Positions 1 to 64,000 of a DNA stretch of 64,000 bases are shown here, piece by piece. Within the stretch, counting starts at the first letter, position 1, and every line of letters begins with the position of its first letter. The notes below the pieces were generated by a model. The model was not told the origin of the DNA and did not search any database. It was given only the letters and a program-made list of their open reading frames with translations. The position numbers and the translations under genes were made by a program. The stretch spans positions 868,001-932,000 of the forward strand of contig NZ_CANDNZ010000002.1 in assembly GCF_947387555.1 (NCBI RefSeq), read 5' to 3'. The stretch is from Thalassomonas sp. RHCl1 (GTDB lineage: Bacteria > Pseudomonadota > Gammaproteobacteria > Enterobacterales > Alteromonadaceae).

Positions 1-812
1 TTAACACCGGCAAAAACATTATAGGAGGTGCTTTTCTGACGGTTCGGCGCTTCATTAGTCGAATAAGAAACACCAAGGCGGTAACTTCGCTGGATATAGG
101 AGCCGACAAAAGAAAATTGCTTGTCCTTATTATTTTCCCCGCTGCCCTGAGTGCCGTTGGTCACGCCGAGACTAAAAGAAAAATCCCCCGGCTCTATGCC
201 CACTTCCAGGCCGATATCGGAATTATCGAAATTAAAACCGGTGACTTCACGGATAAAAGCGCCATCATCTTCGAGCCTGAGGCCATAAGGCAGGAAAAAT
301 TTCCCCGCCTTGATATAACTGCCGCCGCTGAGGTTTTTCCAGATCACCGCCGCTTCCCTGGTTCTCCCTCCTTCAGGGGCCACCTGCTGATCCAGGTAAA
401 ACAACAGATCCGGCGTGAATTGCGCCCCGATATACAAGGTGCCGTTGGTAACCTCGAAACTGCTGGTATTGTCAAAATCAACCGGCTCAGTACTCGCCCC
501 CTCAACCGCATCTGCCTCATCAAAACGGGTATAGCCATAGCGGCTGCGGATATTACCGCCGATCAGCAAATGATCATTAAGTTTAGGAGAGAAAGTACTC
601 TTGCCCGCAGGCAGCAGGGTTTGCGGGTAAACAAAGCCAAAGTCCGTTCTCTGTCCTCCGCCGGTGATATTGGTATGGCAGGCCGAGCATTTTAATCCTT
701 CTCTGACCGCAAAATAGGGCTCTGCTGCCAGCTGCGAAGATAGCAGACAGGCAAAAATCAGCCAGATCGCCACTTTAGGGCGAAGGGCTAACGCTGTAAT
801 GTGAATATTCAT
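1..812 (-). CDS. Outer-membrane beta-barrel protein with one haem c motif (3' end outside window)
   Basis: The frame is open from an ATG at 812 to the left edge, so the C-terminus is missing. It starts with a signal peptide (hydrophobic core around residues 15-30, cleavage near LAAEPYF). A CSACH haem c attachment motif follows at about residue 42. The rest alternates polar and hydrophobic residues with many Gly, Tyr and Phe (for example YIGAQFTPDLLFYLDQQ), as in porin-type barrels. An AGGA ribosome site lies about 7 bases before the ATG. The gene is 84 bp downstream of, and co-directional with, a haem lipoprotein, so the two are probably co-transcribed and may work together in electron transfer at the outer membrane. 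That role is inference; the haem motif is seen directly. Confidence 0.72.
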   Translation of the reverse strand, partial: MNIHITALALRPKVAIWLIFACLLSSQLAAEPYFAVREGLKCSACHTNITGGGQRTDFGFVYPQTLLPAGKSTFSPKLNDHLLIGGNIRSRYGYTRFDEADAVEGASTEPVDFDNTSSFEVTNGTLYIGAQFTPDLLFYLDQQVAPEGGRTREAAVIWKNLSGGSYIKAGKFFLPYGLRLEDDGAFIREVTGFNFDNSDIGLEVGIEPGDFSFSLGVTNGTQGSGENNKDKQFSFVGSYIQRSYRLGVSYSTNEAPNRQKSTSYNVFAGV

Positions 813-896
813 AAAAAAATCCTAGTGCTCAAATTAAACGCATTTTTAATAACAGTGATGTGATCAGGCAGGCTGCTCAGCCCGCCTTCCCGGACG

Positions 897-2330
897 CTAA
901 TTGTTTGTCGTAGCTTTGAGCCGGGTGAAAATCGCCATATCAGCAAAGTTAAAAGGATCATTTTCATGGTGGAAGACATAATCCTTGCCGTAACCACTGT
1001 CGGGGTTGGCCTGGCTATGACAGCTGGCACACATCCCATCCATCAGATTGGCCCCCCGGGTTTCATCACCGTTATCATCAAGCATGATCTCCAGCGAATC
1101 CGGATCTAACATAAACCACTCCCAGTCCTGATGATCCGGACTGAAATCGCCGCCCCGCTTCACCATGGCAGTGATCTCGACGATAACGCCTTCTTGCTCG
1201 ACTTCTTTAACCAAGATGGTGCCTATCGGGTAGCCCTGCTCCATGCTATCGGGATTGGCATATAACTGTTTCTTGAAAATCCGCCGGGTCGAGTCGGGAT
1301 TGTCGCCGCCATGGGCCATGCCGCCCAGTAAAGGGTTTTGATCCGAGCGCTCTTCAATTTCACTCCAGCTGCGAAAATCAGCAAAGTCACTGTTATCCGC
1401 CTGGTATTCACTCGGGTGCTCAAAAACATAATCTCTGCCGCCGCTTTGCGAGTTGGCCAGCGAATGACAGGTATTACAACCGTCATCCATCAAATTGCCC
1501 CCGCGCCCGACAATTTCAGAGACATCAGGATTAAGTTCAAACCATTCCCAACCACTATTGCCGGGATTAAACTCCCCGCCGCGTTTTACCATGGCCAGCA
1601 GGCCGCCGGCTGCAGAAAATTCTCTTTCCCCGTTTTGCCAGCTGGTAACTTCCTTAACAAAAATAGACCCGTTGGGATAGCTGTCGGTTGCCGTCAGCGC
1701 CAGTGCATTGGCATATACCCGGCGCGAGTAGTTATCATCTTGTGCCTGGTGGGCGCCGCCAAGGGCATTATTGGTGGCGCCTATGGAGTAATCTATCGCC
1801 GACCAGCTGCCATAAGCACTAAAGTCACTAAGCTCGGCAACAAATTCAGCCGGCGTGGCCACTTGTGGTGGTGGAGCGCCGTCATTAACCCAGTCAATCA
1901 CCAGCTGGATTTGGCTGTCATCGAGAAATGGCGGGCCGCTCAGGGGCATTTGCCCGCCGGAAATATCTTCATCGCCACGAATTTTTTTTACCAGGTAACT
2001 GAGTTCGGGTTCATCCGGCTCGATCAAATTCAGCGTCGGCTGTTGATTGCTGGCGACGCCGACGATATTGCCATAGGCATTACCTTCAGAAAGATCCAGC
2101 CCCTGGGGAGCCTGGGCGCCGATATGGCAGGCAATACAGCGTGCGGTAAAAATATCGTCCTGGATTTGTACAAACAAGCCTATCACCGGCTCAGGCGTAT
2201 CTTCAACAAGTGGCTGGCCATTGGCGTCCAAACCTTTGCCATCACCGGCTTTGCAGCCGATCAGTATAAAAGCGATCACGCAGATCCTGGCATAAATTAA
2301 CACCGCTCTTATCTTTTCTATATTATGCAT
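897..2330 (-). CDS. Multihaem c-type lipoprotein with two tandem cytochrome P460-like domains
   Basis: The 477-residue protein has a lipoprotein signal ending in LIGC (Cys26). It holds three haem c motifs: CIACH at 65-69, CNTCH at 285-289 and CASCH at 434-438. The first belongs to a short cytochrome-like domain with a conserved MPL methionine near 128. Residues about 170-303 and 317-453 are an internal duplication. Each copy runs through 'P-G-(S/T)-I-(F/L)-V-K-E-V', 'MVKRGG(E/D)F', 'WEWF' and then CxxCH, the layout of cytochrome P460 domains. Known P460 enzymes oxidise hydroxylamine or detoxify nitric oxide and cross-link the haem to a lysine. Whether these copies are catalytic cannot be told from the sequence. 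The downstream haem-motif barrel is a likely partner. Confidence 0.78.
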   Translation of the reverse strand: MHNIEKIRAVLIYARICVIAFILIGCKAGDGKGLDANGQPLVEDTPEPVIGLFVQIQDDIFTARCIACHIGAQAPQGLDLSEGNAYGNIVGVASNQQPTLNLIEPDEPELSYLVKKIRGDEDISGGQMPLSGPPFLDDSQIQLVIDWVNDGAPPPQVATPAEFVAELSDFSAYGSWSAIDYSIGATNNALGGAHQAQDDNYSRRVYANALALTATDSYPNGSIFVKEVTSWQNGEREFSAAGGLLAMVKRGGEFNPGNSGWEWFELNPDVSEIVGRGGNLMDDGCNTCHSLANSQSGGRDYVFEHPSEYQADNSDFADFRSWSEIEERSDQNPLLGGMAHGGDNPDSTRRIFKKQLYANPDSMEQGYPIGTILVKEVEQEGVIVEITAMVKRGGDFSPDHQDWEWFMLDPDSLEIMLDDNGDETRGANLMDGMCASCHSQANPDSGYGKDYVFHHENDPFNFADMAIFTRLKATTNN

Positions 2331-2552
2331 AGAGTTGCCCTCTGCACTGGCAAATAAAAAAGGTAGAAAAGTTGCTCAAACCCTAAAGTATTTTAAGGTA
2401 ACTAGTTAGGATAGTTTAAAGTACGAAAAAAGCCGTAGAATATTCACAATTTTATAGAAAAAACCCGGCAAGCAGGTTTTAGTGCAGATAAGGCATCACT
2501 GCATCAAGCTATAACAGGCAAGGGCTGAGTCGCTCGTGACGGGCAGAAATAG

Positions 2553-2563
2553 CGTTATACTTA
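2553..2563 (+). promoter_or_regulatory. Candidate -10 region, first copy of duplicated promoter
   Basis: CGTTATACTTA contains TATACT, a good -10 hexamer. It ends 37 bases before the TTG start of the next gene. The same 11 bases occur at the same distance before the neighbouring paralogue. No convincing -35 box is visible. Confidence 0.4.
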
Positions 2564-2599
2564 GAGCAAATCCGCAGATGTGAAATTGAGAAGCCTGTT

Positions 2600-3295
2600 T
2601 TGCTGCAACCTGGGTCACTTCTACGTTCATATGCCCGAGCTTACTTTACTACGCTGTTAATCGCTGTCATACCGGTTAACGCATGGAGCGGAGACTTTTT
2701 AATCAGCAAGCCGACGAATGCCCGAACCGTAGAATTATGCGCCCAAATGATCATACCCGCTTACCAGGCACTGGGAATAAATGCCGTAATGGTAGATCTT
2801 CCCGGCAGACGGGCGCTGTTTGCCTCTAATTCAGGTAAAACAGATGCCGAATTATGCCGGATTGATAATATTTCACAGCACTATCCGAATTTAGTCAAAG
2901 TAGAGCCCGCCCTGCAGCACTTAACCATAGTGGCACTGAGCATCAAGGCGTTACCACAGGTCAAAACAATGGCGGATCTGAAAGCATATAAATTGGGATC
3001 GCAAAGAGGCATGAAAGCGGCGGAGAATTATTTTCGACAAGGTTTTATTCACTATGTCAACAACTACCAGCAAGTGATACAGTTACTCGATGATGGTCTG
3101 ATAGACTACGCGATTTTACCGCTTGAAGCGATAAAACGTCACCAGCAGGCGAATTACCGTAAAGATTTTTTCATTCACCAACCACCGCTATTTCAACATA
3201 AGCTCTACCACTATATTCATAAACGTCATCAGCATTTGGTTGCAGCATTGGCCTTGGAGATCTCCCTAATACAATACCGACAACAACAGAAATAA
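2600..3295 (+). CDS. Periplasmic solute-binding-like protein (SBP_bac_3 type), tandem copy 1
   Basis: The 231-residue protein has an N-terminal signal sequence ending near NAWSGDF. Its body resembles family 3 extracellular solute-binding proteins. Recognisable stretches are PGRRALFASNSG, DAELCRID, the hinge-like KLGSQRGMKAAENYF, and the ligand-lobe segment LLDDGLIDYAILPLEA. It is smaller than a transport SBP and no ABC permease or ATPase is nearby, so it may be a sensor or scavenging protein. The start is TTG: no in-frame ATG lies upstream and a GAG-rich ribosome site sits at about 2588. It is a close tandem paralogue of the gene at 3346. Confidence 0.75.
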   Translation: MLQPGSLLRSYARAYFTTLLIAVIPVNAWSGDFLISKPTNARTVELCAQMIIPAYQALGINAVMVDLPGRRALFASNSGKTDAELCRIDNISQHYPNLVKVEPALQHLTIVALSIKALPQVKTMADLKAYKLGSQRGMKAAENYFRQGFIHYVNNYQQVIQLLDDGLIDYAILPLEAIKRHQQANYRKDFFIHQPPLFQHKLYHYIHKRHQHLVAALALEISLIQYRQQQK

Positions 3296-3298
3296 TAC

Positions 3299-3309
3299 CG
3301 TTATACTTA
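3299..3309 (+). promoter_or_regulatory. Candidate -10 region, second copy of duplicated promoter
   Basis: CGTTATACTTA is identical to the element at 2553-2563 and ends 37 bases before the TTG start at 3346. This suggests the tandem duplication included the promoter and that each copy has its own. No clear -35 box is seen. Confidence 0.4.
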
Positions 3310-3345
3310 TGATCACCCCTGCCAGTTAAACTTGAGACAACTGCC

Positions 3346-4047
3346 TTGTTGCAATTGACATCATTTTTATTTTCCTGTGCCCGCTCTTTCTCTATTGTGC
3401 TGTTAACGGCAACAGTTGTGGTTAACTCAGCCCGGGCCGGGGATTTTTTGATCAGCAGGCATGAGAATGTCGCCTCGATACAAGTATGTGAAGATATCCT
3501 GCACCAGGCATACCAGGCATTAGGGATCACCCCGGCAATCGTCGAATTTCCCGGCCGGCGGGCATTATTTGCCGCAAATACCGGAACAACCGATGCCGAG
3601 TTATGCCGGATAGACAATATCTCCCGCCAATATCCGAATTTAATCAAGGTGGGACCGGCGCTGGTTGAGTTTAGCATCATCGCCCTGAGTATTGCCCCCT
3701 TGCCCAAGATCAAAACCAAGGCAGACTTAACCGGCTATAGCTTAGGCTCGCAAAGAGGTATGAAAGCCGCGGAAAATTATTTTCAGGAGCATAATGTCTT
3801 ATATGAAAACAACATAGAGCAAGTGATAAAGTTACTCGATAACGGCCTGGTAGATTACGCCATTTTACCCTTGGCTGCGGTCAGAAAATTCCAGCAAACT
3901 CGTGTGCGGGATGACTTTGTTATTCACCTGCCCCCTCTGTTCCATCATAAGCTTTACCATTATGTTCATAAGCGCCACCGGCATTTAGTACCGGCGCTGG
4001 CCTTGGAAATTTCCCGGATAAAGCACAAGCAAAGACAACAAGACTGA
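3346..4047 (+). CDS. Periplasmic solute-binding-like protein (SBP_bac_3 type), tandem copy 2
   Basis: The 233-residue protein has a signal peptide cleaved near NSARAGDF. It aligns along its whole length with the preceding gene: shared blocks include FPGRRALFA, DAELCRIDNIS, SLGSQRGMKAAENYF, LVDYAILPL and HHKLYHYVHKRH. The two genes are therefore a tandem duplication that has diverged. It starts with TTG like its neighbour, 50 bp downstream. The ligand is unknown and no transporter genes are adjacent. A perfect hairpin follows the stop codon. Confidence 0.75.
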   Translation: MLQLTSFLFSCARSFSIVLLTATVVVNSARAGDFLISRHENVASIQVCEDILHQAYQALGITPAIVEFPGRRALFAANTGTTDAELCRIDNISRQYPNLIKVGPALVEFSIIALSIAPLPKIKTKADLTGYSLGSQRGMKAAENYFQEHNVLYENNIEQVIKLLDNGLVDYAILPLAAVRKFQQTRVRDDFVIHLPPLFHHKLYHYVHKRHRHLVPALALEISRIKHKQRQQD

Positions 4048-4050
4048 ACA

Positions 4051-4079
4051 TGCCCGGCCAACTCACTCTTGGCCGGGCA
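4051..4079. terminator. Hairpin terminator between convergent genes
   Basis: Perfect 11-bp inverted repeat TGCCCGGCCAA / TTGGCCGGGCA with a 7-base loop. It lies between the convergent stops at 4047 and 4094. T-runs are poor on both sides, so it may serve either strand weakly. Confidence 0.65.
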
Positions 4080-4093
4080 CTGTTATTTAAACG

Positions 4094-4762
4094 CTAAACT
4101 AGCACTGCGGTATCAATTAAAGCGGCCGCTTCATCAATATCCAGGCAATCCCCCAGGCGGGCAATAAGCGGCATCGGCAATAACTGGCTGAGTTCAGCAA
4201 TGTTTTCGTCAAGATAAGGCATCTGCTGCTGGCAATTGGCCACCCAGCCAACGCACTGTAAACCGTCAGCCTTTATGGCTTCATAGGTCAGCATGGCATG
4301 GTTAAGGCAACCTAATTTCATATTAACCACTAAGATCACCTGAAAAGTCCCCTGTTTGGCAAAATCAGATAAATAATGTCCCTGTCCCAAAGGCAAACGC
4401 CAGCCTCCAGCTCCTTCGGTGACAACAGTATCCGCCTTAAGTGTTTGAATCTGCCGGTAACCCGTCATGATCTCGGATAAAGTGATCTGCCGCCCTGATT
4501 TTTCTGCAGCAATATGCGGGGCTATCGGCTCGGCAAAAGCAATAGGATTTATCCGGGAGATACTTTGCTGACAATTAGCGCATGACTGCAATAGGCTTGC
4601 GTCTTCATTAACCAGCTGCCCGTCGATTAATTCACACCCGGCGGAAACCGGTTTATAGACGGCGACTTTTTGCCCCTGGCTGACTAATGCCGTCACCAGT
4701 GCCCGGGCAACATAAGTTTTACCGGCATCGGTATCCGTTGCCGTAATAAAAAATTCATTCAT
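4094..4762 (-). CDS. bioD: ATP-dependent dethiobiotin synthetase
   Basis: BioD makes dethiobiotin from 7,8-diaminononanoate, CO2 and ATP in the cytoplasm. At 222 residues it has the family's normal length. The N-terminal P-loop TDTDAGKT (residues 9-16), the KPVSAGCE segment with the substrate-binding lysine, and TEGAGGWRLPL in the second nucleotide/substrate loop are all present. It is the last gene of bioB-bioF-bioC-bioD, 35 bp after bioC, with the ATG at 4762. The assignment is very secure. Confidence 0.95.
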   Translation of the reverse strand: MNEFFITATDTDAGKTYVARALVTALVSQGQKVAVYKPVSAGCELIDGQLVNEDASLLQSCANCQQSISRINPIAFAEPIAPHIAAEKSGRQITLSEIMTGYRQIQTLKADTVVTEGAGGWRLPLGQGHYLSDFAKQGTFQVILVVNMKLGCLNHAMLTYEAIKADGLQCVGWVANCQQQMPYLDENIAELSQLLPMPLIARLGDCLDIDEAAALIDTAVLV

Positions 4763-4797
4763 TGATATCGTTACTTCTTTTTGCGGTCACAGCAAAG

Positions 4798-5583
4798 TTA
4801 ATCGCTGAGTTTTACCATCAAACCGGAAAACACCTTATAGGTTGCCGGGTAAACACCGCCCGGCTCCTGGAAATCCTGATAGGAGTCGGTCATTTTCTGC
4901 CATTTATCTTTTCCTGCCAGTCCTTTATTACCCTTGGCAGGCACCTGGTTGGCACCTAAGCCTTTAAGCTCATGGGCCAGATGCAGGACATTTTCATATT
5001 CGAGCACGATATCCTGACACTGGTGCTGTAATAATTTCGACTGAGGGCTGTCAAACATCGCCAGTAATTCCTGCTCGCGCTTGAAGTTAATCACATGGCG
5101 ATCATCATCCACCTGGGCCCAGGAAGATTTCAGCTCATACAAGGTGCCGTCGGTTAAGGTAGTAAAAATAAACAGGCCGCCGGGTTTTAAAACCCGCAAA
5201 ATTTCCTGCACCACATCTTCTAACGGATTACACCACTGGATCATCAAATTGGAATAGATTAAATCTATGCTTTGATCTTGAAGGGGTATGTGATGAGCAT
5301 CCGCCTCCAGCCAGTGAATATTGTTATTCCGATTTCTTTGGGCAAAATGCAGCATTTTTTTCGAGAAATCCAGACCTATTACCTGATGGTAAGAGCCCGC
5401 CAAAATATCGGTAAAAAAACCGGTGCCCGCGCCTAAATCCAGCACGGTTAAATCATTACGGTTGGGTAACCAGGGCATTAAATGTTTGCCGCTAAAGCGC
5501 TGCAAACGGGCGGAAACATCGTAAGAGTTACTGGCGGAGCCAAAAGAGCGCGCAATTTTTATTCTGTTTTTTGTTTCTGGCAT
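4798..5583 (-). CDS. bioC: Malonyl-ACP O-methyltransferase
   Basis: BioC methylates the free carboxyl of malonyl-ACP with S-adenosylmethionine, which lets fatty-acid synthesis build the pimeloyl chain. The 261-residue protein has the Rossmann-type SAM motif VLDLGAGTGFF (48-58), the acidic residue in GLDFSKKML, and the class I methyltransferase strand IYSNLMIQWC. Its ATG overlaps the bioF stop by one base (TAATG), a sign of translational coupling. No bioH-like esterase is seen in the operon, so that function must be supplied elsewhere. Confidence 0.94.
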   Translation of the reverse strand: MPETKNRIKIARSFGSASNSYDVSARLQRFSGKHLMPWLPNRNDLTVLDLGAGTGFFTDILAGSYHQVIGLDFSKKMLHFAQRNRNNNIHWLEADAHHIPLQDQSIDLIYSNLMIQWCNPLEDVVQEILRVLKPGGLFIFTTLTDGTLYELKSSWAQVDDDRHVINFKREQELLAMFDSPQSKLLQHQCQDIVLEYENVLHLAHELKGLGANQVPAKGNKGLAGKDKWQKMTDSYQDFQEPGGVYPATYKVFSGLMVKLSD

Positions 5584-6749
5584 TAACCAAGAGCCTCATT
5601 CAAACAAGCTGCTAAATATTTGATATCATTGTCATTGTGGTTAGCGCATATAGTAACACGTAACCGGGAGCTGTTAACAGGAACCGTCGGAGGTCTGATC
5701 GCGGTGAGCCAGATGCCCTTCTTTTTCAATTTTTCACTGATGGCCAGCGCAGACTTTTCATCACCGATAATTAACGCATGTATCGATGACTCGGTCGGGG
5801 CTAAGGTTATCCTGGGATCAAGTGCCTGTGATAAAGAAAAACTCAGCTGTGCTATTTTATCTCTTCGCCATTGTTCTTTTTGTATTAGCTCAATACTTTT
5901 AACCGTTGCCCACGCCACAGCCGGTGATATTGCCGTGGAATAAATATAGTGCCTGGAAAAGTTGACCAGATATTCAAACAGGTTTTCTTCGCAGGCAATA
6001 AAAGCACCGCTACTGGCAATTGCCTTGCCAAAGGTGGCCATGACAATATCGACATCCCCCTGGCTGACACTTCCCTGACCCTGCTGGCCAATCACCCCTA
6101 TGCTATGGGCATCATCTAAATATAGCCAAGCTTTGGCATTTTTTGCCACTGCTGACAGTTTTTTTATTTTAGCCTGGTCGCCGTCCATGCTAAACACCCC
6201 TTCCGAGACGATAAGATTATCATCATCTGGCGAGCACTTCAAAAAACCTTCCAGCTGGTCAATATCATTGTGACGAAAACGTTTCATGCTGGCTTTGCCG
6301 CCGCTAGTTTTGTCGCCATGACTAGCACCAAGTGCACCGTCAATTAAAGAGGCATGGCAAAGTTTATCCAGCAAAAAATGACATTTCTGCTGACCCAAGG
6401 CCTGCAATACCCCGGTATTGGCAGCAAAGCCGCTGGAGAATAACAGACAGCGGGGTTTATTCAGCCACAGGCAAATCTGCTGCTCTAACACCTGGTGGGC
6501 ATAACTAAAACCTGTGATCAAACTTGAGCCGGTAGCACACAGGCCAAAACGGTCGATGCCTTCTTGCATCGCCCGGTTAATCTCGGGATGATTATTTAAC
6601 CCCAGGTAATCATTGGAGGAAAAATTAAGGTAGCTTTTACCCGCGATAACCACTTCACGTCCGCCCCCGGAGGCAATAGATACCCTTTGGCGGTACCGGG
6701 ACTGGCTTTGCCTTTGAGCCAACTGCTGATCAATAAATTCAAACGCCAT
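5583..6749 (-). CDS. bioF: 8-amino-7-oxononanoate synthase
   Basis: BioF is a PLP enzyme that condenses pimeloyl-ACP with L-alanine. Starting at the ATG at 6749 the protein is 388 residues, close to the E. coli length. An in-frame TTG at 6797 would add 16 residues without family support, while AGAAG sits about 6-7 bases before 6749. Visible motifs are NFSSNDYLGL, the glycine-rich ATGSSLITG, LYLDDAHSIGV, and the PLP lysine in ATFGKAIASSG (Lys242). The stop overlaps the bioC start. Confidence 0.95.
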   Translation of the reverse strand: MAFEFIDQQLAQRQSQSRYRQRVSIASGGGREVVIAGKSYLNFSSNDYLGLNNHPEINRAMQEGIDRFGLCATGSSLITGFSYAHQVLEQQICLWLNKPRCLLFSSGFAANTGVLQALGQQKCHFLLDKLCHASLIDGALGASHGDKTSGGKASMKRFRHNDIDQLEGFLKCSPDDDNLIVSEGVFSMDGDQAKIKKLSAVAKNAKAWLYLDDAHSIGVIGQQGQGSVSQGDVDIVMATFGKAIASSGAFIACEENLFEYLVNFSRHYIYSTAISPAVAWATVKSIELIQKEQWRRDKIAQLSFSLSQALDPRITLAPTESSIHALIIGDEKSALAISEKLKKKGIWLTAIRPPTVPVNSSRLRVTICANHNDNDIKYLAACLNEALG

Positions 6750-6859
6750 GGTACTTCTTATAAAAGCTTTAAAAACAATGGGACTTGGGAAAAGCAAAAT
6801 TTTCCCAATCCCGATAACAAATTCTACTTAGCGACAGATCTTAAATTCGGTTAACAGCT

Positions 6860-7963
6860 TTATTCTGCGTTGTAGAACAAATCGCTGTTTTCCTGATTAA
6901 CAACCGCGGTACGTAACCTTTGCGCTTCATCACCTTCATCCAGCTCATGGTTACTGACGGTTTCGGTATTGATGCCGAGCTTTTTAAATAACATCATATC
7001 CTGGTTGGTTTCCGGATTGGCGGCGGTCAATAATTTACAGCCATAAAAAATTGAATTGGCGCCGGCCAGGAAACACATTGCCTGCATTTGTTCATTCATG
7101 GCTTCACGCCCGGCGCTTAAGCGAACATGGCTTTTTGGCATCAGAATACGAGCCACGGCAATACAGCGGATAAATTCAAAATGATCGAGATCTTGTACTT
7201 CGGATAACGGCGTACCTTCGACTTTTACCAGCATATTGATCGGCACACTTTCCGGTTGCTGCGGCAAATTCGCCAGTTGTACCAGCAAGGATGCACGGTC
7301 TTTCGCCTGCTCCCCCAAACCGACAATGCCGCCGCTGCACACTTTCATACCGGCGCTGCGGACATTATCCAGGGTATCTAGCCTGTCCTGATAAGTACGT
7401 GTGGTGATGATCTGGTTATAATGCTCGGGTGAGGTATCCAGGTTATGGTTGTAGTAATCCAAGCCGGCAGATTGCAGCTCATTGGCCTGATCCTCAGAAA
7501 GCATGCCTAAGGTCATACAGGTCTCCAGGCCCATGGCTTTCACCCCTTTGACCATATCTACCACATAAGGCATATCCCGCTCTTTCGGGTTACGCCAGGC
7601 GGCTCCCATACAAAAACGGGTCGAGCCCTGGGCCTTGGCTTTTTTCGCCGCTTCAAGCACCTTTTCCACTTCCATCAAGCGCTCTTTGTCGATATCGGTT
7701 TTATAGCGGGCGCTTTGCGAGCAATATTTACAGTCTTCCGGACAGGCACCGGTTTTAATGGATAATAAGGTACTGACCTGAACTTCATTGGGGTTAAAAT
7801 GCTGACGGTGCACGGTTTGCGCCTGAAACATCAAATCATTAAACGGCAGGTCAAACAGCGCCTGTACTTCGGCCAGCGTCCAGTTATGACGGACAGCTGT
7901 GTCCCCGGCCTGGTTGGTTTCATTATTATTCATTGGCTGGGTTACACCCGGATTTGCTGACAT
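6860..7963 (-). CDS. bioB: Biotin synthase (radical SAM)
   Basis: BioB inserts sulfur into dethiobiotin. The radical-SAM cluster motif is in [13 protein letters not shown], with cysteines at 74, 78 and 81, and NHNLDTSPE and RLSAGREAM match the family. I place the start at 7963 (367 residues) because GAGAG lies just before this ATG and because a good promoter overlaps the alternative upstream ATG at 8026. The gap to bioF is 110 bp, so bioF may have its own signals. Transcription is divergent from bioA, the classic arrangement controlled by BirA. Confidence 0.95.
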
Positions 7964-7998
7964 AAAACTCTCAATTGCATCTTTATAAGTTAACGGGT

Positions 7999-8026
7999 AG
8001 TCTAGCCAGCCTAATAATGATGTCAA
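7999..8026 (-). promoter_or_regulatory. bioB operon promoter
   Basis: On the minus strand a perfect -35 TTGACA (8026-8021) is followed after 16 bases by TAGACT (8004-7999, 4 of 6 to consensus). Transcription would start near 7992, giving a leader of about 30 bases to the ATG at 7963. This is independent support for that start. Confidence 0.55.
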
Positions 8027-8052
8027 CGTCAGCCAAACAAATTAGTTAACGA
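8020..8052. promoter_or_regulatory. Candidate BirA operator between bioA and bioB
   Basis: ATGTCAAC and GTTAACGA face each other with 17 bases between. Each half matches 6 of 8 positions of the E. coli half-site TTGTAAAC (or its reverse complement); known sites use a slightly different spacing. The element covers the bioB -35 box and ends right before the bioA ATG, so a repressor here would block both directions. The match is imperfect. Confidence 0.4.
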
Positions 8053-9357
8053 ATGAATAAAAAAGATACAGAATTACTTACATTTGACCGGGAAAACATC
8101 TGGCACCCCTATACTTCCATGTCATCTCCCCTGCCTTCTTATCTGGTAGAATCTGCCAAAGGGGTAGAAATCACCCTGGCATCCGGCGAAACCCTCACCG
8201 ACGGCATGGCGTCCTGGTGGGCAGTACTGCACGGCTATAACCACCCGAAACTGAACCAGGCCATTATCGAGCAGACAGAGAAAATGGCCCATGTCATGTT
8301 TGGCGGTTTAACCCACCAGCCGGCGGTGGAATTGTGCCAAAAACTGATCGCGCTGACACCAAAATCCCTAGAGCGGGTGTTTTTAGCCGACAGCGGCTCG
8401 GTCGCGGTGGAAGTGGCCATAAAAATGGCGCTGCAGTACTGGCACAGTAAAGGTGAGAAAAACAAACATCAGCTGTTAACGGTGCGCAACGGCTACCACG
8501 GCGATACCTTTGCCGCCATGTCGGTTTGCGATCCCGTCACCGGCATGCACCAGTTATTTGACCAGGTATTAATGAAAAACCTGTTCGCCCCGGCACCGGG
8601 CATTGCCATAGACCAAGAGTGGCAAGCACAGGATACCCAAGCCCTCGAAACCTTATTTGCCGAAAACCACCAGCATTTGGCTGCCTTTATCATAGAGCCT
8701 ATCGTCCAGGGCACAGGCGGCATGCGTTTCTATCACCCCGAATATTTAAAAGCCTGCGCCGCGTTATGTAAAAAATATAAGGTGCTGCTGATAGCCGATG
8801 AAATTGCCACCGGCTTTGGCCGCACCGGCAAGCTGTTTGCCTGCGAATGGGCGGATGTTTCACCGGATATCTTATGCCTGGGCAAAACCCTGACCGGCGG
8901 TTACATGAGCTTGGCGGCCACCTTATGCTCAAAAGAAGTCGCCACCACCATCAGTGACGGCGAAGCCGGCTGCTTTATGCACGGCCCGACCTTTATGGGC
9001 AACCCGCTGGCCTGCGCCGTTGCCAGCGCCAGCATAGACCTGTTAACAGAGAACAACTGGCAGCAACAGGTGGCCACCCTGGAAAGCCAGCTAAAACGGC
9101 ACCTGCTGCCGTTAGCCAAACATGCACGAGTTAAAGACACCCGGGTACTGGGAGCCATAGGCGTGGTGGAAGCGCGCCAGCATGTCAATATGGCCCAGAT
9201 CCAGAAAAGATTTGTTGAACTTGGTGTCTGGATCCGCCCCTTTGGCAAGCTGATTTATATTATGCCGCCTTATGTATCCACCAAGGAAGACGTGCTCAAG
9301 TTGGTCCGGGCAATTGCCACGGTATTGGATGAAGAGCAATGTTTTACGCTTGATTAG
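8053..9357 (+). CDS. bioA: Adenosylmethionine-8-amino-7-oxononanoate aminotransferase
   Basis: BioA is a class III PLP aminotransferase that makes 7,8-diaminononanoate using SAM as amino donor. The 434-residue protein shows HPYTSMSSP and [16 protein letters not shown] at the N-terminus, the [13 protein letters not shown] segment, [15 protein letters not shown], and the PLP lysine in CLGKTLTGG (Lys278). The 8053 ATG is the only sensible start, though it has no clear Shine-Dalgarno sequence. It is transcribed alone, divergent from bioBFCD. Confidence 0.95.
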
Positions 9358-9380
9358 CCCCTAAGCGCTAACGCCGCAGC

Positions 9381-9743
9381 TCAAAAAGCCTGGATAATAA
9401 TATAGGTTATCCAGGAAACCGATACCAGAAACAGCAACACCAGGTTGAAATGCAGGTTATCGGTGCTGCGGCGGTTACGGAACCTGTCAATAATAAAACA
9501 GGCGATACTGCTAAAGGCGCTAAACCATAAGATCAGGTATAAATAGTTGGTGAGCGGCATCAGCCAATGGCTTCGGATCGGCAACTGGTAATAACGTACC
9601 AGACCATAATTTTTTTCCGGGGCGGCATAAAAAGAGACAATTAACGCGCCAATAAAGCACAACCAGCCGCCGATAGCTAAAAGCCGGGCAAAATATATCC
9701 AGCTGTCCGGGGCTTTGCGCCGATCTTTACCCCGCCAAATCAT
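9381..9743 (-). CDS. Small inner-membrane protein of unknown function
   Basis: The protein has 120 residues with three predicted membrane helices (roughly 20-40, 65-88 and 98-118) and basic ends (RGKDRRK; DRFRNRRS), suggesting a cytoplasmic N-terminus. A strong GGGAG ribosome site is 8 bases before the ATG at 9743, preferred over the GTG at 9749. It lies between bioA (convergent) and asnS (divergent), so it is a single-gene unit. I recognise no family. Confidence 0.7.
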   Translation of the reverse strand: MIWRGKDRRKAPDSWIYFARLLAIGGWLCFIGALIVSFYAAPEKNYGLVRYYQLPIRSHWLMPLTNYLYLILWFSAFSSIACFIIDRFRNRRSTDNLHFNLVLLFLVSVSWITYIIIQAF

Positions 9744-9824
9744 GGCCACAACTCCCTTTTTATTCCCTTATTCAGGTTAATAGGTTTATTTTCATTAATT
9801 ATCGTACTATTTAGCAAGTTTTAC

Positions 9825-9852
9825 TTGAGAAAAGCAATAGTCGCGGTAACAT
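9825..9852 (+). promoter_or_regulatory. Candidate asnS promoter
   Basis: TTGAGA (9825-9830), 16 bases, then TAACAT (9847-9852), a reasonable sigma-70 pair about 50 bases before the asnS ATG. Confidence 0.4.
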
Positions 9853-9900
9853 ACCAAACCCTACAATTAGGATAATTATTAAAGAATAAGAGGTCGATAA

Positions 9901-11301
9901 ATGTCTGTTATATCGATTACGGATGTATTAGCAGGAAAATACCCCGTTAACGAAACCATCACGGTACATGGCTGGATCCGCACACGTCGCGATTCCAAAG
10001 CCGGTATTTCATTTTTAGCCATTCACGATGGTTCATGTTTTGATGCCATTCAGGCCATAGTGCCGAATGAGTTAGACAATTATCAAACTGATGTACTTAA
10101 ACTCACCACAGGCGGCGCGGTAAAAGTGACCGGCACCTTAGTGGAATCTCCGGGCCAGGGACAAGCTTTTGAGATCCAGGCAACGGCAGTTGAAGTATTA
10201 GGCCTGGTGGAAGACCCCGATACCTACCCTATGGCAGCCAAGCGCCACAGCATCGAATATTTACGCGAGCACGCCCACCTGCGCGCCCGCACCAATATCG
10301 GCGGCGCGGTGACCCGGGTACGTAATACCCTGGCACAAGCAATCCACAGATTCTTGCACAGCAAAGGATACTTCTGGATCAGCACGCCATTAATCACCGC
10401 CAGCGACTGTGAAGGCGCCGGTGAAATGTTCCGTGTCAGCACCTTAGACATGGAAAACCTGCCGCGCACAGACAAAGGCAATGTCGATTACAGCGAAGAC
10501 TTCTTCGGTAAAGAAGCCTTCTTAACGGTATCCGGCCAGTTAAACGTGGAAACCTACTGTTGTGCCATGTCCAAGGTGTATACCTTTGGCCCGACCTTCC
10601 GCGCCGAAAACTCCAACACCAGCCGTCACCTGGCGGAATTCTGGATGGTTGAGCCGGAAATCGCTTTTGCCGACCTGGCCATTGCCGGTGATCTGGCCGA
10701 AGAAATGCTGCGTTATGTCTTTAAAGCCCTGTTAGAAGAGCGCGCCGACGATATGGCCTTCTTCCAGCAGCGTGTCGATAAAACCGTCATTGACCGTTTA
10801 AACACTGTCATTGAAAAAGACTTCGTGCGCATGGACTATACCGACGCCATCGAAATCCTGCAAAACTGCGGCAAGAAATTCGAAAACGAAGTTTTCTGGG
10901 GTGTGGATCTGAACTCAGAGCACGAGCGCTACCTGGCAGAAGAGCATGTCGGCGGACCTGTGATCCTGCAAAACTACCCGAAAGATATTAAGTCTTTCTA
11001 CATGCGCTTAAACGACGACAAGAAAACCGTTGCCGCCATGGATATCTTGGCACCGGGCATCGGCGAACTGATCGGCGGCAGCCAGCGTGAAGAGCGTTTG
11101 GATGTGCTTGATGAGCGCCTGGCAGAAATGGGCTTAGATCCGGTAGATTACAGCTGGTACCGCGACCTGCGCCGTTACGGCACAGTGCCGCACTCAGGTT
11201 TTGGTCTAGGTTTTGAGCGCCTGGTGGCTTATGCTACCGGCATCCAGAACGTACGTGACGTCATTCCTTTCCCGCGTACGCCGAACAATGCCGCTTTTTA
11301 A
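9901..11301 (+). CDS. asnS: Asparaginyl-tRNA synthetase
   Basis: AsnRS is a class IIb enzyme that charges tRNA-Asn. The 466-residue protein has an N-terminal OB-fold anticodon domain ([18 protein letters not shown]), class II motif 2 ([20 protein letters not shown]) and motif 3 ([10 protein letters not shown]) near the C-terminus. The CEGAGEMF and [13 protein letters not shown] segments distinguish AsnRS from AspRS. GAGG is placed well before the ATG. A strong terminator follows. Confidence 0.97.
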
Positions 11302-11322
11302 TCTGGCTTAAATTGTTAAAAC

Positions 11323-11354
11323 AATTAAAAACCCTCATTTGAGGGTTTTTAATT
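11323..11354. terminator. Rho-independent terminator, bidirectional
   Basis: Perfect 15-bp inverted repeat: AATTAAAAACCCTCA, a 2-base TT centre, then TGAGGGTTTTTAATT, with T-runs on both strands. It serves asnS and possibly the convergent chemoreceptor gene. Confidence 0.85.
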
Positions 11355-11429
11355 ACCTATGTTTTTTGCTTATTTCTCGGCATATCCCTGCCTACTAAGC
11401 TTATGATTCACCGGTTTAAGCAACTAAAG

Positions 11430-13748
11430 TCAAAGCTTAAACTCCCGCATTTTCTCTTCAAGATTTGTGACTAGAATACTGATCCTTTTTACATCTCCCT
11501 TATTTGCATCCGCTTTTTCAGAAATCTGTTGTGAGGTGCCGGCAATTTCGGTGATATTCTCATTGATATCATTAACCACTGTCGTTTGCTGCTCGGCAGC
11601 GGTGGCAATTTGTGCGTTCATATCATTTAATCGGGCCACTAATTCCACCACTTGACTCAAAGTATCTCGGTTATCGCTGCTGGCACTAATACTGGCATTG
11701 GCCATTTTGCCTGATGCTGCCACCATTTTAACCGCGGTGGATGTTTCGCTTTGTAGCGCATTAATTTTATCACGAATGTCTTCTGTAGATTGTTGGGTTC
11801 TGCTGGCTAAAGTTCTCACTTCATCTGCGACAACCGCAAAACCCCGTCCCTGCTCTCCCGCCCTGGCAGCTTCAATTGCGGCATTTAGTGCCAATAAGTT
11901 AGTTTGTTCAGCAATAGATTGAATGACATCCAGCACCGAGCCGATTGACTGGCTTTCCTGAGCCAGCTTTTCAATTGATGCCGAGGCCGACACCATTTGC
12001 TGATTTAAATCATCCATATAGCCTGTTAGCAAACCCGCAGCATGGCTGGTGTCCTGACACTTGCCGTCGGTTTCTCTGACAGTTTCTGCCGCCGTGGCCG
12101 CATTTCTGGCCACTTCCTGTATGGTCGACAGCAGCTCATTGGTGGCAACGGCAACACTATCGGCGTTTTGGCATTGATGTTCGGTTTGCCCCGTGGTTTC
12201 GTCCATCCCCTTTAGCATTTTGTTAGTTGACTGGTACAAGGTCTTGGCCAAATTTTCTACGCAATGGAGAATTTCCTGGATTCCGGTTAATAAGTGATTA
12301 AATGAATCGGCCAATGAGGATAGTTCATCCTTACCGCGATAGTTGACCCGGGTGGTGAGATCTTTTTCTGCGGTCACGGAATTTACCTGGGCAATAAAAC
12401 TCTGGATAGGGTTTGAGATCCCACGACCGACCATATAGGCAACCGCAGAAATCACAGGCAATAACACCAGCATGATCATCATCATCACCCACCAGATTTG
12501 CGCGGTCAATTTATCCTTATCAGCCATGGCTTCTGCAACATCAATTTCACTGAGGATCCCCCATTTGACCCCGGGTATGTCTAAAGGAGCAAAAGCCGAC
12601 AGCACCTCGACCCCCCGATAATCTTTGATTGTTCGAATACCGGTCTTCCCTGAAATAGCTGCATTTGCACCTTCGGTATCAACGGCTTGCAGCCCTATAG
12701 CGGTATCACTGGCATTAATTTTTTTCAATACCATCTCATCGAAACCAGCCTTTTTAAGTGCCGCCAGATAATTGGCCTTATCTTCCATCAAAAAACGGCT
12801 CTGGCTACGTAATAAATCATCGTCCCCCACAAGGTAAGTTTCACCACTATCCCCGAGGCCAACATCCCGCCAGCCTTGCTGGTAAGTCATCAGGTCGTTG
12901 ATCCTGTCAATCGGCATTTGAAAAATCAGCACCCCTAATTTCTTACCATCGGGGGCAAATATCGCCGCGCCAATAAAGGCCGCTGCCGCATCATAAGAAG
13001 GAAAATAGGGCTTAAAATCTACCAGGATCCCGCTCGTTTCCGCTGTACTTTGATTAGCCATGGCATAGGCCTTGGCAATGCCGGTATCTTTATAGGGCCC
13101 GGAAGTGAGCGAAGTAGCAAAGTCCAGCTCTTTAAATACAGAATAAACAATATAACCGTTATCCGGTTCCACCAGGAAAATGTCATAGTAGCCAAATTCA
13201 TCAAGAAAATGATTGAAATGTTTGTGGTACTTGCCATGGAGTAAGCTGTATTGGCTGCCATCATCAGCCATATCCAGGGCATTCTTACTCCCTAAAGCAT
13301 GGGGATTTCCACTGATGTAAGCATGCTGCAGTGACTTGCTATTTTGGGGCAATTGCTGCAATTTCCCCGTAGCACTAACATCGGTACCGGGATTTTTACG
13401 CCGGTATTCGGGATCGAATTCTCCGCTATAATATTGTGCCAGGGCATCATTGTCCCTGAGTGAGGTTTGCTGATCAAATTTAAAAAACAGCTCAGGAAAG
13501 TCACGCATGGCATCGATCACCATGGTATTATCCGACAACGCTTTGAGCTGGCGCTTAATGGTCAGAAAATAATTTTCTATTTGGGTCTTCTGCAATTCTC
13601 TGACAGCAACTAGCTGCTCAAAAGCACTTTTTTCCATGGCTTTTGCCGCAACCGATGATGCTTGCCAACTCACTAACAATCCTGCTATTAATATTCCCAT
13701 CCCTGATAATAATACTGACGCTAAAATTATCTTAGAGGAAACCTTCAT
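11430..13748 (-). CDS. Methyl-accepting chemotaxis protein with double-Cache-type sensor
   Basis: The protein is about 772 residues. An N-terminal membrane helix (about 8-30) is followed by a long periplasmic region (to about 410) with Cache-like stretches such as [17 protein letters not shown] and [19 protein letters not shown] second membrane helix (about 415-440), a HAMP domain and the signalling hairpin come next. The hairpin tip [20 protein letters not shown] is intact. No C-terminal CheR/CheB pentapeptide is present (it ends EEKMREFKL). The ATG at 13748 is chosen over a GTG four codons upstream. No chemotaxis kinase gene is near, so it feeds a pathway encoded elsewhere. The ligand is unknown. 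Confidence 0.9.
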
Positions 13749-14105
13749 ACAACAACTCACTAATTTAACGGTACTTTTAAGTCTAGCGGATTTTGATCTC
13801 TTTGCTTAACACTGAAATCTTTGTCCTTTATTACTGTTTTTGTTTTGTGTATTTGATGGAAGATAAATGTCAACAGACAAATACAATCATCAGACAGCTC
13901 CATAAAGAAAAAACATACTTCTTGCCTTTAATCAATGAGATAAAAATCAATCTCATCAATATCCACACCTCAGTTGCCACTCCTCCATATATTTCAAAAA
14001 AATTAAACGAGCTTCTGTAAATATCACCAAGCCAAAACTCCCCCGAAGATGAGTTTATCTCCGATAAGGCCCTGATAATACGATAGCAAAGAGGCTGTTT
14101 TGAGC
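13749..14105. other. Intergenic region without a convincing gene
   Basis: About 357 AT-rich bases. A 75-codon frame at 13793-14020 has no ribosome site and a composition unlike its neighbours, so I do not call it. No clear terminator is seen for the minus-strand gene ending at 14106 side. Confidence 0.4.
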
Positions 14106-14909
14106 TTACAGCGGATACTTTTTTAAAATCGCCATTATTTCACCGTTATCCTGCATGGCCCTGATTTGGGCGTTTATTTGATGAAGATGATGCCTAAATG
14201 CAGAGCTTCTGGCTATAAACAGGGAAAAATCCGGGTTATACAGCAATGGCGATATTTGAACTAACTTATGTCCTCCCGGCATTTTATCTGTCAGTGACCG
14301 TGCGGTATGCTGATTTAACACCACCAGATCCAACCGGCTCTTCAATAACAGCGCCAGTGAGGCTTTTTCTGTGCTCGACCAATAAAGAGATATATTTTCT
14401 CTTTCCATGGCATCAATGAACTCAGGTCCATAATTAAAATCCCGGGTTGCCCCTATTTTATAAGGCCGTAACTGTTGCCAGGAATGCCATTGTCCAAGCG
14501 GAGCAGGATGTAGCGCATAAAAATAAAAGGGGCTGGACAAAATGCGGCTTGAATATAAGCCATAACGACTGCGCTCCCCGGTTTTAGATACCATAAGCGC
14601 CATATCAGCACTGCCGTTTTTTATACTATTAAGCACCCGGGTAAAAGGCATTACGGTAAAATCGGCTTTAATGCCGATATTCACCAACAACTGACGGGTG
14701 ATATCAACAAAGATACCGCCGGTAACTGGCCCGCCTTCTTCCCCTTCTATCCAGGGAGGCCAGGGATCGCAGGCCACCTGAATCGTTTGCTTACCTTTAT
14801 GGCTGTCATCGGCATTTATCAGGGGAGCATACAGTAAGGGGAAGAATAACAGAGCAAGGACAATCACTTGACTTAATCGGATATTTCGTCTTTGAGCCGT
14901 TCGTTTCAT
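14106..14909 (-). CDS. Periplasmic solute-binding protein, family 3
   Basis: The 267-residue protein has a basic N-terminus and a signal peptide ending near PLINADD. The family 3 pattern follows: QVACDPWPPWIEG, GPVTGGIFVDITRQLL, GIKADFTVMPFTRVLNSIK, GSADMALMVSKTGER, KIGATRDFNYG and a C-terminal DFSLFIARSS ... QINAQIRAMQDNGEI. No permease or ATPase gene is adjacent, so it is an orphan binding protein. The ATG at 14909 is preferred over a TTG at 14921. The ligand is unknown, probably an amino acid or similar small polar solute. Confidence 0.82.
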   Translation of the reverse strand: MKRTAQRRNIRLSQVIVLALLFFPLLYAPLINADDSHKGKQTIQVACDPWPPWIEGEEGGPVTGGIFVDITRQLLVNIGIKADFTVMPFTRVLNSIKNGSADMALMVSKTGERSRYGLYSSRILSSPFYFYALHPAPLGQWHSWQQLRPYKIGATRDFNYGPEFIDAMERENISLYWSSTEKASLALLLKSRLDLVVLNQHTARSLTDKMPGGHKLVQISPLLYNPDFSLFIARSSAFRHHLHQINAQIRAMQDNGEIMAILKKYPL

Positions 14910-15116
14910 TGCTGATATCAAATCCTATATCACTGACCATAACTATAGCCCAGGGCAAAGGTGATCACTATCTACCAGTTTTACGTCTGCTTTCATTATC
15001 CAGCCCAACTCAGCAACGAATGCACTAAAGACTTGATCATTAATCTATTTATAGACCCTGTCACTTGACTAAAATCAAAAAAAACAACAACCAAGAAACC
15101 AGGTGCTAACAAGAAA

Positions 15117-15142
15117 TTGACAAGTTCATTTTTTGATAATAC
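15117..15142 (+). promoter_or_regulatory. Candidate promoter with extended -10
   Basis: TTGACA (15117-15122) and, 14 bases on, TAATAC preceded by TGA (an extended -10). The spacing is short, so confidence is limited. It precedes the ATG at 15206 by about 64 bases. Confidence 0.35.
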
Positions 15143-15205
15143 TGTGCGGGCGCGTATTTCATTACGCAGCAAAAAGTATTTGGAATTTTTAAAAAGGAAG
15201 TATTA

Positions 15206-15938
15206 ATGAACAAGCAAACCGCACTTACCCTGCTCTCTGTATTCTCCGTATTTACCTCATCGCAGACACTGGCAGACTCAACCCCCAAGAGCTGGGGCAT
15301 GTATCGCCACCGGTGATTATGCTACGGCATTTGGTCTGAGTGCACAGGCTAAGGGTAATTTCTCCACCGCCTGGGGATTAGGTACAGTAGCAGATCAAGA
15401 GTTAGCTATCGTATGGGGACATAGCTCAAAGGCCATGGGGATACGTTCAACCGCCTGGGGCATGACCTCGCAGGCTTTGGGAACAACATCTACGGCATTT
15501 GGCTCCAACGCGATTGCCGAGGGTAACGGCTCAACCGCCTTTGGTAACAACCCTGTCGCCCAAGGTCACAACTCAACGGCCATTGGCCAGTATGTTACCG
15601 TTACCGGGGACAACTCAGTTGCCGTGGGTTTTGGTACTTCAGCCGAGCGAAAATACCTGGATCAGCCAGATAGCTTTGGCGTCATCGGTGGCACGGTAAA
15701 ATTCTGTAATGCCGCCGGGGTCTGTATCGATGATGTGCAAAACGCCATAGAAACCCTGCAAAATGAAAACAATGCCTTAAAAGATCGTGTGCAGGCACTG
15801 GAAAACAGCAGTGGCGGCGATATAAATGATCTGCTTAACCGGGTTCAATATCTGGAATATAAAAATAGCGACTTAACCAATACCATCTTTGATTTAAGTT
15901 ACCGAATCCGTAAACTGGAAGAAAGTGCAGCTAACTAG
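15206..15938 (+). pseudogene. Secreted YadA-head-repeat protein with coiled coil, frameshifted
   Basis: An ATG at 15206, with AAGGAAG before it, encodes a signal peptide (hydrophobic LTLLSVFSVF, cleavage near TLADS) and then stops at TGA 15314-15316. From about 15298 the +1 frame continues without a stop to 15938. It encodes five or more 14-residue YadA head repeats (TAFG, TAWG, TAIG, VAVG every 14 residues), a CNAAGVCIDD segment and a coiled coil (ENNALKDRVQALENS onward). Removing one G from the GGGG run at 15294-15297 joins the parts. There is no C-terminal membrane anchor, so an intact product would be secreted rather than a classic trimeric autotransporter. The break could be a real mutation, phase variation or a sequencing error. 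Confidence 0.7.
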
Positions 15939-15961
15939 TTGCTCGTTTATCGCAAGAGCAT

Positions 15962-15984
15962 GAGGTGCTCTTAGGCACCTCTTT
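15962..15984 (+). terminator. Rho-independent terminator
   Basis: GAGGTGC, a 6-base loop, GCACCTC, then TTT. It is 23 bases after the stop of the YadA-head gene. Confidence 0.65.
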
Positions 15985-16005
15985 AACAATACATAGCAAC
16001 GCTGT

Positions 16006-16569
16006 TTATTTAAAAACAGTGACATAATCCTGGTAAGGTTTTACCGGCTTGGGCGGCAGTGTTTTGCTTTGCGACCCTATATATAAGAAACCGACAATTT
16101 GATCTATCAGTTTAATGTTCAGCGCTTCTTTCACCTGGGCATTGTAACTGAATTCGCCGGTGCGCCACATAGCGCCATAGCCTAAAGCAAAAGCCGCCAT
16201 TTGCATGGCATGGGCCGCACAACCCGCCGCCACTAACTGCTCCTGCTCGGGTACCTTGTGCTCAACATATTTTGTACTGATCACTATGATCATCGGCGCG
16301 CGAAACGGCATTTTTTTCGCTTTAGCGATTTTGGCTTCTTCAGCGTTTTTGGCTATCGCGGCGTTTACCAGGATATCGCTTAACTTATCCAGACCTTCAT
16401 TTTCTATCACGGTAAAATGCCAGGGTGCCAGACCGCCGTGATCCGGCACGCGCATGGCGGCGCTTAAGATTTTATCCAGATCTCCCTGACTAGGGGCCGG
16501 CTGTTCAAGAAAAGGGTTAGACTGGCGCTGCAGCAACAGCTCAATGGCATCTTGGGGTACTTGATTCAT
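16006..16569 (-). CDS. ydjA: NAD(P)H nitroreductase family protein, YdjA type
   Basis: The protein has 187 residues, the length of small FMN-dependent nitroreductases. It matches E. coli YdjA in AIELLLQRQS, AAMRVPDHGGLAPWHFTVIE (FMN-binding arginine region), AAGCAAHAMQMAAFALGYG and GFLYIGSQSK. The physiological substrate of YdjA is not established. It is a single-gene unit, convergent with the frameshifted gene at 15938, and its neighbourhood with sppA and ansA is typical of this bacterial group. Confidence 0.88.
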   Translation of the reverse strand: MNQVPQDAIELLLQRQSNPFLEQPAPSQGDLDKILSAAMRVPDHGGLAPWHFTVIENEGLDKLSDILVNAAIAKNAEEAKIAKAKKMPFRAPMIIVISTKYVEHKVPEQEQLVAAGCAAHAMQMAAFALGYGAMWRTGEFSYNAQVKEALNIKLIDQIVGFLYIGSQSKTLPPKPVKPYQDYVTVFK

Positions 16570-16630
16570 AGCTTAGCAATAATTCTAATTTATATTTATG
16601 CCGCTAGTGTACCCCATTAAATAGCAATAA

Positions 16631-16655
16631 AATACCCGCAGATATCAGGGGTATT
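16631..16655 (-). terminator. Candidate terminator for the DoxX gene
   Basis: On the minus strand AATACCC, an 11-base loop and GGGTATT are followed by a T-rich stretch (TTATTGCTATTT). It lies 41 bases after the DoxX stop. Confidence 0.5.
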
Positions 16656-16695
16656 CACAGCCTCCATTCCAGGTAAGCTGTGCTTTTTGGTGTAG

Positions 16696-17400
16696 TTAAG
16701 TTAACAACTCCCGGTGACGCTCTTTTGCAGCAATTGAGCGGCTAAGAAAATAATCAACACTGGTAAAGCGCCCCGCCCCGATAAAAAACAAGGCCAGCAG
16801 CATAATAAAGTAGGTGGTGGCAAATTCAATGCCGTTATTTAGCACCACGATATTGCCCTTTTCATATAACCAATCGGGATTACCGTTGTCATCAATGATC
16901 TCACGCATACGATCCAAGCGTTTTTTCGCCTCAAGGCTGTTCTCCAGACTTTGCTGCGATCCCTCAATCCCTACCCAGGAAAGCACTTTCGCCGGGCTGG
17001 TGTCCGGGTTGGTGGGGGTAATGGCAAACCAGCCGTTATCTAAATGCACACTGGTGGCAGCCACTACCATAGTAAACATCAAAGGAATGGAAACTAACCG
17101 GGTCAACAGGCCAAATAATAACAACCAGCCGCCGAAAAACTCGGTCCAGGTGGCAAGGTTTGCCAGCAAGGCAGGAAATGGCAAGCCCAAGCCCCAGTCG
17201 GCATTGCCGAACCAGGCAACAATATTGGGATCTGCGGCCAAACTTGCCAGGCCGGTCACGTCCGGGTTGCCCAGCTGGGTTTTACTGTAACCGGCAATAA
17301 TAAACACCGGGGCCAAATATAAACGAATCAACAGCGCCGGCACACCGTCAAAAACAGGCAGTTTTTTTAACAAATCTTGATACAGGGTAAATAACTTCAT
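16696..17400 (-). CDS. DoxX family membrane protein
   Basis: The 234-residue integral membrane protein has about four helices and the DoxX signature regions: ALLIRLYLAPVFIIAGYSK, ATWTEFFGGWLLLFGLLTRL and IPLMFTMVVAATSVHLDNGW. A soluble loop of about 60 residues sits between the third and last helices. DoxX proteins are quinone-interacting or redox-linked membrane proteins of poorly defined role. The ATG at 17400 is used; a TTG at 17424 would add 8 residues. Confidence 0.85.
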   Translation of the reverse strand: MKLFTLYQDLLKKLPVFDGVPALLIRLYLAPVFIIAGYSKTQLGNPDVTGLASLAADPNIVAWFGNADWGLGLPFPALLANLATWTEFFGGWLLLFGLLTRLVSIPLMFTMVVAATSVHLDNGWFAITPTNPDTSPAKVLSWVGIEGSQQSLENSLEAKKRLDRMREIIDDNGNPDWLYEKGNIVVLNNGIEFATTYFIMLLALFFIGAGRFTSVDYFLSRSIAAKERHRELLT

Positions 17401-17605
17401 AATTGGCAATTTTATCGGTAACAATTCTAATAAATGATGCTTATAAGACCCGCTTTAATCCAAATACTTTCATCCCTGTTATTTTTAGCTATTTAATCAA
17501 CTTTTTATCCACGCTTTAGCAAAGATAGCCGTTCTTATAAAAAAACGTTAAAAATATTTACAAAATAGACTACTTAACTGTCAAAAGATTAAGTAGCATA
17601 CGCAC

Positions 17606-17611
17606 TATACT
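17606..17611 (+). promoter_or_regulatory. Candidate sppA -10 box
   Basis: TATACT, 24 bases before the sppA ATG. No good -35 box at the right distance. Confidence 0.3.
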
Positions 17612-17635
17612 AGAAATTTAACTGATTAGAATTTT

Positions 17636-19495
17636 ATGAATCAAAGTCCAGGTACAATCAAACGTTTGAGTTTATCGCTATGGCGCCTACTCAACATCTC
17701 GCGCAAGGTGATCGTCAACCTTGTGTTCTTCACCCTGTTGTTATTGTTTTTCGTCGCCATTTCCCAGGACGGCGATAAAGTCGTGATCCCCAAACAAACC
17801 GCCCTGGTGTTAAACCTCAAGGGTGATATCGTCGAGCAAAAACGCGAAATCGATCCCATGAGTGCTTTTATGGCAGAAGCCATGAACCAGCCGGAAGAAA
17901 ATCCCGAAGTTTTATTAAGCGACATCCTGGAAGTGATCAGCCAGGCAAAAAATGATGACCGGGTGTCGGTATTGGTTTTACAGTTACAAAATATGAACCG
18001 TGCCGGTTTAACCAAGCTAAGCGATATCGCCAAAGCCATCGAAGATTTTAAGACCTCAGGCAAGCAAGTCATTGCCGTAGGGGATCAATACACCCAGGAC
18101 CAATATTATCTTGCCAGCCACGCCAACAATATCTGGCTCGATCCCAAAGGCTGGATGATTTTAGACGGCTATGGCCGCTACCAAATGTACTTTAAATCGG
18201 CACTGGACAAATTGGCCATCAGCCAGCATATCTTCCGCGTCGGCACCTATAAATCTGCGGTTGAACCTTATATGCGCGACGACATGTCCCCCGCTGCCAA
18301 AGAAGCCAACCGGGTATGGCTAAACGATCTTTGGGGCCGCTATAAAGAAGATGTTGCCAAGCAAAGAAAATTCGGCGTCGAAAACTTTGACGAAAGCATT
18401 GATGACTTAGTCACTAAATTTAAAGCCGCCAACGGCAACTTTGCCGAATATGCCTTAAATAATCACTGGGTAGATGCCCTAAAAACCCGCGAGCAAATGC
18501 GTGATGAGCTGATCAAACTTGCCGGTGAGAACAGCACAGGCGACAGCTATAGCCATGTGACCTTCAAGGAATATTTATCCACCATTAAATCTCCTTTCCC
18601 TGTCGTCAACCCGGGCAGTGACAAAATTGCGGTTGTGGTTGCCAAAGGCACCATATTAAACGGCACCCAGTCGCCGGGGACTATCGGCGGCGACAGTACA
18701 GCCAAGTTACTGCGCAAAGCCCGTCAAAATGACAAGGTGAAAGCCGTGGTCTTACGGGTCGACAGCCCGGGCGGCAGTGCTTATGCCTCAGAAATTATCC
18801 GCCGTGAAATCGAACTGTTAAAAGCCGCCGGCAAACCTGTAGTTGCTTCTATGGGTACCTATGCCGCCTCAGGAGGCTACTGGATTTCCGCTTCCGCCAA
18901 CAAGATCATGGCAGCCCCGACCACCATCACAGGTTCTATCGGCATCTTCGGCCTGATGATGACCTTTGAAAAGTCATTAGACAAGTTAGGCATCCACACC
19001 GACGGCGTCGGTACCACAGACATCGCCGGTTACGGCCTGACCCGGCCATTAACCGACGGCATGGCGCAAATCTTCCAGCTCAACATCGACCGCGGCTACC
19101 AGGACTTTATTTCCCTGGTCGCCGACAGCCGCAACATGACGGTGGAGCAAATCGATGAAATCGCCCAGGGCCGTGTCTGGTCAGGCGCAAGGGCCAAAGA
19201 GCTGGGTCTGGTGGATGAACTGGGTGATCTTGATGATGCCGTGAATGCCGCAGCAGGCATTGCCGGTTTAGACAATTACGATACCCTGTTAATAGAAAAA
19301 GAGCTGACGCCGCAGGAAATTTTCATGCAAAACCTGCTGGGCAATGCCCTTGCCCTGATTGGCACTGAGCCGGTAGCAAATTCAGGTCCGGTGGAACAAT
19401 TTATCTCGACTGTGCGCGGTGAGCTAACCCGGTTAAACCAGTTTAATGATCCCCAGGGCATCTATTCTTTCTGTCTAACCTGTGAGGCTTATTAG
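17636..19495 (+). CDS. sppA: Signal peptide peptidase, 67-kDa protease IV type
   Basis: SppA sits in the inner membrane, facing the periplasm, and degrades cleaved signal peptides. The 619-residue protein has one N-terminal membrane anchor (about 24-44) and two tandem peptidase S49 domains. The catalytic lysine lies in the first (RVGTYKSAVEPY, Lys206) and the serine in the second (MGTYAASGGYW, Ser412), matching the Lys/Ser dyad of the E. coli enzyme. A terminator follows, so it appears to be a separate unit from ansA. Confidence 0.96.
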   Translation: MNQSPGTIKRLSLSLWRLLNISRKVIVNLVFFTLLLLFFVAISQDGDKVVIPKQTALVLNLKGDIVEQKREIDPMSAFMAEAMNQPEENPEVLLSDILEVISQAKNDDRVSVLVLQLQNMNRAGLTKLSDIAKAIEDFKTSGKQVIAVGDQYTQDQYYLASHANNIWLDPKGWMILDGYGRYQMYFKSALDKLAISQHIFRVGTYKSAVEPYMRDDMSPAAKEANRVWLNDLWGRYKEDVAKQRKFGVENFDESIDDLVTKFKAANGNFAEYALNNHWVDALKTREQMRDELIKLAGENSTGDSYSHVTFKEYLSTIKSPFPVVNPGSDKIAVVVAKGTILNGTQSPGTIGGDSTAKLLRKARQNDKVKAVVLRVDSPGGSAYASEIIRREIELLKAAGKPVVASMGTYAASGGYWISASANKIMAAPTTITGSIGIFGLMMTFEKSLDKLGIHTDGVGTTDIAGYGLTRPLTDGMAQIFQLNIDRGYQDFISLVADSRNMTVEQIDEIAQGRVWSGARAKELGLVDELGDLDDAVNAAAGIAGLDNYDTLLIEKELTPQEIFMQNLLGNALALIGTEPVANSGPVEQFISTVRGELTRLNQFNDPQGIYSFCLTCEAY

Positions 19496-19532
19496 CCCGT
19501 AAGGGTAAACCGCAGTCAGACATTACACAACG

Positions 19533-19554
19533 GCCCCGCTTAGCGGGGCTTTTT
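19533..19554 (+). terminator. Rho-independent terminator after sppA
   Basis: GCCCCGC, loop TTA, GCGGGGC, then TTTTT. Confidence 0.9.
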
Positions 19555-19591
19555 ACACTTTCCTTTATTGACATATAACAAGCCAAGCCAT

Positions 19592-20602
19592 ATGAAAAAA
19601 CGTATTTATGTCGCCTACACCGGCGGTACCATAGGAATGAAAGAAAGCAGCCAGGGTTATGTACCGGTTAAAGGCCATTTAACCGAGTTTATTAAGCAAA
19701 CCCCTGAATTTCAGCGGGATGAAATGCCCGATTTTGTTATTCACGAGTACCAGCCGCTGATCGACTCTTCCAATATGGCGCCCAGTGACTGGCAACGTAT
19801 CGCCGAGGATATCCGCGACCACTACGATGACTATGACGGCTTCGTGGTCCTGCACGGCACAGATACCATGGCCTATACCAGCTCGGCGCTGTCGTTTATG
19901 TTTGAGAACCTGACCAAACCTGTGATTGTCACCGGCTCGCAGATCCCGTTAAGCCAGTTAAGATCCGACGGCCAGGTCAATTTGCTAAATGCCTTATATA
20001 TCGCCGCCAATTATCCGATCAGCGAAGTCGGCTTGTTCTTCAACAATAAGCTGTTTCGCGGCAACCGCAGTATCAAGGCCTATGCCGACGGCTTTAACGC
20101 CTTCGACTCCCCCAATATGCCGCCGCTGCTCGAAGCGGGCATCAATATCCGGGTGATTGCCGGTAAGGTTGAACATAAGCCGCACCAGCCACTGAAATTA
20201 AGCGCGATCACGCCACAACCTGTGGGGGTGATCCATTTATATCCGGGGATCAGTGCAGAGTTGGTGGCCAATGTCATCAAGCAGCCGGTCAAGGCGCTGA
20301 TCTTAAGGAGTTACGGTGTCGGTAATGCCCCGCAAGATCCCGAACTGCTTGCCTGCCTGAAAAAAGCCAGCGAGCAAGGCATAGTGATCGTCAATATCAG
20401 CCAATGTACCAAAGGCACGGTTAACATGGGCGGTTATGCCACAGGCTCTGCATTAAGCCAGTGCAGTGTGATCTCAGGTTATGATATGACCTTAGAAGCG
20501 GCGTTAACTAAATTACATTACCTGCTGAGCCAGGGACATGATTATCACCAGGTTTGTCATCTGATGCAGCAAGACCTGCGCGGCGAACTGGTTAGCGGAT
20601 AA
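19592..20602 (+). CDS. ansA: Type I (cytoplasmic) L-asparaginase
   Basis: Hydrolyses L-asparagine to aspartate and ammonia. From the ATG at 19592 the protein is 336 residues and begins KKRIYVAYTGGTIGM like E. coli AnsA; an in-frame TTG at 19568 is not supported. The first catalytic threonine is in TGGTIG and the second in VLHGTDTMAYT. The NALYIAANYPISEVGLFFNN and ALILRSYGVGNAPQ blocks also match. There is no signal peptide, consistent with the cytoplasmic isozyme. Confidence 0.95.
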   Translation: MKKRIYVAYTGGTIGMKESSQGYVPVKGHLTEFIKQTPEFQRDEMPDFVIHEYQPLIDSSNMAPSDWQRIAEDIRDHYDDYDGFVVLHGTDTMAYTSSALSFMFENLTKPVIVTGSQIPLSQLRSDGQVNLLNALYIAANYPISEVGLFFNNKLFRGNRSIKAYADGFNAFDSPNMPPLLEAGINIRVIAGKVEHKPHQPLKLSAITPQPVGVIHLYPGISAELVANVIKQPVKALILRSYGVGNAPQDPELLACLKKASEQGIVIVNISQCTKGTVNMGGYATGSALSQCSVISGYDMTLEAALTKLHYLLSQGHDYHQVCHLMQQDLRGELVSG

Positions 20603-20616
20603 CCCTGAAAACCAGA

Positions 20617-20660
20617 AAAAATTAGCTATTGCCCGGTTTATACAGCAATAGCTAATTTTT
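20617..20660. terminator. Bidirectional terminator between ansA and the next gene
   Basis: Perfect 16-bp inverted repeat AAAAATTAGCTATTGC / GCAATAGCTAATTTTT with a 12-base loop. It has T-runs for both strands. The right arm contains the stop codon (TAG) of the convergent gene at 20652. Confidence 0.85.
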
Positions 20661-21347
20661 CTGCTGCCGCAGCAAGTTATTCAATACTTGTAAACGTTTC
20701 CTGTTTTCTTCATCATCCCGAAACGCGACAACTAACTCTTTATCCATAATTTTTTTTACATACACAATATTATCAATACCCTGCTCGCTCGCCAGATACA
20801 ACATCACTTTAGGATCGGTAATGGCCACCTCATCACGGCCAGTTTCAAGCTTTTTCAGCAAGGTCATTTCATTCGATGAACCATCGCTATGATGCGGATA
20901 TTTTTTCATCGCCTCCATCACAACCTTGGGATAAATATAGGTACTGACTACACCCACGGAATATTTTCTAAACAACTCATCAACACTGTTAAAACTTATC
21001 CGGGTACCGGCACGTTTAAGCACGGCGATTTCCGACCAGTCAACCGCAAGTGAAATGAGCGCCTTGTCAAAGATATCTTCAGGCCACACGGGAAAGGCGC
21101 CAACATACTCTTTATTCTTTTGGGCCAATAGCTTAGCACGATTCCAGGGATAAAATTCAACCTCCAGCATGATACCGGCCTGTTGCAGTATCTGCTTTAA
21201 CTTTTCAATAGAATGCCCTTGATTGGCAAGTTCGGCGCCGGCATATGGCTGCCAGTTCAAAGAAGTAATCTTCCAGGTTTCCTGTGCCGGTAAAGTTAAC
21301 ACTGGTATCATCAAAAAAAACAACAGTATTAACCTGGATTTATTCAT
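20652..21347 (-). CDS. Periplasmic solute-binding protein, family 3
   Basis: The 231-residue protein has a signal peptide ending near TLPAQET. Characteristic stretches are KITSLNWQPYAGAELANQG, LEVEFYPWNRAKLLA, YSVGVVSTYIYPKVV and DEVAITDPKVMLYLASEQG. It lacks neighbouring transporter genes, like the other orphan binding proteins in the window. GGAAG lies 5 bases before the ATG at 21347, which rules out the upstream ATG at 21377. The ligand is unknown. Confidence 0.8.
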   Translation of the reverse strand: MNKSRLILLFFLMIPVLTLPAQETWKITSLNWQPYAGAELANQGHSIEKLKQILQQAGIMLEVEFYPWNRAKLLAQKNKEYVGAFPVWPEDIFDKALISLAVDWSEIAVLKRAGTRISFNSVDELFRKYSVGVVSTYIYPKVVMEAMKKYPHHSDGSSNEMTLLKKLETGRDEVAITDPKVMLYLASEQGIDNIVYVKKIMDKELVVAFRDDEENRKRLQVLNNLLRQQKN

Positions 21348-21410
21348 TGCTCTTCCCGCGCCAATATCATTTTCCATCTAGTATGGAGTAGCAATCAGCT
21401 TTTTTCCTGA

Positions 21411-21662
21411 CTGATCATACTCAACAAAACCGTCGCCGAAGCCATGCTCGGGGATTTTCCCGAGTTTCAAGGGAAACTGCACCAGGGCAATAAAGCCGTC
21501 AATGAAACCCGCAACTATATTTTATTATCGAAAAATCCCCCCCATAAAGCCCTGCTGCCAAAAATCAATGACACGATAAAAGCGATGAAACAAGACTGCA
21601 GCATCCACCACCTGCTCAGAGGCGGCCAGCTACCTTCAGGCACAGCCCCCGGCCATGATTAA
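21411..21662 (+). pseudogene. Remnant of a solute-binding protein C-terminus
   Basis: The frame from 21411 to 21662 translates to a stretch resembling the end of family 3 binding proteins: VAEAMLGDFPEFQGKL, then ETRNYILLSKNPPH and LLPKINDTIKAMKQD. In intact relatives these lie in the second ligand lobe and the last helix. A stop directly precedes 21411. There is no upstream lobe, signal peptide or ribosome site. The most likely reading is a decayed duplicate of the neighbouring gene family. Confidence 0.45.
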
Positions 21663-21679
21663 TGCCCCTGATCGGGAGA

Positions 21680-23002
21680 TTAACCCAAAGGGATGGCCAG
21701 CTTAAAAGCAGCTCCGCCCAAATCACTTTGCTCCACCCGTAAATCCCCCTTATGCAGAGCAGCAATTTCCCGGCAAATGGTCAGCCCCAGGCCATAACCT
21801 GACACCCGATGATGGTTTTTACCGCTGAGTCTGAAGTAAGGCTGAAAAATTTGCTCCCGGTATTGCTCGGGTATGCCCTCGCCGTCGTCTTCAACGCTAA
21901 AGAGCAGATACTCTTGCTGGCGATACACTTTAAGCTTTATCTGCTTTTTACCGTATTTTATCGCGTTACGGAGCAAGTTATTCAGAGCGCGGCTTAATTT
22001 TCCCTTATCGGCCTGAAGCCGGGTATCGGATCCTGCGGAGATCTCCAGCACTATCGGGGGAGAATTGTCCTTGCTCAGCTTTTCATCTCCCTGGCTTTCT
22101 CTGCTCTTGGCTTCAATGGCCAGGTTCTCACACAAAGCTTCAACAAACGGGATGATCAAAACGGGCTCATTTTTTAACGCCAGCTCCGAGCGCTGCATTT
22201 TTCCATATTCGAGGAATTCATCCACCAGTTCATCGAGCTGAAAAACATCTTCTTCCAGGCTGCGTAAATGTGCTTGCCTGTCTTCTTCACTGGCATGCTC
22301 GAGCAAATCAAGTTGTAGTTGCAGCCTGAACAGCGGCGAACGCAGTTCGTGGGCAACCGCCTGAGTCAGACGTTTATGTCCGAGCAACAATTGTTCGATA
22401 CGCTCGGCCATTTCATTAAACCTGAGATTGAGTCGCCCCACGGTGAGGCTTTTTTTTGTCGGCGCCCGCTGGTCCAGCTGGCCCTGGCTGATTTTATCGG
22501 CAGTATTTTCCAGATAACGCAGCTTCCTGTGTAAGCCGTATAACCAGATAAAGCAATTGAGGGCGATAAAGACGATAAAAGCGATAAAAATGGCCATACC
22601 TACGTCATCATCGATAAGCAGCAATTCATGGTGTTCATCTTCAGCGAGACGGTAATATTGCACCGGGGTAAAGGCCTTAAAATAATTATATTCGTCATCG
22701 TCAAACCAAACCGGATGTTGGTTAAGTTGTGCCTGGATCGCTTCCGGGATCTCTTTTGGCGCCACTTGCTCTATCAGCAGCTGATTTTTTTCAGCGATCT
22801 GCTTTATCAGTTGCTCACGCTCCTGCCTGCTGATATGGGCATCAAGGCGTTCCAGTAAAGCAACTTCGGCACTAAACTGCTCGGCATCGATAATATTCTC
22901 GATATCTATGATCAAAAAGGTATTGATCAGGTGAGCGACCAGAATAAACACCATAAAGGTCGCCAAAATTCCCAAATACAGGGAGATAAATAATCGGGTC
23001 AT
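21680..23002 (-). CDS. RstB-like sensor histidine kinase
   Basis: The 440-residue protein has two membrane helices (about 5-30 and 135-158) flanking a periplasmic domain of about 105 residues, then HAMP, the phosphoacceptor helix (AVAHELRSPLFRLQ, His218) and a HATPase domain. The latter has NNLLRNAIKYG (N box), VEDDGEGIPEQY (G1) and GYGLGLTICRE (G2). It resembles E. coli RstB in layout. It follows its response regulator by 30 bp. It is a clear paralogue of the kinase at 50103-51386: the first 10 residues and the YGLHRKLR region are identical. Confidence 0.9.
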   Translation of the reverse strand: MTRLFISLYLGILATFMVFILVAHLINTFLIIDIENIIDAEQFSAEVALLERLDAHISRQEREQLIKQIAEKNQLLIEQVAPKEIPEAIQAQLNQHPVWFDDDEYNYFKAFTPVQYYRLAEDEHHELLLIDDDVGMAIFIAFIVFIALNCFIWLYGLHRKLRYLENTADKISQGQLDQRAPTKKSLTVGRLNLRFNEMAERIEQLLLGHKRLTQAVAHELRSPLFRLQLQLDLLEHASEEDRQAHLRSLEEDVFQLDELVDEFLEYGKMQRSELALKNEPVLIIPFVEALCENLAIEAKSRESQGDEKLSKDNSPPIVLEISAGSDTRLQADKGKLSRALNNLLRNAIKYGKKQIKLKVYRQQEYLLFSVEDDGEGIPEQYREQIFQPYFRLSGKNHHRVSGYGLGLTICREIAALHKGDLRVEQSDLGGAAFKLAIPLG

Positions 23003-23032
23003 CTGCTTATCCGGTGAACCTTATGCTCGTCA

Positions 23033-23782
23033 TTACCAGTAGTCGGGAACAAAAAGATAACCTTTCCCCCGTACGGTAATAATGCCTTTGGGGCGGCTGG
23101 CATCGTCATTGAGTTTTTTTCTCAGCTGGGCAATTTTGTTATCTATGGTCCGGTTAAGGCCGTCATATTCAAGTCCGGATAACACTTGCAGCAATTGCTC
23201 GCGCGAAAGCACAATTTCCGCCTGACTAGCCAGGGCCCATAGAATTAAGAACTCCGAAGGGGTTAACGGCACAACTTCTTCGCCAAGCTTGCATCTTTGC
23301 AGGGAAGCATTAATCCACAACCGGCCAAAGGCCAGCACCTTGTCACTTGCTGCTAACTCGCCGCTGCCTGCCTGCTGAATGTTATCCTGACGCCTTAACA
23401 GCATGCGCACCCGCGCCAGCAACACCCGGGGTTGAATGGGTTTATGGACAAAGTCATCGGCGCCCATTTCCAGGGCCGCCACCTGATCCATATCATCACC
23501 GGTGGCCGTTAGGATCAAAATCTTGCCGCTATATTTTTCCCGGATATTACGGCAAATCGACAAACCGTCCTGTCCCGGCAACATCAGATCCAAGATCACA
23601 ATCGAGGGAGGATCTGCCAGAATTTTTTCCGCAGCCTCACTGCCACTGGAGATAACATTGACGCTAAAACCAAAGCCTTGAAAATAACTTTGCAGCAAAA
23701 ACGCCATTTTCTCGTCATCTTCAACCAGGGTAACACTTTCTTTCACAAATAACAGAGTCCGCTCTAAAGGAGTGAACTCCAT
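23033..23782 (-). CDS. RstA-like OmpR-family response regulator
   Basis: The 249-residue protein has a receiver domain with the acidic pair EDDEK (21-25), phosphoacceptor Asp65 in VILDLMLPGQDG, and the conserved lysine in FVHKPIQPR. A winged-helix DNA-binding domain follows (VPLTPSEFLILWAL, LNRTIDNKIAQLRKKL, ITVRGKGYLFVP). It is the second gene of a lipoprotein-regulator-kinase operon. Its paralogue at 51440-52195 has an almost identical recognition-helix region, so the two may bind similar sites. Confidence 0.92.
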   Translation of the reverse strand: MEFTPLERTLLFVKESVTLVEDDEKMAFLLQSYFQGFGFSVNVISSGSEAAEKILADPPSIVILDLMLPGQDGLSICRNIREKYSGKILILTATGDDMDQVAALEMGADDFVHKPIQPRVLLARVRMLLRRQDNIQQAGSGELAASDKVLAFGRLWINASLQRCKLGEEVVPLTPSEFLILWALASQAEIVLSREQLLQVLSGLEYDGLNRTIDNKIAQLRKKLNDDASRPKGIITVRGKGYLFVPDYW

Positions 23783-23811
23783 TATATAACATAATCAAGC
23801 ATCTACAGCGG

Positions 23812-24816
23812 TTAATCTGTAACTAAATCGTATTGGTTCAATTCTGCTTCACTCATAATATGCACACCGTTAAAAGGCGCAGCATTGATAGTATAAAAGT
23901 AAAATTTCGGCCCTTTTTCTGCTCCCATCATTTCCCTGAAATAAGTCAATTGTGCACCATGGGCCTCATGCTCCTCTCCCAGCTCGTTAGCAGGTTTGCC
24001 TGCACTGCAGCACCATGAGTGTACCCCTAGCTTACCGCCGGTGTGATATTTTCTTTCCACACCGGCAGCAAATAAATCAACACCGCCGGAATATGCCTCG
24101 CCATCGGCTGGCATCAAGGTGGTTAATCCCGCTTGACGAATCAAACGGCCAGTATGCATGTTGATAGCGTCATTGACCGAACCGTCAACACTGTCAAAAA
24201 CCAGAGTACTTATCGTGTGGCTATTCAGTATCTCCTGCATATCAATATAGGTTTGCGTGCCTAAAGTTCCCGAGATTGTCATCCGCTCACCTTCATGAAC
24301 TAAAGTACTGCTGCCACCGGAAATTAAAGATTCATTAAAAACAAGCCGAACCGGGTAGCTGTTTTGAGTTTGCGTATCCACAGCCGAGCCGGTGTAAATA
24401 TAATTATCATCATCTTCTGTTATTTCAATGGCCGTGCCTTGCAATAACCGACTGGTCTCAAAGTTCTCCAGATCGCCGGTATCTCCTTCCATAAAAATCA
24501 GCTCACTTACCGGTTTTTCTCCATTAAGATCAAAACCTATTCTCACCATACCTGCCGAATACTTTGCCAAAATAAAATTGTTTTCAACAGACATATCAAT
24601 AAAGCTGATAGCAGATTGCCGACCGTCAAACTGCAACTGTAACTGTGCCTGCTGTTGTTTAAATGTTTCGACATAGGCCGGTACATCCTGCGGCTGGATA
24701 TGATGTACCTCGACAGCTTTATTTTCACCAACAACCGTATTTGACTTTGAACCAGAGCCGCCACACGCCTGCAACACCATAGTCGTAATAACGACCAGAG
24801 GAATTAACTTTTTCAT
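23812..24816 (-). CDS. Lipoprotein with a ClpP/COG3904-like domain
   Basis: The 334-residue protein has a lipobox (LQAC, Cys18) and a Ser/Gly-rich linker. The C-terminal part follows the pattern of the COG3904 periplasmic ClpP-like family: DSVDGSVNDAINMHTGRLIR, GLTTLMPADGEAYSGGVDLF, AAGVERK, then LGVHSW. Ser243 would be the nucleophile and His266 the general base by analogy. The usual cysteine pair around the serine is absent, so activity is uncertain. It is 29 bp upstream of the regulator gene. AAGGAAG precedes its ATG, and an OmpR-type site lies upstream. It may supply a periplasmic signal to the kinase, which is inference. Confidence 0.6.
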   Translation of the reverse strand: MKKLIPLVVITTMVLQACGGSGSKSNTVVGENKAVEVHHIQPQDVPAYVETFKQQQAQLQLQFDGRQSAISFIDMSVENNFILAKYSAGMVRIGFDLNGEKPVSELIFMEGDTGDLENFETSRLLQGTAIEITEDDDNYIYTGSAVDTQTQNSYPVRLVFNESLISGGSSTLVHEGERMTISGTLGTQTYIDMQEILNSHTISTLVFDSVDGSVNDAINMHTGRLIRQAGLTTLMPADGEAYSGGVDLFAAGVERKYHTGGKLGVHSWCCSAGKPANELGEEHEAHGAQLTYFREMMGAEKGPKFYFYTINAAPFNGVHIMSEAELNQYDLVTD

Positions 24817-24845
24817 AATGACTTCCTTAACGAGTAATTGACGGC

Positions 24846-24872
24846 ATTATGAATGTTCCCCAAAGATGACAA
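24846..24872 (-). promoter_or_regulatory. Candidate promoter of the lipoprotein-RstAB operon
   Basis: On the minus strand TTGTCA (24872-24867) and CATAAT (24851-24846), each 5 of 6 to consensus, with a short 15-base spacer. The regulator-type site at 24885-24914 lies just upstream, the position of an activator. Confidence 0.4.
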
Positions 24873-24884
24873 TAGAACGAATAG

Positions 24885-24914
24885 GTACGGCTTTGTAACG
24901 AAAACCGTTACATT
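24885..24914 (-). promoter_or_regulatory. Candidate OmpR/RstA-family binding site
   Basis: The element contains GTAACG-AAAAC-CGTTAC (24895-24911), extended on the plus strand to TTTGTAACG / CGTTACATT. It includes GTTACA, the core of the E. coli RstA box. The minus-strand stretch TTACAAAGCCGTAC (24898-24885) is identical to bases 52532-52545 in the array before the phospholipase gene. Confidence 0.5.
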
Positions 24915-24975
24915 TGCCAACAGACCTGCTTCCTGGTACGGGAAGCCGCAGCCGACAGCGAACGTATACAGGCTA

Positions 24976-25362
24976 TCAATCTACCACGGCAACACCGGGA
25001 GGATAGTAAGTGATCTCAAAACGTATGCCGTCATCATCTTTCATAAATAACGCCTTGGCGCCGTTAAAGTCCTGCACTTCGGGCACCTCAAAACCCGCCG
25101 CATGCATTTGCTTTTGTACCTGATAGACAAAGTCTGTAGACGGCGCCGAAAAACCAATATGGTTCATGCCCGCACCATAGCGTTGATAGGCCCTTGTGCC
25201 CTGCCTGGCCTGGTGAAACTGAATAAAGAAACCCTCGCCGTCGGTCCAGATGTGGTCCCGAACTTGTTCAAAGCCCAATAACACCAGCAAGCTTTGATAA
25301 TAAGGCATACTTTTTTCCAGCGAGGTCACCAGCAAACTCAGGTGATCAATTTTTAACGCCAT
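24976..25362 (-). CDS. VOC (glyoxalase/bleomycin-resistance/dioxygenase) family protein
   Basis: The 128-residue single VOC module starts MALKIDHLSLLVTSLEKS and continues through GEGFFIQFHQA, GAGMNHIGFSAPS and FMKDDDGIRFEITYYP. The metal-ligand positions (His in IDHL, His in NHIGF, Glu in RFEIT) are present. AGGAG lies 5 bases before the ATG at 25362, ruling out a much longer frame reaching 25572. It is divergent from a LysR regulator, a common pairing. The substrate is unknown. Confidence 0.85.
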   Translation of the reverse strand: MALKIDHLSLLVTSLEKSMPYYQSLLVLLGFEQVRDHIWTDGEGFFIQFHQARQGTRAYQRYGAGMNHIGFSAPSTDFVYQVQKQMHAAGFEVPEVQDFNGAKALFMKDDDGIRFEITYYPPGVAVVD

Positions 25363-25444
25363 AAATACTCCTATTGAGATAAACACGGCCGCTATCAAAT
25401 CATTTATTGGCGCTAAAAAATAATTAATGTTACAACTAACTATT

Positions 25445-26353
25445 ATGAAAAATACTAATAACCCTGATTTAAACCAGCTCAATATCTTCCGCTTAATGAT
25501 GGAAATACGCCATGTCGGTAAAGTGGCGAATAAAATAGGCGTCAGCCAGTCGGCATTAAGCCATATGCTCAAAAAACTGAGAGCACAGTTTGACGATCCT
25601 TTATTTCATAAAACATCCACCGGCATGGAGCCTACCGTACGGGCTCAAGAACTTTACAACACCATCATCGCCCCCCTGCAAAGCCTGAACAGCGCATTAC
25701 TAGCCAGCCATGAATTCAACCCTTTAACTAGCAACAGAACCTTTATCTTAGGTACCTCAGATTACCTGGAGAAACTGCTGCTGGTGCCCCTGACCCACCA
25801 CTTACACCGGCTGGCCCCCGGCATAAAATTAAGATGTGTCAGTTATCAGGATACGGACTTGGCTAAAGCGCTGCAAAATATCGACTTTGTTTTTGGCCGC
25901 TATGGTACGCCGCCACAAAACCTCTATCAAAAAAAACTCTGGCAGGACAGTTTTATCACCCTGGTCAGCCGTGAGCACCCGAACATTCCTGGTGACGAGC
26001 TCACCCTGGAGCAATTTATTCATGAGCAACACATATTGATCAGCCCCCATGGCAGCGGCCGCTCGATAGTCGATAAAGCACTGGCAGCATTAGGCCATAG
26101 GCGGGAAATCATACTGGCCAGCCATTTGTTCACCACCCCGACAGCACTCGTTGAATCCAGCCAAATGATCACCACCATGCCCAAACGTCTGGCATTGTGC
26201 TGCGCCAACCATAAAAAAGTTAAATTTCTCCCGCCGCCGCTAACACTGGCGCCTTTTGAAGTCAGCATGTTATGGGGGCCGCTGAAACATCATGATCCCG
26301 GCCATCAATGGTTTCGACGTCAGATAGCAGAGCTGGCGGCTGAACTCGAATAG
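25445..26353 (+). CDS. LysR-family transcriptional regulator
   Basis: The protein is about 302 residues. The N-terminal winged helix-turn-helix is LNIFRLMMEIRHVGKVANKI then GVSQSALSHMLKKLR, followed by the LysR substrate-binding domain. The ATG at 25445 fits family N-termini better than 25427, but neither has a clear ribosome site. It is divergent from the VOC gene across 82 bp, so it probably regulates that gene and itself. The inducer is unknown. Confidence 0.88.
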   Translation: MKNTNNPDLNQLNIFRLMMEIRHVGKVANKIGVSQSALSHMLKKLRAQFDDPLFHKTSTGMEPTVRAQELYNTIIAPLQSLNSALLASHEFNPLTSNRTFILGTSDYLEKLLLVPLTHHLHRLAPGIKLRCVSYQDTDLAKALQNIDFVFGRYGTPPQNLYQKKLWQDSFITLVSREHPNIPGDELTLEQFIHEQHILISPHGSGRSIVDKALAALGHRREIILASHLFTTPTALVESSQMITTMPKRLALCCANHKKVKFLPPPLTLAPFEVSMLWGPLKHHDPGHQWFRRQIAELAAELE

Positions 26354-26467
26354 ATCAAGACATTCATCGGTCATAATGCTTATCATGCCGCTATTTTCTG
26401 CAGCCGTGTCAACCAAAGCAGCCGACAGGCGTTATCAAAGGCAGATAAAAACAATATGGGAAATAAA

Positions 26468-26572
26468 ATGAAAAGCCATTACCGCAAACTTTTTTTATTA
26501 GTCACTTTGGTACTCAGCTCGGTTATTTACGGACAGGTAAAAGCCGCTCCCTGGCTGCTTCATTACCTCTAA
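26468..26572 (+). CDS. Short secreted-peptide-like ORF (34 residues)
   Basis: An ATG at 26468 preceded by GGGA encodes a basic start (MKSHYRKL), a hydrophobic core (FLLVTLVLSSVIYG), a likely cleavage point (VKA-A) and only about 8 further residues. It may be a real micropeptide or the surviving signal peptide of a deleted gene next to the defence operon. I recognise no family. Confidence 0.35.
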   Translation: MKSHYRKLFLLVTLVLSSVIYGQVKAAPWLLHYL

Positions 26573-26596
26573 GCCCAAAAGCCACACTGGCCGACG

Positions 26597-29095
26597 TTAA
26601 GCCTCGGGCACCTTTACCGCCTCCTGGTTGCGCCGAAATTCTTCCAGTCCTATATTGCGAATGCGCTCTATCCAGGCATCTGCCACCTGGGAAGAGGCAT
26701 CGAAATGACGAATAGCCACTTCCTTTAAAATCCTGTGTTCATTGGCGATGGTGGTGGGAAACAAGCCGGCATCGTCGGTATTAACGCAAAAGCGCACCGG
26801 TCCCTTGCGTAAACCGAAACGGTTAAATTCGCTGTCCTTGTCAAGCAAGGCCTCAAGCGGCGGTGCCCAGCGAAATAACGGGTGCTGACTGAAGCAATCA
26901 AAATGACCTATATAAATATTCGAGCTGGGGCAAGCCTCTATAGTGATACCTTGATCATCATATTGGTGCATCAGATGATCCTGAATAGCAGTGATCCAGT
27001 CAATTTCATCCAGGGTAAAATAATCTTGCCCCTGCGTCACACGGGTCCGGGCATCAGGATGATGTGATTCGAGATGCCGTACAAGCAAGCTTTGTTCAAA
27101 AGGATTGTCTTCAGCTTTTTTAAAAAACTGCTTGCTTAAGAAATAGCTTTGCCAGATTTTTATGGCAAGTTTATTTCTTTCTGCATCAGATAAAGGTCCT
27201 TCAAAAAAACCCGGTAAATATTCAAGATATAACAGACTATCTTTTGACTCCATAAAGCTTAGTGGACAGTTTCGCCTTAACTGCCAGGCGCAGTATAAAG
27301 TGGCAAGATCATGATTCTCACCGTAAATCTGCTGACACCATTTAGCAGCTCTGACTTGCAAACGATTGGCAAAAGGCAAGATTTCGGGAACAGACAAGGA
27401 TAACTCTACCGCTTGGTGATAGAGCCAAACCAGGTTGTCCAAGTGCTCCCCGGCTGTAATTCTAACGGTATTATGCTTTTTCGCCCAGACATCGGCTGCG
27501 ATACCTAACGCCAGGGCATGCCCTAACCTATCCCCTTCGCCAAAATCACAAAAAGACACGGTTTCATCAATATGGCGCAAACCTGAGATCAAATGATGAA
27601 AATCTTCCCCGCTATGAATACTTAAGTGCAGCCTGCGTTGGGGTTTGTATTCGCTATACGAATTTTTCCATGGGCTGGCTCGCAGGTATCGTAGTGACGG
27701 GGCGAAGATTTCTATTTTCACCTGGTTTTCATTACCTGCTACATCCAGCCCTCTTACCAGATTAGGCAGGTTTACGGTTCTTTCTTTATCCGGCGTAAAC
27801 AACTTACTTTTCACTTGATGGTTTTGTGCTCCATAAGAAGAAAATAAAGTTACCAGGCGCTGGCATTCCTGCTTCAATGCCAGCCGCTTGTTCCTTTGTA
27901 ACTTATCTTGTCCATGGCCACTGCGGGTAAAATGGATACAAAACTGGATATTGTGCTCAAGTTTAGATTTTTCCAGCTTTTTATAAACTTGAGATAAAGT
28001 CCTTTCGTTAATAAATGCTGGTGCTACCTTAAACTCCCGAAACACCTTGCCATGCATATCAGTGGTTAAGGCGTACCGGCCATATTTTTTACTACTGTGG
28101 CCCTTTCTGGCGTTGAAACGGAAAAATTCAGTGAAATAACTTAATCCCAACCCTTTGTGTATCATGCCGGTTCTTAAGATCTGGCTAACATGGATATAAG
28201 CACGAAAAGCCGTACGCCAGGCGCAGGAAACTTCCAGGTAACGCTCAGCATAAAATAATGCCGACCAAATAAGCAAAGCGGATTTATCTGCGTCAGCAGT
28301 TAATGCCCTATTTAGTAATGTTAATGAAAGATTAAAGCTTGCCGCTTGTTTGATCCTTGCCGGTAAACCGCGATTTTTATATAACATCTGAAAATCATCA
28401 TAAAGACTGATGTTAAGATCCGGCATTTCTTTTCCGGGAACGAAGGTCAAGGCTTCCACCAGGTGACAAAACAAAGCATGTTGCATCCGCGGTAAACGAC
28501 TGGCATCGATTTCCCCGGTGCTGATAAAGCGATATTCGCGTAAACTGGGCCAGTTAAAAGGCGCTTGTGCGCTATTCCCCTCAAATGAATAGTCCACAAA
28601 TGCCTGTCGCTGACCGCCGTGTCCACCGATATGGGCATGGTTGTCGCCATATGCCTGGTGTTTGGGGCGGCTCAGGCCCTGCATGCACTGTTCAAGATTA
28701 ACCAACTGCTCAGGCTGCAAACGGTCATGTTTGAGCCTTTGTGCATAACTCCATCCTAATACCAGGCTCGGCTCTATAATTGAACACAGCGCCAGCCACT
28801 CATCCAGATAAGGTTTGGCCACTTCAAAACGATTACCCTGCCAGTCAAGAAAGCGTATCTGCCACTGGCCGATGAAATCCAACGAGTAGTTTTTATGCCA
28901 GGAACTTGCCAGGGGTTGCAGCACTTTTTCTATATCATCACGGCGCTCATTGGCCAGCAATTTATCCGTTAAGCTCTCTTGTGCTATCTCGTTAAAAGCA
29001 TTAAGAGACACCTCATCCGATAACAAATGAAAAAGCCAACGGTCAGAATTAAGTAAGCTCACCTTAGCGACATTTTCCAGAGAATTAGTCAACAT
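26597..29095 (-). CDS. rdrB: RADAR system adenosine deaminase RdrB
   Basis: The 832-residue protein has the active-site motifs of the adenosine deaminase superfamily spread over a long chain. They are DNHAHIGG (His153, His155, metal ligands), HSGED (His494, Glu497), DRLGH (His526), EACPSSN (720-726) and NTDDAGLF (Asp774, Asp775). Size, motif spacing and the adjacent large ATPase identify RdrB of the RADAR anti-phage system. RdrB has been reported to form a large shell and to deaminate adenosine in RNA and/or ATP. Its ATG is two bases after the rdrA stop, so translation is coupled. All metal and catalytic residues appear intact. Confidence 0.88.
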   Translation of the reverse strand: MLTNSLENVAKVSLLNSDRWLFHLLSDEVSLNAFNEIAQESLTDKLLANERRDDIEKVLQPLASSWHKNYSLDFIGQWQIRFLDWQGNRFEVAKPYLDEWLALCSIIEPSLVLGWSYAQRLKHDRLQPEQLVNLEQCMQGLSRPKHQAYGDNHAHIGGHGGQRQAFVDYSFEGNSAQAPFNWPSLREYRFISTGEIDASRLPRMQHALFCHLVEALTFVPGKEMPDLNISLYDDFQMLYKNRGLPARIKQAASFNLSLTLLNRALTADADKSALLIWSALFYAERYLEVSCAWRTAFRAYIHVSQILRTGMIHKGLGLSYFTEFFRFNARKGHSSKKYGRYALTTDMHGKVFREFKVAPAFINERTLSQVYKKLEKSKLEHNIQFCIHFTRSGHGQDKLQRNKRLALKQECQRLVTLFSSYGAQNHQVKSKLFTPDKERTVNLPNLVRGLDVAGNENQVKIEIFAPSLRYLRASPWKNSYSEYKPQRRLHLSIHSGEDFHHLISGLRHIDETVSFCDFGEGDRLGHALALGIAADVWAKKHNTVRITAGEHLDNLVWLYHQAVELSLSVPEILPFANRLQVRAAKWCQQIYGENHDLATLYCAWQLRRNCPLSFMESKDSLLYLEYLPGFFEGPLSDAERNKLAIKIWQSYFLSKQFFKKAEDNPFEQSLLVRHLESHHPDARTRVTQGQDYFTLDEIDWITAIQDHLMHQYDDQGITIEACPSSNIYIGHFDCFSQHPLFRWAPPLEALLDKDSEFNRFGLRKGPVRFCVNTDDAGLFPTTIANEHRILKEVAIRHFDASSQVADAWIERIRNIGLEEFRRNQEAVKVPEA

Positions 29096-29097
29096 AG

Positions 29098-31713
29098 TTA
29101 ATCACTGACTTTTTTACTGTATTCATTAAACAACTTATGAATTCTATTCAGTGCCCTCTCATGCCTTGGGCTCAATTTATCAGGGTGTAATTCTGACCAG
29201 CTGATAACATCCGATAATACATCCAGAGTTACTGGCCCATATTCTTCAAAGAGCTCTTTAAATTCCTTTATGGTTAATTGATTTAATACTCTAATGGGAT
29301 TATCAAACGCTGCGAATCCTAAATCATTTAATGTCGGAAACGTACGATTCGATTTTTTTGACTCATCAACAAATTTTCCCCCGAGTGATTCACCTGCCAC
29401 TCTTCCCCCAACGGTTAACTTATTCCACAGTAATTCATGGGAGTAATCTTTGGTTAAGGTAAATAACGGATGCGCTACCAACGCCTGCATCAGCCGGTTC
29501 CCTGCCATAGTCTCGTCACTGACGAATTCCATCACATTAACCTTATAAGCCCTATCACTATTTTTCCCTGAAGAAGTCATTAAGTGCTGGTTATTTGGGG
29601 TGGTGGCAGTATTTTGCAGTGCGATATCCCCTTTATCTTTTAAAAAGGCCCCGATGGAGGTTAACAACACAAATTCAAAGCGTTTGGCAACATGAAACAA
29701 GTTATCCGGATTAGCTGATTTTGGCAGCAAGGTATTATTCACCCGCATTTGCAATAACTGATTAAACACCTTGTTAAATACCAGGGATAACAAATGACAT
29801 AAACCGGCACTGCGTGCCTGTTCTAGCTCTTCTTGATAATCCTCTTGCCAGGTTACTATATCCCGAGCAAAGCTTTGACTGTCGCTAACATAGGAAATAC
29901 TGCTGTCTTCGCCGCCTTGCTCCGTTTCATCCTCATTAAAATCAAATGTTTTAGTCGGGGCGACAAAATGAATGGAGTTTAACGGCTTAGTATTAAAGAT
30001 ATCTTTAATGATATAGCTCAAGGCAGACTCATCACGAAAGCGGTTTATTAAACTCAGCGTAAAAATTTCAAACGCCTTGCCAAAAAAGATCTGCCGGGCT
30101 CTATAGGACGAGGTGCCATAAAAATCACTATGGGTAAATAAATCCAATAACAAGTAACTGTTTTGCTTAACCTTGCCGTCATCCATATTATCTTTAATAT
30201 CACTGATCGATGCCTGGGAAATAATATATTTTTCCTTAAACACCTCTATCGTAGGCATAGCGACTAAGGTATTGCTGATGGCGGGAATAGCGGTCAAGCT
30301 GTTATCGGCATCCTCTCTTCTCGTCGTTAAGGCATCGAGCTGACCTTGCCGCCAATTAGACAACCTTTTGCCGCTAATATAATCTTCAAAATATAATAGC
30401 GGGTCTAACTCTTTTTTAAGTTGGGCAAAATAGTCTCTTTTCTTAAATCCCTGCTTATGCCTAGCAAGTTTACTTTGTAGCTCGACATTAAATAAGGCCA
30501 ACTCAGATAGACGTTTTATGCCGGCTTTCACGCGAATTTCAGCATCGGCAAGCAAATAGCCTTGGGCAAAACGGGCACTTTCGGCATACCTGACATAATC
30601 TGACCAGAAATTATCAATCACCTTGCCTTGCTTAACATCATCAACATAACCGATAAAGTTTTTGGCGAACTGCACCAGTTTCCTTGAAGTATCCGGCCGT
30701 TTCAAGGTATGGCTATTTTCCAAGCCGTTGACCAATGGGCTGGTGAGTTGCGTAACCCTTTTAAATAATTCTGACGGGGTTAACGATTGCTCGCCAGTGC
30801 CCGTTATGCTGATATCCGGCATCAGGTAATCTACATCAAGCAGACCTACCCTGAGGTGCTCAGGAAAAACCTTACGCCAGTATTGCATCGCCAAATGCTC
30901 TGCATACTGACTTTCTTCAGTATCGGCAAAAGGTTTCCTACGCTCATATTGCTCATTGCCGGAATAGGCAAAATAATCCCTGAGGATCTGATGATAGATA
31001 TTTTCATCACCACAAACAATGGGAATAAGCCGCGGGCAGGACAAGATACGGCGTATGGTTTCCAGCACGTCGTGGGCTTTACCCAACGCCATATCGACAT
31101 CATCTACCGGCAGCACAAATACTTCTTTACCTATGCATTTACAACAATGCTCAAGGTAAAGGTGAAAATTATTCTCCAAATCCATAGACGACTGATAGCT
31201 GATAATACGATCTAATCCGCTAACATCACGGTTATTGTACTCCGTTTGCCCTAACGACTCGGCCAGGCGCCCCAGCAGATTCTGGTAAGCTTGTTTATCT
31301 TCAAGTTTGTGTATTCTTCCGAGCATATAATTATGAATGTGGGCAATGACCACATTAACGAAATTATCATGGTTTACCAGTAAAGTAGGATCAATGATAT
31401 TAAGAAATACCGCCTTATCTTTATTTGCTAATCCCTCAGCCTGCTGCCACTCTTGCTCAAGATTATATAGAAACACGGTTTTCCCGGTACCGCGACTACC
31501 GGAAATAAAAATAGCGTCATGAATGCGCGGTAAAGTTTTTTCTTTACTATGTTGTGTTTGTTCAATAATGCTGCGGCTTTCTTCCACCAGCGCGCTAATA
31601 TTCGCTATGGCCAGCTCATAGGCACGCCTTTGCCAGCGCTGGCTTTTATCTTTATATTCCCCGGAATATTCCGCTGAGCTAACATCTAAAATCAGGTTGG
31701 GTTGTTGCGCCAT
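29098..31713 (-). CDS. rdrA: RADAR system ATPase RdrA
   Basis: The 871-residue AAA-type NTPase carries Walker A GSRGTGKT (72-79) and a Walker B-like strand VFVLPVDDVD (198-207). The long C-terminal region, rich in helices, has no other motif I recognise. Length, Walker placement and the coupled deaminase downstream match RdrA. In RADAR, RdrA is the ATPase partner that senses infection and delivers substrate to the RdrB shell. AAGGAAC and AGG lie before the ATG, and a good promoter sits in the 151-bp gap upstream. Confidence 0.88.
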   Translation of the reverse strand: MAQQPNLILDVSSAEYSGEYKDKSQRWQRRAYELAIANISALVEESRSIIEQTQHSKEKTLPRIHDAIFISGSRGTGKTVFLYNLEQEWQQAEGLANKDKAVFLNIIDPTLLVNHDNFVNVVIAHIHNYMLGRIHKLEDKQAYQNLLGRLAESLGQTEYNNRDVSGLDRIISYQSSMDLENNFHLYLEHCCKCIGKEVFVLPVDDVDMALGKAHDVLETIRRILSCPRLIPIVCGDENIYHQILRDYFAYSGNEQYERRKPFADTEESQYAEHLAMQYWRKVFPEHLRVGLLDVDYLMPDISITGTGEQSLTPSELFKRVTQLTSPLVNGLENSHTLKRPDTSRKLVQFAKNFIGYVDDVKQGKVIDNFWSDYVRYAESARFAQGYLLADAEIRVKAGIKRLSELALFNVELQSKLARHKQGFKKRDYFAQLKKELDPLLYFEDYISGKRLSNWRQGQLDALTTRREDADNSLTAIPAISNTLVAMPTIEVFKEKYIISQASISDIKDNMDDGKVKQNSYLLLDLFTHSDFYGTSSYRARQIFFGKAFEIFTLSLINRFRDESALSYIIKDIFNTKPLNSIHFVAPTKTFDFNEDETEQGGEDSSISYVSDSQSFARDIVTWQEDYQEELEQARSAGLCHLLSLVFNKVFNQLLQMRVNNTLLPKSANPDNLFHVAKRFEFVLLTSIGAFLKDKGDIALQNTATTPNNQHLMTSSGKNSDRAYKVNVMEFVSDETMAGNRLMQALVAHPLFTLTKDYSHELLWNKLTVGGRVAGESLGGKFVDESKKSNRTFPTLNDLGFAAFDNPIRVLNQLTIKEFKELFEEYGPVTLDVLSDVISWSELHPDKLSPRHERALNRIHKLFNEYSKKVSD

Positions 31714-31787
31714 CCTTGTTGTTCCTTATTATTTTTATTTAATCACTACTTAACCGCCCGATTGCCGTCACTTATATAAACACGGCC

Positions 31788-31816
31788 ATTATTTCCAGCG
31801 GACTAACCCCTTTCAA
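31788..31816 (-). promoter_or_regulatory. Candidate rdrA promoter
   Basis: On the minus strand TTGAAA (31816-31811), exactly 17 bases, then AATAAT (31793-31788), each 5 of 6 to consensus. Transcription would start about 68 bases before the rdrA ATG, so rdrAB can be expressed apart from the upstream membrane gene. Confidence 0.5.
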
Positions 31817-31864
31817 AGAGCATTTTACTACGCATATGCCTGCCTCAGGCTCTATAAGTAAGCT

Positions 31865-32623
31865 TTATTTTTTCAGGCTCTTAACCCAAGAAAAAGCAGC
31901 ATCATTCGTTGAAAGGTAGTCACCGATAATATCGCGTTGGCGTTCATGGATCTGGGTTTCAATAATTTGCACGTATTTCTCATGAAGCACGGCCATTCTT
32001 TTGTCTTTATTATGCCCGGAATATAACGTGGGCACCTGAGTAAACTCCCACAACAGCACTTCCAAGAGGTCCTGTGTTTTCTCATAACGTGACCACGCCC
32101 GGGTAAAGCCATGCTGCTTATTCAGAAAATAGCAAAAAGCAAAAACAGCCAGGGTGACAGCCGCAATAATCGGGCAGGCATTTTCACTGTTTGTTATAAG
32201 TAACAGAAAGATAATTAAGAAAAAATCAGAAATTATCAGCCAATTAAGCTCTTTGGAAAGTTTCTTCTTAAAGCCTTTATATTGCTCTGAAGTGGTTTTC
32301 AAAATCTTGTCTGCTTTAGCGTTAAAGCTCAGGCAAGCAATCCAGGTTGAAATGTTTTTATATCGATATACTCGATATAAAAGACTGCTAATAAATAAAG
32401 TAGCCCAAACCCCTAATAAAATCGGCTTTAGTCCTTCATGAGAATAAGCCGTTAAAATATCCCAATCAGCCCAGGCCAGTTTTTGTCCGATAACCAAAAA
32501 TAAACTGATAATGCCAATAAACAAACTGAAAGTACCAAACCTTCTGCTTGCCAAATGATCAACATAACTGCTTAATTTAGCTTCTTCAAAAGCCAGTATT
32601 TTCTTTGTTATTCTTAATTCCAT
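31865..32623 (-). CDS. RADAR-associated membrane protein (RdrD/SLATT-like candidate)
   Basis: The 252-residue protein has four predicted helices arranged as two hairpins: about 30-48 and 67-86, then about 128-146 and 149-168. A helical cytoplasmic tail follows (RAWSRYEKTQDLLEVLLWEF; HEKYVQIIETQIHERQRDII). RADAR loci often carry an accessory membrane protein, either Csx27-like (RdrC) or SLATT-domain (RdrD). Placement 151 bp upstream of rdrA, same strand, supports that role. The tail resembles the helical part of SLATT proteins, but four helices rather than two are unusual. The subtype is uncertain. Confidence 0.6.
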   Translation of the reverse strand: MELRITKKILAFEEAKLSSYVDHLASRRFGTFSLFIGIISLFLVIGQKLAWADWDILTAYSHEGLKPILLGVWATLFISSLLYRVYRYKNISTWIACLSFNAKADKILKTTSEQYKGFKKKLSKELNWLIISDFFLIIFLLLITNSENACPIIAAVTLAVFAFCYFLNKQHGFTRAWSRYEKTQDLLEVLLWEFTQVPTLYSGHNKDKRMAVLHEKYVQIIETQIHERQRDIIGDYLSTNDAAFSWVKSLKK

Positions 32624-32649
32624 CTACATTCCGATTTAAGCATTTTCTT

Positions 32650-32655
32650 ATTATA
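32650..32655 (-). promoter_or_regulatory. Candidate -10 box for the RADAR membrane gene
   Basis: A perfect TATAAT on the minus strand, 27 bases before the ATG at 32623. No recognisable -35 box at normal spacing. Confidence 0.35.
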
Positions 32656-32892
32656 TATACAGCCAATGACTTGCTTGCTAATAACCAAACAACGGCGCTG
32701 AATTAAGGCAAGGGGCAGTCAAAGAGATTTCGCTGTTAAAAGTGCAGTAGATCACCGCATTTGTCAAACAAATCAACAGGAAATAACATCAAAGCAAGGG
32801 CTAAAACATAAAAAACAGCTACTTTGGTGAATAATTCACCTTAATGCGTTCTTTATCACTATAGAGTAGAGCAACAGCGTTACGACAGCCCG

Positions 32893-35800
32893 TTACCGGG
32901 CCCTGACGGGACAAACTTTCTGCCCTTTGGGTAAATGCTCTAACAACAGGCTGCCAAGCTCAGCTACCGGACAGGGCCGGCTAAAATAATAGCCCTGAAA
33001 TTCTCCGCAACGCTTTATTGCCAGCAACCTCAGTTGCTCTACAGTCTCAACCCCTTCGGCGATCACGGTAAAACCAAGGGAATGGGCAATGGCAATGATC
33101 GCCTCGACAATAGCGCCGTCATCACTGTCATCAGGCAAGCCGCTGACAAAGGTTCTGTCTATCTTGATTTTATTCAAGGGAAAGCGTTTTAAATACGACA
33201 GCGAAGAATAACCGGTACCAAAATCATCCACCGAAAGCTGAACCCCCAAAGTTTTGATTTGATGAAGGATAGCTATGGTTTCCTCGATATTGCGCATCAT
33301 CATGCTTTCGGTGATTTCAAATTCTACCTTAGCGGGTGGAATGTCGTTAGCAACTATCGACTGCTCTATGGTGGCGAGTAAATCTCTTTGGAAAAACTGC
33401 CGTGCTGACAGGTTAATAGCCATACTCAGCTGCTCAAAACCCAGGTCATGCCAAAGCCTGAGCTGATAACAGGCCTGGTTAATCACCCAGGCGCCTATGG
33501 CGACAATCAAACCGGAAGACTCCGCCACCGGAATAAATTTATCCGGAGAAATTAATCCCTTATGCGGATGATACCAGCGCAATAAGGCTTCCACCCCGGT
33601 GATCTGCATGGTAGCCAACTCGACCTGCGGCTGATAAACCAGGGTAAACTCATCATTTTTCAGGGCATTTCGTAAATCTTGCTCTAATTCCACCAGCTGC
33701 TGGGCGTCAATATGCATTTGCTCGGTATAAAACTGATAACCGCTGCGGCCGCTTTCTTTGGCACGATACATGGCATTGTCGGCGCAACTGAGTAAAGTAG
33801 AGATCTCATCGCTGTTATCCGGATAAATGCCTATACCGATACTGGCGCTGGTAGTCACCTCACAGCAGGTCAGGCAAAAAGGGGGTTTCAAGGCGTCAAG
33901 CAGCGCCTGGGCGACTTTTGCCACCTGTTCAATGCCGGCAATAGCCGGCAGCATTACGGTAAACTCATCGCCGCCAAAACGGGAAACCATGGCATCTTCC
34001 CCCACCACCTGCTCAAAGCGGCGAGCCACCTGCTGCAATAATTCATCTCCCACCGGGTGGCCCGAAGTATCGTTAATCAGCTTAAAATTATCCAGATCAA
34101 TAAACATCACCGCCAGGCGTACACCACTTTTGATGGCATCGGCCATGGAGATTTCCAGTTGCTGATGAAAAGAAACCCTGTTGGGCAACTGGGTTATGGC
34201 ATCGTGGTGGGCCAGTTGAAAAATTTTTTCTTCGGCGCGTTTTTTCTCGGTAATATCATTGATAATAAAAATATATTGCTGCACTTTATCATGGTCATCA
34301 ACAGCAGATTTGATCATTTGCCAGCTGACATATTCTTCGCCATTTTTTCTCCAGTTAGTCATTTCCCCGTGCCAGGCCCCCTGTTTTTCAATTGCTGGCC
34401 ACAACTCACGATAACAGTCGCCATTTTCTTCTGCCGACATGTAACGACAAGGTCTCTTGCCGATAACTTCCGCCAGGGAATAACCGGTAAGTTCAGTAAA
34501 GGCAGGATTGACCCGGATGATCTGTTTTTCAGCATCACAAATCATAATAGCTTCGCTGCTTTCATTAAAAACCTGCTCAGCCAGTTCCAGCTTATCCATA
34601 ACCCGCCGGCGCTGCAGCTCCAGCGCCACCCGGTTGGAAAAAAGCCCCAGCAAAGGTTTTTGCCAGCTGGAAATAAACATAGGCCTGGTGTCCATAACCG
34701 CCATAATACCGATCACTTCATCCTCTGGCGTGATAATAGGTGCGCCAAAATAACTTTCTATGCCCATCAGCATTAACAACTTATCCTCTGGATAACGCTC
34801 GGCGGCCTTTTCCGATACCAGCTCAATCGCATGGTTCATCACGTCTTCACACGGCGTTCCTTTAAGTGCGTAGATAAAATTGTCTTCCGTCTGGTTACCG
34901 TTCCAAACCGCAAGGGTTGCGATGCTATTCTTGGTTTGATCGGCAAACACGCCAATCAGGGCAAAACGGGTTTCAAACGTTTGTGCCAGGCCGCGGGCAC
35001 AGCGGATAAAAAATTCCTGCTTTGCCGAGCCGTCAACAATATGCAGCAAGCCTTTTATCGCCTCCGTCAAATGGGTTTGATGATAAATTTCTTTTTCCAG
35101 CAAGACATTGGCACTCTTTAATTCCAACGTTCTCTGGCTGACCTGGCTCTCAAGGCTTTCCCGGCTCTGCCTGAGACCGGTAATAGCATGCAGGCGCTCT
35201 TCCTGGCTTGCGATCAGCAATAATACCGTGATCATCACACTGCCAACCGCGGCCTGCAACACCAATAGCGAGTCATGCTCCGTTGCCAGCACAAAAGGGC
35301 CAAAGCCGTTTAAAGTGCCAACAATGGCCAGTACCGACATGATCAAAATCATCAGGGTTGCGCCGTGATGGTGAAAACGAAAGGACATCCAGAACAAAAT
35401 AGGCAATAAAGCAAAAATCAGCAGATATTGGCTGGCGTAGGAAGAAAATTGCGTGAAAAACAGCAAGTACATTAACGCCAAACTGAGCAGGATCAGCCCT
35501 ATTGCCTCTACCTTCTGCGCTGCGCTGTAGCGCTCTTTCGGCACCCTGCTCCAGGTCAGTAAAAATGGCGTTAAAATAAGCCCTCCCGCCAGATCCCCCA
35601 GCCACCAGGTATGCCACAGCAATCCAGCAGCTTCTTTAGCCAGGGTTCCGGCCAGATACAAACTGGCAACGCCGCCGCTGGCACTGATCATGGTCGCAAC
35701 ACATAAACTCAGGATAAAAAACACGGTTTGTTGTAATTTGGCAAAAGGCCAGCGGCTGGCAAAACGGATGATCAGATACCCTGCCACCAGCACTTCCAGG

Positions 35801-36060
35801 GTATTACAAATGGCAATGAACAACCCCGCCATCACATGGGTTTGCAGGTAGAGATTAATCAGCACAACTCCGAGAAAGATCCCCGGCCATACCTGGTAAC
35901 CGTAATAAAGCAGCGCGGCAAGGGCAATGCCGGTAGGCGGCCATAGCGGCGTAATGTTGACTTCGTCAAAAGCCAGTTGCAAACCGAGCCAGGCGGTAAA
36001 AAAATAAATGATTGCTAAAAAAGAAATATGAACTAAGTTACGGCTAGCATTATTTGGCAT
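32893..36060 (-). CDS. MASE1-GAF-PAS-GGDEF-EAL membrane c-di-GMP enzyme
   Basis: The protein has about 1055 residues from the ATG at 36060. An in-frame start at 36186 would add 42 residues, but MASE1 domains begin near the N-terminus. Domain order is MASE1 (about eight membrane helices, with ITPLWPPTGIALAALLYYG), GAF, PAS (IIRVNPAFTELTGYSLAEVI), GGDEF (SRFGGDEF, motif near residue 696) and EAL (GVEALLRW, near 824). Both catalytic signatures are intact, as are VDDFGTGYSSL and IDRTFVSGL in the EAL domain. It could therefore make or break c-di-GMP; which activity dominates cannot be told. It is divergent from an HD-GYP gene. Confidence 0.9.
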   Translation of the reverse strand: MPNNASRNLVHISFLAIIYFFTAWLGLQLAFDEVNITPLWPPTGIALAALLYYGYQVWPGIFLGVVLINLYLQTHVMAGLFIAICNTLEVLVAGYLIIRFASRWPFAKLQQTVFFILSLCVATMISASGGVASLYLAGTLAKEAAGLLWHTWWLGDLAGGLILTPFLLTWSRVPKERYSAAQKVEAIGLILLSLALMYLLFFTQFSSYASQYLLIFALLPILFWMSFRFHHHGATLMILIMSVLAIVGTLNGFGPFVLATEHDSLLVLQAAVGSVMITVLLLIASQEERLHAITGLRQSRESLESQVSQRTLELKSANVLLEKEIYHQTHLTEAIKGLLHIVDGSAKQEFFIRCARGLAQTFETRFALIGVFADQTKNSIATLAVWNGNQTEDNFIYALKGTPCEDVMNHAIELVSEKAAERYPEDKLLMLMGIESYFGAPIITPEDEVIGIMAVMDTRPMFISSWQKPLLGLFSNRVALELQRRRVMDKLELAEQVFNESSEAIMICDAEKQIIRVNPAFTELTGYSLAEVIGKRPCRYMSAEENGDCYRELWPAIEKQGAWHGEMTNWRKNGEEYVSWQMIKSAVDDHDKVQQYIFIINDITEKKRAEEKIFQLAHHDAITQLPNRVSFHQQLEISMADAIKSGVRLAVMFIDLDNFKLINDTSGHPVGDELLQQVARRFEQVVGEDAMVSRFGGDEFTVMLPAIAGIEQVAKVAQALLDALKPPFCLTCCEVTTSASIGIGIYPDNSDEISTLLSCADNAMYRAKESGRSGYQFYTEQMHIDAQQLVELEQDLRNALKNDEFTLVYQPQVELATMQITGVEALLRWYHPHKGLISPDKFIPVAESSGLIVAIGAWVINQACYQLRLWHDLGFEQLSMAINLSARQFFQRDLLATIEQSIVANDIPPAKVEFEITESMMMRNIEETIAILHQIKTLGVQLSVDDFGTGYSSLSYLKRFPLNKIKIDRTFVSGLPDDSDDGAIVEAIIAIAHSLGFTVIAEGVETVEQLRLLAIKRCGEFQGYYFSRPCPVAELGSLLLEHLPKGQKVCPVRAR

Positions 36061-36481
36061 ATTAAAGAAGTTAACCCCATCATATAGCCAATATTCTTTC
36101 CAGTATAATGCATTAGCAATGGTTAGCCGCAGCTTTGTTCCCCCCATACAACAGAAAAGAAACCGCTTGCACTTGACAACAGGCAAGACAAAACAACAAA
36201 TACCACAATAACAAGCTATTAACTGTCAGTAAAAACCATGGAGTTCGCCGCACAGGCTTTATTTCCGTTCGTGCCTCAAAAAGCAAACTTTGCCATTGTG
36301 ATATAAGCGGCTATTGCTCCACACCAGCCTGCTTGCTGATTACCGCCATCGCCAAATAGCAGAGGTGTTAGCAGTAACTATGAGCTCCATTTTCCATCCG
36401 GTAGTCTAAAATTAATCTAATTGACTTTTATTTCATTATGTTAATACCAGTTAAAGCCGCCGACTTCCGAAAATAGACCAT
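36061..36481. other. Divergent intergenic region between the two c-di-GMP genes
   Basis: About 420 bases. The left part may be coding if the GGDEF-EAL gene starts at 36186. I see no strong promoter, repeat or riboswitch-like fold by eye. Confidence 0.4.
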
Positions 36482-39400
36482 ATGCTTAACTTTGAAAAAG
36501 CAATAAAAGCGCTCTCGAAATTAACCTTCACCATACGCCTGACCATACTGGGCACTTTCCTACTGGTAACGGCGGCTACCGCTTTAACGGCACTGGCATT
36601 GCAGTTTTATTTAAGCCGTGAAATCGCTTTCACCGCCACCATAACCCAGTTTAACAACATTGCCCAAAACGTCAGTGAACGTTTGGAGGAAATGGATAAT
36701 ACCGGAGAAAACCTCACCCGAATGCTTGAGCTGTACCAGGAATTAAAAGTACCAGCCAGCGCTTCAACCGGCCACCCTTTGCTACCGATACTAACCCGGG
36801 CACTGAGCGACAATAAGCTTATTTACCAGATATTGATCGGCTACCCCGACGGCAGTTCACTACACCTGATCAACTTAAATACCTCGCCACTGATCAGGAA
36901 AAAATTCACCGCCACCTTAAATGACCGCTGGGTGATGATAAAAGTGTTACCGCAAAAGCAGGCAAAAGCCCAGATCTGGGAATATTATAACGCCGGACTG
37001 CAACTGCGTACCAGGCAGCAAAAAAACACCAGTTACGACGCCAGAACACGCCCCTGGTATAAAAAAGCCACCGCCAGCAACCGGGTGATCAAAACCCCGC
37101 CCTACATGTTCAGCTTTTTAAAATCTCCCGGGGTCACCTACGCTAAAAAAACCGCCGGTGACCATGTAGTTGGTGTCGATATCTCATTCCACAGCATGTC
37201 GGCCTTTCTCCGCGATCAGTATATCTCCGAGTCGGGAGAAGTATTCATCTTTAATGACAAGGGCCAGGTGACCGCACGCAGAATCCCCAAATCGGCAAAC
37301 GAACACACCGACACCTCGGCTATTGCCTTATCTCCCCAGGAACAGGCATATATCAAAGCCCTGCCGACAATCCGGGTATCCAATGTCTACGACTTTCCGC
37401 CATTTGAGTTTTCCGTCAGCGGCGCCCCTAAAGGCTACTCGGTGGATTACCTGCAACTGATAGCGAAAAAAACCGGCTTAAGCTTTGAGTTCATCAATGG
37501 CTATAGCTTCAGCCAATTGATCGCCATGTTTCGCAACAACGAAATCGAAATATTGCAATCTATGATCCCAACCCCCGGCAGGCAGGAGTATGCGCTGTTT
37601 TCACAGCCCTATTTCAAAAGCAGGATAGTTGCCATTACCCGTAAAGGCGAGCCGCCAATAAGCCGCTTCGAACAGCTCAAAGGTAAACGCATTGCCTTGC
37701 CCCGCAGCTACGCCCTGAGCGAGTATCTCACCACAGAGCTCCGCGAGAACTTCCCCGAGATCCAACCGGTGATCACCCAGGACTCTTTAGATTCGCTAAA
37801 GGCACTGCAACAAGGACATGCCGATATCTATTTCGAATTAGCACCGGTTACCGAGCATTTAATCAAAAACTACTTCATTAATAATTTAACGCAAAATACT
37901 GCCTTGGCAGAGCTATCAGCCATGTCGGAAAAATTTGCGACTTATCATTTTATGCTCAAGCCAGAAAATGCCCGACTATTGACAATTATCAACAAAGCCA
38001 TAAGCTCGATTACCGACAGCGAAAAGCAGTGGCTGAGTAAGAAATGGCTGCCCTCTTCGCAGCAAAAAAACGACCAAGCCGCCCGGGATAAACTGACCCT
38101 CGACAGATTACCGCACCGACAACTGCTGACCCAGGTGGGCGACGGCCAGGCGACCACGCAGGAACTGACCATCAAAGGTACGGTTTATTTGAGCTATACC
38201 CGGGCACTGCAGTCGCTGGACAACGACAAAGAATACCTGGCAATTTTGATCCCGATAGACAATATTATCGGCCCCTATATGGAGCAGGTTAAAATTTCCT
38301 TGCTGATCACGACTTTGACCATCATCGGCTTTATACCGCTGATCTTTTACCTGACCCGCACCATCGTCAACCCGATCAAACTGCTGATCATGGAAAATGA
38401 CAAAGTCAGAAAGCGCTGCTTTGACCAGGTCACTAAAGTGCCGTCGATGATCAAGGAAATCAACCAACTGTCCCATTCCATGGTTTACATGGCCAGCGCC
38501 ATGGAAAAACACGAAGCCGAGCAAAAAAACCTGCTCGACTCCTTTATTCAGCTGCTGGCCCAGGCCATCGACGATAAATCCCCCTATACCGGCGAGCACT
38601 GTGCCCGGGTGCCTGAACTGGCCTTTATGCTGGCAGAAAAAGCCGATGCCTGCCAAACGGGCCGCTTTGCCAACTTTCATTTTAAAGACGAGCAAGAGTG
38701 GCGGGAATTTAAAGTAGCCGCCTGGCTGCACGACTGCGGCAAAATCACCACCCCCGAACACATAGTAGACAAAGGCAGCAAACTTGAAGCCATCTACAAC
38801 CGTATACACGAAATACGAATGCGTTTTGAAGTACTGCTGCGCGACACCGATATCACCTGCCTGGAGCAAATATCGGCCCACCCCGACCAGGCAGAGCAAC
38901 TAAGGCAGAAACGGGACAGAAAAAAACAGCAAATCGCCGACGACTTCGCCTTTGTCGCCGAATGCAATATCGGCGGCGAATTTATGGACGATGACAAAAT
39001 AACCCGGCTCCGGGCCATTGCCGAACAAACCTGGCAACGCAACCTGGCGGATAACCTGGGTTTATCCCCCGAAGAAAGCCGCAACCTGCCGCCAGAGGAC
39101 ACCTGTCTGCCCTGCACCGAGCCTTTGCTTATCGATAAAGCCAGGCACCTGACCCCGCGCAGCGACGGTGTTAAAAGGCAAAAAGCCTTCGACTTTAAAG
39201 TTCAGGTACCCCGGCACAAGCAAAACCTAGGGGAAATCTACAACCTGAGCATACAACGCGGCACCCTGACCCCGGAAGACCGCTATATCATCAATGAGCA
39301 TATTATCGCCACCATCATGATGCTGGAAACCCTGCCGCTGCCAAAAGAGCTGGCCAAAGTGCCGGAATACGCCGGCGGCCATCATGAAAAGCTCGACGGC

Positions 39401-39685
39401 ACCGGCTACCCGAGACAATTAAACGCCGGGCAACTTTCCATTCCTGCCAGGATCCTCGCCATCGCCGACATCTTCGAGGCCCTGACCGCCTCCGACCGCC
39501 CCTACAAAAAGGGCAAAACCTTAAGCGAATCCCTCAATATCTTGCACCACATGAGTCAAACCTCGCATATCGATACAGACCTGTTCGAACTGTTTTTAAC
39601 CAGCGGCACCTATTTGCAATACGCACAGCGCTTTATGGCAGAAGATAAAATCGATATTACGGATATCAGCGCTTATCTGAGATAA
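36482..39685 (+). CDS. Cache / solute-binding / HD-GYP c-di-GMP phosphodiesterase-like sensor
   Basis: The protein has 1067 residues. An N-terminal membrane helix (about 18-42) is followed by a Cache-like region (45-270, with ARTRPWYKKA and GEVFIFNDKGQV), a complete family 3 solute-binding domain (about 285-522; TIRVSNVYDFPPFEFSVSG and later DIYFELAPVTEHL), then a segment (540-600) that looks like the end of the Cache fold. A second membrane helix (about 603-625) leads to an HD-GYP domain with HD in AWLHDCGK (750-751) and HHEKLDGTGYP (967-977). HD and HH are 216 residues apart, far more than usual, so an insertion of about 150 residues (holding CLPC) is present. The catalytic residues look intact. 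Confidence 0.85.
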   Translation: MLNFEKAIKALSKLTFTIRLTILGTFLLVTAATALTALALQFYLSREIAFTATITQFNNIAQNVSERLEEMDNTGENLTRMLELYQELKVPASASTGHPLLPILTRALSDNKLIYQILIGYPDGSSLHLINLNTSPLIRKKFTATLNDRWVMIKVLPQKQAKAQIWEYYNAGLQLRTRQQKNTSYDARTRPWYKKATASNRVIKTPPYMFSFLKSPGVTYAKKTAGDHVVGVDISFHSMSAFLRDQYISESGEVFIFNDKGQVTARRIPKSANEHTDTSAIALSPQEQAYIKALPTIRVSNVYDFPPFEFSVSGAPKGYSVDYLQLIAKKTGLSFEFINGYSFSQLIAMFRNNEIEILQSMIPTPGRQEYALFSQPYFKSRIVAITRKGEPPISRFEQLKGKRIALPRSYALSEYLTTELRENFPEIQPVITQDSLDSLKALQQGHADIYFELAPVTEHLIKNYFINNLTQNTALAELSAMSEKFATYHFMLKPENARLLTIINKAISSITDSEKQWLSKKWLPSSQQKNDQAARDKLTLDRLPHRQLLTQVGDGQATTQELTIKGTVYLSYTRALQSLDNDKEYLAILIPIDNIIGPYMEQVKISLLITTLTIIGFIPLIFYLTRTIVNPIKLLIMENDKVRKRCFDQVTKVPSMIKEINQLSHSMVYMASAMEKHEAEQKNLLDSFIQLLAQAIDDKSPYTGEHCARVPELAFMLAEKADACQTGRFANFHFKDEQEWREFKVAAWLHDCGKITTPEHIVDKGSKLEAIYNRIHEIRMRFEVLLRDTDITCLEQISAHPDQAEQLRQKRDRKKQQIADDFAFVAECNIGGEFMDDDKITRLRAIAEQTWQRNLADNLGLSPEESRNLPPEDTCLPCTEPLLIDKARHLTPRSDGVKRQKAFDFKVQVPRHKQNLGEIYNLSIQRGTLTPEDRYIINEHIIATIMMLETLPLPKELAKVPEYAGGHHEKLDGTGYPRQLNAGQLSIPARILAIADIFEALTASDRPYKKGKTLSESLNILHHMSQTSHIDTDLFELFLTSGTYLQYAQRFMAEDKIDITDISAYLR

Positions 39686-40162
39686 AAGGCATAAAAAAGC
39701 TAAAGAGCGCAAGCAGGAAACCCAAATAAAAATCACAGAAAACGGCCGGTTTGGCAGAAAAACTGGCTCAACCTTGTAAAAACAGCCGTCAAACCGGGGG
39801 AAAACGGCCCGGGGCCAGCTATCCCCCTTAGAACAGCACACAAAATACCACCTAACTTTCAAATATTTAAAAATTATTTCCTCAATAGTCCCGAATCATC
39901 TAAACAACAAAAACAAAACAACCATTTAGACTAAAAATTCATCCCCTCCATATGGATTTATCCCCCCTTTTACACTATAAAAAGTAATGGAAAACCAACC
40001 ATAGGAGTCACTTTAAACACAGCGGTTTACCCGCCCGAATATAAGCGCGGACAAACAGCAAGCAGACAAGCAACATAAGCAATACAGACACAACAAGCGC
40101 TACCCCTGAGTGGTAGGACACCCAGAGATAGCTAACCTCAATAGATACATAGGATATCCATC
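39686..40162. other. Long intergenic region
   Basis: About 477 bases, A-rich on the plus strand. It has only a weak hairpin (CTACC / GGTAG at 40100-40116) and no convincing ORF or terminator. Confidence 0.4.
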
Positions 40163-40408
40163 ATGGCTAAAGATAATGATATGTCAGAGTTAAACTCGGC
40201 TAAAGTTTTTTTAACACCTTTTTTAAAAAGCATTTCCCACAGGCTACCGAGCAAACAGCCAAGCCGGCACACCAGCAACCCCAATCACGGGCAGCCGCCA
40301 ACTGCCGGCAATACTAACCTCAATAGGATAACGGTTTCTGATGCGAGGCACTCTCGCTGTTGGCGCACAGCTCAGCAGATGATGCTTGCTAAAGGCTCTT
40401 TGTCATGA
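40163..40408 (+). CDS. Hypothetical 81-residue protein upstream of a ribbon-helix-helix gene
   Basis: The 81-residue hydrophilic protein is rich in Ser, Arg, Asn and Pro, with no recognisable domain. Support comes from an AGGATAT ribosome site about 9 bases before the ATG and an ATGA overlap with the next gene (start 40405, stop 40408), which suggests coupling. It could instead be a translated leader. Confidence 0.4.
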   Translation: MAKDNDMSELNSAKVFLTPFLKSISHRLPSKQPSRHTSNPNHGQPPTAGNTNLNRITVSDARHSRCWRTAQQMMLAKGSLS

Positions 40409-40587
40409 AAAAGCTAGCCGTACTAACCGTTAGGGTGGATTCGGCGACAGATGACGCCATTCAGGCGTTAGCTCAGGCAGATGACAGAAGTGTTGCCTGG
40501 ATCGCCCGCATGCTGATCACCGAAGCACTCGAAGCCCGTAAAGGTGCAAAACCCCAAAATGACAAGCAACAGCCGGGCAAAAGCTAA
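40405..40587 (+). CDS. Ribbon-helix-helix (CopG/Arc-type) protein
   Basis: The 60-residue protein holds one ribbon-helix-helix: the strand VLTVRVDSATDDAI, helix one IQALAQADDRS, and helix two VAWIARMLITEALEAR, then a charged tail. Such proteins are small dimeric DNA-binding regulators, often antitoxins. No toxin-like gene follows; a terminator does. Its overlap with the preceding 81-residue ORF makes that product the only candidate partner. Confidence 0.7.
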   Translation: MKKLAVLTVRVDSATDDAIQALAQADDRSVAWIARMLITEALEARKGAKPQNDKQQPGKS

Positions 40588-40639
40588 TTTATAGCTACAA
40601 CGAGTAAAATTAGCACAGGCCAAACAGCACCGGACAGCC

Positions 40640-40669
40640 AAAACGGATTGCCAACAACAATCCGTTTTT
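40640..40669 (+). terminator. Rho-independent terminator
   Basis: AAAACGGATTG, 7-base loop, CAATCCGTTTT, extending to a five-T run. It ends the two-gene unit before it. The rest of the 40588-40947 gap holds no supported gene. Confidence 0.85.
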
Positions 40670-40947
40670 AATTGCCAATAAACCGCTGTCCAGCTTTTGC
40701 ATTAGTCCAGCTTTTGCAATGCTGCTGGCTTTTAGCTTTTCCCTGTAAACATACCGCCCGCTTGCCCGGGGGATAAAGCAATAACAGTACAGCATCAGGG
40801 AAAAAGCCGACCCGGTGCAGGCATAACTTTTTCGGGCAGGAAGCCTTTTAGCCAAGATAAAGAAAAACGCATAAATCCGGTTATATGCTCTCCCGCATGC
40901 CCAGGCAGGCCGAGGCAGGATGAAACTAAAGCCGCAATCCCAAACAG

Positions 40948-41859
40948 TTAAAACTTCGCCATCGGATAGGTAAAAAACAACAAATGCAGCATATTCAGCA
41001 GAAAATGCACCACTATCGCCACACTCAGCCGCCCGCTATAGAGATAAGTAAAACCATATAAGGCCCCGGCCAGTGTCGCCACCACAACATAAGCGACACC
41101 GCCGCCAAAGTGAGCAAGCCCGAACAACACACTGGCAATGGCCATTGCCCCATAAGCCGCCGTTTTCGCCGAATACTTCAGGCTAAATTTCTCGGTTAAC
41201 TTTTGCTGGATAAAGCCCCTGAAAAACGCCTCTTCGGCAACACAGGTAAACAACAGGTTATTAATGGCAAACAGCCACCACCACCCGGGCAGGCTGAACT
41301 CAAGCAGGATCAACTCCATCAGGAATGCGGTGATAAAAATCAGCCCGATAGCCCCGCTAATGCCAAAGACCGGCTTAACATGCTTGCCCACCGAAACATG
41401 CTGCTCCTGCGCCGCCTGGAAAATACCCGGCAAAATAACCTGCCGGTTAAGCATCCCCGGCAGCATTAACAGCAAAGCAAAAAACAACATAGGCTTGTCC
41501 AGGTTCAGATAGAGAGTAAAGGGCAAACTTTGCGCGCCGGTAGTAACCTGATCTAAAACATGCAAATTATTAAAACCCGGCAATAAATGGGCGGCTAGCG
41601 CCAAACACCAGACAACCACGACCCCCTGCACTAAGGTTTTTACCTTCCCCGATAAAAACTGCTGCCCCCCGGCCAGGGCAAAACCCGCTAACAACACGGC
41701 TGCGCCGACAAAGGTGAGGTGTTGGTAGATAAGTGCCAGCACTAAGGTCACCGCCAAAGGCGCCAGCCATAAACGTTTACTATAAAAAGCGCTGATAACG
41801 GTAAGCGCCAGGCATAACCAGATGAAACCGCTGTGTTGTAATTCGTTCAGGTAATACAT
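40948..41859 (-). CDS. CPBP-family intramembrane glutamic endopeptidase
   Basis: The 303-residue protein is very hydrophobic, with about eight helices. It has the CPBP (Rce1-like) signature AEEAFFRGF (Glu209, Glu210, Arg214), a histidine in LFGLAHFGGG (His250) and another in VVHFLLNMLH (His285). These are the expected catalytic residues. Bacterial members are linked to bacteriocin immunity or protein processing; the substrate here is unknown. It stands alone on its strand. Confidence 0.9.
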   Translation of the reverse strand: MYYLNELQHSGFIWLCLALTVISAFYSKRLWLAPLAVTLVLALIYQHLTFVGAAVLLAGFALAGGQQFLSGKVKTLVQGVVVVWCLALAAHLLPGFNNLHVLDQVTTGAQSLPFTLYLNLDKPMLFFALLLMLPGMLNRQVILPGIFQAAQEQHVSVGKHVKPVFGISGAIGLIFITAFLMELILLEFSLPGWWWLFAINNLLFTCVAEEAFFRGFIQQKLTEKFSLKYSAKTAAYGAMAIASVLFGLAHFGGGVAYVVVATLAGALYGFTYLYSGRLSVAIVVHFLLNMLHLLFFTYPMAKF

Positions 41860-41971
41860 AATGTTTTTATTGGGGTTGGGCTTTATCCTTTAATGCCGAG
41901 AGCTTAACATTTTTTTGTTCGCCAGGGACAGATTCGCCCTGTAAATCTTTTTTTATCAAGGCACTAAGCGG

Positions 41972-42433
41972 TTAAGGTTTGCAATTTGTATAATTTACCT
42001 GCTTGAACGCCCCGGCTTGCGTATTCGTCTGTTTGCTTTGATAGTGAATGCCTGTCGAAGCCTGCCATGTGAGAACGTCAATCATATTAACGGGCCTTGA
42101 TCGTGTCGTGCCCGTGACCAGGTTGGTTTCCTGCCATTGATAGAGAAATCCGGTCAGCTCTACCCGGTCGCCGTCTTTAAATGCAGCTACAGCATGCGGG
42201 TCGGGAATGTCAGTCGGCATATTGGGAAATATGCCCGTATCCGTTATTTTTCCATCCATCACCCGATAAAACTTGGTACACAGCGGATCGCCGGTAACCG
42301 TAAAATACTCCGCTTCTATCGTTATAGGGCTGTTACTGATACGCACGTATTGGCGCTGCATGTAAGGTTCAGATAGCCAGAGAAAGCCGGCGATTAAACA
42401 CAATACAAGTAAAAACACTGATTTTACCTTCAT
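41972..42433 (-). CDS. Membrane-anchored hypothetical protein
   Basis: The 153-residue protein has an N-terminal hydrophobic segment (VFLLVLCLIAGFLWL), probably an uncleaved anchor or signal peptide. A small soluble domain with two cysteines follows (LCTKFYR and the C-terminal NCKP), which could form a disulfide. I recognise no family. Confidence 0.6.
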   Translation of the reverse strand: MKVKSVFLLVLCLIAGFLWLSEPYMQRQYVRISNSPITIEAEYFTVTGDPLCTKFYRVMDGKITDTGIFPNMPTDIPDPHAVAAFKDGDRVELTGFLYQWQETNLVTGTTRSRPVNMIDVLTWQASTGIHYQSKQTNTQAGAFKQVNYTNCKP

Positions 42434-42582
42434 AAACTATGCTCCGGTAGTGATTAGGATAGAAGCAGCTATCAAGTAACTGATGCCGGTAATGTAAATT
42501 AACCGGACTTTATCATGCTGGTATCCATAAAACCGGACATGGTCTAGACTTTTCTTGTTCAATAAAAAGCAATCAGGGACTG

Positions 42583-43770
42583 ATGACCATGACTTGGCTT
42601 AATACAGGAAGTATTTCAGAAAAAGATGCCTTTGACACCCTCGCACTCGACCGCCAAAGCGCCATAGATTATGGGTTAAGGCTACCCAATGATTATGCCT
42701 ATCATAAAACACAGTTTGCCCAGCAGGCTCTTGCCATGCTGTCCAGCTTAAACGATTATGACCAGTATCAGGTGCTCAGGGAAATTGTCTTTATTAGCTC
42801 GAATCCCGGTACGCCTTCATCAGTCAGGCACAGCTTAAATCCGTTCAACCGTATATATAGAACCAGATACCCTTTCCAAAGTTACCATTATCTTATTGAA
42901 TATAAACTAACTACAGATGATAAAGTTATCATCAGCGATATCCTTTTTGACAAGCAACTACGTGGCAGTAAAAGCAACAGCGCCGCCGAACGAACTATGT
43001 TGTATCACGTAGACAGGGTTCCAAATGGTCCTTCTTATGATGAAGCAAAACCACAGAAAGAAATTGATAAACTCACCGGAGCATGGCAAACCCCAATAGC
43101 GACAACACAAATACGCACCGAGCATGCCGCGGTCAACGGCATGAAAAATGATTTGGACAAAGCTGCCTGGTTGATGGGCACCCATGCCGATGCGGCTTAT
43201 CAAACCGATACCATTAAAGCCTATACCTTGTTTCATAACCCCTCAGATAATACCGGACTAGATGTAATAGAATGTGCTTTTGACAAACGCCAGGGCAGTA
43301 AATCACACAATGCCCAGCATTTAGCCGCAGTGCTTGCCCAGCGCCATCAACAAGGTAAAGCAACTAAATGGGTGGCACATAGCCAAGGGGTTATTGTTTT
43401 TTGTGCAGCCTTAGAGCATTATCGTCTTCATTACGGCGATGAGTTAAAAGAACAACAACTCGCAGTACACGGCAGTGGTGCCAATATCGAAAGATTAACC
43501 CGAATTGCCAGCAACCTGGGGGTGAAAATACACCAACCTAGAAATAACCCTTTTGATATTGTGCCGAATATTGCCGGTGGTAATGACTTATCCCCCAGCA
43601 GTTTAGTGCGTTGTTTAAAGTTCAGCGGCTTGGTTATCAGCGGCAGTATTGGCGGCAGCCCACATACCTTGCCGTTTTTAGGGTTGAAAACTTATCACAA
43701 GCAGCTGACCATGCTGGGTGACTATAAGAATGCCGCCCGGGTACAGAAATATATTGATAAAATTGGATAA
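42583..43770 (+). CDS. Candidate alpha/beta-hydrolase effector (lipase-like serine motif)
   Basis: The 395-residue protein has no signal peptide or membrane helix. The C-terminal half has a serine-hydrolase nucleophile elbow, KWVAHSQGVIVF (Ser267), preceded by an unusually long helix. The family consensus GxSxG is AxSxG here, as in some phospholipase effectors. The N-terminal 130 residues form a separate domain with a beta-rich segment (YHYLIEYKLTTDDKVIISDI). AGGG lies before both possible ATGs (42583, 42589). A second ORF follows after 11 bp, the spacing of an effector-immunity pair. Function is inferred from the motif and the layout only. Confidence 0.5.
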   Translation: MTMTWLNTGSISEKDAFDTLALDRQSAIDYGLRLPNDYAYHKTQFAQQALAMLSSLNDYDQYQVLREIVFISSNPGTPSSVRHSLNPFNRIYRTRYPFQSYHYLIEYKLTTDDKVIISDILFDKQLRGSKSNSAAERTMLYHVDRVPNGPSYDEAKPQKEIDKLTGAWQTPIATTQIRTEHAAVNGMKNDLDKAAWLMGTHADAAYQTDTIKAYTLFHNPSDNTGLDVIECAFDKRQGSKSHNAQHLAAVLAQRHQQGKATKWVAHSQGVIVFCAALEHYRLHYGDELKEQQLAVHGSGANIERLTRIASNLGVKIHQPRNNPFDIVPNIAGGNDLSPSSLVRCLKFSGLVISGSIGGSPHTLPFLGLKTYHKQLTMLGDYKNAARVQKYIDKIG

Positions 43771-43781
43771 GGCCAAGAATT

Positions 43782-44651
43782 ATGATAATGCATTTGCTAA
43801 AAGGTTACTGGCGCGGCTTTGTCGGCGGCCCCGATTTCAACGACCAGCAAACACTGCAATTTATATTGGAAGATCACCAGCTCAGTATCAATCTGCCACA
43901 AAGCAACCTGATCACAGAAGAACCACCTAGGCCAGTTAATTTTCCTTATAAATCAGAAGGCTGGTTTGACTCACATAAAGAACAGCAGCAACACAATAGC
44001 TGGGTGCATATCAATACAGCGCTTTGGATGTATCTACCGGTGATTTCCTTCACACCCAGTTCGGAATATGGCATGTTAGGCTGTTCCTTATGGATAAAAC
44101 GCCTGCCTGCCGGTGCTAAGATAGATCCTTTTAACCTCAAAGCATTAGCCCGCTTTGTTATTGATGAATATGATAGCTTTCATAATGGCGACATAGACGA
44201 AAACTTAGCGGCCGGGAGAAATACCCAAATCAAACGAGATCTTGAAAAAGAATCTGCGGCCCGATCAACCCCTTATAGTGAAGAACGTTTTGCAGAAGCA
44301 CTAAAGTTGGATATTGAATGTCATGGCCAACCGCCGATCCCACCGGCCAAAATAGTTAACTTTGATAACCACCAATGGGTGTTCTACCAAGAAGTAAGAG
44401 CAAATAGCCGAAGCAGAAAAGATTATTACTGCCTGGGGCTTGATCAGCAGCATTACTTAGTTTGCCGTTTTACTCACAGGGTGGACTTGGGCAGCAAACA
44501 TAAAAAGTGGCGTGACCATGCCTTCGCTGCGCAAGAAAAAATTATCAAAAGTATTGCGTTAACGCCTATAGAAGAGTCTGTTCAAATACCAACGGAGAAT
44601 ACAGCTGGCAGAAGCAATTTACTCGAAACAACTGCAGCACAAAAGTCATAA
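43782..44651 (+). CDS. Hypothetical protein, possible partner or immunity protein
   Basis: The 289-residue soluble protein has no signal peptide and no recognised domain. It is Trp- and Tyr-rich in the middle (SWVHINTALWMYLPVISFTP) and ends with a low-complexity Thr/Glu-rich tail. It is 11 bp downstream of the candidate hydrolase and clearly co-transcribed. The position suits an immunity protein or chaperone for that enzyme. Confidence 0.55.
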   Translation: MIMHLLKGYWRGFVGGPDFNDQQTLQFILEDHQLSINLPQSNLITEEPPRPVNFPYKSEGWFDSHKEQQQHNSWVHINTALWMYLPVISFTPSSEYGMLGCSLWIKRLPAGAKIDPFNLKALARFVIDEYDSFHNGDIDENLAAGRNTQIKRDLEKESAARSTPYSEERFAEALKLDIECHGQPPIPPAKIVNFDNHQWVFYQEVRANSRSRKDYYCLGLDQQHYLVCRFTHRVDLGSKHKKWRDHAFAAQEKIIKSIALTPIEESVQIPTENTAGRSNLLETTAAQKS

Positions 44652-44730
44652 CAGCAAGCCACTTGCATCCTATCGTGGATAATGACCTAAAAAACTTAGC
44701 ACAAGGCCAGAAAACAATATCGGAATAGCA

Positions 44731-44856
44731 ATAAAACATAAAATACTTTTATGCTGTTTGCTATTAGTCTTTGCCACGCTACTGGCACTTACCTACTACG
44801 ATATGACAAAAATGGATACCGACAAAGTGCTACAGTTACTAAACATTGTCAAATAA
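44731..44856 (+). pseudogene. Short membrane-anchored peptide frame without a standard start codon
   Basis: The frame encodes a basic start (IKHK), a strong hydrophobic stretch (LLCCLLLVFATLLALTYY) and a polar amphipathic tail to a stop at 44856: 41 residues. It looks like a genuine single-helix membrane protein. The only start-like codon with a ribosome site (GGA, 6 bases upstream) is ATA at 44731; no ATG, GTG or TTG occurs before the hydrophobic part. It is either a gene whose ATG mutated or one using a rare start. Confidence 0.4.
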
Positions 44857-45033
44857 TTCACGAGCTAAACTGCTTAAAATCAAGCTATTGGTACTTGATA
44901 TTGAAATATGGGCAGGTTTTGCCCATAAATAGCACAATGCTTTCGCCCGTGTAGGAAGGCAATAAAAGTAGCAACGCCTGGCGCACAGATATCATCAACA
45001 AGAGTCAGGGGGCAAATCCAGCTAGCTAAAATA

Positions 45034-45381
45034 ATGAAGGCCGGTAATGTGAAATATTTAAAATTTATAAATTTTATGCTTTTGCTGCTGCAAACCATTA
45101 CCTTTGTGGTTATTGCCCTCATCTTGCATGTTGCTAATGCACAATTTAATGCAATAAGCGACAGCAGGTATGGTGCTGATTCGGCCTTAATGAATAATGC
45201 CTTGCTTGATTTTTTTACCAATACCTTCTTTGCCGTTGCCATCCTGCTGACCGGTATTTTTGTTTGTTATCAGGCCCTGCGCGTAAAAGATCTTAAGGTT
45301 AAATTATCTATCAATGGTGCAGCCTATTTTATATATACCTCAATTGGCACCTTGCTCATTTATCATTTGTATATGGTGTAA
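45034..45381 (+). CDS. Small membrane protein of unknown function
   Basis: The protein has 115 residues with three predicted helices (about 10-32, 63-82 and 93-113). The start may be the ATG at 45034 or, with a better ribosome site (AAGG), the GTG at 45049. It follows the candidate hydrolase cluster and could be a membrane immunity protein, but nothing in the sequence proves that. Confidence 0.55.
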   Translation: MKAGNVKYLKFINFMLLLLQTITFVVIALILHVANAQFNAISDSRYGADSALMNNALLDFFTNTFFAVAILLTGIFVCYQALRVKDLKVKLSINGAAYFIYTSIGTLLIYHLYMV

Positions 45382-45508
45382 TTATCAATATTGGCGGTTT
45401 AGGGACAGTTTTCGCAAAAGTGCTCAGCACCTGCGCCGAGTTCTGCTCATACCAGGCTGCACTATACTGGCTATAAGTTAACACCCGGTAAAAGTATAAG
45501 GATCAGGT

Positions 45509-46837
45509 ATGCAGCTATACGCAACTCAGCGCTTGGCAAAAAGGCAGTCATCCAAGGTGATGCCATTAGCAGTAATCCCCCCGGGCTTAGCTCATTCCAA
45601 CCAACAAAAGATGCGTAACATTTTAAATCCTTCGCAAACAACAGCCACCCTCTCTACACAGGTGGTGCAACAGCAAAACAGCACAAGTACTGTTATCCAA
45701 CGCATCCCCGGCAACTCTTCCGAGTATCATGAAGATTACCGCCCTACCTATTTGATCACCAAAGCCGAGTTACTGACCTTTGGCGGCAATCAAAGCTGGC
45801 CCCATAGCCTGCCGCTTTTTACCGGTAAATTAGCTAAGAATAAAGGGGAAAAAGCCAAAGGCGGCAAAGCCAGGGTTGAACCTTCGGTAAGCATCTCCAA
45901 GGCAGGTATGGAGCAGCCGTCATTAGATCACCAGGTGGTTACCGAGCAGGCCCGGGATGATTTTGAGCAGCAGATAGACAGCAACCGCGCCGCCTTTGTG
46001 CCCCCTACCGCTTCCGGTGAGTTTTTACTTTACCGCAATAAGGGCGGATATGCCTTTCGCAGCGCCTCCAACCAGGCGTTTGAGTCCGGCGGTAAGCGCC
46101 CTAATGAAGAATTTGTCACCTGGCTCGAAAGCCGCACCATAGATGATGTTATCGACAAACCCACGGCTGCCGATAAAAAAGTCTGGAAAAAGTTTAGAAA
46201 AGTCGCCGCGGGCGAAGGCGGCACCGCAGCGGTAAACGCCTGGGACAAGCAAACCTTAACTTTGGGGGCGGGCTTTACCGGCGCGCGGCTCATTCGGGTG
46301 TTAAATGCTATGCCCAGCGAATATCACCGGCAATTGTTTGCTGTCGGTATTGCCGTTACCTCTGATTCGCTTTTAATCTACGACACAGGCATTCACGCCA
46401 TAACCAGCGGTAAAAATGCCTTTAGGGTCGCTGCTGTCACCTCTGAAATTTTGGCGGCCTTTATTCAACTGGCACAGTCAACACAAATGGCCACGCAGGA
46501 CGGAGAAAGCAAAGAGCTGAGGTTATGGATGCTGATGGCGCAATTTGAAGAATTTAAAAAACGCACCGAAAAATGCCCGAAAATCCATAGCTGGGGCAAG
46601 CAGGAGCAAAGCGCAGCCGAAAAGCTGATGCACTGGCTCGGGGCGGTCAGCTGTAAGGCGATAGAGAAAACAGAAGGCGATCCGCAGAAAATGGCCGATG
46701 TCGGCGCCCGCGTGATCCGCAAGCACTGGAAATCGGCGGGTTTTGCCAATGAGCAGGCTGGGCTTGATCGCCTGAAAAACTTATTCAGCAAGCGCGGCTT
46801 TACCGTGACGGTACAGGCATCGGAGAGTGCTGAATAA
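45509..46837 (+). CDS. Candidate secreted effector with lysozyme-like domain
   Basis: The protein has 442 residues. The first about 165 are low in structure, rich in Gln, Ser, Thr and Lys, without a signal peptide. From about 180 a domain begins whose core VAAGEGGTAAVNAWDKQTL then TLGAGF fits the lysozyme-like pattern: a catalytic Glu (236), then an Asp (246) and a Thr-Leu-Gly turn at the start of the beta strands. Peptidoglycan hydrolases and chitosanases share this. The long unstructured N-terminus with a VIQRI element is reminiscent of cargo of contractile injection systems, but no such system is in the window. AAGGA precedes the ATG. Confidence 0.5.
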   Translation: MQLYATQRLAKRQSSKVMPLAVIPPGLAHSNQQKMRNILNPSQTTATLSTQVVQQQNSTSTVIQRIPGNSSEYHEDYRPTYLITKAELLTFGGNQSWPHSLPLFTGKLAKNKGEKAKGGKARVEPSVSISKAGMEQPSLDHQVVTEQARDDFEQQIDSNRAAFVPPTASGEFLLYRNKGGYAFRSASNQAFESGGKRPNEEFVTWLESRTIDDVIDKPTAADKKVWKKFRKVAAGEGGTAAVNAWDKQTLTLGAGFTGARLIRVLNAMPSEYHRQLFAVGIAVTSDSLLIYDTGIHAITSGKNAFRVAAVTSEILAAFIQLAQSTQMATQDGESKELRLWMLMAQFEEFKKRTEKCPKIHSWGKQEQSAAEKLMHWLGAVSCKAIEKTEGDPQKMADVGARVIRKHWKSAGFANEQAGLDRLKNLFSKRGFTVTVQASESAE

Positions 46838-46876
46838 GGATAAATGAAGGTAAACCTGGTTTAGCGCCGTGTACTT

Positions 46877-46897
46877 AAAAAAGGGCCCGCAGGCCCT
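46877..46897 (-). terminator. Rho-independent terminator (minus strand)
   Basis: On the minus strand AGGGCC, loop TGCG, GGCCCT followed by TTTTT. It ends the gene group that finishes at 46923. Confidence 0.8.
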
Positions 46898-46922
46898 GAT
46901 ACAACTTATTTTGGTTTCAGCC

Positions 46923-47312
46923 TTAATATTGCTTGCGCAAACTCATGGTATCTCTGCCGTTAATCATCACCGTATTACCGAATAACCAGCCGTTTAATCT
47001 CAACAGCTGCACATCTTCATCGACATGGCCAACTTCTGTATCAAGCGATTGCTCTTCATCAAGCTTAATGCTAACGCCGCTGTCCAATTCAAGCCATTGA
47101 TCATTGACTACCTGAATTTCACTGGCAAACGGCAGGGGTAAAGCAGTGTCAGGAAACGAAAGCGTGCCGCTGCTTTGCGCAGCATAAATGGCCAAATAAC
47201 CTATGGTTTCTGCTCTGTGGGTGGAATCGTTTAAACTTTCCTGTTCGTATAAACTGATGTTAAAGCCAGTGGCCGTAATGTCGTATACCCTCGGCACATA
47301 AGTATCAGGGCC
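46923..47312 (-). pseudogene. Displaced C-terminal lectin-like part of the preceding secreted protein
   Basis: This frame continues the domain that begins in the upstream gene (47231-48850). It reads NGPDTYVPRVYDITATGFNI, then a stretch with THRAETIGYLAIYAA, then about 85 further residues. The pattern matches C-terminal lectin-like or H-type-lectin-like modules, where 'F...P.V..Q.Q' precedes 'R...VTATGF' and 'E.VGY.AI'. A GTG at 47297 could be read as a start, but the homologous domain extends across the break. So this is most likely the out-of-frame tail of one gene, not a separate one. Confidence 0.6.
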
Positions 47313-48850
47313 GTTCGTGCTTGTGCCTGCACTATCATCACAGGAGCGGCAGCAAAGGTCGTGGCAAACGACATGGCATGAACGGTTGAATCCACCGTAC
47401 CGCTGTCATTAATATCCATCGTGCCTACTTCCACTATGGTGCCGTCGGCCATAGTATAAATACCGGCTTCAATCGTCACAAAGGCCATTTCTTCGGGTGC
47501 ATGCTCGCCGGATAAATAATTCCAGTTTTTAAATTTCGCTTCAAAGCCGTCATTGCCGATATTGCGTATGGCAACCGTGCCCGGATTGTCATCGAAATAA
47601 CTGGGAATAGCAGAAAACACCACGGAATTTTCTCCCATATGGTTAATATCTATCGTTGTCCAGTCATTGCCAACCCAGCGGTATGCCTGATTGACCGGGT
47701 TATCTATGTCCGTTGAAAACTGGCTTAAAATTTGAAAATATTGCCGAACGTCTGCTGCCGTGACCCCGGTTGGCGCTATCAGCATGTAGGCAGCAATAAA
47801 ATTATCTAAGCTGATATCCGGATTATTTTCCAGAGCGCGGCTGTAGGTATCCCGAATATCCACCAAAGTCCCGTATTGACTCAGGGCACTAAGTTGCGAC
47901 TGGTAAAAAATATCAAAATTTTCCGGTGTCACTTCAAAATCATAAGAAAAATGCGCAGCTTCTCCGGTTAACTGTTCAAGCGCCCTTACCAGGGTTTTAA
48001 AACGAAGCACCTCTTGTGCTATGCCGCTATTGATTGCCGTCAGCCTGGCATTAAGTTCACCGCTGTAATGCTCCAGCTTGGCAATACCGTCGCTTAACTC
48101 CTCTATGGCAATATCGAGTTCATGGCTGGCATTGCTACTTTCAAACAAGTCAATGGCAACATCAATACCAAAAGCGATGGCGATCACCGGCCCGGTCATC
48201 GCTTCAAGGGTTGCCAAAGTGACTCCTTCAACAACAGCACCGGCCTCACCCACAGCAACCTCCACGCCTACTTGCTCGGCGGTGATAGCTTCTGCGGCTC
48301 CTGCTTCGGCGTCCACCCCGACCCCGGCCGAGATTTCTGCCAGTTCCACCGCCTCAACTTCTACCGCTTCTCCTGCTTCATTACTGATATTCTCCGCCAG
48401 ATTATTGTTAGCAAGACGTTCGTTCACATAATTTCTAAATTTAAAGATCTGCCTAAGGGCAAGAGTAGCGCCGCCGAGCACATCGACCACGCCTCTGGTG
48501 GTATCGAGCCAGGCAGGAGGCGCACCGGCCATATCGACATTGCTCAGTTCAACGCGATATTGCTGCCAGCTGAGTTCATCCATTACTATGCTGTTAGAGC
48601 ACAGTAATAAATACTGGTTGGCAATCACCATGGTTTGATATTGCTCCAGTGCGGCATTGAAAGTCACTATGTTATCGTCAACAGCATCCTGCTGTGCAAT
48701 GAGTTGGTTGTGCAGCTCAAAAACCTCCTCCCTTTTATAATCAAGGTGGTATATCCAGTTATCCCAGGGATAAGTAAAGGAATAACCGGGCAGTGAAACG
48801 GCAATGAAAATGACCGCCGTCAGTACTTTAGAAACAGATATTTTTTTCAC
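47231..48850 (-). CDS. Secreted helical protein, C-terminus frameshifted
   Basis: I place the start at the GTG at 48850 because GGAGG lies 8 bases before it, giving a proper signal peptide (VKKISVSKVLTAVIFIAVSL, cleavage near GYSFTY). An ATG at 48916 would put the signal peptide inside. The mature part is helical, with an Ala/Val/Glu-rich low-complexity stretch (around residues 155-215) and a hydrophobic segment TGPVIAIAFGIDVAIDLF next to long amphipathic helices, a layout seen in alpha-helical pore-forming proteins. Near 47312-47325 the frame shifts, and the last about 30 residues are unrelated to the lectin-like domain, which continues in another frame. One extra base (or two missing) explains it. 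Confidence 0.65.
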   Translation of the reverse strand: MKKISVSKVLTAVIFIAVSLPGYSFTYPWDNWIYHLDYKREEVFELHNQLIAQQDAVDDNIVTFNAALEQYQTMVIANQYLLLCSNSIVMDELSWQQYRVELSNVDMAGAPPAWLDTTRGVVDVLGGATLALRQIFKFRNYVNERLANNNLAENISNEAGEAVEVEAVELAEISAGVGVDAEAGAAEAITAEQVGVEVAVGEAGAVVEGVTLATLEAMTGPVIAIAFGIDVAIDLFESSNASHELDIAIEELSDGIAKLEHYSGELNARLTAINSGIAQEVLRFKTLVRALEQLTGEAAHFSYDFEVTPENFDIFYQSQLSALSQYGTLVDIRDTYSRALENNPDISLDNFIAAYMLIAPTGVTAADVRQYFQILSQFSTDIDNPVNQAYRWVGNDWTTIDINHMGENSVVFSAIPSYFDDNPGTVAIRNIGNDGFEAKFKNWNYLSGEHAPEEMAFVTIEAGIYTMADGTIVEVGTMDINDSGTVDSTVHAMSFATTFAAAPVMIVQAQARTALILMCRGYTTLRPLALTSVYTNRKV

Positions 48851-48852
48851 AA

Positions 48853-48978
48853 TCCTAACCTCCGTATTTAAGGTAAAATTAACCGTAACGTTCGATGTCA
48901 ACGAGTCGTTTTTCATGGCCGTTGATACCGGGACAGCCGTAGCAGAAACGGCTCCGCTAGCGCAAACTCAGGTTAGGA
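48853..48978 (-). promoter_or_regulatory. Possible ribosome-site-masking leader
   Basis: On the minus strand, TCCTAACCT (48978-48970) is perfectly complementary to AGGTTAGGA (48861-48853), which includes part of the Shine-Dalgarno region of the gene starting at 48850. If transcription starts upstream of 48978, a 9-bp helix could hide the ribosome site. Confidence 0.3.
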
Positions 48979-49074
48979 ATACGCCTTTTTCTTGTAAACC
49001 GTTAGGGGGGAAAGTGTCCAAAATTTCAGGATTGTTGACCATTTTGTCTATGGCAAAGCTAGAATGTACTCAAA

Positions 49075-49989
49075 CTAATGGCGCAGATCCGATGGTTCGG
49101 CATGGTCTGTGCCAAACACTTCAAGGTAGGCTTTATAGGCTTTATTAAAGTGGGCGGGATCTTTAAAACCCACGGCACTTGCCAGGGTTTTGGTGCTGCT
49201 ATATTTATTTTCAAGCACAAAGCCGTAGGCAGTTTTCATACGGTATTGCTTCAGGTATTTTCCGGCATTTATGCCGGTGCTTGAATGGACTTTTCTTCTT
49301 AATGTTTTTTCACTCATAAAGGTTAACTGTGCCAGCATCTGGCAGTTCAGATCAGGGTTGGAGATGTTTTCATCGATGAGCAGGTTAAGCTTGTGCATAA
49401 ACTGCTCTTTTTTAATGTCCTGAAATGCATTCGGGGCAACGGCTATTTGCTCTGCTCCCTTATCGGACTCTTTGGCTTGCTTCCCTGCCTCTTTCGCCCG
49501 CAAACTTTCTGTAACAAGTCCCTGGAACTGTTTCAGCTTATATCGCGTTTTTGCCAAAAATACAGAAGTTAAGGTCAGGACCAGCAAAAAAACCAGTGGT
49601 AAGGGCTTAACCATCACAATAGGCAGCAAAATCCCTTTAGCCATCAAATCATGCACAACCAGAGCTACGGCACTGATAAGCAAAACCAGCAAGACCGCAC
49701 AAAAAGACGATATGGATTTCTTTTCAAAAAAATGAAACATTATTGAATAAACAAGATAAAAATATACCGAAAACAGCCCCATAGGCATGAGAATATTCAC
49801 AGGGAATCCCAGGTAATTAACCTTTTCTCCGGCAGGAACAAAGGGCCTGAGCGTTGCTGAGATATTATTCATCCGGGTTAGCCGGGTGGCGACTATCACC
49901 AGCAAGGCTATATAGCTGACTGTCACAAAAACAGGGAAAAAAACAGCCGAGCTGACTGCTATAAGGCGCTCCTTTGCCATAGCTACCAT
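49075..49989 (-). CDS. AraC-family regulator with N-terminal membrane domain
   Basis: The protein has 304 residues. The first about 170 hold four or five membrane helices (for example FFPVFVTVSYIALLVIVATR and SSFCAVLLVLLISAVALVVH). A charged linker follows, then an AraC DNA-binding domain with two helix-turn-helix units (LNCQMLAQLTFMSEKTLRRK and KTLASAVGFKDPAHFNKAY). The regulator is thus tethered to the membrane rather than a soluble dimer. It lies upstream of, and co-directional with, the secreted protein gene at 48850 and downstream of a two-component system separated by a terminator. The start is either ATG 49989 or 49980. Confidence 0.82.
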   Translation of the reverse strand: MVAMAKERLIAVSSAVFFPVFVTVSYIALLVIVATRLTRMNNISATLRPFVPAGEKVNYLGFPVNILMPMGLFSVYFYLVYSIMFHFFEKKSISSFCAVLLVLLISAVALVVHDLMAKGILLPIVMVKPLPLVFLLVLTLTSVFLAKTRYKLKQFQGLVTESLRAKEAGKQAKESDKGAEQIAVAPNAFQDIKKEQFMHKLNLLIDENISNPDLNCQMLAQLTFMSEKTLRRKVHSSTGINAGKYLKQYRMKTAYGFVLENKYSSTKTLASAVGFKDPAHFNKAYKAYLEVFGTDHAEPSDLRH

Positions 49990-50034
49990 CTATTCGCTTT
50001 ACCATAGAGATAACCTATAGTGACATATTCCTGG

Positions 50035-50063
50035 AAAAAATAAACCCGGCGAACACCGGGTTT
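50035..50063 (-). terminator. Rho-independent terminator after the kinase gene
   Basis: On the minus strand AAACCCGG, 6-base loop, CCGGGTTT, then ATTTTTT. It separates the kinase gene from the AraC gene. Confidence 0.8.
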
Positions 50064-50102
50064 TCATCTATGAGCCCTTGTTTCTGGCTGCTGATCACAT
50101 GA

Positions 50103-51386
50103 CTATTTGCCTGCACCGGGCAAAATCAGCTTAAAGGCCGCACCGCCGAGTGCGCTGTCTTCAACAATTAATTGCCCGCTGTGCATTTCGGCTATTTCCC
50201 GGCAAATAGTCAGGCCCAAACCATAACCTGATACCCGCTGCTGTGTTTTGTCGCTGATACGAAAGTAAGGCTGAAAAATGTCCCGGCGATACTGTTTGGG
50301 TATACCCGGGCCGTCATCTTCAACGCTAAAAACCAGCTGCTGCTTCACCTGGTATACCCTTAACAGCACTTGCCTGTGACCGTATTTAAAGGCATTTCTG
50401 AGCAGGTTTTTCAGGGCGCGGGCCAGCTTTAACTTGTCCGCCGTTAACCGGGTATTATCGCCAATGTCCAATTCCAGCTTAATATCCGCATCGGTTTCTA
50501 TAGTCAGGTTTTCACACAGGGCGTTGACAAAAGCCGGGACTTTAATAAGTTCGGCATTTAAACGCAGCTCTGTCCGCTCCATTTTGCCGTATTCCAGAAA
50601 CTCTTCCACCAGTTCATCCAGCTGATAAATGTCTTCTTCAACGCTGCGCAAATGTTCATGCTGCTCTTGCGGTTTGGCATGTTCAATAATGTCCATTTGC
50701 AGGTGCAGGCGAAACAGGGGCGAGCGCAACTCGTGGGCAACGGCATGGGTCAGGCGCTTATGCCCAAGCAGCAGCTGCTCTATTCTTTGTGCCATTTCAT
50801 TAAAACTGTGGTTTAGGCGCCCTACCCTGAGCCTTTTCTTCATCGGCGCCCGCTGATGCAACTGCCCCCGGCTCAGTTTGTCTGCGGCATTTTCCAGGTG
50901 GCGTAATTTTCTGTGCAGGCCGTATAACCAGAGGAAGCTGTTGGCGGCAAAAATAAAAACAAAGGAAAACAGCACGGTATACATGATGGTTTCACTTAAA
51001 ATGATCAACTCGTTTTCTTCATCTACGCTCGTGCGGTAGTAGTTAACCGGGGTAAAGGCACGGAAGTAATTGTACTGGTAATCGTCAAACCACACCGGGT
51101 GATTATCCAGCTGCACCAGTACTTCCTGCGGTACCTGGTCTTTGGCCACTTGTTCGATAATCAGCTGGTTTTGTTTGGCGATCATTTGTATCAGTTGTCC
51201 GCGTTCATGTTCGCTGATCTCGCTATCGAGCCGCTCCAGCAATTGCACTTCGGCATTAAACTGCTCGGCGCCGATAGTATTGGTGATGTCGATAAACATC
51301 GAGGTAATGATCAAATCTACAACCAGTAAAAAAATAAACATGGACACTAAAATGCCCAGGTACAGGGAAATAAATAATCGGGTCAT
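50103..51386 (-). CDS. RstB-like sensor histidine kinase (second paralogue)
   Basis: The 427-residue protein has the same layout as the kinase at 21680-23002: MTRLFISLYLGIL start, periplasmic domain with NHPVWFDDYQYNYFRAFTPV, HAMP, His218 in AVAHELRSPLFRLH, N box KNLLRNAFKYG, and G boxes VEDDGPGIPKQY and GYGLGLTICRE. It is shorter mainly in the linker of the ATPase domain. The periplasmic domains are also conserved, so both kinases may sense similar signals. It lies 53 bp after its regulator. It is the nearest sensor to the phospholipase genes. Confidence 0.9.
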   Translation of the reverse strand: MTRLFISLYLGILVSMFIFLLVVDLIITSMFIDITNTIGAEQFNAEVQLLERLDSEISEHERGQLIQMIAKQNQLIIEQVAKDQVPQEVLVQLDNHPVWFDDYQYNYFRAFTPVNYYRTSVDEENELIILSETIMYTVLFSFVFIFAANSFLWLYGLHRKLRHLENAADKLSRGQLHQRAPMKKRLRVGRLNHSFNEMAQRIEQLLLGHKRLTHAVAHELRSPLFRLHLQMDIIEHAKPQEQHEHLRSVEEDIYQLDELVEEFLEYGKMERTELRLNAELIKVPAFVNALCENLTIETDADIKLELDIGDNTRLTADKLKLARALKNLLRNAFKYGHRQVLLRVYQVKQQLVFSVEDDGPGIPKQYRRDIFQPYFRISDKTQQRVSGYGLGLTICREIAEMHSGQLIVEDSALGGAAFKLILPGAGK

Positions 51387-51439
51387 GGCTTTGTCTTGTC
51401 CGGTTAAGCTTGTTAGTAAAGGGGATTAGGGTCTTAGTG

Positions 51440-52195
51440 CTACCAGTAGTCGGGCACAAACAGGTAGCCTTTGTTGCGCACGGTAATAATGCCCTTGGGA
51501 CGGCTGGCGTTGTCTTTGAGCTTTTTTCTCAGCTGGGCGATTTTATTGTCGATGATCCGGCTAAGACCATCGTATTCCATGCCCGACAATAAAGGCAGCA
51601 GCTGCTCACGCGACAGCACTTGTTCCGCGTGGTAGGCCAGGTGCCAGAGAATGGCAAATTCCGATGAGGTCAAGGAGATCTCAACTTCCCCCAGGCTGCA
51701 TGACTGCTGCGAGCGGTTCAGATACAGCTCGCCATATTGCAACACTTTAGTTTCAGCCGCACGGTTTTCCTCCGCCGGGTGATCTACCAAGCCAAAAGCA
51801 CCGCTGCGTCTTAATAACATCCGGATACGGGCCAGCAACACTCTCGGGTTAATGGGTTTATTGACAAAATCATCGGCCCCCATTTCCAGCGCCGCCACCT
51901 GATCCATATCGTCTCCGGTGGCGGTTAAAATGAGAATTTTTCCATTATATTTTTCCCGTATGCTGCGGCAAACAGATAAACCGTCTTGTCCCGGCAACAT
52001 CAGGTCAAGAATCACAATGGTAGGCGGGTTATTGATGATTTCCCGGGCGGCATGCTCGCCTGAGTTAATAATATCCACCCGGTAATCAAAACCACAAAAG
52101 TAGTTTTTCATCAACAAGGCCATTTTTTCGTCGTCTTCGACTATGGTAATACTTTCTTTCACAAATAACGGCGTCCAATCCATAGAGGCGGGCAT
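51440..52195 (-). CDS. RstA-like OmpR-family response regulator (second paralogue)
   Basis: The 251-residue protein has receiver acidic pair EDDEK, phosphoacceptor Asp64 in VILDLMLPGQDG, and KPINPRVLLAR. The winged helix has LSRIIDNKIAQLRKKL and ITVRNKGYLFVPDYW, nearly identical to the regulator at 23033-23782. It is divergent from the phospholipase genes across 519 bp, which carry an array of 10-bp-spaced motifs typical of OmpR-family binding. It is the best candidate for the factor that binds there. Confidence 0.92.
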   Translation of the reverse strand: MPASMDWTPLFVKESITIVEDDEKMALLMKNYFCGFDYRVDIINSGEHAAREIINNPPTIVILDLMLPGQDGLSVCRSIREKYNGKILILTATGDDMDQVAALEMGADDFVNKPINPRVLLARIRMLLRRSGAFGLVDHPAEENRAAETKVLQYGELYLNRSQQSCSLGEVEISLTSSEFAILWHLAYHAEQVLSREQLLPLLSGMEYDGLSRIIDNKIAQLRKKLKDNASRPKGIITVRNKGYLFVPDYW

Positions 52196-52714
52196 ATTCC
52201 ACTTCTTTATTACAAATTAAAAAACAATCAGCTGTTCATCAGCGCTTGTATGTCTGGGGTTTCGGCGATAAGGCTGCCGGCCACTGCAGGTTTCATAACG
52301 CCATTACTTAAGCATAAGTACGGGCGCAGTTATGAGCACAGCTACGGGCACAGGCACATGGGGGGCTTTCATCACTTGCCACATGAATATCATTAAAATA
52401 TTCCGGATTCAATACAAGAAAAGACAATAATCAGGCCTGACCGGCGGCGTCATTTGGGCGAACTTGCCTGAAAAGCTAATGCTTATAAAAACTTAAGCCC
52501 AGTGCTGCGAATAACTTAAACGGAGAAACCATTACAAAGCCGTACAAAGCCATACAAACCGCGACAAAAAGTTGATTCATTTTTCGCCGGATGCAGAGAT
52601 ATCCTTTGCCCAAGGGATAAAAAACAAGCTATCGGCTGCTTTATATCCCCAGGCCTTACTCTATTTCATTGAAATCCTTCGTTTTAGGATCCGTTATTAC
52701 AAGGTAGTAAATCT
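52196..52714. other. Divergent control region of the second RstA gene and the phospholipase genes
   Basis: 519 bases without a gene. It holds the phased array at 52533-52568 and a -35-like TTGATT (52572-52577) just after it. A good -10 at standard spacing is not seen. The half next to the regulator gene shows nothing I can name. Confidence 0.5.
52533..52568 (+). promoter_or_regulatory. Helically phased ACAAA array, candidate OmpR-family operator
   Basis: TACAAA occurs at 52533, 52543 and 52553, and GACAAA at 52563, exactly 10 bp apart. The first two units also share GCC after the motif. Ten-bp direct half-sites are typical of OmpR/RstA-family regulators. The array lies 147 bp before the phospholipase ATG. 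Confidence 0.6.
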
Positions 52715-54610
52715 ATGACTAAAGCTTCGACCGGCAAGGCTTATGCTTTGCCCTTCTCTCTGACTGCGTTAATCGCGTTGTCGGCGCCGGCAACTGCGCT
52801 TGCGGCAACACCGGCGCTATCGAGCAGCCAGGCGTTAAATCATCAATACCGGCTGCAGCAGCATGAGCCCATCGTTGCCGGTGTTATCGCCGGTACCCAT
52901 AACTCGTACAGCTCAAATGCCTATAACTTAAAGCTGGCGGAGAACCAGAACCTGTCCATCACAGAGCAGCTTAATGCCGGCGCCCGGATATTGGAGTTGG
53001 ACTTGTGGCGTACCCGGGCGGTGGAGTATGGCGCGGTCTATTTATGCCACAGCAAAGTCACCTGCGGCAGTGTGATTAACGGCGGCGATTACATTTACCT
53101 CGACAGCGCCTTAAGGGAAATAAGCACCTGGACCCGGGAAAACCCGGATCAGATCCTGATCATCAAACTTGAAAAGCAGATGCATGATGACGATTACCAC
53201 TTATTTACCGAGTCGGTACAACGCCAGATAGGCGATATTATCTACCGCCCGCTGCAGGCACAAAGCCAGCAGCAATGCCAGGGATTCCCCGCCGCCTTAA
53301 CCCCGGCGCAGATGCTGGCCCAGGGAAAACAAGTGATCTTCTACGGCGCTTCCGCCTGCAACGGCAAGTCCTACAACTGGGTCTTTAAAGGCACCAACCC
53401 GGAAAAAAGCGCCGACCGGGTAAAAGACAACCGCAGCGCCCTGCTAGCTTGCAGCGATCACGGCGATGGCCGCTTTGCCCTCTTTTACGATCAGGCAGAA
53501 GAAGATTACGGCACAGATCACTATATTCCCACCGATATGATCGCCGGTTTGTCTGCCTGCGGCGGCAGTGCCTTTGCCTTTGACTGGTTAACATCAAACG
53601 ACGACCGGATGAAAGCCGCACTTTGGAGCTGGGCACAGGGCCAGCCGGACAGCAAGCCAAGCGATGCCGGCTCAGGCAAGGCCACTTGCGCCGTCAGCAG
53701 CAACGGCCGTTTCTATGATGAAGACTGCTCTTTATCTTATGCCTATGCCTGCAGCAACCAACAACAGCAGTGGCAGATCACCCAAGGCAAAGGCAGCTGG
53801 CAAAACGGCGAGGCCGTATGTCAGGCAGAATACGGCACAAGCTTTCATTTCGACGTGCCCCGTACCGCCAGGCAAAACCAACAAGCTAAAGCAGCCCGTA
53901 ATTTTGAAGGACAAGACTACTGGCTCAACTATGCCTACGGCGAAAACGAAAAGCTGTGGTTAAGCCCCGAAGACAGAGCGGCAGTTAAGCCGGATAAGTC
54001 CCGTTACCTTAAGGTACAACGCTGGACGGATAACCAGTTTGTCTACAGCGATTATAAAACCGGCACAGGTAATAATATTTCCCTCTGGCGCAGCAAGAAC
54101 CTGCCAGAGAACTGGTACCCTTTAGGTGATATTCCCGGCCTGGCCACCGACGGCCCCTGGGCGTCTTCCTATTCCCGCAACCCCGGCAGCTCGATCGTGG
54201 TTTTTGATGACGGCACAGGCAAGCTGGCGCCACCGGCAAGTTATGCCTGGCGCTGGAACGACTGGAAAACCGGCGGCGCCTACGACATCACCTTTTGGCA
54301 GCCGATCCCTCCTGCGGGCTACACCTGCCTGGGGGATATCGCCATCAGAAGCCACAGCCGGAGCCAACCGGATAAAGATCATCTGCGCTGTGTCAGGAAC
54401 GACTTGTTGCTTGAGGGCCAGGCCCACTGGTACTGGAGCGACTCGGGTTCAGGCGGCGAATATGATGCCACGGTTTATACCAGCTCAACAAAAGTCGGCG
54501 CCGATTTAGCCGCGGGATTGCCCGCCAATGTCTGGAAAACCCGGAGCAGCGGACACAAGGTTTTAAACTTCAATAAAGTCAATATGCTCACCCCGGATAG
54601 CAGCTTATAA
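52715..54610 (+). CDS. Secreted PI-PLC-like protein with lectin-like and Vps62-like domains
   Basis: The 631-residue protein has a signal peptide (cleavage near ALAATP). Residues about 50-320 form a PI-PLC X-type TIM barrel with the two catalytic histidine regions, IAGTHNSYS (His62) and YLCHS (His112), and LELDLW between them. A cysteine-rich middle domain (about 325-415; CSLSYAYACSN, WQNGEAVCQAEYG) resembles C-type-lectin-like modules. The C-terminal part (about 455-600) looks Vps62-like: WRWNDWKTGGAYDITFWQPI, PAGYTCLGDIA. It is probably an exported phospholipase acting on host or prey membranes. It is followed by a similar gene without a terminator, so they form an operon. Confidence 0.8.
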   Translation: MTKASTGKAYALPFSLTALIALSAPATALAATPALSSSQALNHQYRLQQHEPIVAGVIAGTHNSYSSNAYNLKLAENQNLSITEQLNAGARILELDLWRTRAVEYGAVYLCHSKVTCGSVINGGDYIYLDSALREISTWTRENPDQILIIKLEKQMHDDDYHLFTESVQRQIGDIIYRPLQAQSQQQCQGFPAALTPAQMLAQGKQVIFYGASACNGKSYNWVFKGTNPEKSADRVKDNRSALLACSDHGDGRFALFYDQAEEDYGTDHYIPTDMIAGLSACGGSAFAFDWLTSNDDRMKAALWSWAQGQPDSKPSDAGSGKATCAVSSNGRFYDEDCSLSYAYACSNQQQQWQITQGKGSWQNGEAVCQAEYGTSFHFDVPRTARQNQQAKAARNFEGQDYWLNYAYGENEKLWLSPEDRAAVKPDKSRYLKVQRWTDNQFVYSDYKTGTGNNISLWRSKNLPENWYPLGDIPGLATDGPWASSYSRNPGSSIVVFDDGTGKLAPPASYAWRWNDWKTGGAYDITFWQPIPPAGYTCLGDIAIRSHSRSQPDKDHLRCVRNDLLLEGQAHWYWSDSGSGGEYDATVYTSSTKVGADLAAGLPANVWKTRSSGHKVLNFNKVNMLTPDSSL

Positions 54611-54723
54611 CTGCGGCATAAGCACACGGAAAATTCACAAAAACATCGGCCTGAATGCAAGTTAGGCCGCAAGCAAATAAACATAAGTGGATAAACAAAA
54701 GCGAATAAAAAAGGAATGCTTCT

Positions 54724-56358
54724 ATGAAGACAACAACAATGAGCAAAAAGCCGACTAACAAAAAAGCCCTGATGCTGGCCATAACCGCAGCCGCCGGTAC
54801 TTTTACCGCCTCCGCCGACCAGCTTGGCCCCTATCACAGCCAGGACTGGGTCGGCCAGATTTATCAAAACCGGGGAGATACCCGGTTAAGGGACATAGTG
54901 ATCCCCGGCACCCATGACTCGGGCACCTATAATATGCACTCGGGTTCGGATCTTTCGCCGGATGCCGAATCGTGGGCGCCTTATGTTACCGGGCTGTTGG
55001 GACAGGCAGGCGGCCATATCATAGCCAAATGGGGACGCACCCAGTCTTACGATATCCACACTATGCTGGAAAAAGGCATACGCCACTTTGATCTGAGGAT
55101 CAAAAAACATCAGGGAGAATTTGTCATCGTCCATACTATGGTGGCGATGAAGGTTAAAGACGTGTTGGCGCAAGTCAAGCAGTTTGCAGAGGCACATCCG
55201 AAAGAGCCGATAATCCTGGAAGTAGCCAAAACTCCCGACAGCGCAGATATGCCCGCGTTATTGGATTTGTTTGATCAATACATAGGTCAGCGTAAGCCAA
55301 ATAACAGTGTTAAAACGGCGGATCTTACCTTGAACACGCTTTGGCAAGATCATGGTGGTGACGGCAAAAATGACAATGTGGTGGTGGTCTGGAGCTCTTC
55401 CAGCGAAGACGGCAAGTCCCGGGGCTATTTCGGCGCAGAAAACTTTACCGGCACCTGGGCCAATACCGAAAGCTACGGGGAATTACGCGACCGGCTGCTA
55501 ACGGGGCTAAAAAGCGCGCCAGATGACAAGCTCTTCTACAGCGCCTTCACCTACACCCCGACGGCCGGCACCATAATCAAAGACGCCATAGGGTTTGGCA
55601 AAAAACGCAGCCTGCTCAACTGGAGCCAGGACTTTTTACGTCCCTACCTGGGGGAGCTGGTTCCCGCCTGGGCACAGGCCGGTTACCGCCCCAATATTAT
55701 GACCGCTGATTTTTTTGAATACACTGCCCTGATCCCCACGGCGCTGCAACTAAATACCCTGCCGCCCCAAGCGCCAACAAATAAGCTGCAAGTCACCCGG
55801 GCCGCGGGCGTGAAACGGGTGTGGACCGATGTCAATTCCGGCGCCGACACCGATGGCTCGGTATGGGTGGCAGAAGAAAAACCCGGTTATAAACCTTTGG
55901 CCTATATGCCGATCACCGGCTATCACTTCGACCCGGCGATTGACCAGTTGCTGGTCAAAGCAGATCAAGCAGGGGTTGTCCGGCCTTTAGGTTACAACTG
56001 GGTTTGGGACGATGTCGGCAACGGCGGCAGTGAATTTATCCAGGTATGGCGGCCGATAGCGCCCGCCGGTTATGTTTGTCTCGGTGATGTCGCCACGCCC
56101 AGCGCCCATCAGCATATTGCCCCTTCCACCGACTTGATCCGCTGCGTACATCAAAGTTATGTCGCCCAGGCGCCGTCTATATATCAAAAATGGACGGATA
56201 AAGACTCCGGCGGGACTTATGACGGCTCTTTATGGGACAGCGCCAACCATAACGGCAGCACCTATAATATCGGCGCACTGCGCACCAGCCGCGGCTACGC
56301 TCAACCCGATAACGCCCTGTTTCAGTTACTGCTGAAAAGCAAAACCGTGGAAATGTAA
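54724..56358 (+). CDS. Secreted PI-PLC-like protein with Vps62-like C-terminus
   Basis: The 544-residue protein has a signal peptide ending near TASADQ. The PI-PLC X-type domain (about 40-345) has the catalytic-histidine motifs PGTHDSGTYN (His64) and FVIVHTM (His137), with GIRHFDLRI between. It is closer to bacterial phosphatidylinositol-specific phospholipase C than the preceding protein. The C-terminal part repeats the Vps62-like pattern (YNWVWDDVGNGGSEFIQVWR, PAGYVCLGDVA) but lacks the lectin-like insert. AAGGA is placed well before the ATG. It lies 113 bp after its partner and is likely co-transcribed. Confidence 0.83.
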   Translation: MKTTTMSKKPTNKKALMLAITAAAGTFTASADQLGPYHSQDWVGQIYQNRGDTRLRDIVIPGTHDSGTYNMHSGSDLSPDAESWAPYVTGLLGQAGGHIIAKWGRTQSYDIHTMLEKGIRHFDLRIKKHQGEFVIVHTMVAMKVKDVLAQVKQFAEAHPKEPIILEVAKTPDSADMPALLDLFDQYIGQRKPNNSVKTADLTLNTLWQDHGGDGKNDNVVVVWSSSSEDGKSRGYFGAENFTGTWANTESYGELRDRLLTGLKSAPDDKLFYSAFTYTPTAGTIIKDAIGFGKKRSLLNWSQDFLRPYLGELVPAWAQAGYRPNIMTADFFEYTALIPTALQLNTLPPQAPTNKLQVTRAAGVKRVWTDVNSGADTDGSVWVAEEKPGYKPLAYMPITGYHFDPAIDQLLVKADQAGVVRPLGYNWVWDDVGNGGSEFIQVWRPIAPAGYVCLGDVATPSAHQHIAPSTDLIRCVHQSYVAQAPSIYQKWTDKDSGGTYDGSLWDSANHNGSTYNIGALRTSRGYAQPDNALFQLLLKSKTVEM

Positions 56359-56408
56359 GCTGTGTAGAAGATTAAGTCTTTAGTTCAAGGCATCAGATTT
56401 AAAAAATC

Positions 56409-56441
56409 AGGTTTAGGGAATTTGCATTTTCTAAACCTTTA
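56409..56441 (+). terminator. Weak hairpin after the second phospholipase gene
   Basis: AGGTTTAG, 14-base loop, CTAAACCT then TTAT. The stem is AT-rich, so termination is doubtful. A second hairpin, TCCCGGC / GCCGGGA, lies at 56457-56480. Confidence 0.3.
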
Positions 56442-56540
56442 TCCCAAACAGGCTGTTCCCGGCTAAGGATATCGCCGGGAGCCGCTGCTGTTGCTGCCCG
56501 CTTTCAACTCAGGCGAGGGGTAACATCCGCCCGCTAACGG

Positions 56541-57545
56541 TTACAATGTTTCCATCTGCCGCCCCAGGTTATTGGTTTTCCAATCCCGGTAAACCTCTGC
56601 CAGACGCAAGGCAACATCAAGCTCCCGGTTGGGATCTAAGTCTGTCAGGATAGTATTGATCTGCTCAAAGTAATGTACGGGATCCTTTGTCAGCCGGGGA
56701 TCGATCGACGTTAAATATAACTCCAGCTTGGCCATGCTGTTGGCGCCGCCGTTCCACATAAGCTTGGCCGAAGCCCTGTCCAGGTTGATGTAAGCTGCCC
56801 AGATTTCATCATGATCCGTCTGCCGGTAGTCAAAAGGTTCGATAAAGTCTCCCGGCAGCAGCTTTTGTATGACAGTCAATTCTCCCTTTAGCCCTCCTTC
56901 GGGGTATTCGGCAATATAAAGTCCCTGTGCACTATGTTGGCTAAACTCGGGCAGCAACAGATACCGACCCGGCTCGGCAACATTAAATGCGGTGATGGTG
57001 CGCCATTTTTCCACCTGGCGTTTTTTATCGAGTGTGCCCGCCACCAGGATCAGCTTGTTGTCATTTTCCAGCAACACCATAACCTCAGGCGACATATCCG
57101 CCTGGATATTACCGCAAATAGCCGCCTTCACCATAAACGTTGCCCATTTGCCCGGTAACAGCGTACTTAGCGGCATCACATCAAGGTGCGTACTGTTAAA
57201 ACGCTGACAGGCTAAGTCGGCTTCTTTTGCAAATACCTGGTGTTGGACTTGCTGCTTCGTCTGTTCGCGCAAGTCATATTCAAACAGCCCTTTGCCAGGT
57301 TCGGCAATGAACAATTTGCCATTGGCAAAACCTGCTGATTTAACTAACTGCCCGGGGGGAATAAAGTCCGCCAGCGCCGGCAGCCCTCCCCGGTATGCCG
57401 GCTGTGCTTTTACTTGTGTTTTAGCTTGTGTTTTAACTTGTGTTTCGGCCTGTGTTTCGGCAGTTTTTTCATGCTGGTGGTTGCAGGCCATGACCGCAAA
57501 CAGGACAAAAAGAAACAAGCATTTATTTAATACTATCGCTCGCAT
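56541..57545 (-). CDS. Lipoprotein of unknown function
   Basis: The 334-residue protein has a lipobox (FAVMAC, Cys21), then a low-complexity linker of repeated Thr-Gln units (AETQAETQVKTQAKTQVK) encoded by short direct repeats at 57413-57465. A mostly beta-type soluble domain follows (FANGKLFIAEPGKGLFEYDL looks like one propeller blade) with a helical C-terminus. No catalytic motif is recognised. It lies between the phospholipases (convergent) and the large FG-GAP protein (upstream, same strand), so it may be co-expressed with the latter. Confidence 0.7.
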   Translation of the reverse strand: MRAIVLNKCLFLFVLFAVMACNHQHEKTAETQAETQVKTQAKTQVKAQPAYRGGLPALADFIPPGQLVKSAGFANGKLFIAEPGKGLFEYDLREQTKQQVQHQVFAKEADLACQRFNSTHLDVMPLSTLLPGKWATFMVKAAICGNIQADMSPEVMVLLENDNKLILVAGTLDKKRQVEKWRTITAFNVAEPGRYLLLPEFSQHSAQGLYIAEYPEGGLKGELTVIQKLLPGDFIEPFDYRQTDHDEIWAAYINLDRASAKLMWNGGANSMAKLELYLTSIDPRLTKDPVHYFEQINTILTDLDPNRELDVALRLAEVYRDWKTNNLGRQMETL

Positions 57546-57623
57546 ATGCTTTCACTCTCAAAAACTAAACGGCAGCATCAAGGCCGGACCTGGATGCTGC
57601 CAAATGAAGCCAATTTTGGATTC

Positions 57624-57653
57624 ATTGGGGTTAATTGGGGTTAATTGGGGTTA
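57624..57653. repeat. Three exact 10-bp tandem repeats
   Basis: ATTGGGGTTA repeated three times without change. The last copies cover the stop codon of the 1476-residue gene on the minus strand (end Pro-Asn-Pro-Asn-stop), so copies added beyond the stop would not alter the protein. Confidence 0.9.
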
Positions 57654-60600
57654 GGAATATAACGGCTGACACCGTCGACTCTGTGGGTTACCCGCCATAC
57701 CGGGACGGCACTTTCACGCATTTGTTTGAGTATCTTCGCTGTGGTGATCTCACTGTCATGCAAATCTGTGCCCCTGATCAGGTGCGGCGACACCACCCTT
57801 TCAAAGAAGAATTTAAGGTTATTATCGCTTGCCGGCAGGAAATAGCTGCGGGAGTTATATTTATCCACCGCCCAGGGCAAAGTATTGTTGTTATCGTCCT
57901 GTACTTCGCTGGTCACACCTTTGTCAATGCTGGCATTAAAACTGATCGTGCTGGTATTGTTTTTACTGCCGACAAAGCTGCGCGAATAGTAGCCGCCGAC
58001 CCCGACGCCAAAACCGGCGCCTGTTGGCGGATTTTCCAGGACATAGTCAACATTGGCTTCAATCGAGAAGTCATAACCGAGCCGGTCGGTCACAGAAGCT
58101 GCTGCCGTGGTACTGGTGCCGATAAAGCCGCCGTCGGAAACCGCTATGCCCGACACCAGCAATTTATCGCCGATAAAGGCTTCGGCGGAGGTGCCGGTAG
58201 AGCCTGCCCGGGAGACATTGGCGGCGGCATTGTAGCGTTTTTCCAGCTCCAGCTGCTGACGTTTATCTTCGGTGCGCCAGGCGCTTTCTTCCCTCGGGTT
58301 GAAATAAGAGAACCCGGCATTGTCTACTTTCTTCGGGCCGATATAACCGTCGAGAGAGCCCGCTTTGAGATATTCGGGATTGAGCTTAAAGTTGATACTC
58401 TCTTCATTGACGGCGGCATCGGAGAAATCCAGGCTATAACCTACCAGCTTATTGGTCTTGGGGTTATACATGGCATAACGCGAAGCACTTAAGGTCGAAG
58501 TGAACAGCGTACCTTCGGTGTGCGGCGCCCACAGCTCGGTTTTACTGCCGTCGCTATTTTCTTCATAGCAGGTATCGAGATAGGCACTTTCATTACTGTT
58601 ACACTTTCTGCTCGGCACGCTACCGGTAATAAAACTTTTCCTGGAGATATTTTTAGTCAGGCTGTAATCCTCCGCCTTGCCAAACGTCGCCCCGCCGGTT
58701 ACGGCAAGTGCGGCGGTCAGGCTGTGCTCGACAAAAATAGCCTTGCCGCCCCAACGCACATAACCGCTGGCTTTGGCGCCCAGGGCATTGTTGGCATCGG
58801 TAGAAACCGTGGTGCCCCTTTCGATCATAATTTCGACATCCGACAGTTCGGTGGAATAGGTCCAGATCCCGTTTTGGTTGCGGCCCAAGTTTTCCCGGGG
58901 AACCGGCGGCGGCCCTTCCATATAACCGATAGGCGTACTGCTGACCACCACACGTCCGGCAAAGCGGCTTTTTAACTGTCCGCGATCTTCTGAGGAGAAG
59001 GCGAACTTGTAACTGCCGTCGTCTTGTTTTAACAAGGTGACGTATTCGCGTATCAGCCTGGCTTCTTTTCTACCGCCAAACTCGCTCAGGCGGCCACTGC
59101 TAAAGACCACAGGGGCAAAACCGCCGCTGACCGGCACATCATTTCCCTGGTAGAAAACGCCAAATTTAGGCGACCATTTTGGCAAGGTATCCCCTGCTCT
59201 TGGGATCTGCAGGGCCTGGTATTTGCCAAAGGCACTCCTGTCTGACGGCGCCGGCCAGCTATGGGGAAACTCCAATGCCCTTACCGTATCTGAGCCGTCC
59301 ACACCCCAGTTGGTGCGCATACTGGTTTTATTCAGGGCAGGATCTAACACATGGCTGACGATATCGCCGCTGGCCGCACGGAAATAATGGTGCAACAAGC
59401 CGTCAGAGCCAAAAAACAAGCTGCTATTGCCGGTATCGTTATTCTTTAATGCTACATCGGCATAGCCGTTATATGACAGCGCCCTTTTGCCCTGTTTCGG
59501 CTCGCCGCGGCTGTCAATCGGAATATGGGTAAACCGGGTTTCCCGGCCGTTGATATTGGTTGCTATGACCAGCTCCCGATCAACCAGGGCATTGATTTGC
59601 TCGCCCGCGGCACTTGCTGCGGCGGAAGTATCGATCACGATAGAATCTAAAGCACGCATATAGCCGTGGTTTCGGGTATACAGGGCTTGATGCCATTTGC
59701 TGACCGCGGCTGTCGTGCCGTCTTTAAGGTAGTTGATATTATTGGTATCGAAGATCTGATCTTTACCGAGCCGGTAACTGGCAACCGCCATATCCAGGCT
59801 ATTGCTGCCGGAGCAGAAACCGCTGACCCCGGTCGTTAAAAACAAACGTTGTCTGCCTTTGCCTTCGCCGGCGATTGCAGCGGAGATCTCGTCTATTTGA
59901 CACAATTCATTGTCAAGGGTGCCCGCCAGCGCATAAGGGATGACAAAAGCCGGCTCTAAAAAGCTGTTGCCGTCTTTATCGACGGTAGAAATATCGACCT
60001 CTTCGGTAAAAGATTGTTTCTGGGAAGCCTTAGTGACCACCTCTGTGGCATTGCCCGGCACATAACGCTTGCCGGAAGATTTATATCTCGACTCGATTAA
60101 ACGCAGAAACTTGTTGTCCACCTCGGAAAACTCAAAACGCTCCACCAGGGCGTTAACCTCTTTGCCTGTGCCGTAGCCGCTTAAACCGTGGGCCCGGAAC
60201 AGATAAAGGTATTGTCCGTCGGTTTCAACATCAAATGCCTGACCCTTATAAGCAGCATTACAGACAGGAACAAGGTAACCGCCTTCACTGCTTTGGCTAG
60301 CATTACTGATCGCCGGGTCGCTTAAGAAACGTTTGCCTGTGGGAATATCATTGCTACAGCGCACATCGTTATCCTGCAGGTAAAGCGGCAGCGCCTGTGC
60401 TTTTTGCCAGCCGTTTTCATCCTTATAGATGTATTTGATCTCATTCTCTTCACCGAAAAAGACAAACTTTTTATCCTTATAGCTGACACCGGCGATGCGT
60501 TTGACATTATGTACGGCTTCCTGGTTAACCGCCGCAACGGGATCGTAAGGCGGCATCAGGTAGAGTACGGGTGTCAGGCTATCTTGGGTCAAAATAAGCA

Positions 60601-62071
60601 AGTCATTAAAACCGTCGCCGTTGAAATCGGACGATGTCATACCGGTATCCTTTAACACAGTGCTCGGCAAATTATAATAACTGCCGTTATCGTCAAGGGC
60701 CTTAGTGTGTTTAATGCCGACAAAACTGACATCTTTGCCGTTAGTCTCTTCATTGCCAGTGGTTGAATATAAAACGAAAATGCTGCCTGCTATGGTGGCA
60801 ATATCATCGCGGCTGTCGTTATTAAAATCGGCAACCACCGCCAGAGGGTTGTCTTTTTTCGCGCTTGAGTGTTCGATAACCGACTTGGAGAAAAGACCGA
60901 CTTTACTTCGGGTAACCGTTTTTCTGCCGGTACGGTCCACTTTGGCTTTCACCGCATGGCTGGTGTAAATGGTATATTTGCCGTTTTCCATAAAGAGAAT
61001 ATCTTTACTGCCGTCACCGTTAAAATCGCCGATACGCACATCCTCTTCACCAAAATCGGCAAAAGAAGTCTTCACCTGGTTGTCATTGCTGGTTTTCAGG
61101 TAGTCGTTATCGGCATCCAAATAGAGGTAGCTGCGCCTGAAAGTGGCATTTTCACCTTCCTGTGCAAACCAGATATCAATTTTCGCGTGGCCGTCATCGC
61201 TATTGCTGATGCCGTCCAGATCCTCTTTACGATCCCACCTGAGAAAATCATCAAGGCCATCGCCGTTAAAATCACCAAAGGCAGTATTGGAGTTACCGAT
61301 ATACAGCAAATGTTGTGCTTTGCTTGCCTGGCTTGAGCCGTCGCTGCTGTCGGACATTTTCACCGTCAGGTATTCATTTTCAGGCCGGTAGGCAATAAAA
61401 GCACTGTGATTATCACTGCGGTTCAGGCTGCGTCCCATAAAGCTGTAATTGTCATTTTCCCCTTTGAAAAAGCTGATTTCATCAACGACGTCGGGAAATG
61501 CATTTATGGTATATTTTTTCTTTAATTGTGCACTCTGGTTGTTCGGCGAGCCGTCACCCCGGGTACCCGTGACTTCGACGCTATAAACCTCTACCGCTTT
61601 AATGTCGCCATTGGCGGTCGTGGTTACCGGCCTGGAGATTGAATTTGGCAAATCAAAAGCACTGCTTGAAAACATAAAGGGGGTATTGGTTTCGGTAATA
61701 CTCAAACTATCCGGCAGCTCGATGCGGGAAAAGCGGACCTGCCCCGAGGTAAATAATTCCGACCACTGCCCTCTTTGCGCCTCGGGAGCATATTTGCCGC
61801 TACCGCCGACCGAGCGGTTAAGCAAGACCTGTATGCCATGGCCGCTGTTGCTTTTTTCCAACAGGAAAATATCGTCGGTGCCATTGTTGTCCAGATCGCC
61901 ATAATCATTTGAAAAAAGAGGTTTGCCGCCGGATGTCGGCAAGGTGGTGCGCTTTAACGGCACCGTAGAGGTGTGTTCTTCAACTGCCTGGGCTAACACG
62001 GGTATACCCAAAAGCAGCATCAGGGGAAAACTTATCAAAGATCCCTTTTTCTTACTTCTTAACATATTCAT
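57641..62071 (-). CDS. Large secreted FG-GAP (integrin-like) repeat protein
   Basis: The 1476-residue protein has a signal peptide (cleavage near VLAQAVEE). The N-terminal third holds FG-GAP/VCBS-type calcium-binding repeats: GDLDNNGTDDIFLL (58-71), GDFNGDGLDDFL (266-277), GDFNGDGSKDILF (348-360), ADFNNDSRDDIATI (414-427) and SDFNGDGFNDLLIL (481-494). Such repeats build a beta-propeller. The middle and C-terminal parts match no family I know; the end has many Gly/Ser-rich beta stretches (GAGFGVGVGGYYSRSF) and one possible disulfide pair. The better-spaced start may be the second ATG at 62065. It is probably a secreted adhesin or toxin. The phased array at 62321-62390 lies upstream. Confidence 0.75.
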   Translation of the reverse strand: MNMLRSKKKGSLISFPLMLLLGIPVLAQAVEEHTSTVPLKRTTLPTSGGKPLFSNDYGDLDNNGTDDIFLLEKSNSGHGIQVLLNRSVGGSGKYAPEAQRGQWSELFTSGQVRFSRIELPDSLSITETNTPFMFSSSAFDLPNSISRPVTTTANGDIKAVEVYSVEVTGTRGDGSPNNQSAQLKKKYTINAFPDVVDEISFFKGENDNYSFMGRSLNRSDNHSAFIAYRPENEYLTVKMSDSSDGSSQASKAQHLLYIGNSNTAFGDFNGDGLDDFLRWDRKEDLDGISNSDDGHAKIDIWFAQEGENATFRRSYLYLDADNDYLKTSNDNQVKTSFADFGEEDVRIGDFNGDGSKDILFMENGKYTIYTSHAVKAKVDRTGRKTVTRSKVGLFSKSVIEHSSAKKDNPLAVVADFNNDSRDDIATIAGSIFVLYSTTGNEETNGKDVSFVGIKHTKALDDNGSYYNLPSTVLKDTGMTSSDFNGDGFNDLLILTQDSLTPVLYLMPPYDPVAAVNQEAVHNVKRIAGVSYKDKKFVFFGEENEIKYIYKDENGWQKAQALPLYLQDNDVRCSNDIPTGKRFLSDPAISNASQSSEGGYLVPVCNAAYKGQAFDVETDGQYLYLFRAHGLSGYGTGKEVNALVERFEFSEVDNKFLRLIESRYKSSGKRYVPGNATEVVTKASQKQSFTEEVDISTVDKDGNSFLEPAFVIPYALAGTLDNELCQIDEISAAIAGEGKGRQRLFLTTGVSGFCSGSNSLDMAVASYRLGKDQIFDTNNINYLKDGTTAAVSKWHQALYTRNHGYMRALDSIVIDTSAAASAAGEQINALVDRELVIATNINGRETRFTHIPIDSRGEPKQGKRALSYNGYADVALKNNDTGNSSLFFGSDGLLHHYFRAASGDIVSHVLDPALNKTSMRTNWGVDGSDTVRALEFPHSWPAPSDRSAFGKYQALQIPRAGDTLPKWSPKFGVFYQGNDVPVSGGFAPVVFSSGRLSEFGGRKEARLIREYVTLLKQDDGSYKFAFSSEDRGQLKSRFAGRVVVSSTPIGYMEGPPPVPRENLGRNQNGIWTYSTELSDVEIMIERGTTVSTDANNALGAKASGYVRWGGKAIFVEHSLTAALAVTGGATFGKAEDYSLTKNISRKSFITGSVPSRKCNSNESAYLDTCYEENSDGSKTELWAPHTEGTLFTSTLSASRYAMYNPKTNKLVGYSLDFSDAAVNEESINFKLNPEYLKAGSLDGYIGPKKVDNAGFSYFNPREESAWRTEDKRQQLELEKRYNAAANVSRAGSTGTSAEAFIGDKLLVSGIAVSDGGFIGTSTTAAASVTDRLGYDFSIEANVDYVLENPPTGAGFGVGVGGYYSRSFVGSKNNTSTISFNASIDKGVTSEVQDDNNNTLPWAVDKYNSRSYFLPASDNNLKFFFERVVSPHLIRGTDLHDSEITTAKILKQMRESAVPVWRVTHRVDGVSRYIPNPN

Positions 62072-62320
62072 ACCTATATCTTTAAAAACTTAATGTGAAA
62101 AATTAAACCTTGTATACAAAAAATCACTCACCTCCTTATGCAAAGATTCAAGATAGTGCTCTGTCAGTGATGTGTTGACTTCGGGGGCAACTTGAACGAT
62201 TCAGATAAAAACCGGGCCAGATATCTGGCATAGTACGAGAACATGACCCGGGCGTATTAGCATTGCGCTGCGCACACAGAAAACCGGGAGCGCCTGTTTA
62301 CTCTACAAGTTAACGGGTGA

Positions 62321-62390
62321 AATTAATGTCTGGCTTTGTCCCGGTTTGTCCCGGCTTATCTTCACCTGTCACGCTTTGTCTTGATTGGTC
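62321..62390 (-). promoter_or_regulatory. Helically phased GACAAA array, candidate OmpR-family operator
   Basis: Seven consecutive 10-base units end (plus strand) in ATGTC, TTTGTC, TTTGTC, CTTATC, CCTGTC, TTTGTC and TTGGTC. On the minus strand this is GACAAA at 10-bp steps, the same motif as at 52533-52568. It reads toward the gene starting at 62071, 250 bp away. The rest of the 62072-62630 gap holds no gene I can support. Confidence 0.6.
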
Positions 62391-62630
62391 TCAAAGCCAG
62401 CTTATAAAACCTAAAACCAAAGAAAATATAACCAATAAAATTCAACAACTTGCACATTACCTATCCAATTTCTCGCGGTTCCCGCCCAGTCTTTAGGGCG
62501 ATAGACAAAGGCTTTTTCTATCACTAAAGTAGCGACCGGTTTTTGGCCGCATGCTCTTGCTATCACCTCTTGCTATCAAGAAAGGAGCGGACCATTAATC
62601 TGTGATCCATAGTGAAGTTAAAGGAATAAA

Positions 62631-64000
62631 ATGAAACCCTACCAAAGAAGAATACTGTTACCGTTTTTATTAATCAGCCAGCAGGCTCTGGCAGCCGATG
62701 TCTGCGAAATCGATAAAAGCACACTGGAAAGCAATTTATCCAAAGTTGAAGCCACGGTAGATACCCTGGCAGAAACCGAATTGCCGTCGGCAACCAAACT
62801 CTCGATGCTGGCAGAGCTTACCCCTAAGCTCACGGCTTTTGTTGATGTCCTGGGCAAGATAGGCACAGTGGCCGGCCTGGGCATAGGGGTTTATGAAATT
62901 GCCGACGGCGCCAAAAGCCATAACTCGTCGGAAATTATTGACGGCAGCCTGAACATTGCCAGTGTGGTGGCGCCGGAAATTGTCTCAACCATAGTCGGAG
63001 AGCTGGCCGGTGAAGCCATCGGCGGTATTGCCGGAGGTGCGGCGGCCTTTGTCGTCATTGAAGGCATGGACATCTACAACGGCGTAAAAGTAGAAAAAGT
63101 GATTTCCAGCATAAAACACCAAAATGCCAAACTCAGCGAAGTCTACGGCGCCAATGTCACCGCCCTTGAACAAGGCTTGAGCGAAACCCGCCGGGTGATT
63201 GCCGGTGATTCGGATGAATTATATAAGATCACGACAGAAAATTTCGGCCGGGTTGCCGTAGAGTTAACCAAACGTTCTATCGACACCCTGGGCAATACCT
63301 TTTATTTAAGGGAAATGGGTAAAAAAGCCCTGAAATTATCGCAGGAAAATCACGATAAAAACGTGTTAACTTATAGCGAAGGCGGCGATAGCTTAGATAA
63401 AGACATCATAATGCAACGCCTTGAGGGCATGAACTTTAACCTCAAATTTTGGTACAGTATCGAGAAAGAGCAAATAGGCGGCGAAGGCAACGGCCGCCCC
63501 GTCAACACCAACGGTATTTGGAATGATTACTTTATCAGCAACAACTACTATTGGGGCCTGAGCCAGGCAACCCCGGATATGACCACCAACGAGCTGGAAG
63601 TTCGCCTGCTCACGCCGACTCTTTTTTCTAAAGGTGTGCAGAGCCATTTTATTCCGCTGGACAAATGGTCTAAAGCCACACTTGAGCCCGTAGTCACCCG
63701 CCTTGTCGATAGCGCTTTTGACGATAAACAGGCATTGGCAAAAGACTATCACGCGGTATTGCAGCAGGTGCTCAATAACTATCCCAAACTTCAAGCGCAA
63801 ATGCTGGAAAGTTATAACCAAACCATCACCCAGCGGTATTCCTGGCTGAAATTCGGCCAGCAGCTGATGGCACATTTGGATTACAGCGATGAAAAAACCA
63901 TAGATGCGCTGATTTGGACCTTCAGGATATTAAACCCGCTGGCAGCCTCTTTTGCCGAAGGTGCGCTGGATAAAAAATTAATCGAATCCGTCAATGTCAG
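62631..64000 (+). CDS. Secreted protein with glycine-zipper hydrophobic segment (3' end outside window)
   Basis: From the ATG at 62631 (AAGGA 6 bases before) the frame is open to the right edge: 456 codons so far. A signal peptide ends near QQALAADV. After an amphipathic helical region, residues about 75-150 form a Gly/Ala-rich hydrophobic segment (IVGELAGEAIGGIAGGAAAF). Long amphipathic helices and a more mixed C-terminal region follow. A buried glycine-zipper hairpin flanked by helices is typical of alpha-helical pore-forming toxins, but no named family is recognised. It is divergent from the FG-GAP protein gene and shares its control region. Confidence 0.68.
   Translation, partial: MKPYQRRILLPFLLISQQALAADVCEIDKSTLESNLSKVEATVDTLAETELPSATKLSMLAELTPKLTAFVDVLGKIGTVAGLGIGVYEIADGAKSHNSSEIIDGSLNIASVVAPEIVSTIVGELAGEAIGGIAGGAAAFVVIEGMDIYNGVKVEKVISSIKHQNAKLSEVYGANVTALEQGLSETRRVIAGDSDELYKITTENFGRVAVELTKRSIDTLGNTFYLREMGKKALKLSQENHDKNVLTYSEGGDSLDKDIIMQRLEGMNFNLKFWYSIEKEQIGGEGNGRPVNTNGIWNDYFISNNYYWGLSQATPDMTTNELEVRLLTPTLFSKGVQSHFIPLDKWSKATLEPVVTRLVDSAFDDKQALAKDYHAVLQQVLNNYPKLQAQMLESYNQTITQRYSWLKFGQQLMAHLDYSDEKTIDALIWTFRILNPLAASFAEGALDKKLIESVNV

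Follow-up and report, generated by a model that had tools for sequence, protein, structure and literature searches.

A conserved seven-unit array in Thalassomonas sp. RHCl1, best read as an extended site for an RstA-type response regulator

A seven-unit array of GAC-led half-sites, located at 62321–62390 of the 64-kb window (the whole stretch of 64,000 nucleotides analysed here), is a real, conserved, multi-half-site control element. Regulator kinship, site geometry and co-occurrence together favour reading it as an extended RstA-type site, a known kind of switch in an unusually long form. The protein that would probably bind its stacked half-sites is an RstA-type response regulator, and the product of 51440–52195 is the most likely candidate; the strict TACA box is absent from the array itself.

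Composition and significance of the array

The array and its two flanking genes are as follows.

62321–62390, minus strand: seven-unit 10-bp array of GAC-led half-sites (direct reading and scoring)
57641–62071, minus strand: FG-GAP protein of 1476 aa, flanking the array
62631–64000, plus strand: gene of a 671-aa protein, the other flanking gene, which runs past the window end (whole gene, L221:632–2647)

Read directly on the plus strand, the array divides into AATTAATGTC TGGCTTTGTC CCGGTTTGTC CCGGCTTATC TTCACCTGTC ACGCTTTGTC TTGATTGGTC; the minus-strand units are GACCAATCAA GACAAAGCGT GACAGGTGAA GATAAGCCGG GACAAACCGG GACAAAGCCA GACATTAATT. The first-pass annotation described units ending in variants of TTTGTC (GACAAA on the minus strand), and this description holds: TTTGTC in exact form closes three of the seven units, and the last three bases are GTC in six units and ATC in the remaining one. 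Read on the minus strand, each unit starts with GA, and six of them with GAC.

Each 10-bp unit was scored for its match to KACAAA, which gives a maximum of 42 for seven units and 24 for four. The seven-unit score of the array is 35/42, the top of the whole 64-kb window, and the maximum in 40 window-length Markov sequences is 29. None of 2000 shuffled controls, Markov sequences built from the array's own 559-bp intergenic region, reaches 35 (maximum 32), which confirms the seven-unit array proposed in the first pass. When only four units are scored, the value of 20 is reached by 2/40 controls and is not significant; the signal is thus carried by the length of the array. Among periods of 6 to 14, period 10 gives 0.98 bits per column and the next best 0.63. 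In a sample of 243 loci (1.1 Mb with overlaps, many of them chosen for resemblance to the motif), seven-unit scores of at least 32 are found only in this array, the sister array at 52533, their counterparts in genome G003 and two plain tandem repeats.

Conservation within the genus

Four genomes of the genus were compared: the own genome (G000), G001, G002 and G003. In G003, six such units are in register and a seventh GACA lies one base out of step, all in the same orientation and adjoining the orthologous FG-GAP gene, which is 87% identical to that of the own genome. The G003 array scores 34/42, with a maximum of 29 in 2000 controls. Relative to the same codon, the best seven-unit stretch starts at −329 in G003 and at −325 in the own genome, and much of the non-coding sequence around it has diverged. 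Over six unit pairs, 32/36 core positions and 12/24 non-core positions are kept between the two genomes.

These comparisons bear on the idea that no protein reads the array, which would instead be DNA bent by phased A-tracts or a tandem repeat arising from replication slippage. Plain tandem repeats of a similar motif do exist (GACAAGCAAA in the own genome and TACAAAACAT in G001), but their units are near-identical, whereas the 62321 units vary in their non-core bases. In the comparison between species, the G, A and C positions are kept in 6, 6 and 5 of the six pairs and the following A positions in 4, 6 and 5, against 3, 3, 2 and 4 for the rest of the unit. We therefore regard such an origin as very improbable.

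G002 has a four-unit array, GACAAAACAA GACAAAGTAA GACATAGCAA GACACATATC, upstream of a homologue of the 62631 gene (82% identical), although the FG-GAP gene is missing from this genome; here the 62631 homologue comes after the kinase gene of the 51440 system. The unit starts lie 256–286 bp from the start codon of the 62631 gene in G002, 240–300 bp in the own genome and 223–273 bp in G003 (the seventh at 284). No match to the FG-GAP protein was found in G001 or G002, and no array was found at the FG-GAP paralogues (43% and 48% identical).

The three of four genomes that carry arrays are those with the 51440 regulator, phospholipase 1 and the 62631 gene; G001 is without all of these. Its best match to the 51440 regulator (71%) is the orthologue of the 23033 paralogue, its best match to phospholipase 1 is 33%, and both the 62631 gene and the FG-GAP gene are absent. 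Array presence follows the 51440 system, in 3/3 genomes with it and 0/1 without it, and the flanking genes are lost along with it in G001.

In G003 the 62631 gene is also present as an additional, broken copy, with no array nearby. This copy is seen twice on one contig (G003:C2:29995–33271 and G003:C2:1196111–1199387) with the same scores and spacing, perhaps due to overlapping contig ends or a large duplication.

The divergent region and its possible targets

The array lies between two divergent genes, each with a candidate promoter.

62300–62330, minus strand: candidate FG-GAP-side promoter, GACATT-N19-TAGAGT, which includes the last array unit (inferred from alignment)
62502–62530, plus strand: candidate core promoter of the 62631 gene, TAGACA-N17-TAAAGT (promoter scan and comparison)

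By eye, G003 has GACATT-N19-TAAAGT at the position of the FG-GAP-side candidate. TAGACA-N17-TAAAGT is found by eye with the same hexamers and spacing in 3/3 genomes (own, G002 and G003); it is the sole site in the promoter scan of the 62631 region, where a shuffled region averages 1.2 such sites. The FG-GAP protein has no solved-structure relative at E 0.01. The 671-aa protein has no Pfam family at E 1, and its gene is present in 3/147 genomes of the family, all three of this genus. By eye, the start of this protein resembles a signal peptide.

Because the array is part of a divergent control region, a target other than the FG-GAP gene is also conceivable. The earlier placement of the array before this gene is right in that the two adjoin, but G002 keeps the array without it. 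Going by its GAC strand, the array faces the FG-GAP gene, just as the 52533 array faces phospholipase 1. Orientation thus favours the FG-GAP gene and G002 favours the 62631 gene, so the target may be either or both.

The sister array and the adjacent RstA-type system

A two-component system, 10 kb from the 62321 array, adjoins the sister array.

50103–51386, minus strand: RstB-type histidine kinase
51440–52195, minus strand: RstA-type response regulator that is proposed to read the arrays
52533–52572, plus strand: sister array, TACAAAGCCG TACAAAGCCA TACAAACCGC GACAAAAAGT
52715–54610, plus strand: PI-PLC-X domain protein (phospholipase 1)
54724–56358, plus strand: PI-PLC-X domain protein (phospholipase 2)

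The sister array lies between the regulator gene and the divergent phospholipase 1 gene and is kept in G002 and G003. It is the stronger of the two, with four units scoring 24/24. A promoter scan between the regulator gene and phospholipase 1 found no site.

The binding sites of RstA are TACA elements in tandem, arranged head to tail, and its box is given as TACATNTNGTTACA, with the classic form TACANNNNNNTACA (PMC4117788). The sister array has three consecutive TACA units followed by GACA, and so contains TACA-N6-TACA. In the 62321 array the 10-bp spacing is present, TACA-N6-TACA is absent, and all seven units have G first. The first-pass annotation had taken the two arrays to share one motif and knew of no description of it. 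Spacing and core are indeed common to both, but the first base is G in 7/7 units of one and T in 3/4 of the other; and the motif does have a precedent, since the sister array matches the RstA box in spacing and in its TACA core (PMC4117788).

This difference in the first base raises the possibility that the array serves some unrelated transcription factor whose site is a GAC-led 10-bp repeat, and that it resembles the 52533 array in part by coincidence. The distance of 10 kb from the regulator gene points the same way, and several OmpR-family sites share a 10-bp spacing. However, the 52533 array itself closes with a GACAAA unit, which is kept in G002 and G003, and both arrays are part of one gene cluster. 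In addition, a joint KACMAANCCN-type pattern with 0–1 mismatch matches just these two arrays genome-wide (7.56 Mb). An unrelated reader is thus rather unlikely.

Regulator kinship and DNA specificity

For the 51440 regulator the best NCBIfam model is RstA with 236.2 bits, under the cut-off of 330, followed by OmpR with 194.2; for its kinase it is RstB with 229 bits, under the cut-off of 478. In a tree of 31 rows, which is midpoint-rooted only and has long branches on several E. coli rows, the regulator falls in a 24-row clade with E. coli RstA (support 99/97), apart from OmpR, CpxR, PhoB, ArcA, PhoP and BaeR.

RstA of K. pneumoniae (kpRstA) contacts bases through R199, V203 and R207, and the R207A mutation abolished its DNA binding (PMC4117788). 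When residues are matched by alignment, with residue numbers fitted by us, these positions are R, N and Q in both regulators of the window, with 1/3 kept. Judged from this alignment, the recognition helix of the 51440 regulator is changed relative to kpRstA. Such a change would fit the relaxed first base and the AAAGCC context of the units; given the effect of R207A, it could equally mean a different site. The C2:241801 regulator has R, V and R at the contact positions, and upstream of its group TACATTTAGTTACA is found in 3/4 genomes and TACATTTAATTACA in the fourth.

TACA pairs were counted up to 1.5 kb upstream of 26 RstA-clade loci from four genomes (30 regulator loci minus four OmpR loci). 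Twenty-one pairs have a gap of 6 and two have any other gap from 2 to 12; the 21 are confined to 11/26 loci and three orthologue groups. Three gap-6 pairs (L034, L035 and L037) lie inside an apparent small coding frame. The four OmpR loci have no TACA pairs at any gap. A control set of 19 loci, which are chance matches to a 10-bp-period pattern and not a neutral sample (L084 and L085, inside the window, were dropped from 21), gives 2 pairs at gap 6 and 5 at all other gaps.

The paralogous system

A second two-component system is encoded in the window.

21680–23002, minus strand: paralogous RstB-type histidine kinase
23033–23782, minus strand: paralogous RstA-type response regulator
23812–24816, minus strand: first gene of the paralogous operon, lipoprotein-like by eye
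24884–24897, minus strand: half-site pair TACAAAGCCG TACC before the paralogous operon

The earlier suggestion that two two-component systems are linked gains support, the two being paralogues with regulators 70% identical. The region 24885–24914, by contrast, had been grouped with the two arrays and has only two half-sites, TACAAAGCCG TACC, on the minus strand. This pair is kept with one or two changes in 4/4 genomes of the genus including G001, which is without the 51440 orthologue, and thus more likely belongs to the 23033 system.

It may be asked whether the paralogue (23033–23782) reads the 62321 array, alone or together with the 51440 regulator, which would give two signals a common set of outputs. 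The two regulators and their orthologues form one genus clade (support 100/98), and the identity of their recognition-helix residues at the positions compared makes a common binding code plausible. The promoter of the paralogue also has TACAAAGCCG TACC, as in the 52533 array. On the other hand, G001 has the paralogue but is without the 51440 regulator, phospholipase 1 and the 62631 gene, and arrays occur where the 51440 system does; the comparison relies on a single genome, in which the flanking genes are absent too, and so discriminates weakly. On balance we consider a role of the paralogue unlikely, and a reading by the 51440 regulator remains our preferred one.

Proposed mechanism and comparison with known systems

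As reader of the 62321 array, the 51440 regulator would find head-to-tail half-sites for an OmpR-family protein of RstA type, one per 10 bp or about one helical turn. Upon sensing its signal, the RstB-type kinase would trigger the response, and phosphorylated dimers of the regulator may bind and stack next to one another along a single face of the helix. The regulator would then switch one or both of the flanking genes (FG-GAP and 62631) along with the phospholipase genes nearby. Activation is assumed here rather than repression, and which of the two flanking genes would respond is likewise conjectural. More tentatively, an RstA-type regulator that has been duplicated and whose recognition helix has changed may use four to seven half-sites in a divergent region as a cooperative platform to control a genus-specific cluster of secreted proteins, with the paralogue reading the same half-sites and two signals meeting on one array; we hold this fuller picture to be doubtful.

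If the proposal is true, one response-regulator subfamily would have natural arrays of four to seven half-sites whose length differs between sister species, and the paralogous regulators would be a pair for testing the change of DNA specificity after duplication. A regulator would also be proposed for a secreted-looking protein cluster that includes two PI-PLC-domain proteins and the Pfam-less 671-aa protein.

The arrays resemble the enterobacterial RstA box in the head-to-tail 10-bp repeat of an ACA-containing half-site, in TACA-N6-TACA of the 52533 array and in an adjacent regulator that groups with RstA; they differ in having four to seven half-sites instead of two, G first in all 62321 units, the AAAGCC context and changes in 2/3 of the base-contacting residues (PMC4117788). 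K. pneumoniae asr and csgD are reported to be without the classic box (PMC4117788). The ArcA sites of E. coli, also of an OmpR/PhoB-family regulator, have more than two direct repeats of varying strength, but they comprise two to five elements mostly 11 bp apart, compared with four to seven at 10 bp here, and the motif and the regulator clade are different (PMC3798270). In Photobacterium damselae, RstAB controls a secreted phospholipase D and pore-forming proteins, and a motif sharing residues with the RstA box is described in three promoters (PMC5385354, PMC6491958). A similar control of a secreted phospholipase and other secreted proteins by an RstAB-type system is proposed here, in another species, with another phospholipase type and with phospholipase genes adjoining the regulator gene; the available text of these two sources does not mention a half-site array for the P. 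damselae promoters (PMC5385354, PMC6491958). A literature search reaching few subscription journals listed nothing recognised as describing this system or half-site arrays for RstA.

Extent of the motif

Strong sites are few and local. The genome scan suggested in the first pass, three ACAAA at 10-bp spacing with at most one mismatch, gives 12 places and 9 for the reversed-pattern control, and does not pick up the 62321 array. With up to three mismatches, the KACMAANCCN-type pattern is near control level (48 places vs 43). As for the regulon once proposed with phospholipases and a giant protein, the linked genes do include two PI-PLC-domain proteins and an FG-GAP protein, but there is no sign of a wide regulon in these counts. 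Three KACMAA with at most one mismatch give 20 places in four genomes and 16 for the control. Four KACA units with at most one mismatch give 14 overlapping places vs 5 for the control; these are six distinct loci, among them the two window arrays and one plain tandem repeat.

TACA-N6-TACA-N6-TACA occurs 4 times in the own genome vs 0 for the reversed control. With K opening the last unit there are 26 triple sites in four genomes vs 7; a single tandem repeat in G001 accounts for four of the 26 and a repeat in the own genome for one. Apart from the 52533 array, three of these sites recur in 4/4 genomes (C1:538674, C1:542537 and C12:877). Such recurrent TACA arrays suggest that several RstA-type systems are served here rather than one regulon.

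By eye, the site at C1:538674 precedes an operon in which a lipoprotein-like gene is joined by one for an RstA-clade regulator. At L064 (G000:C1:542537–542560) three TACA units lie between trypsin-like protease and kinase-like genes in 4/4 genomes, and at L066 (G000:C12:877–900), which also recurs in 4/4, three TACA units lie about 100 bp from a YvcK-like gene and face away from it (gene names by eye). A weak KACA array is seen at L025 (G000:C24:58973–59006), between an RstA-clade regulator gene and a divergent gene which by eye encodes a lipoprotein-like oxidase.

In other genera, where 7 of 75 related-regulator loci plus L061 and L062 were scanned, the sole four-unit score of at least 18 is in L097 and L061, in a common stretch just after the regulator gene. 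The search in Cognaticolwellia and P. aurantia gave no 10-bp pattern in the 6 loci tried; by eye, TACA and GACA are 11 bp apart before a lipoprotein gene in both.

The plain 10-bp tandem repeats, GACAAGCAAA at G000:C2:92004–92077 and TACAAAACAT at G001:C1:5144215–5144268, look like products of slippage rather than regulator arrays. The former lies directly before a gene that by eye is short-chain-dehydrogenase-like.
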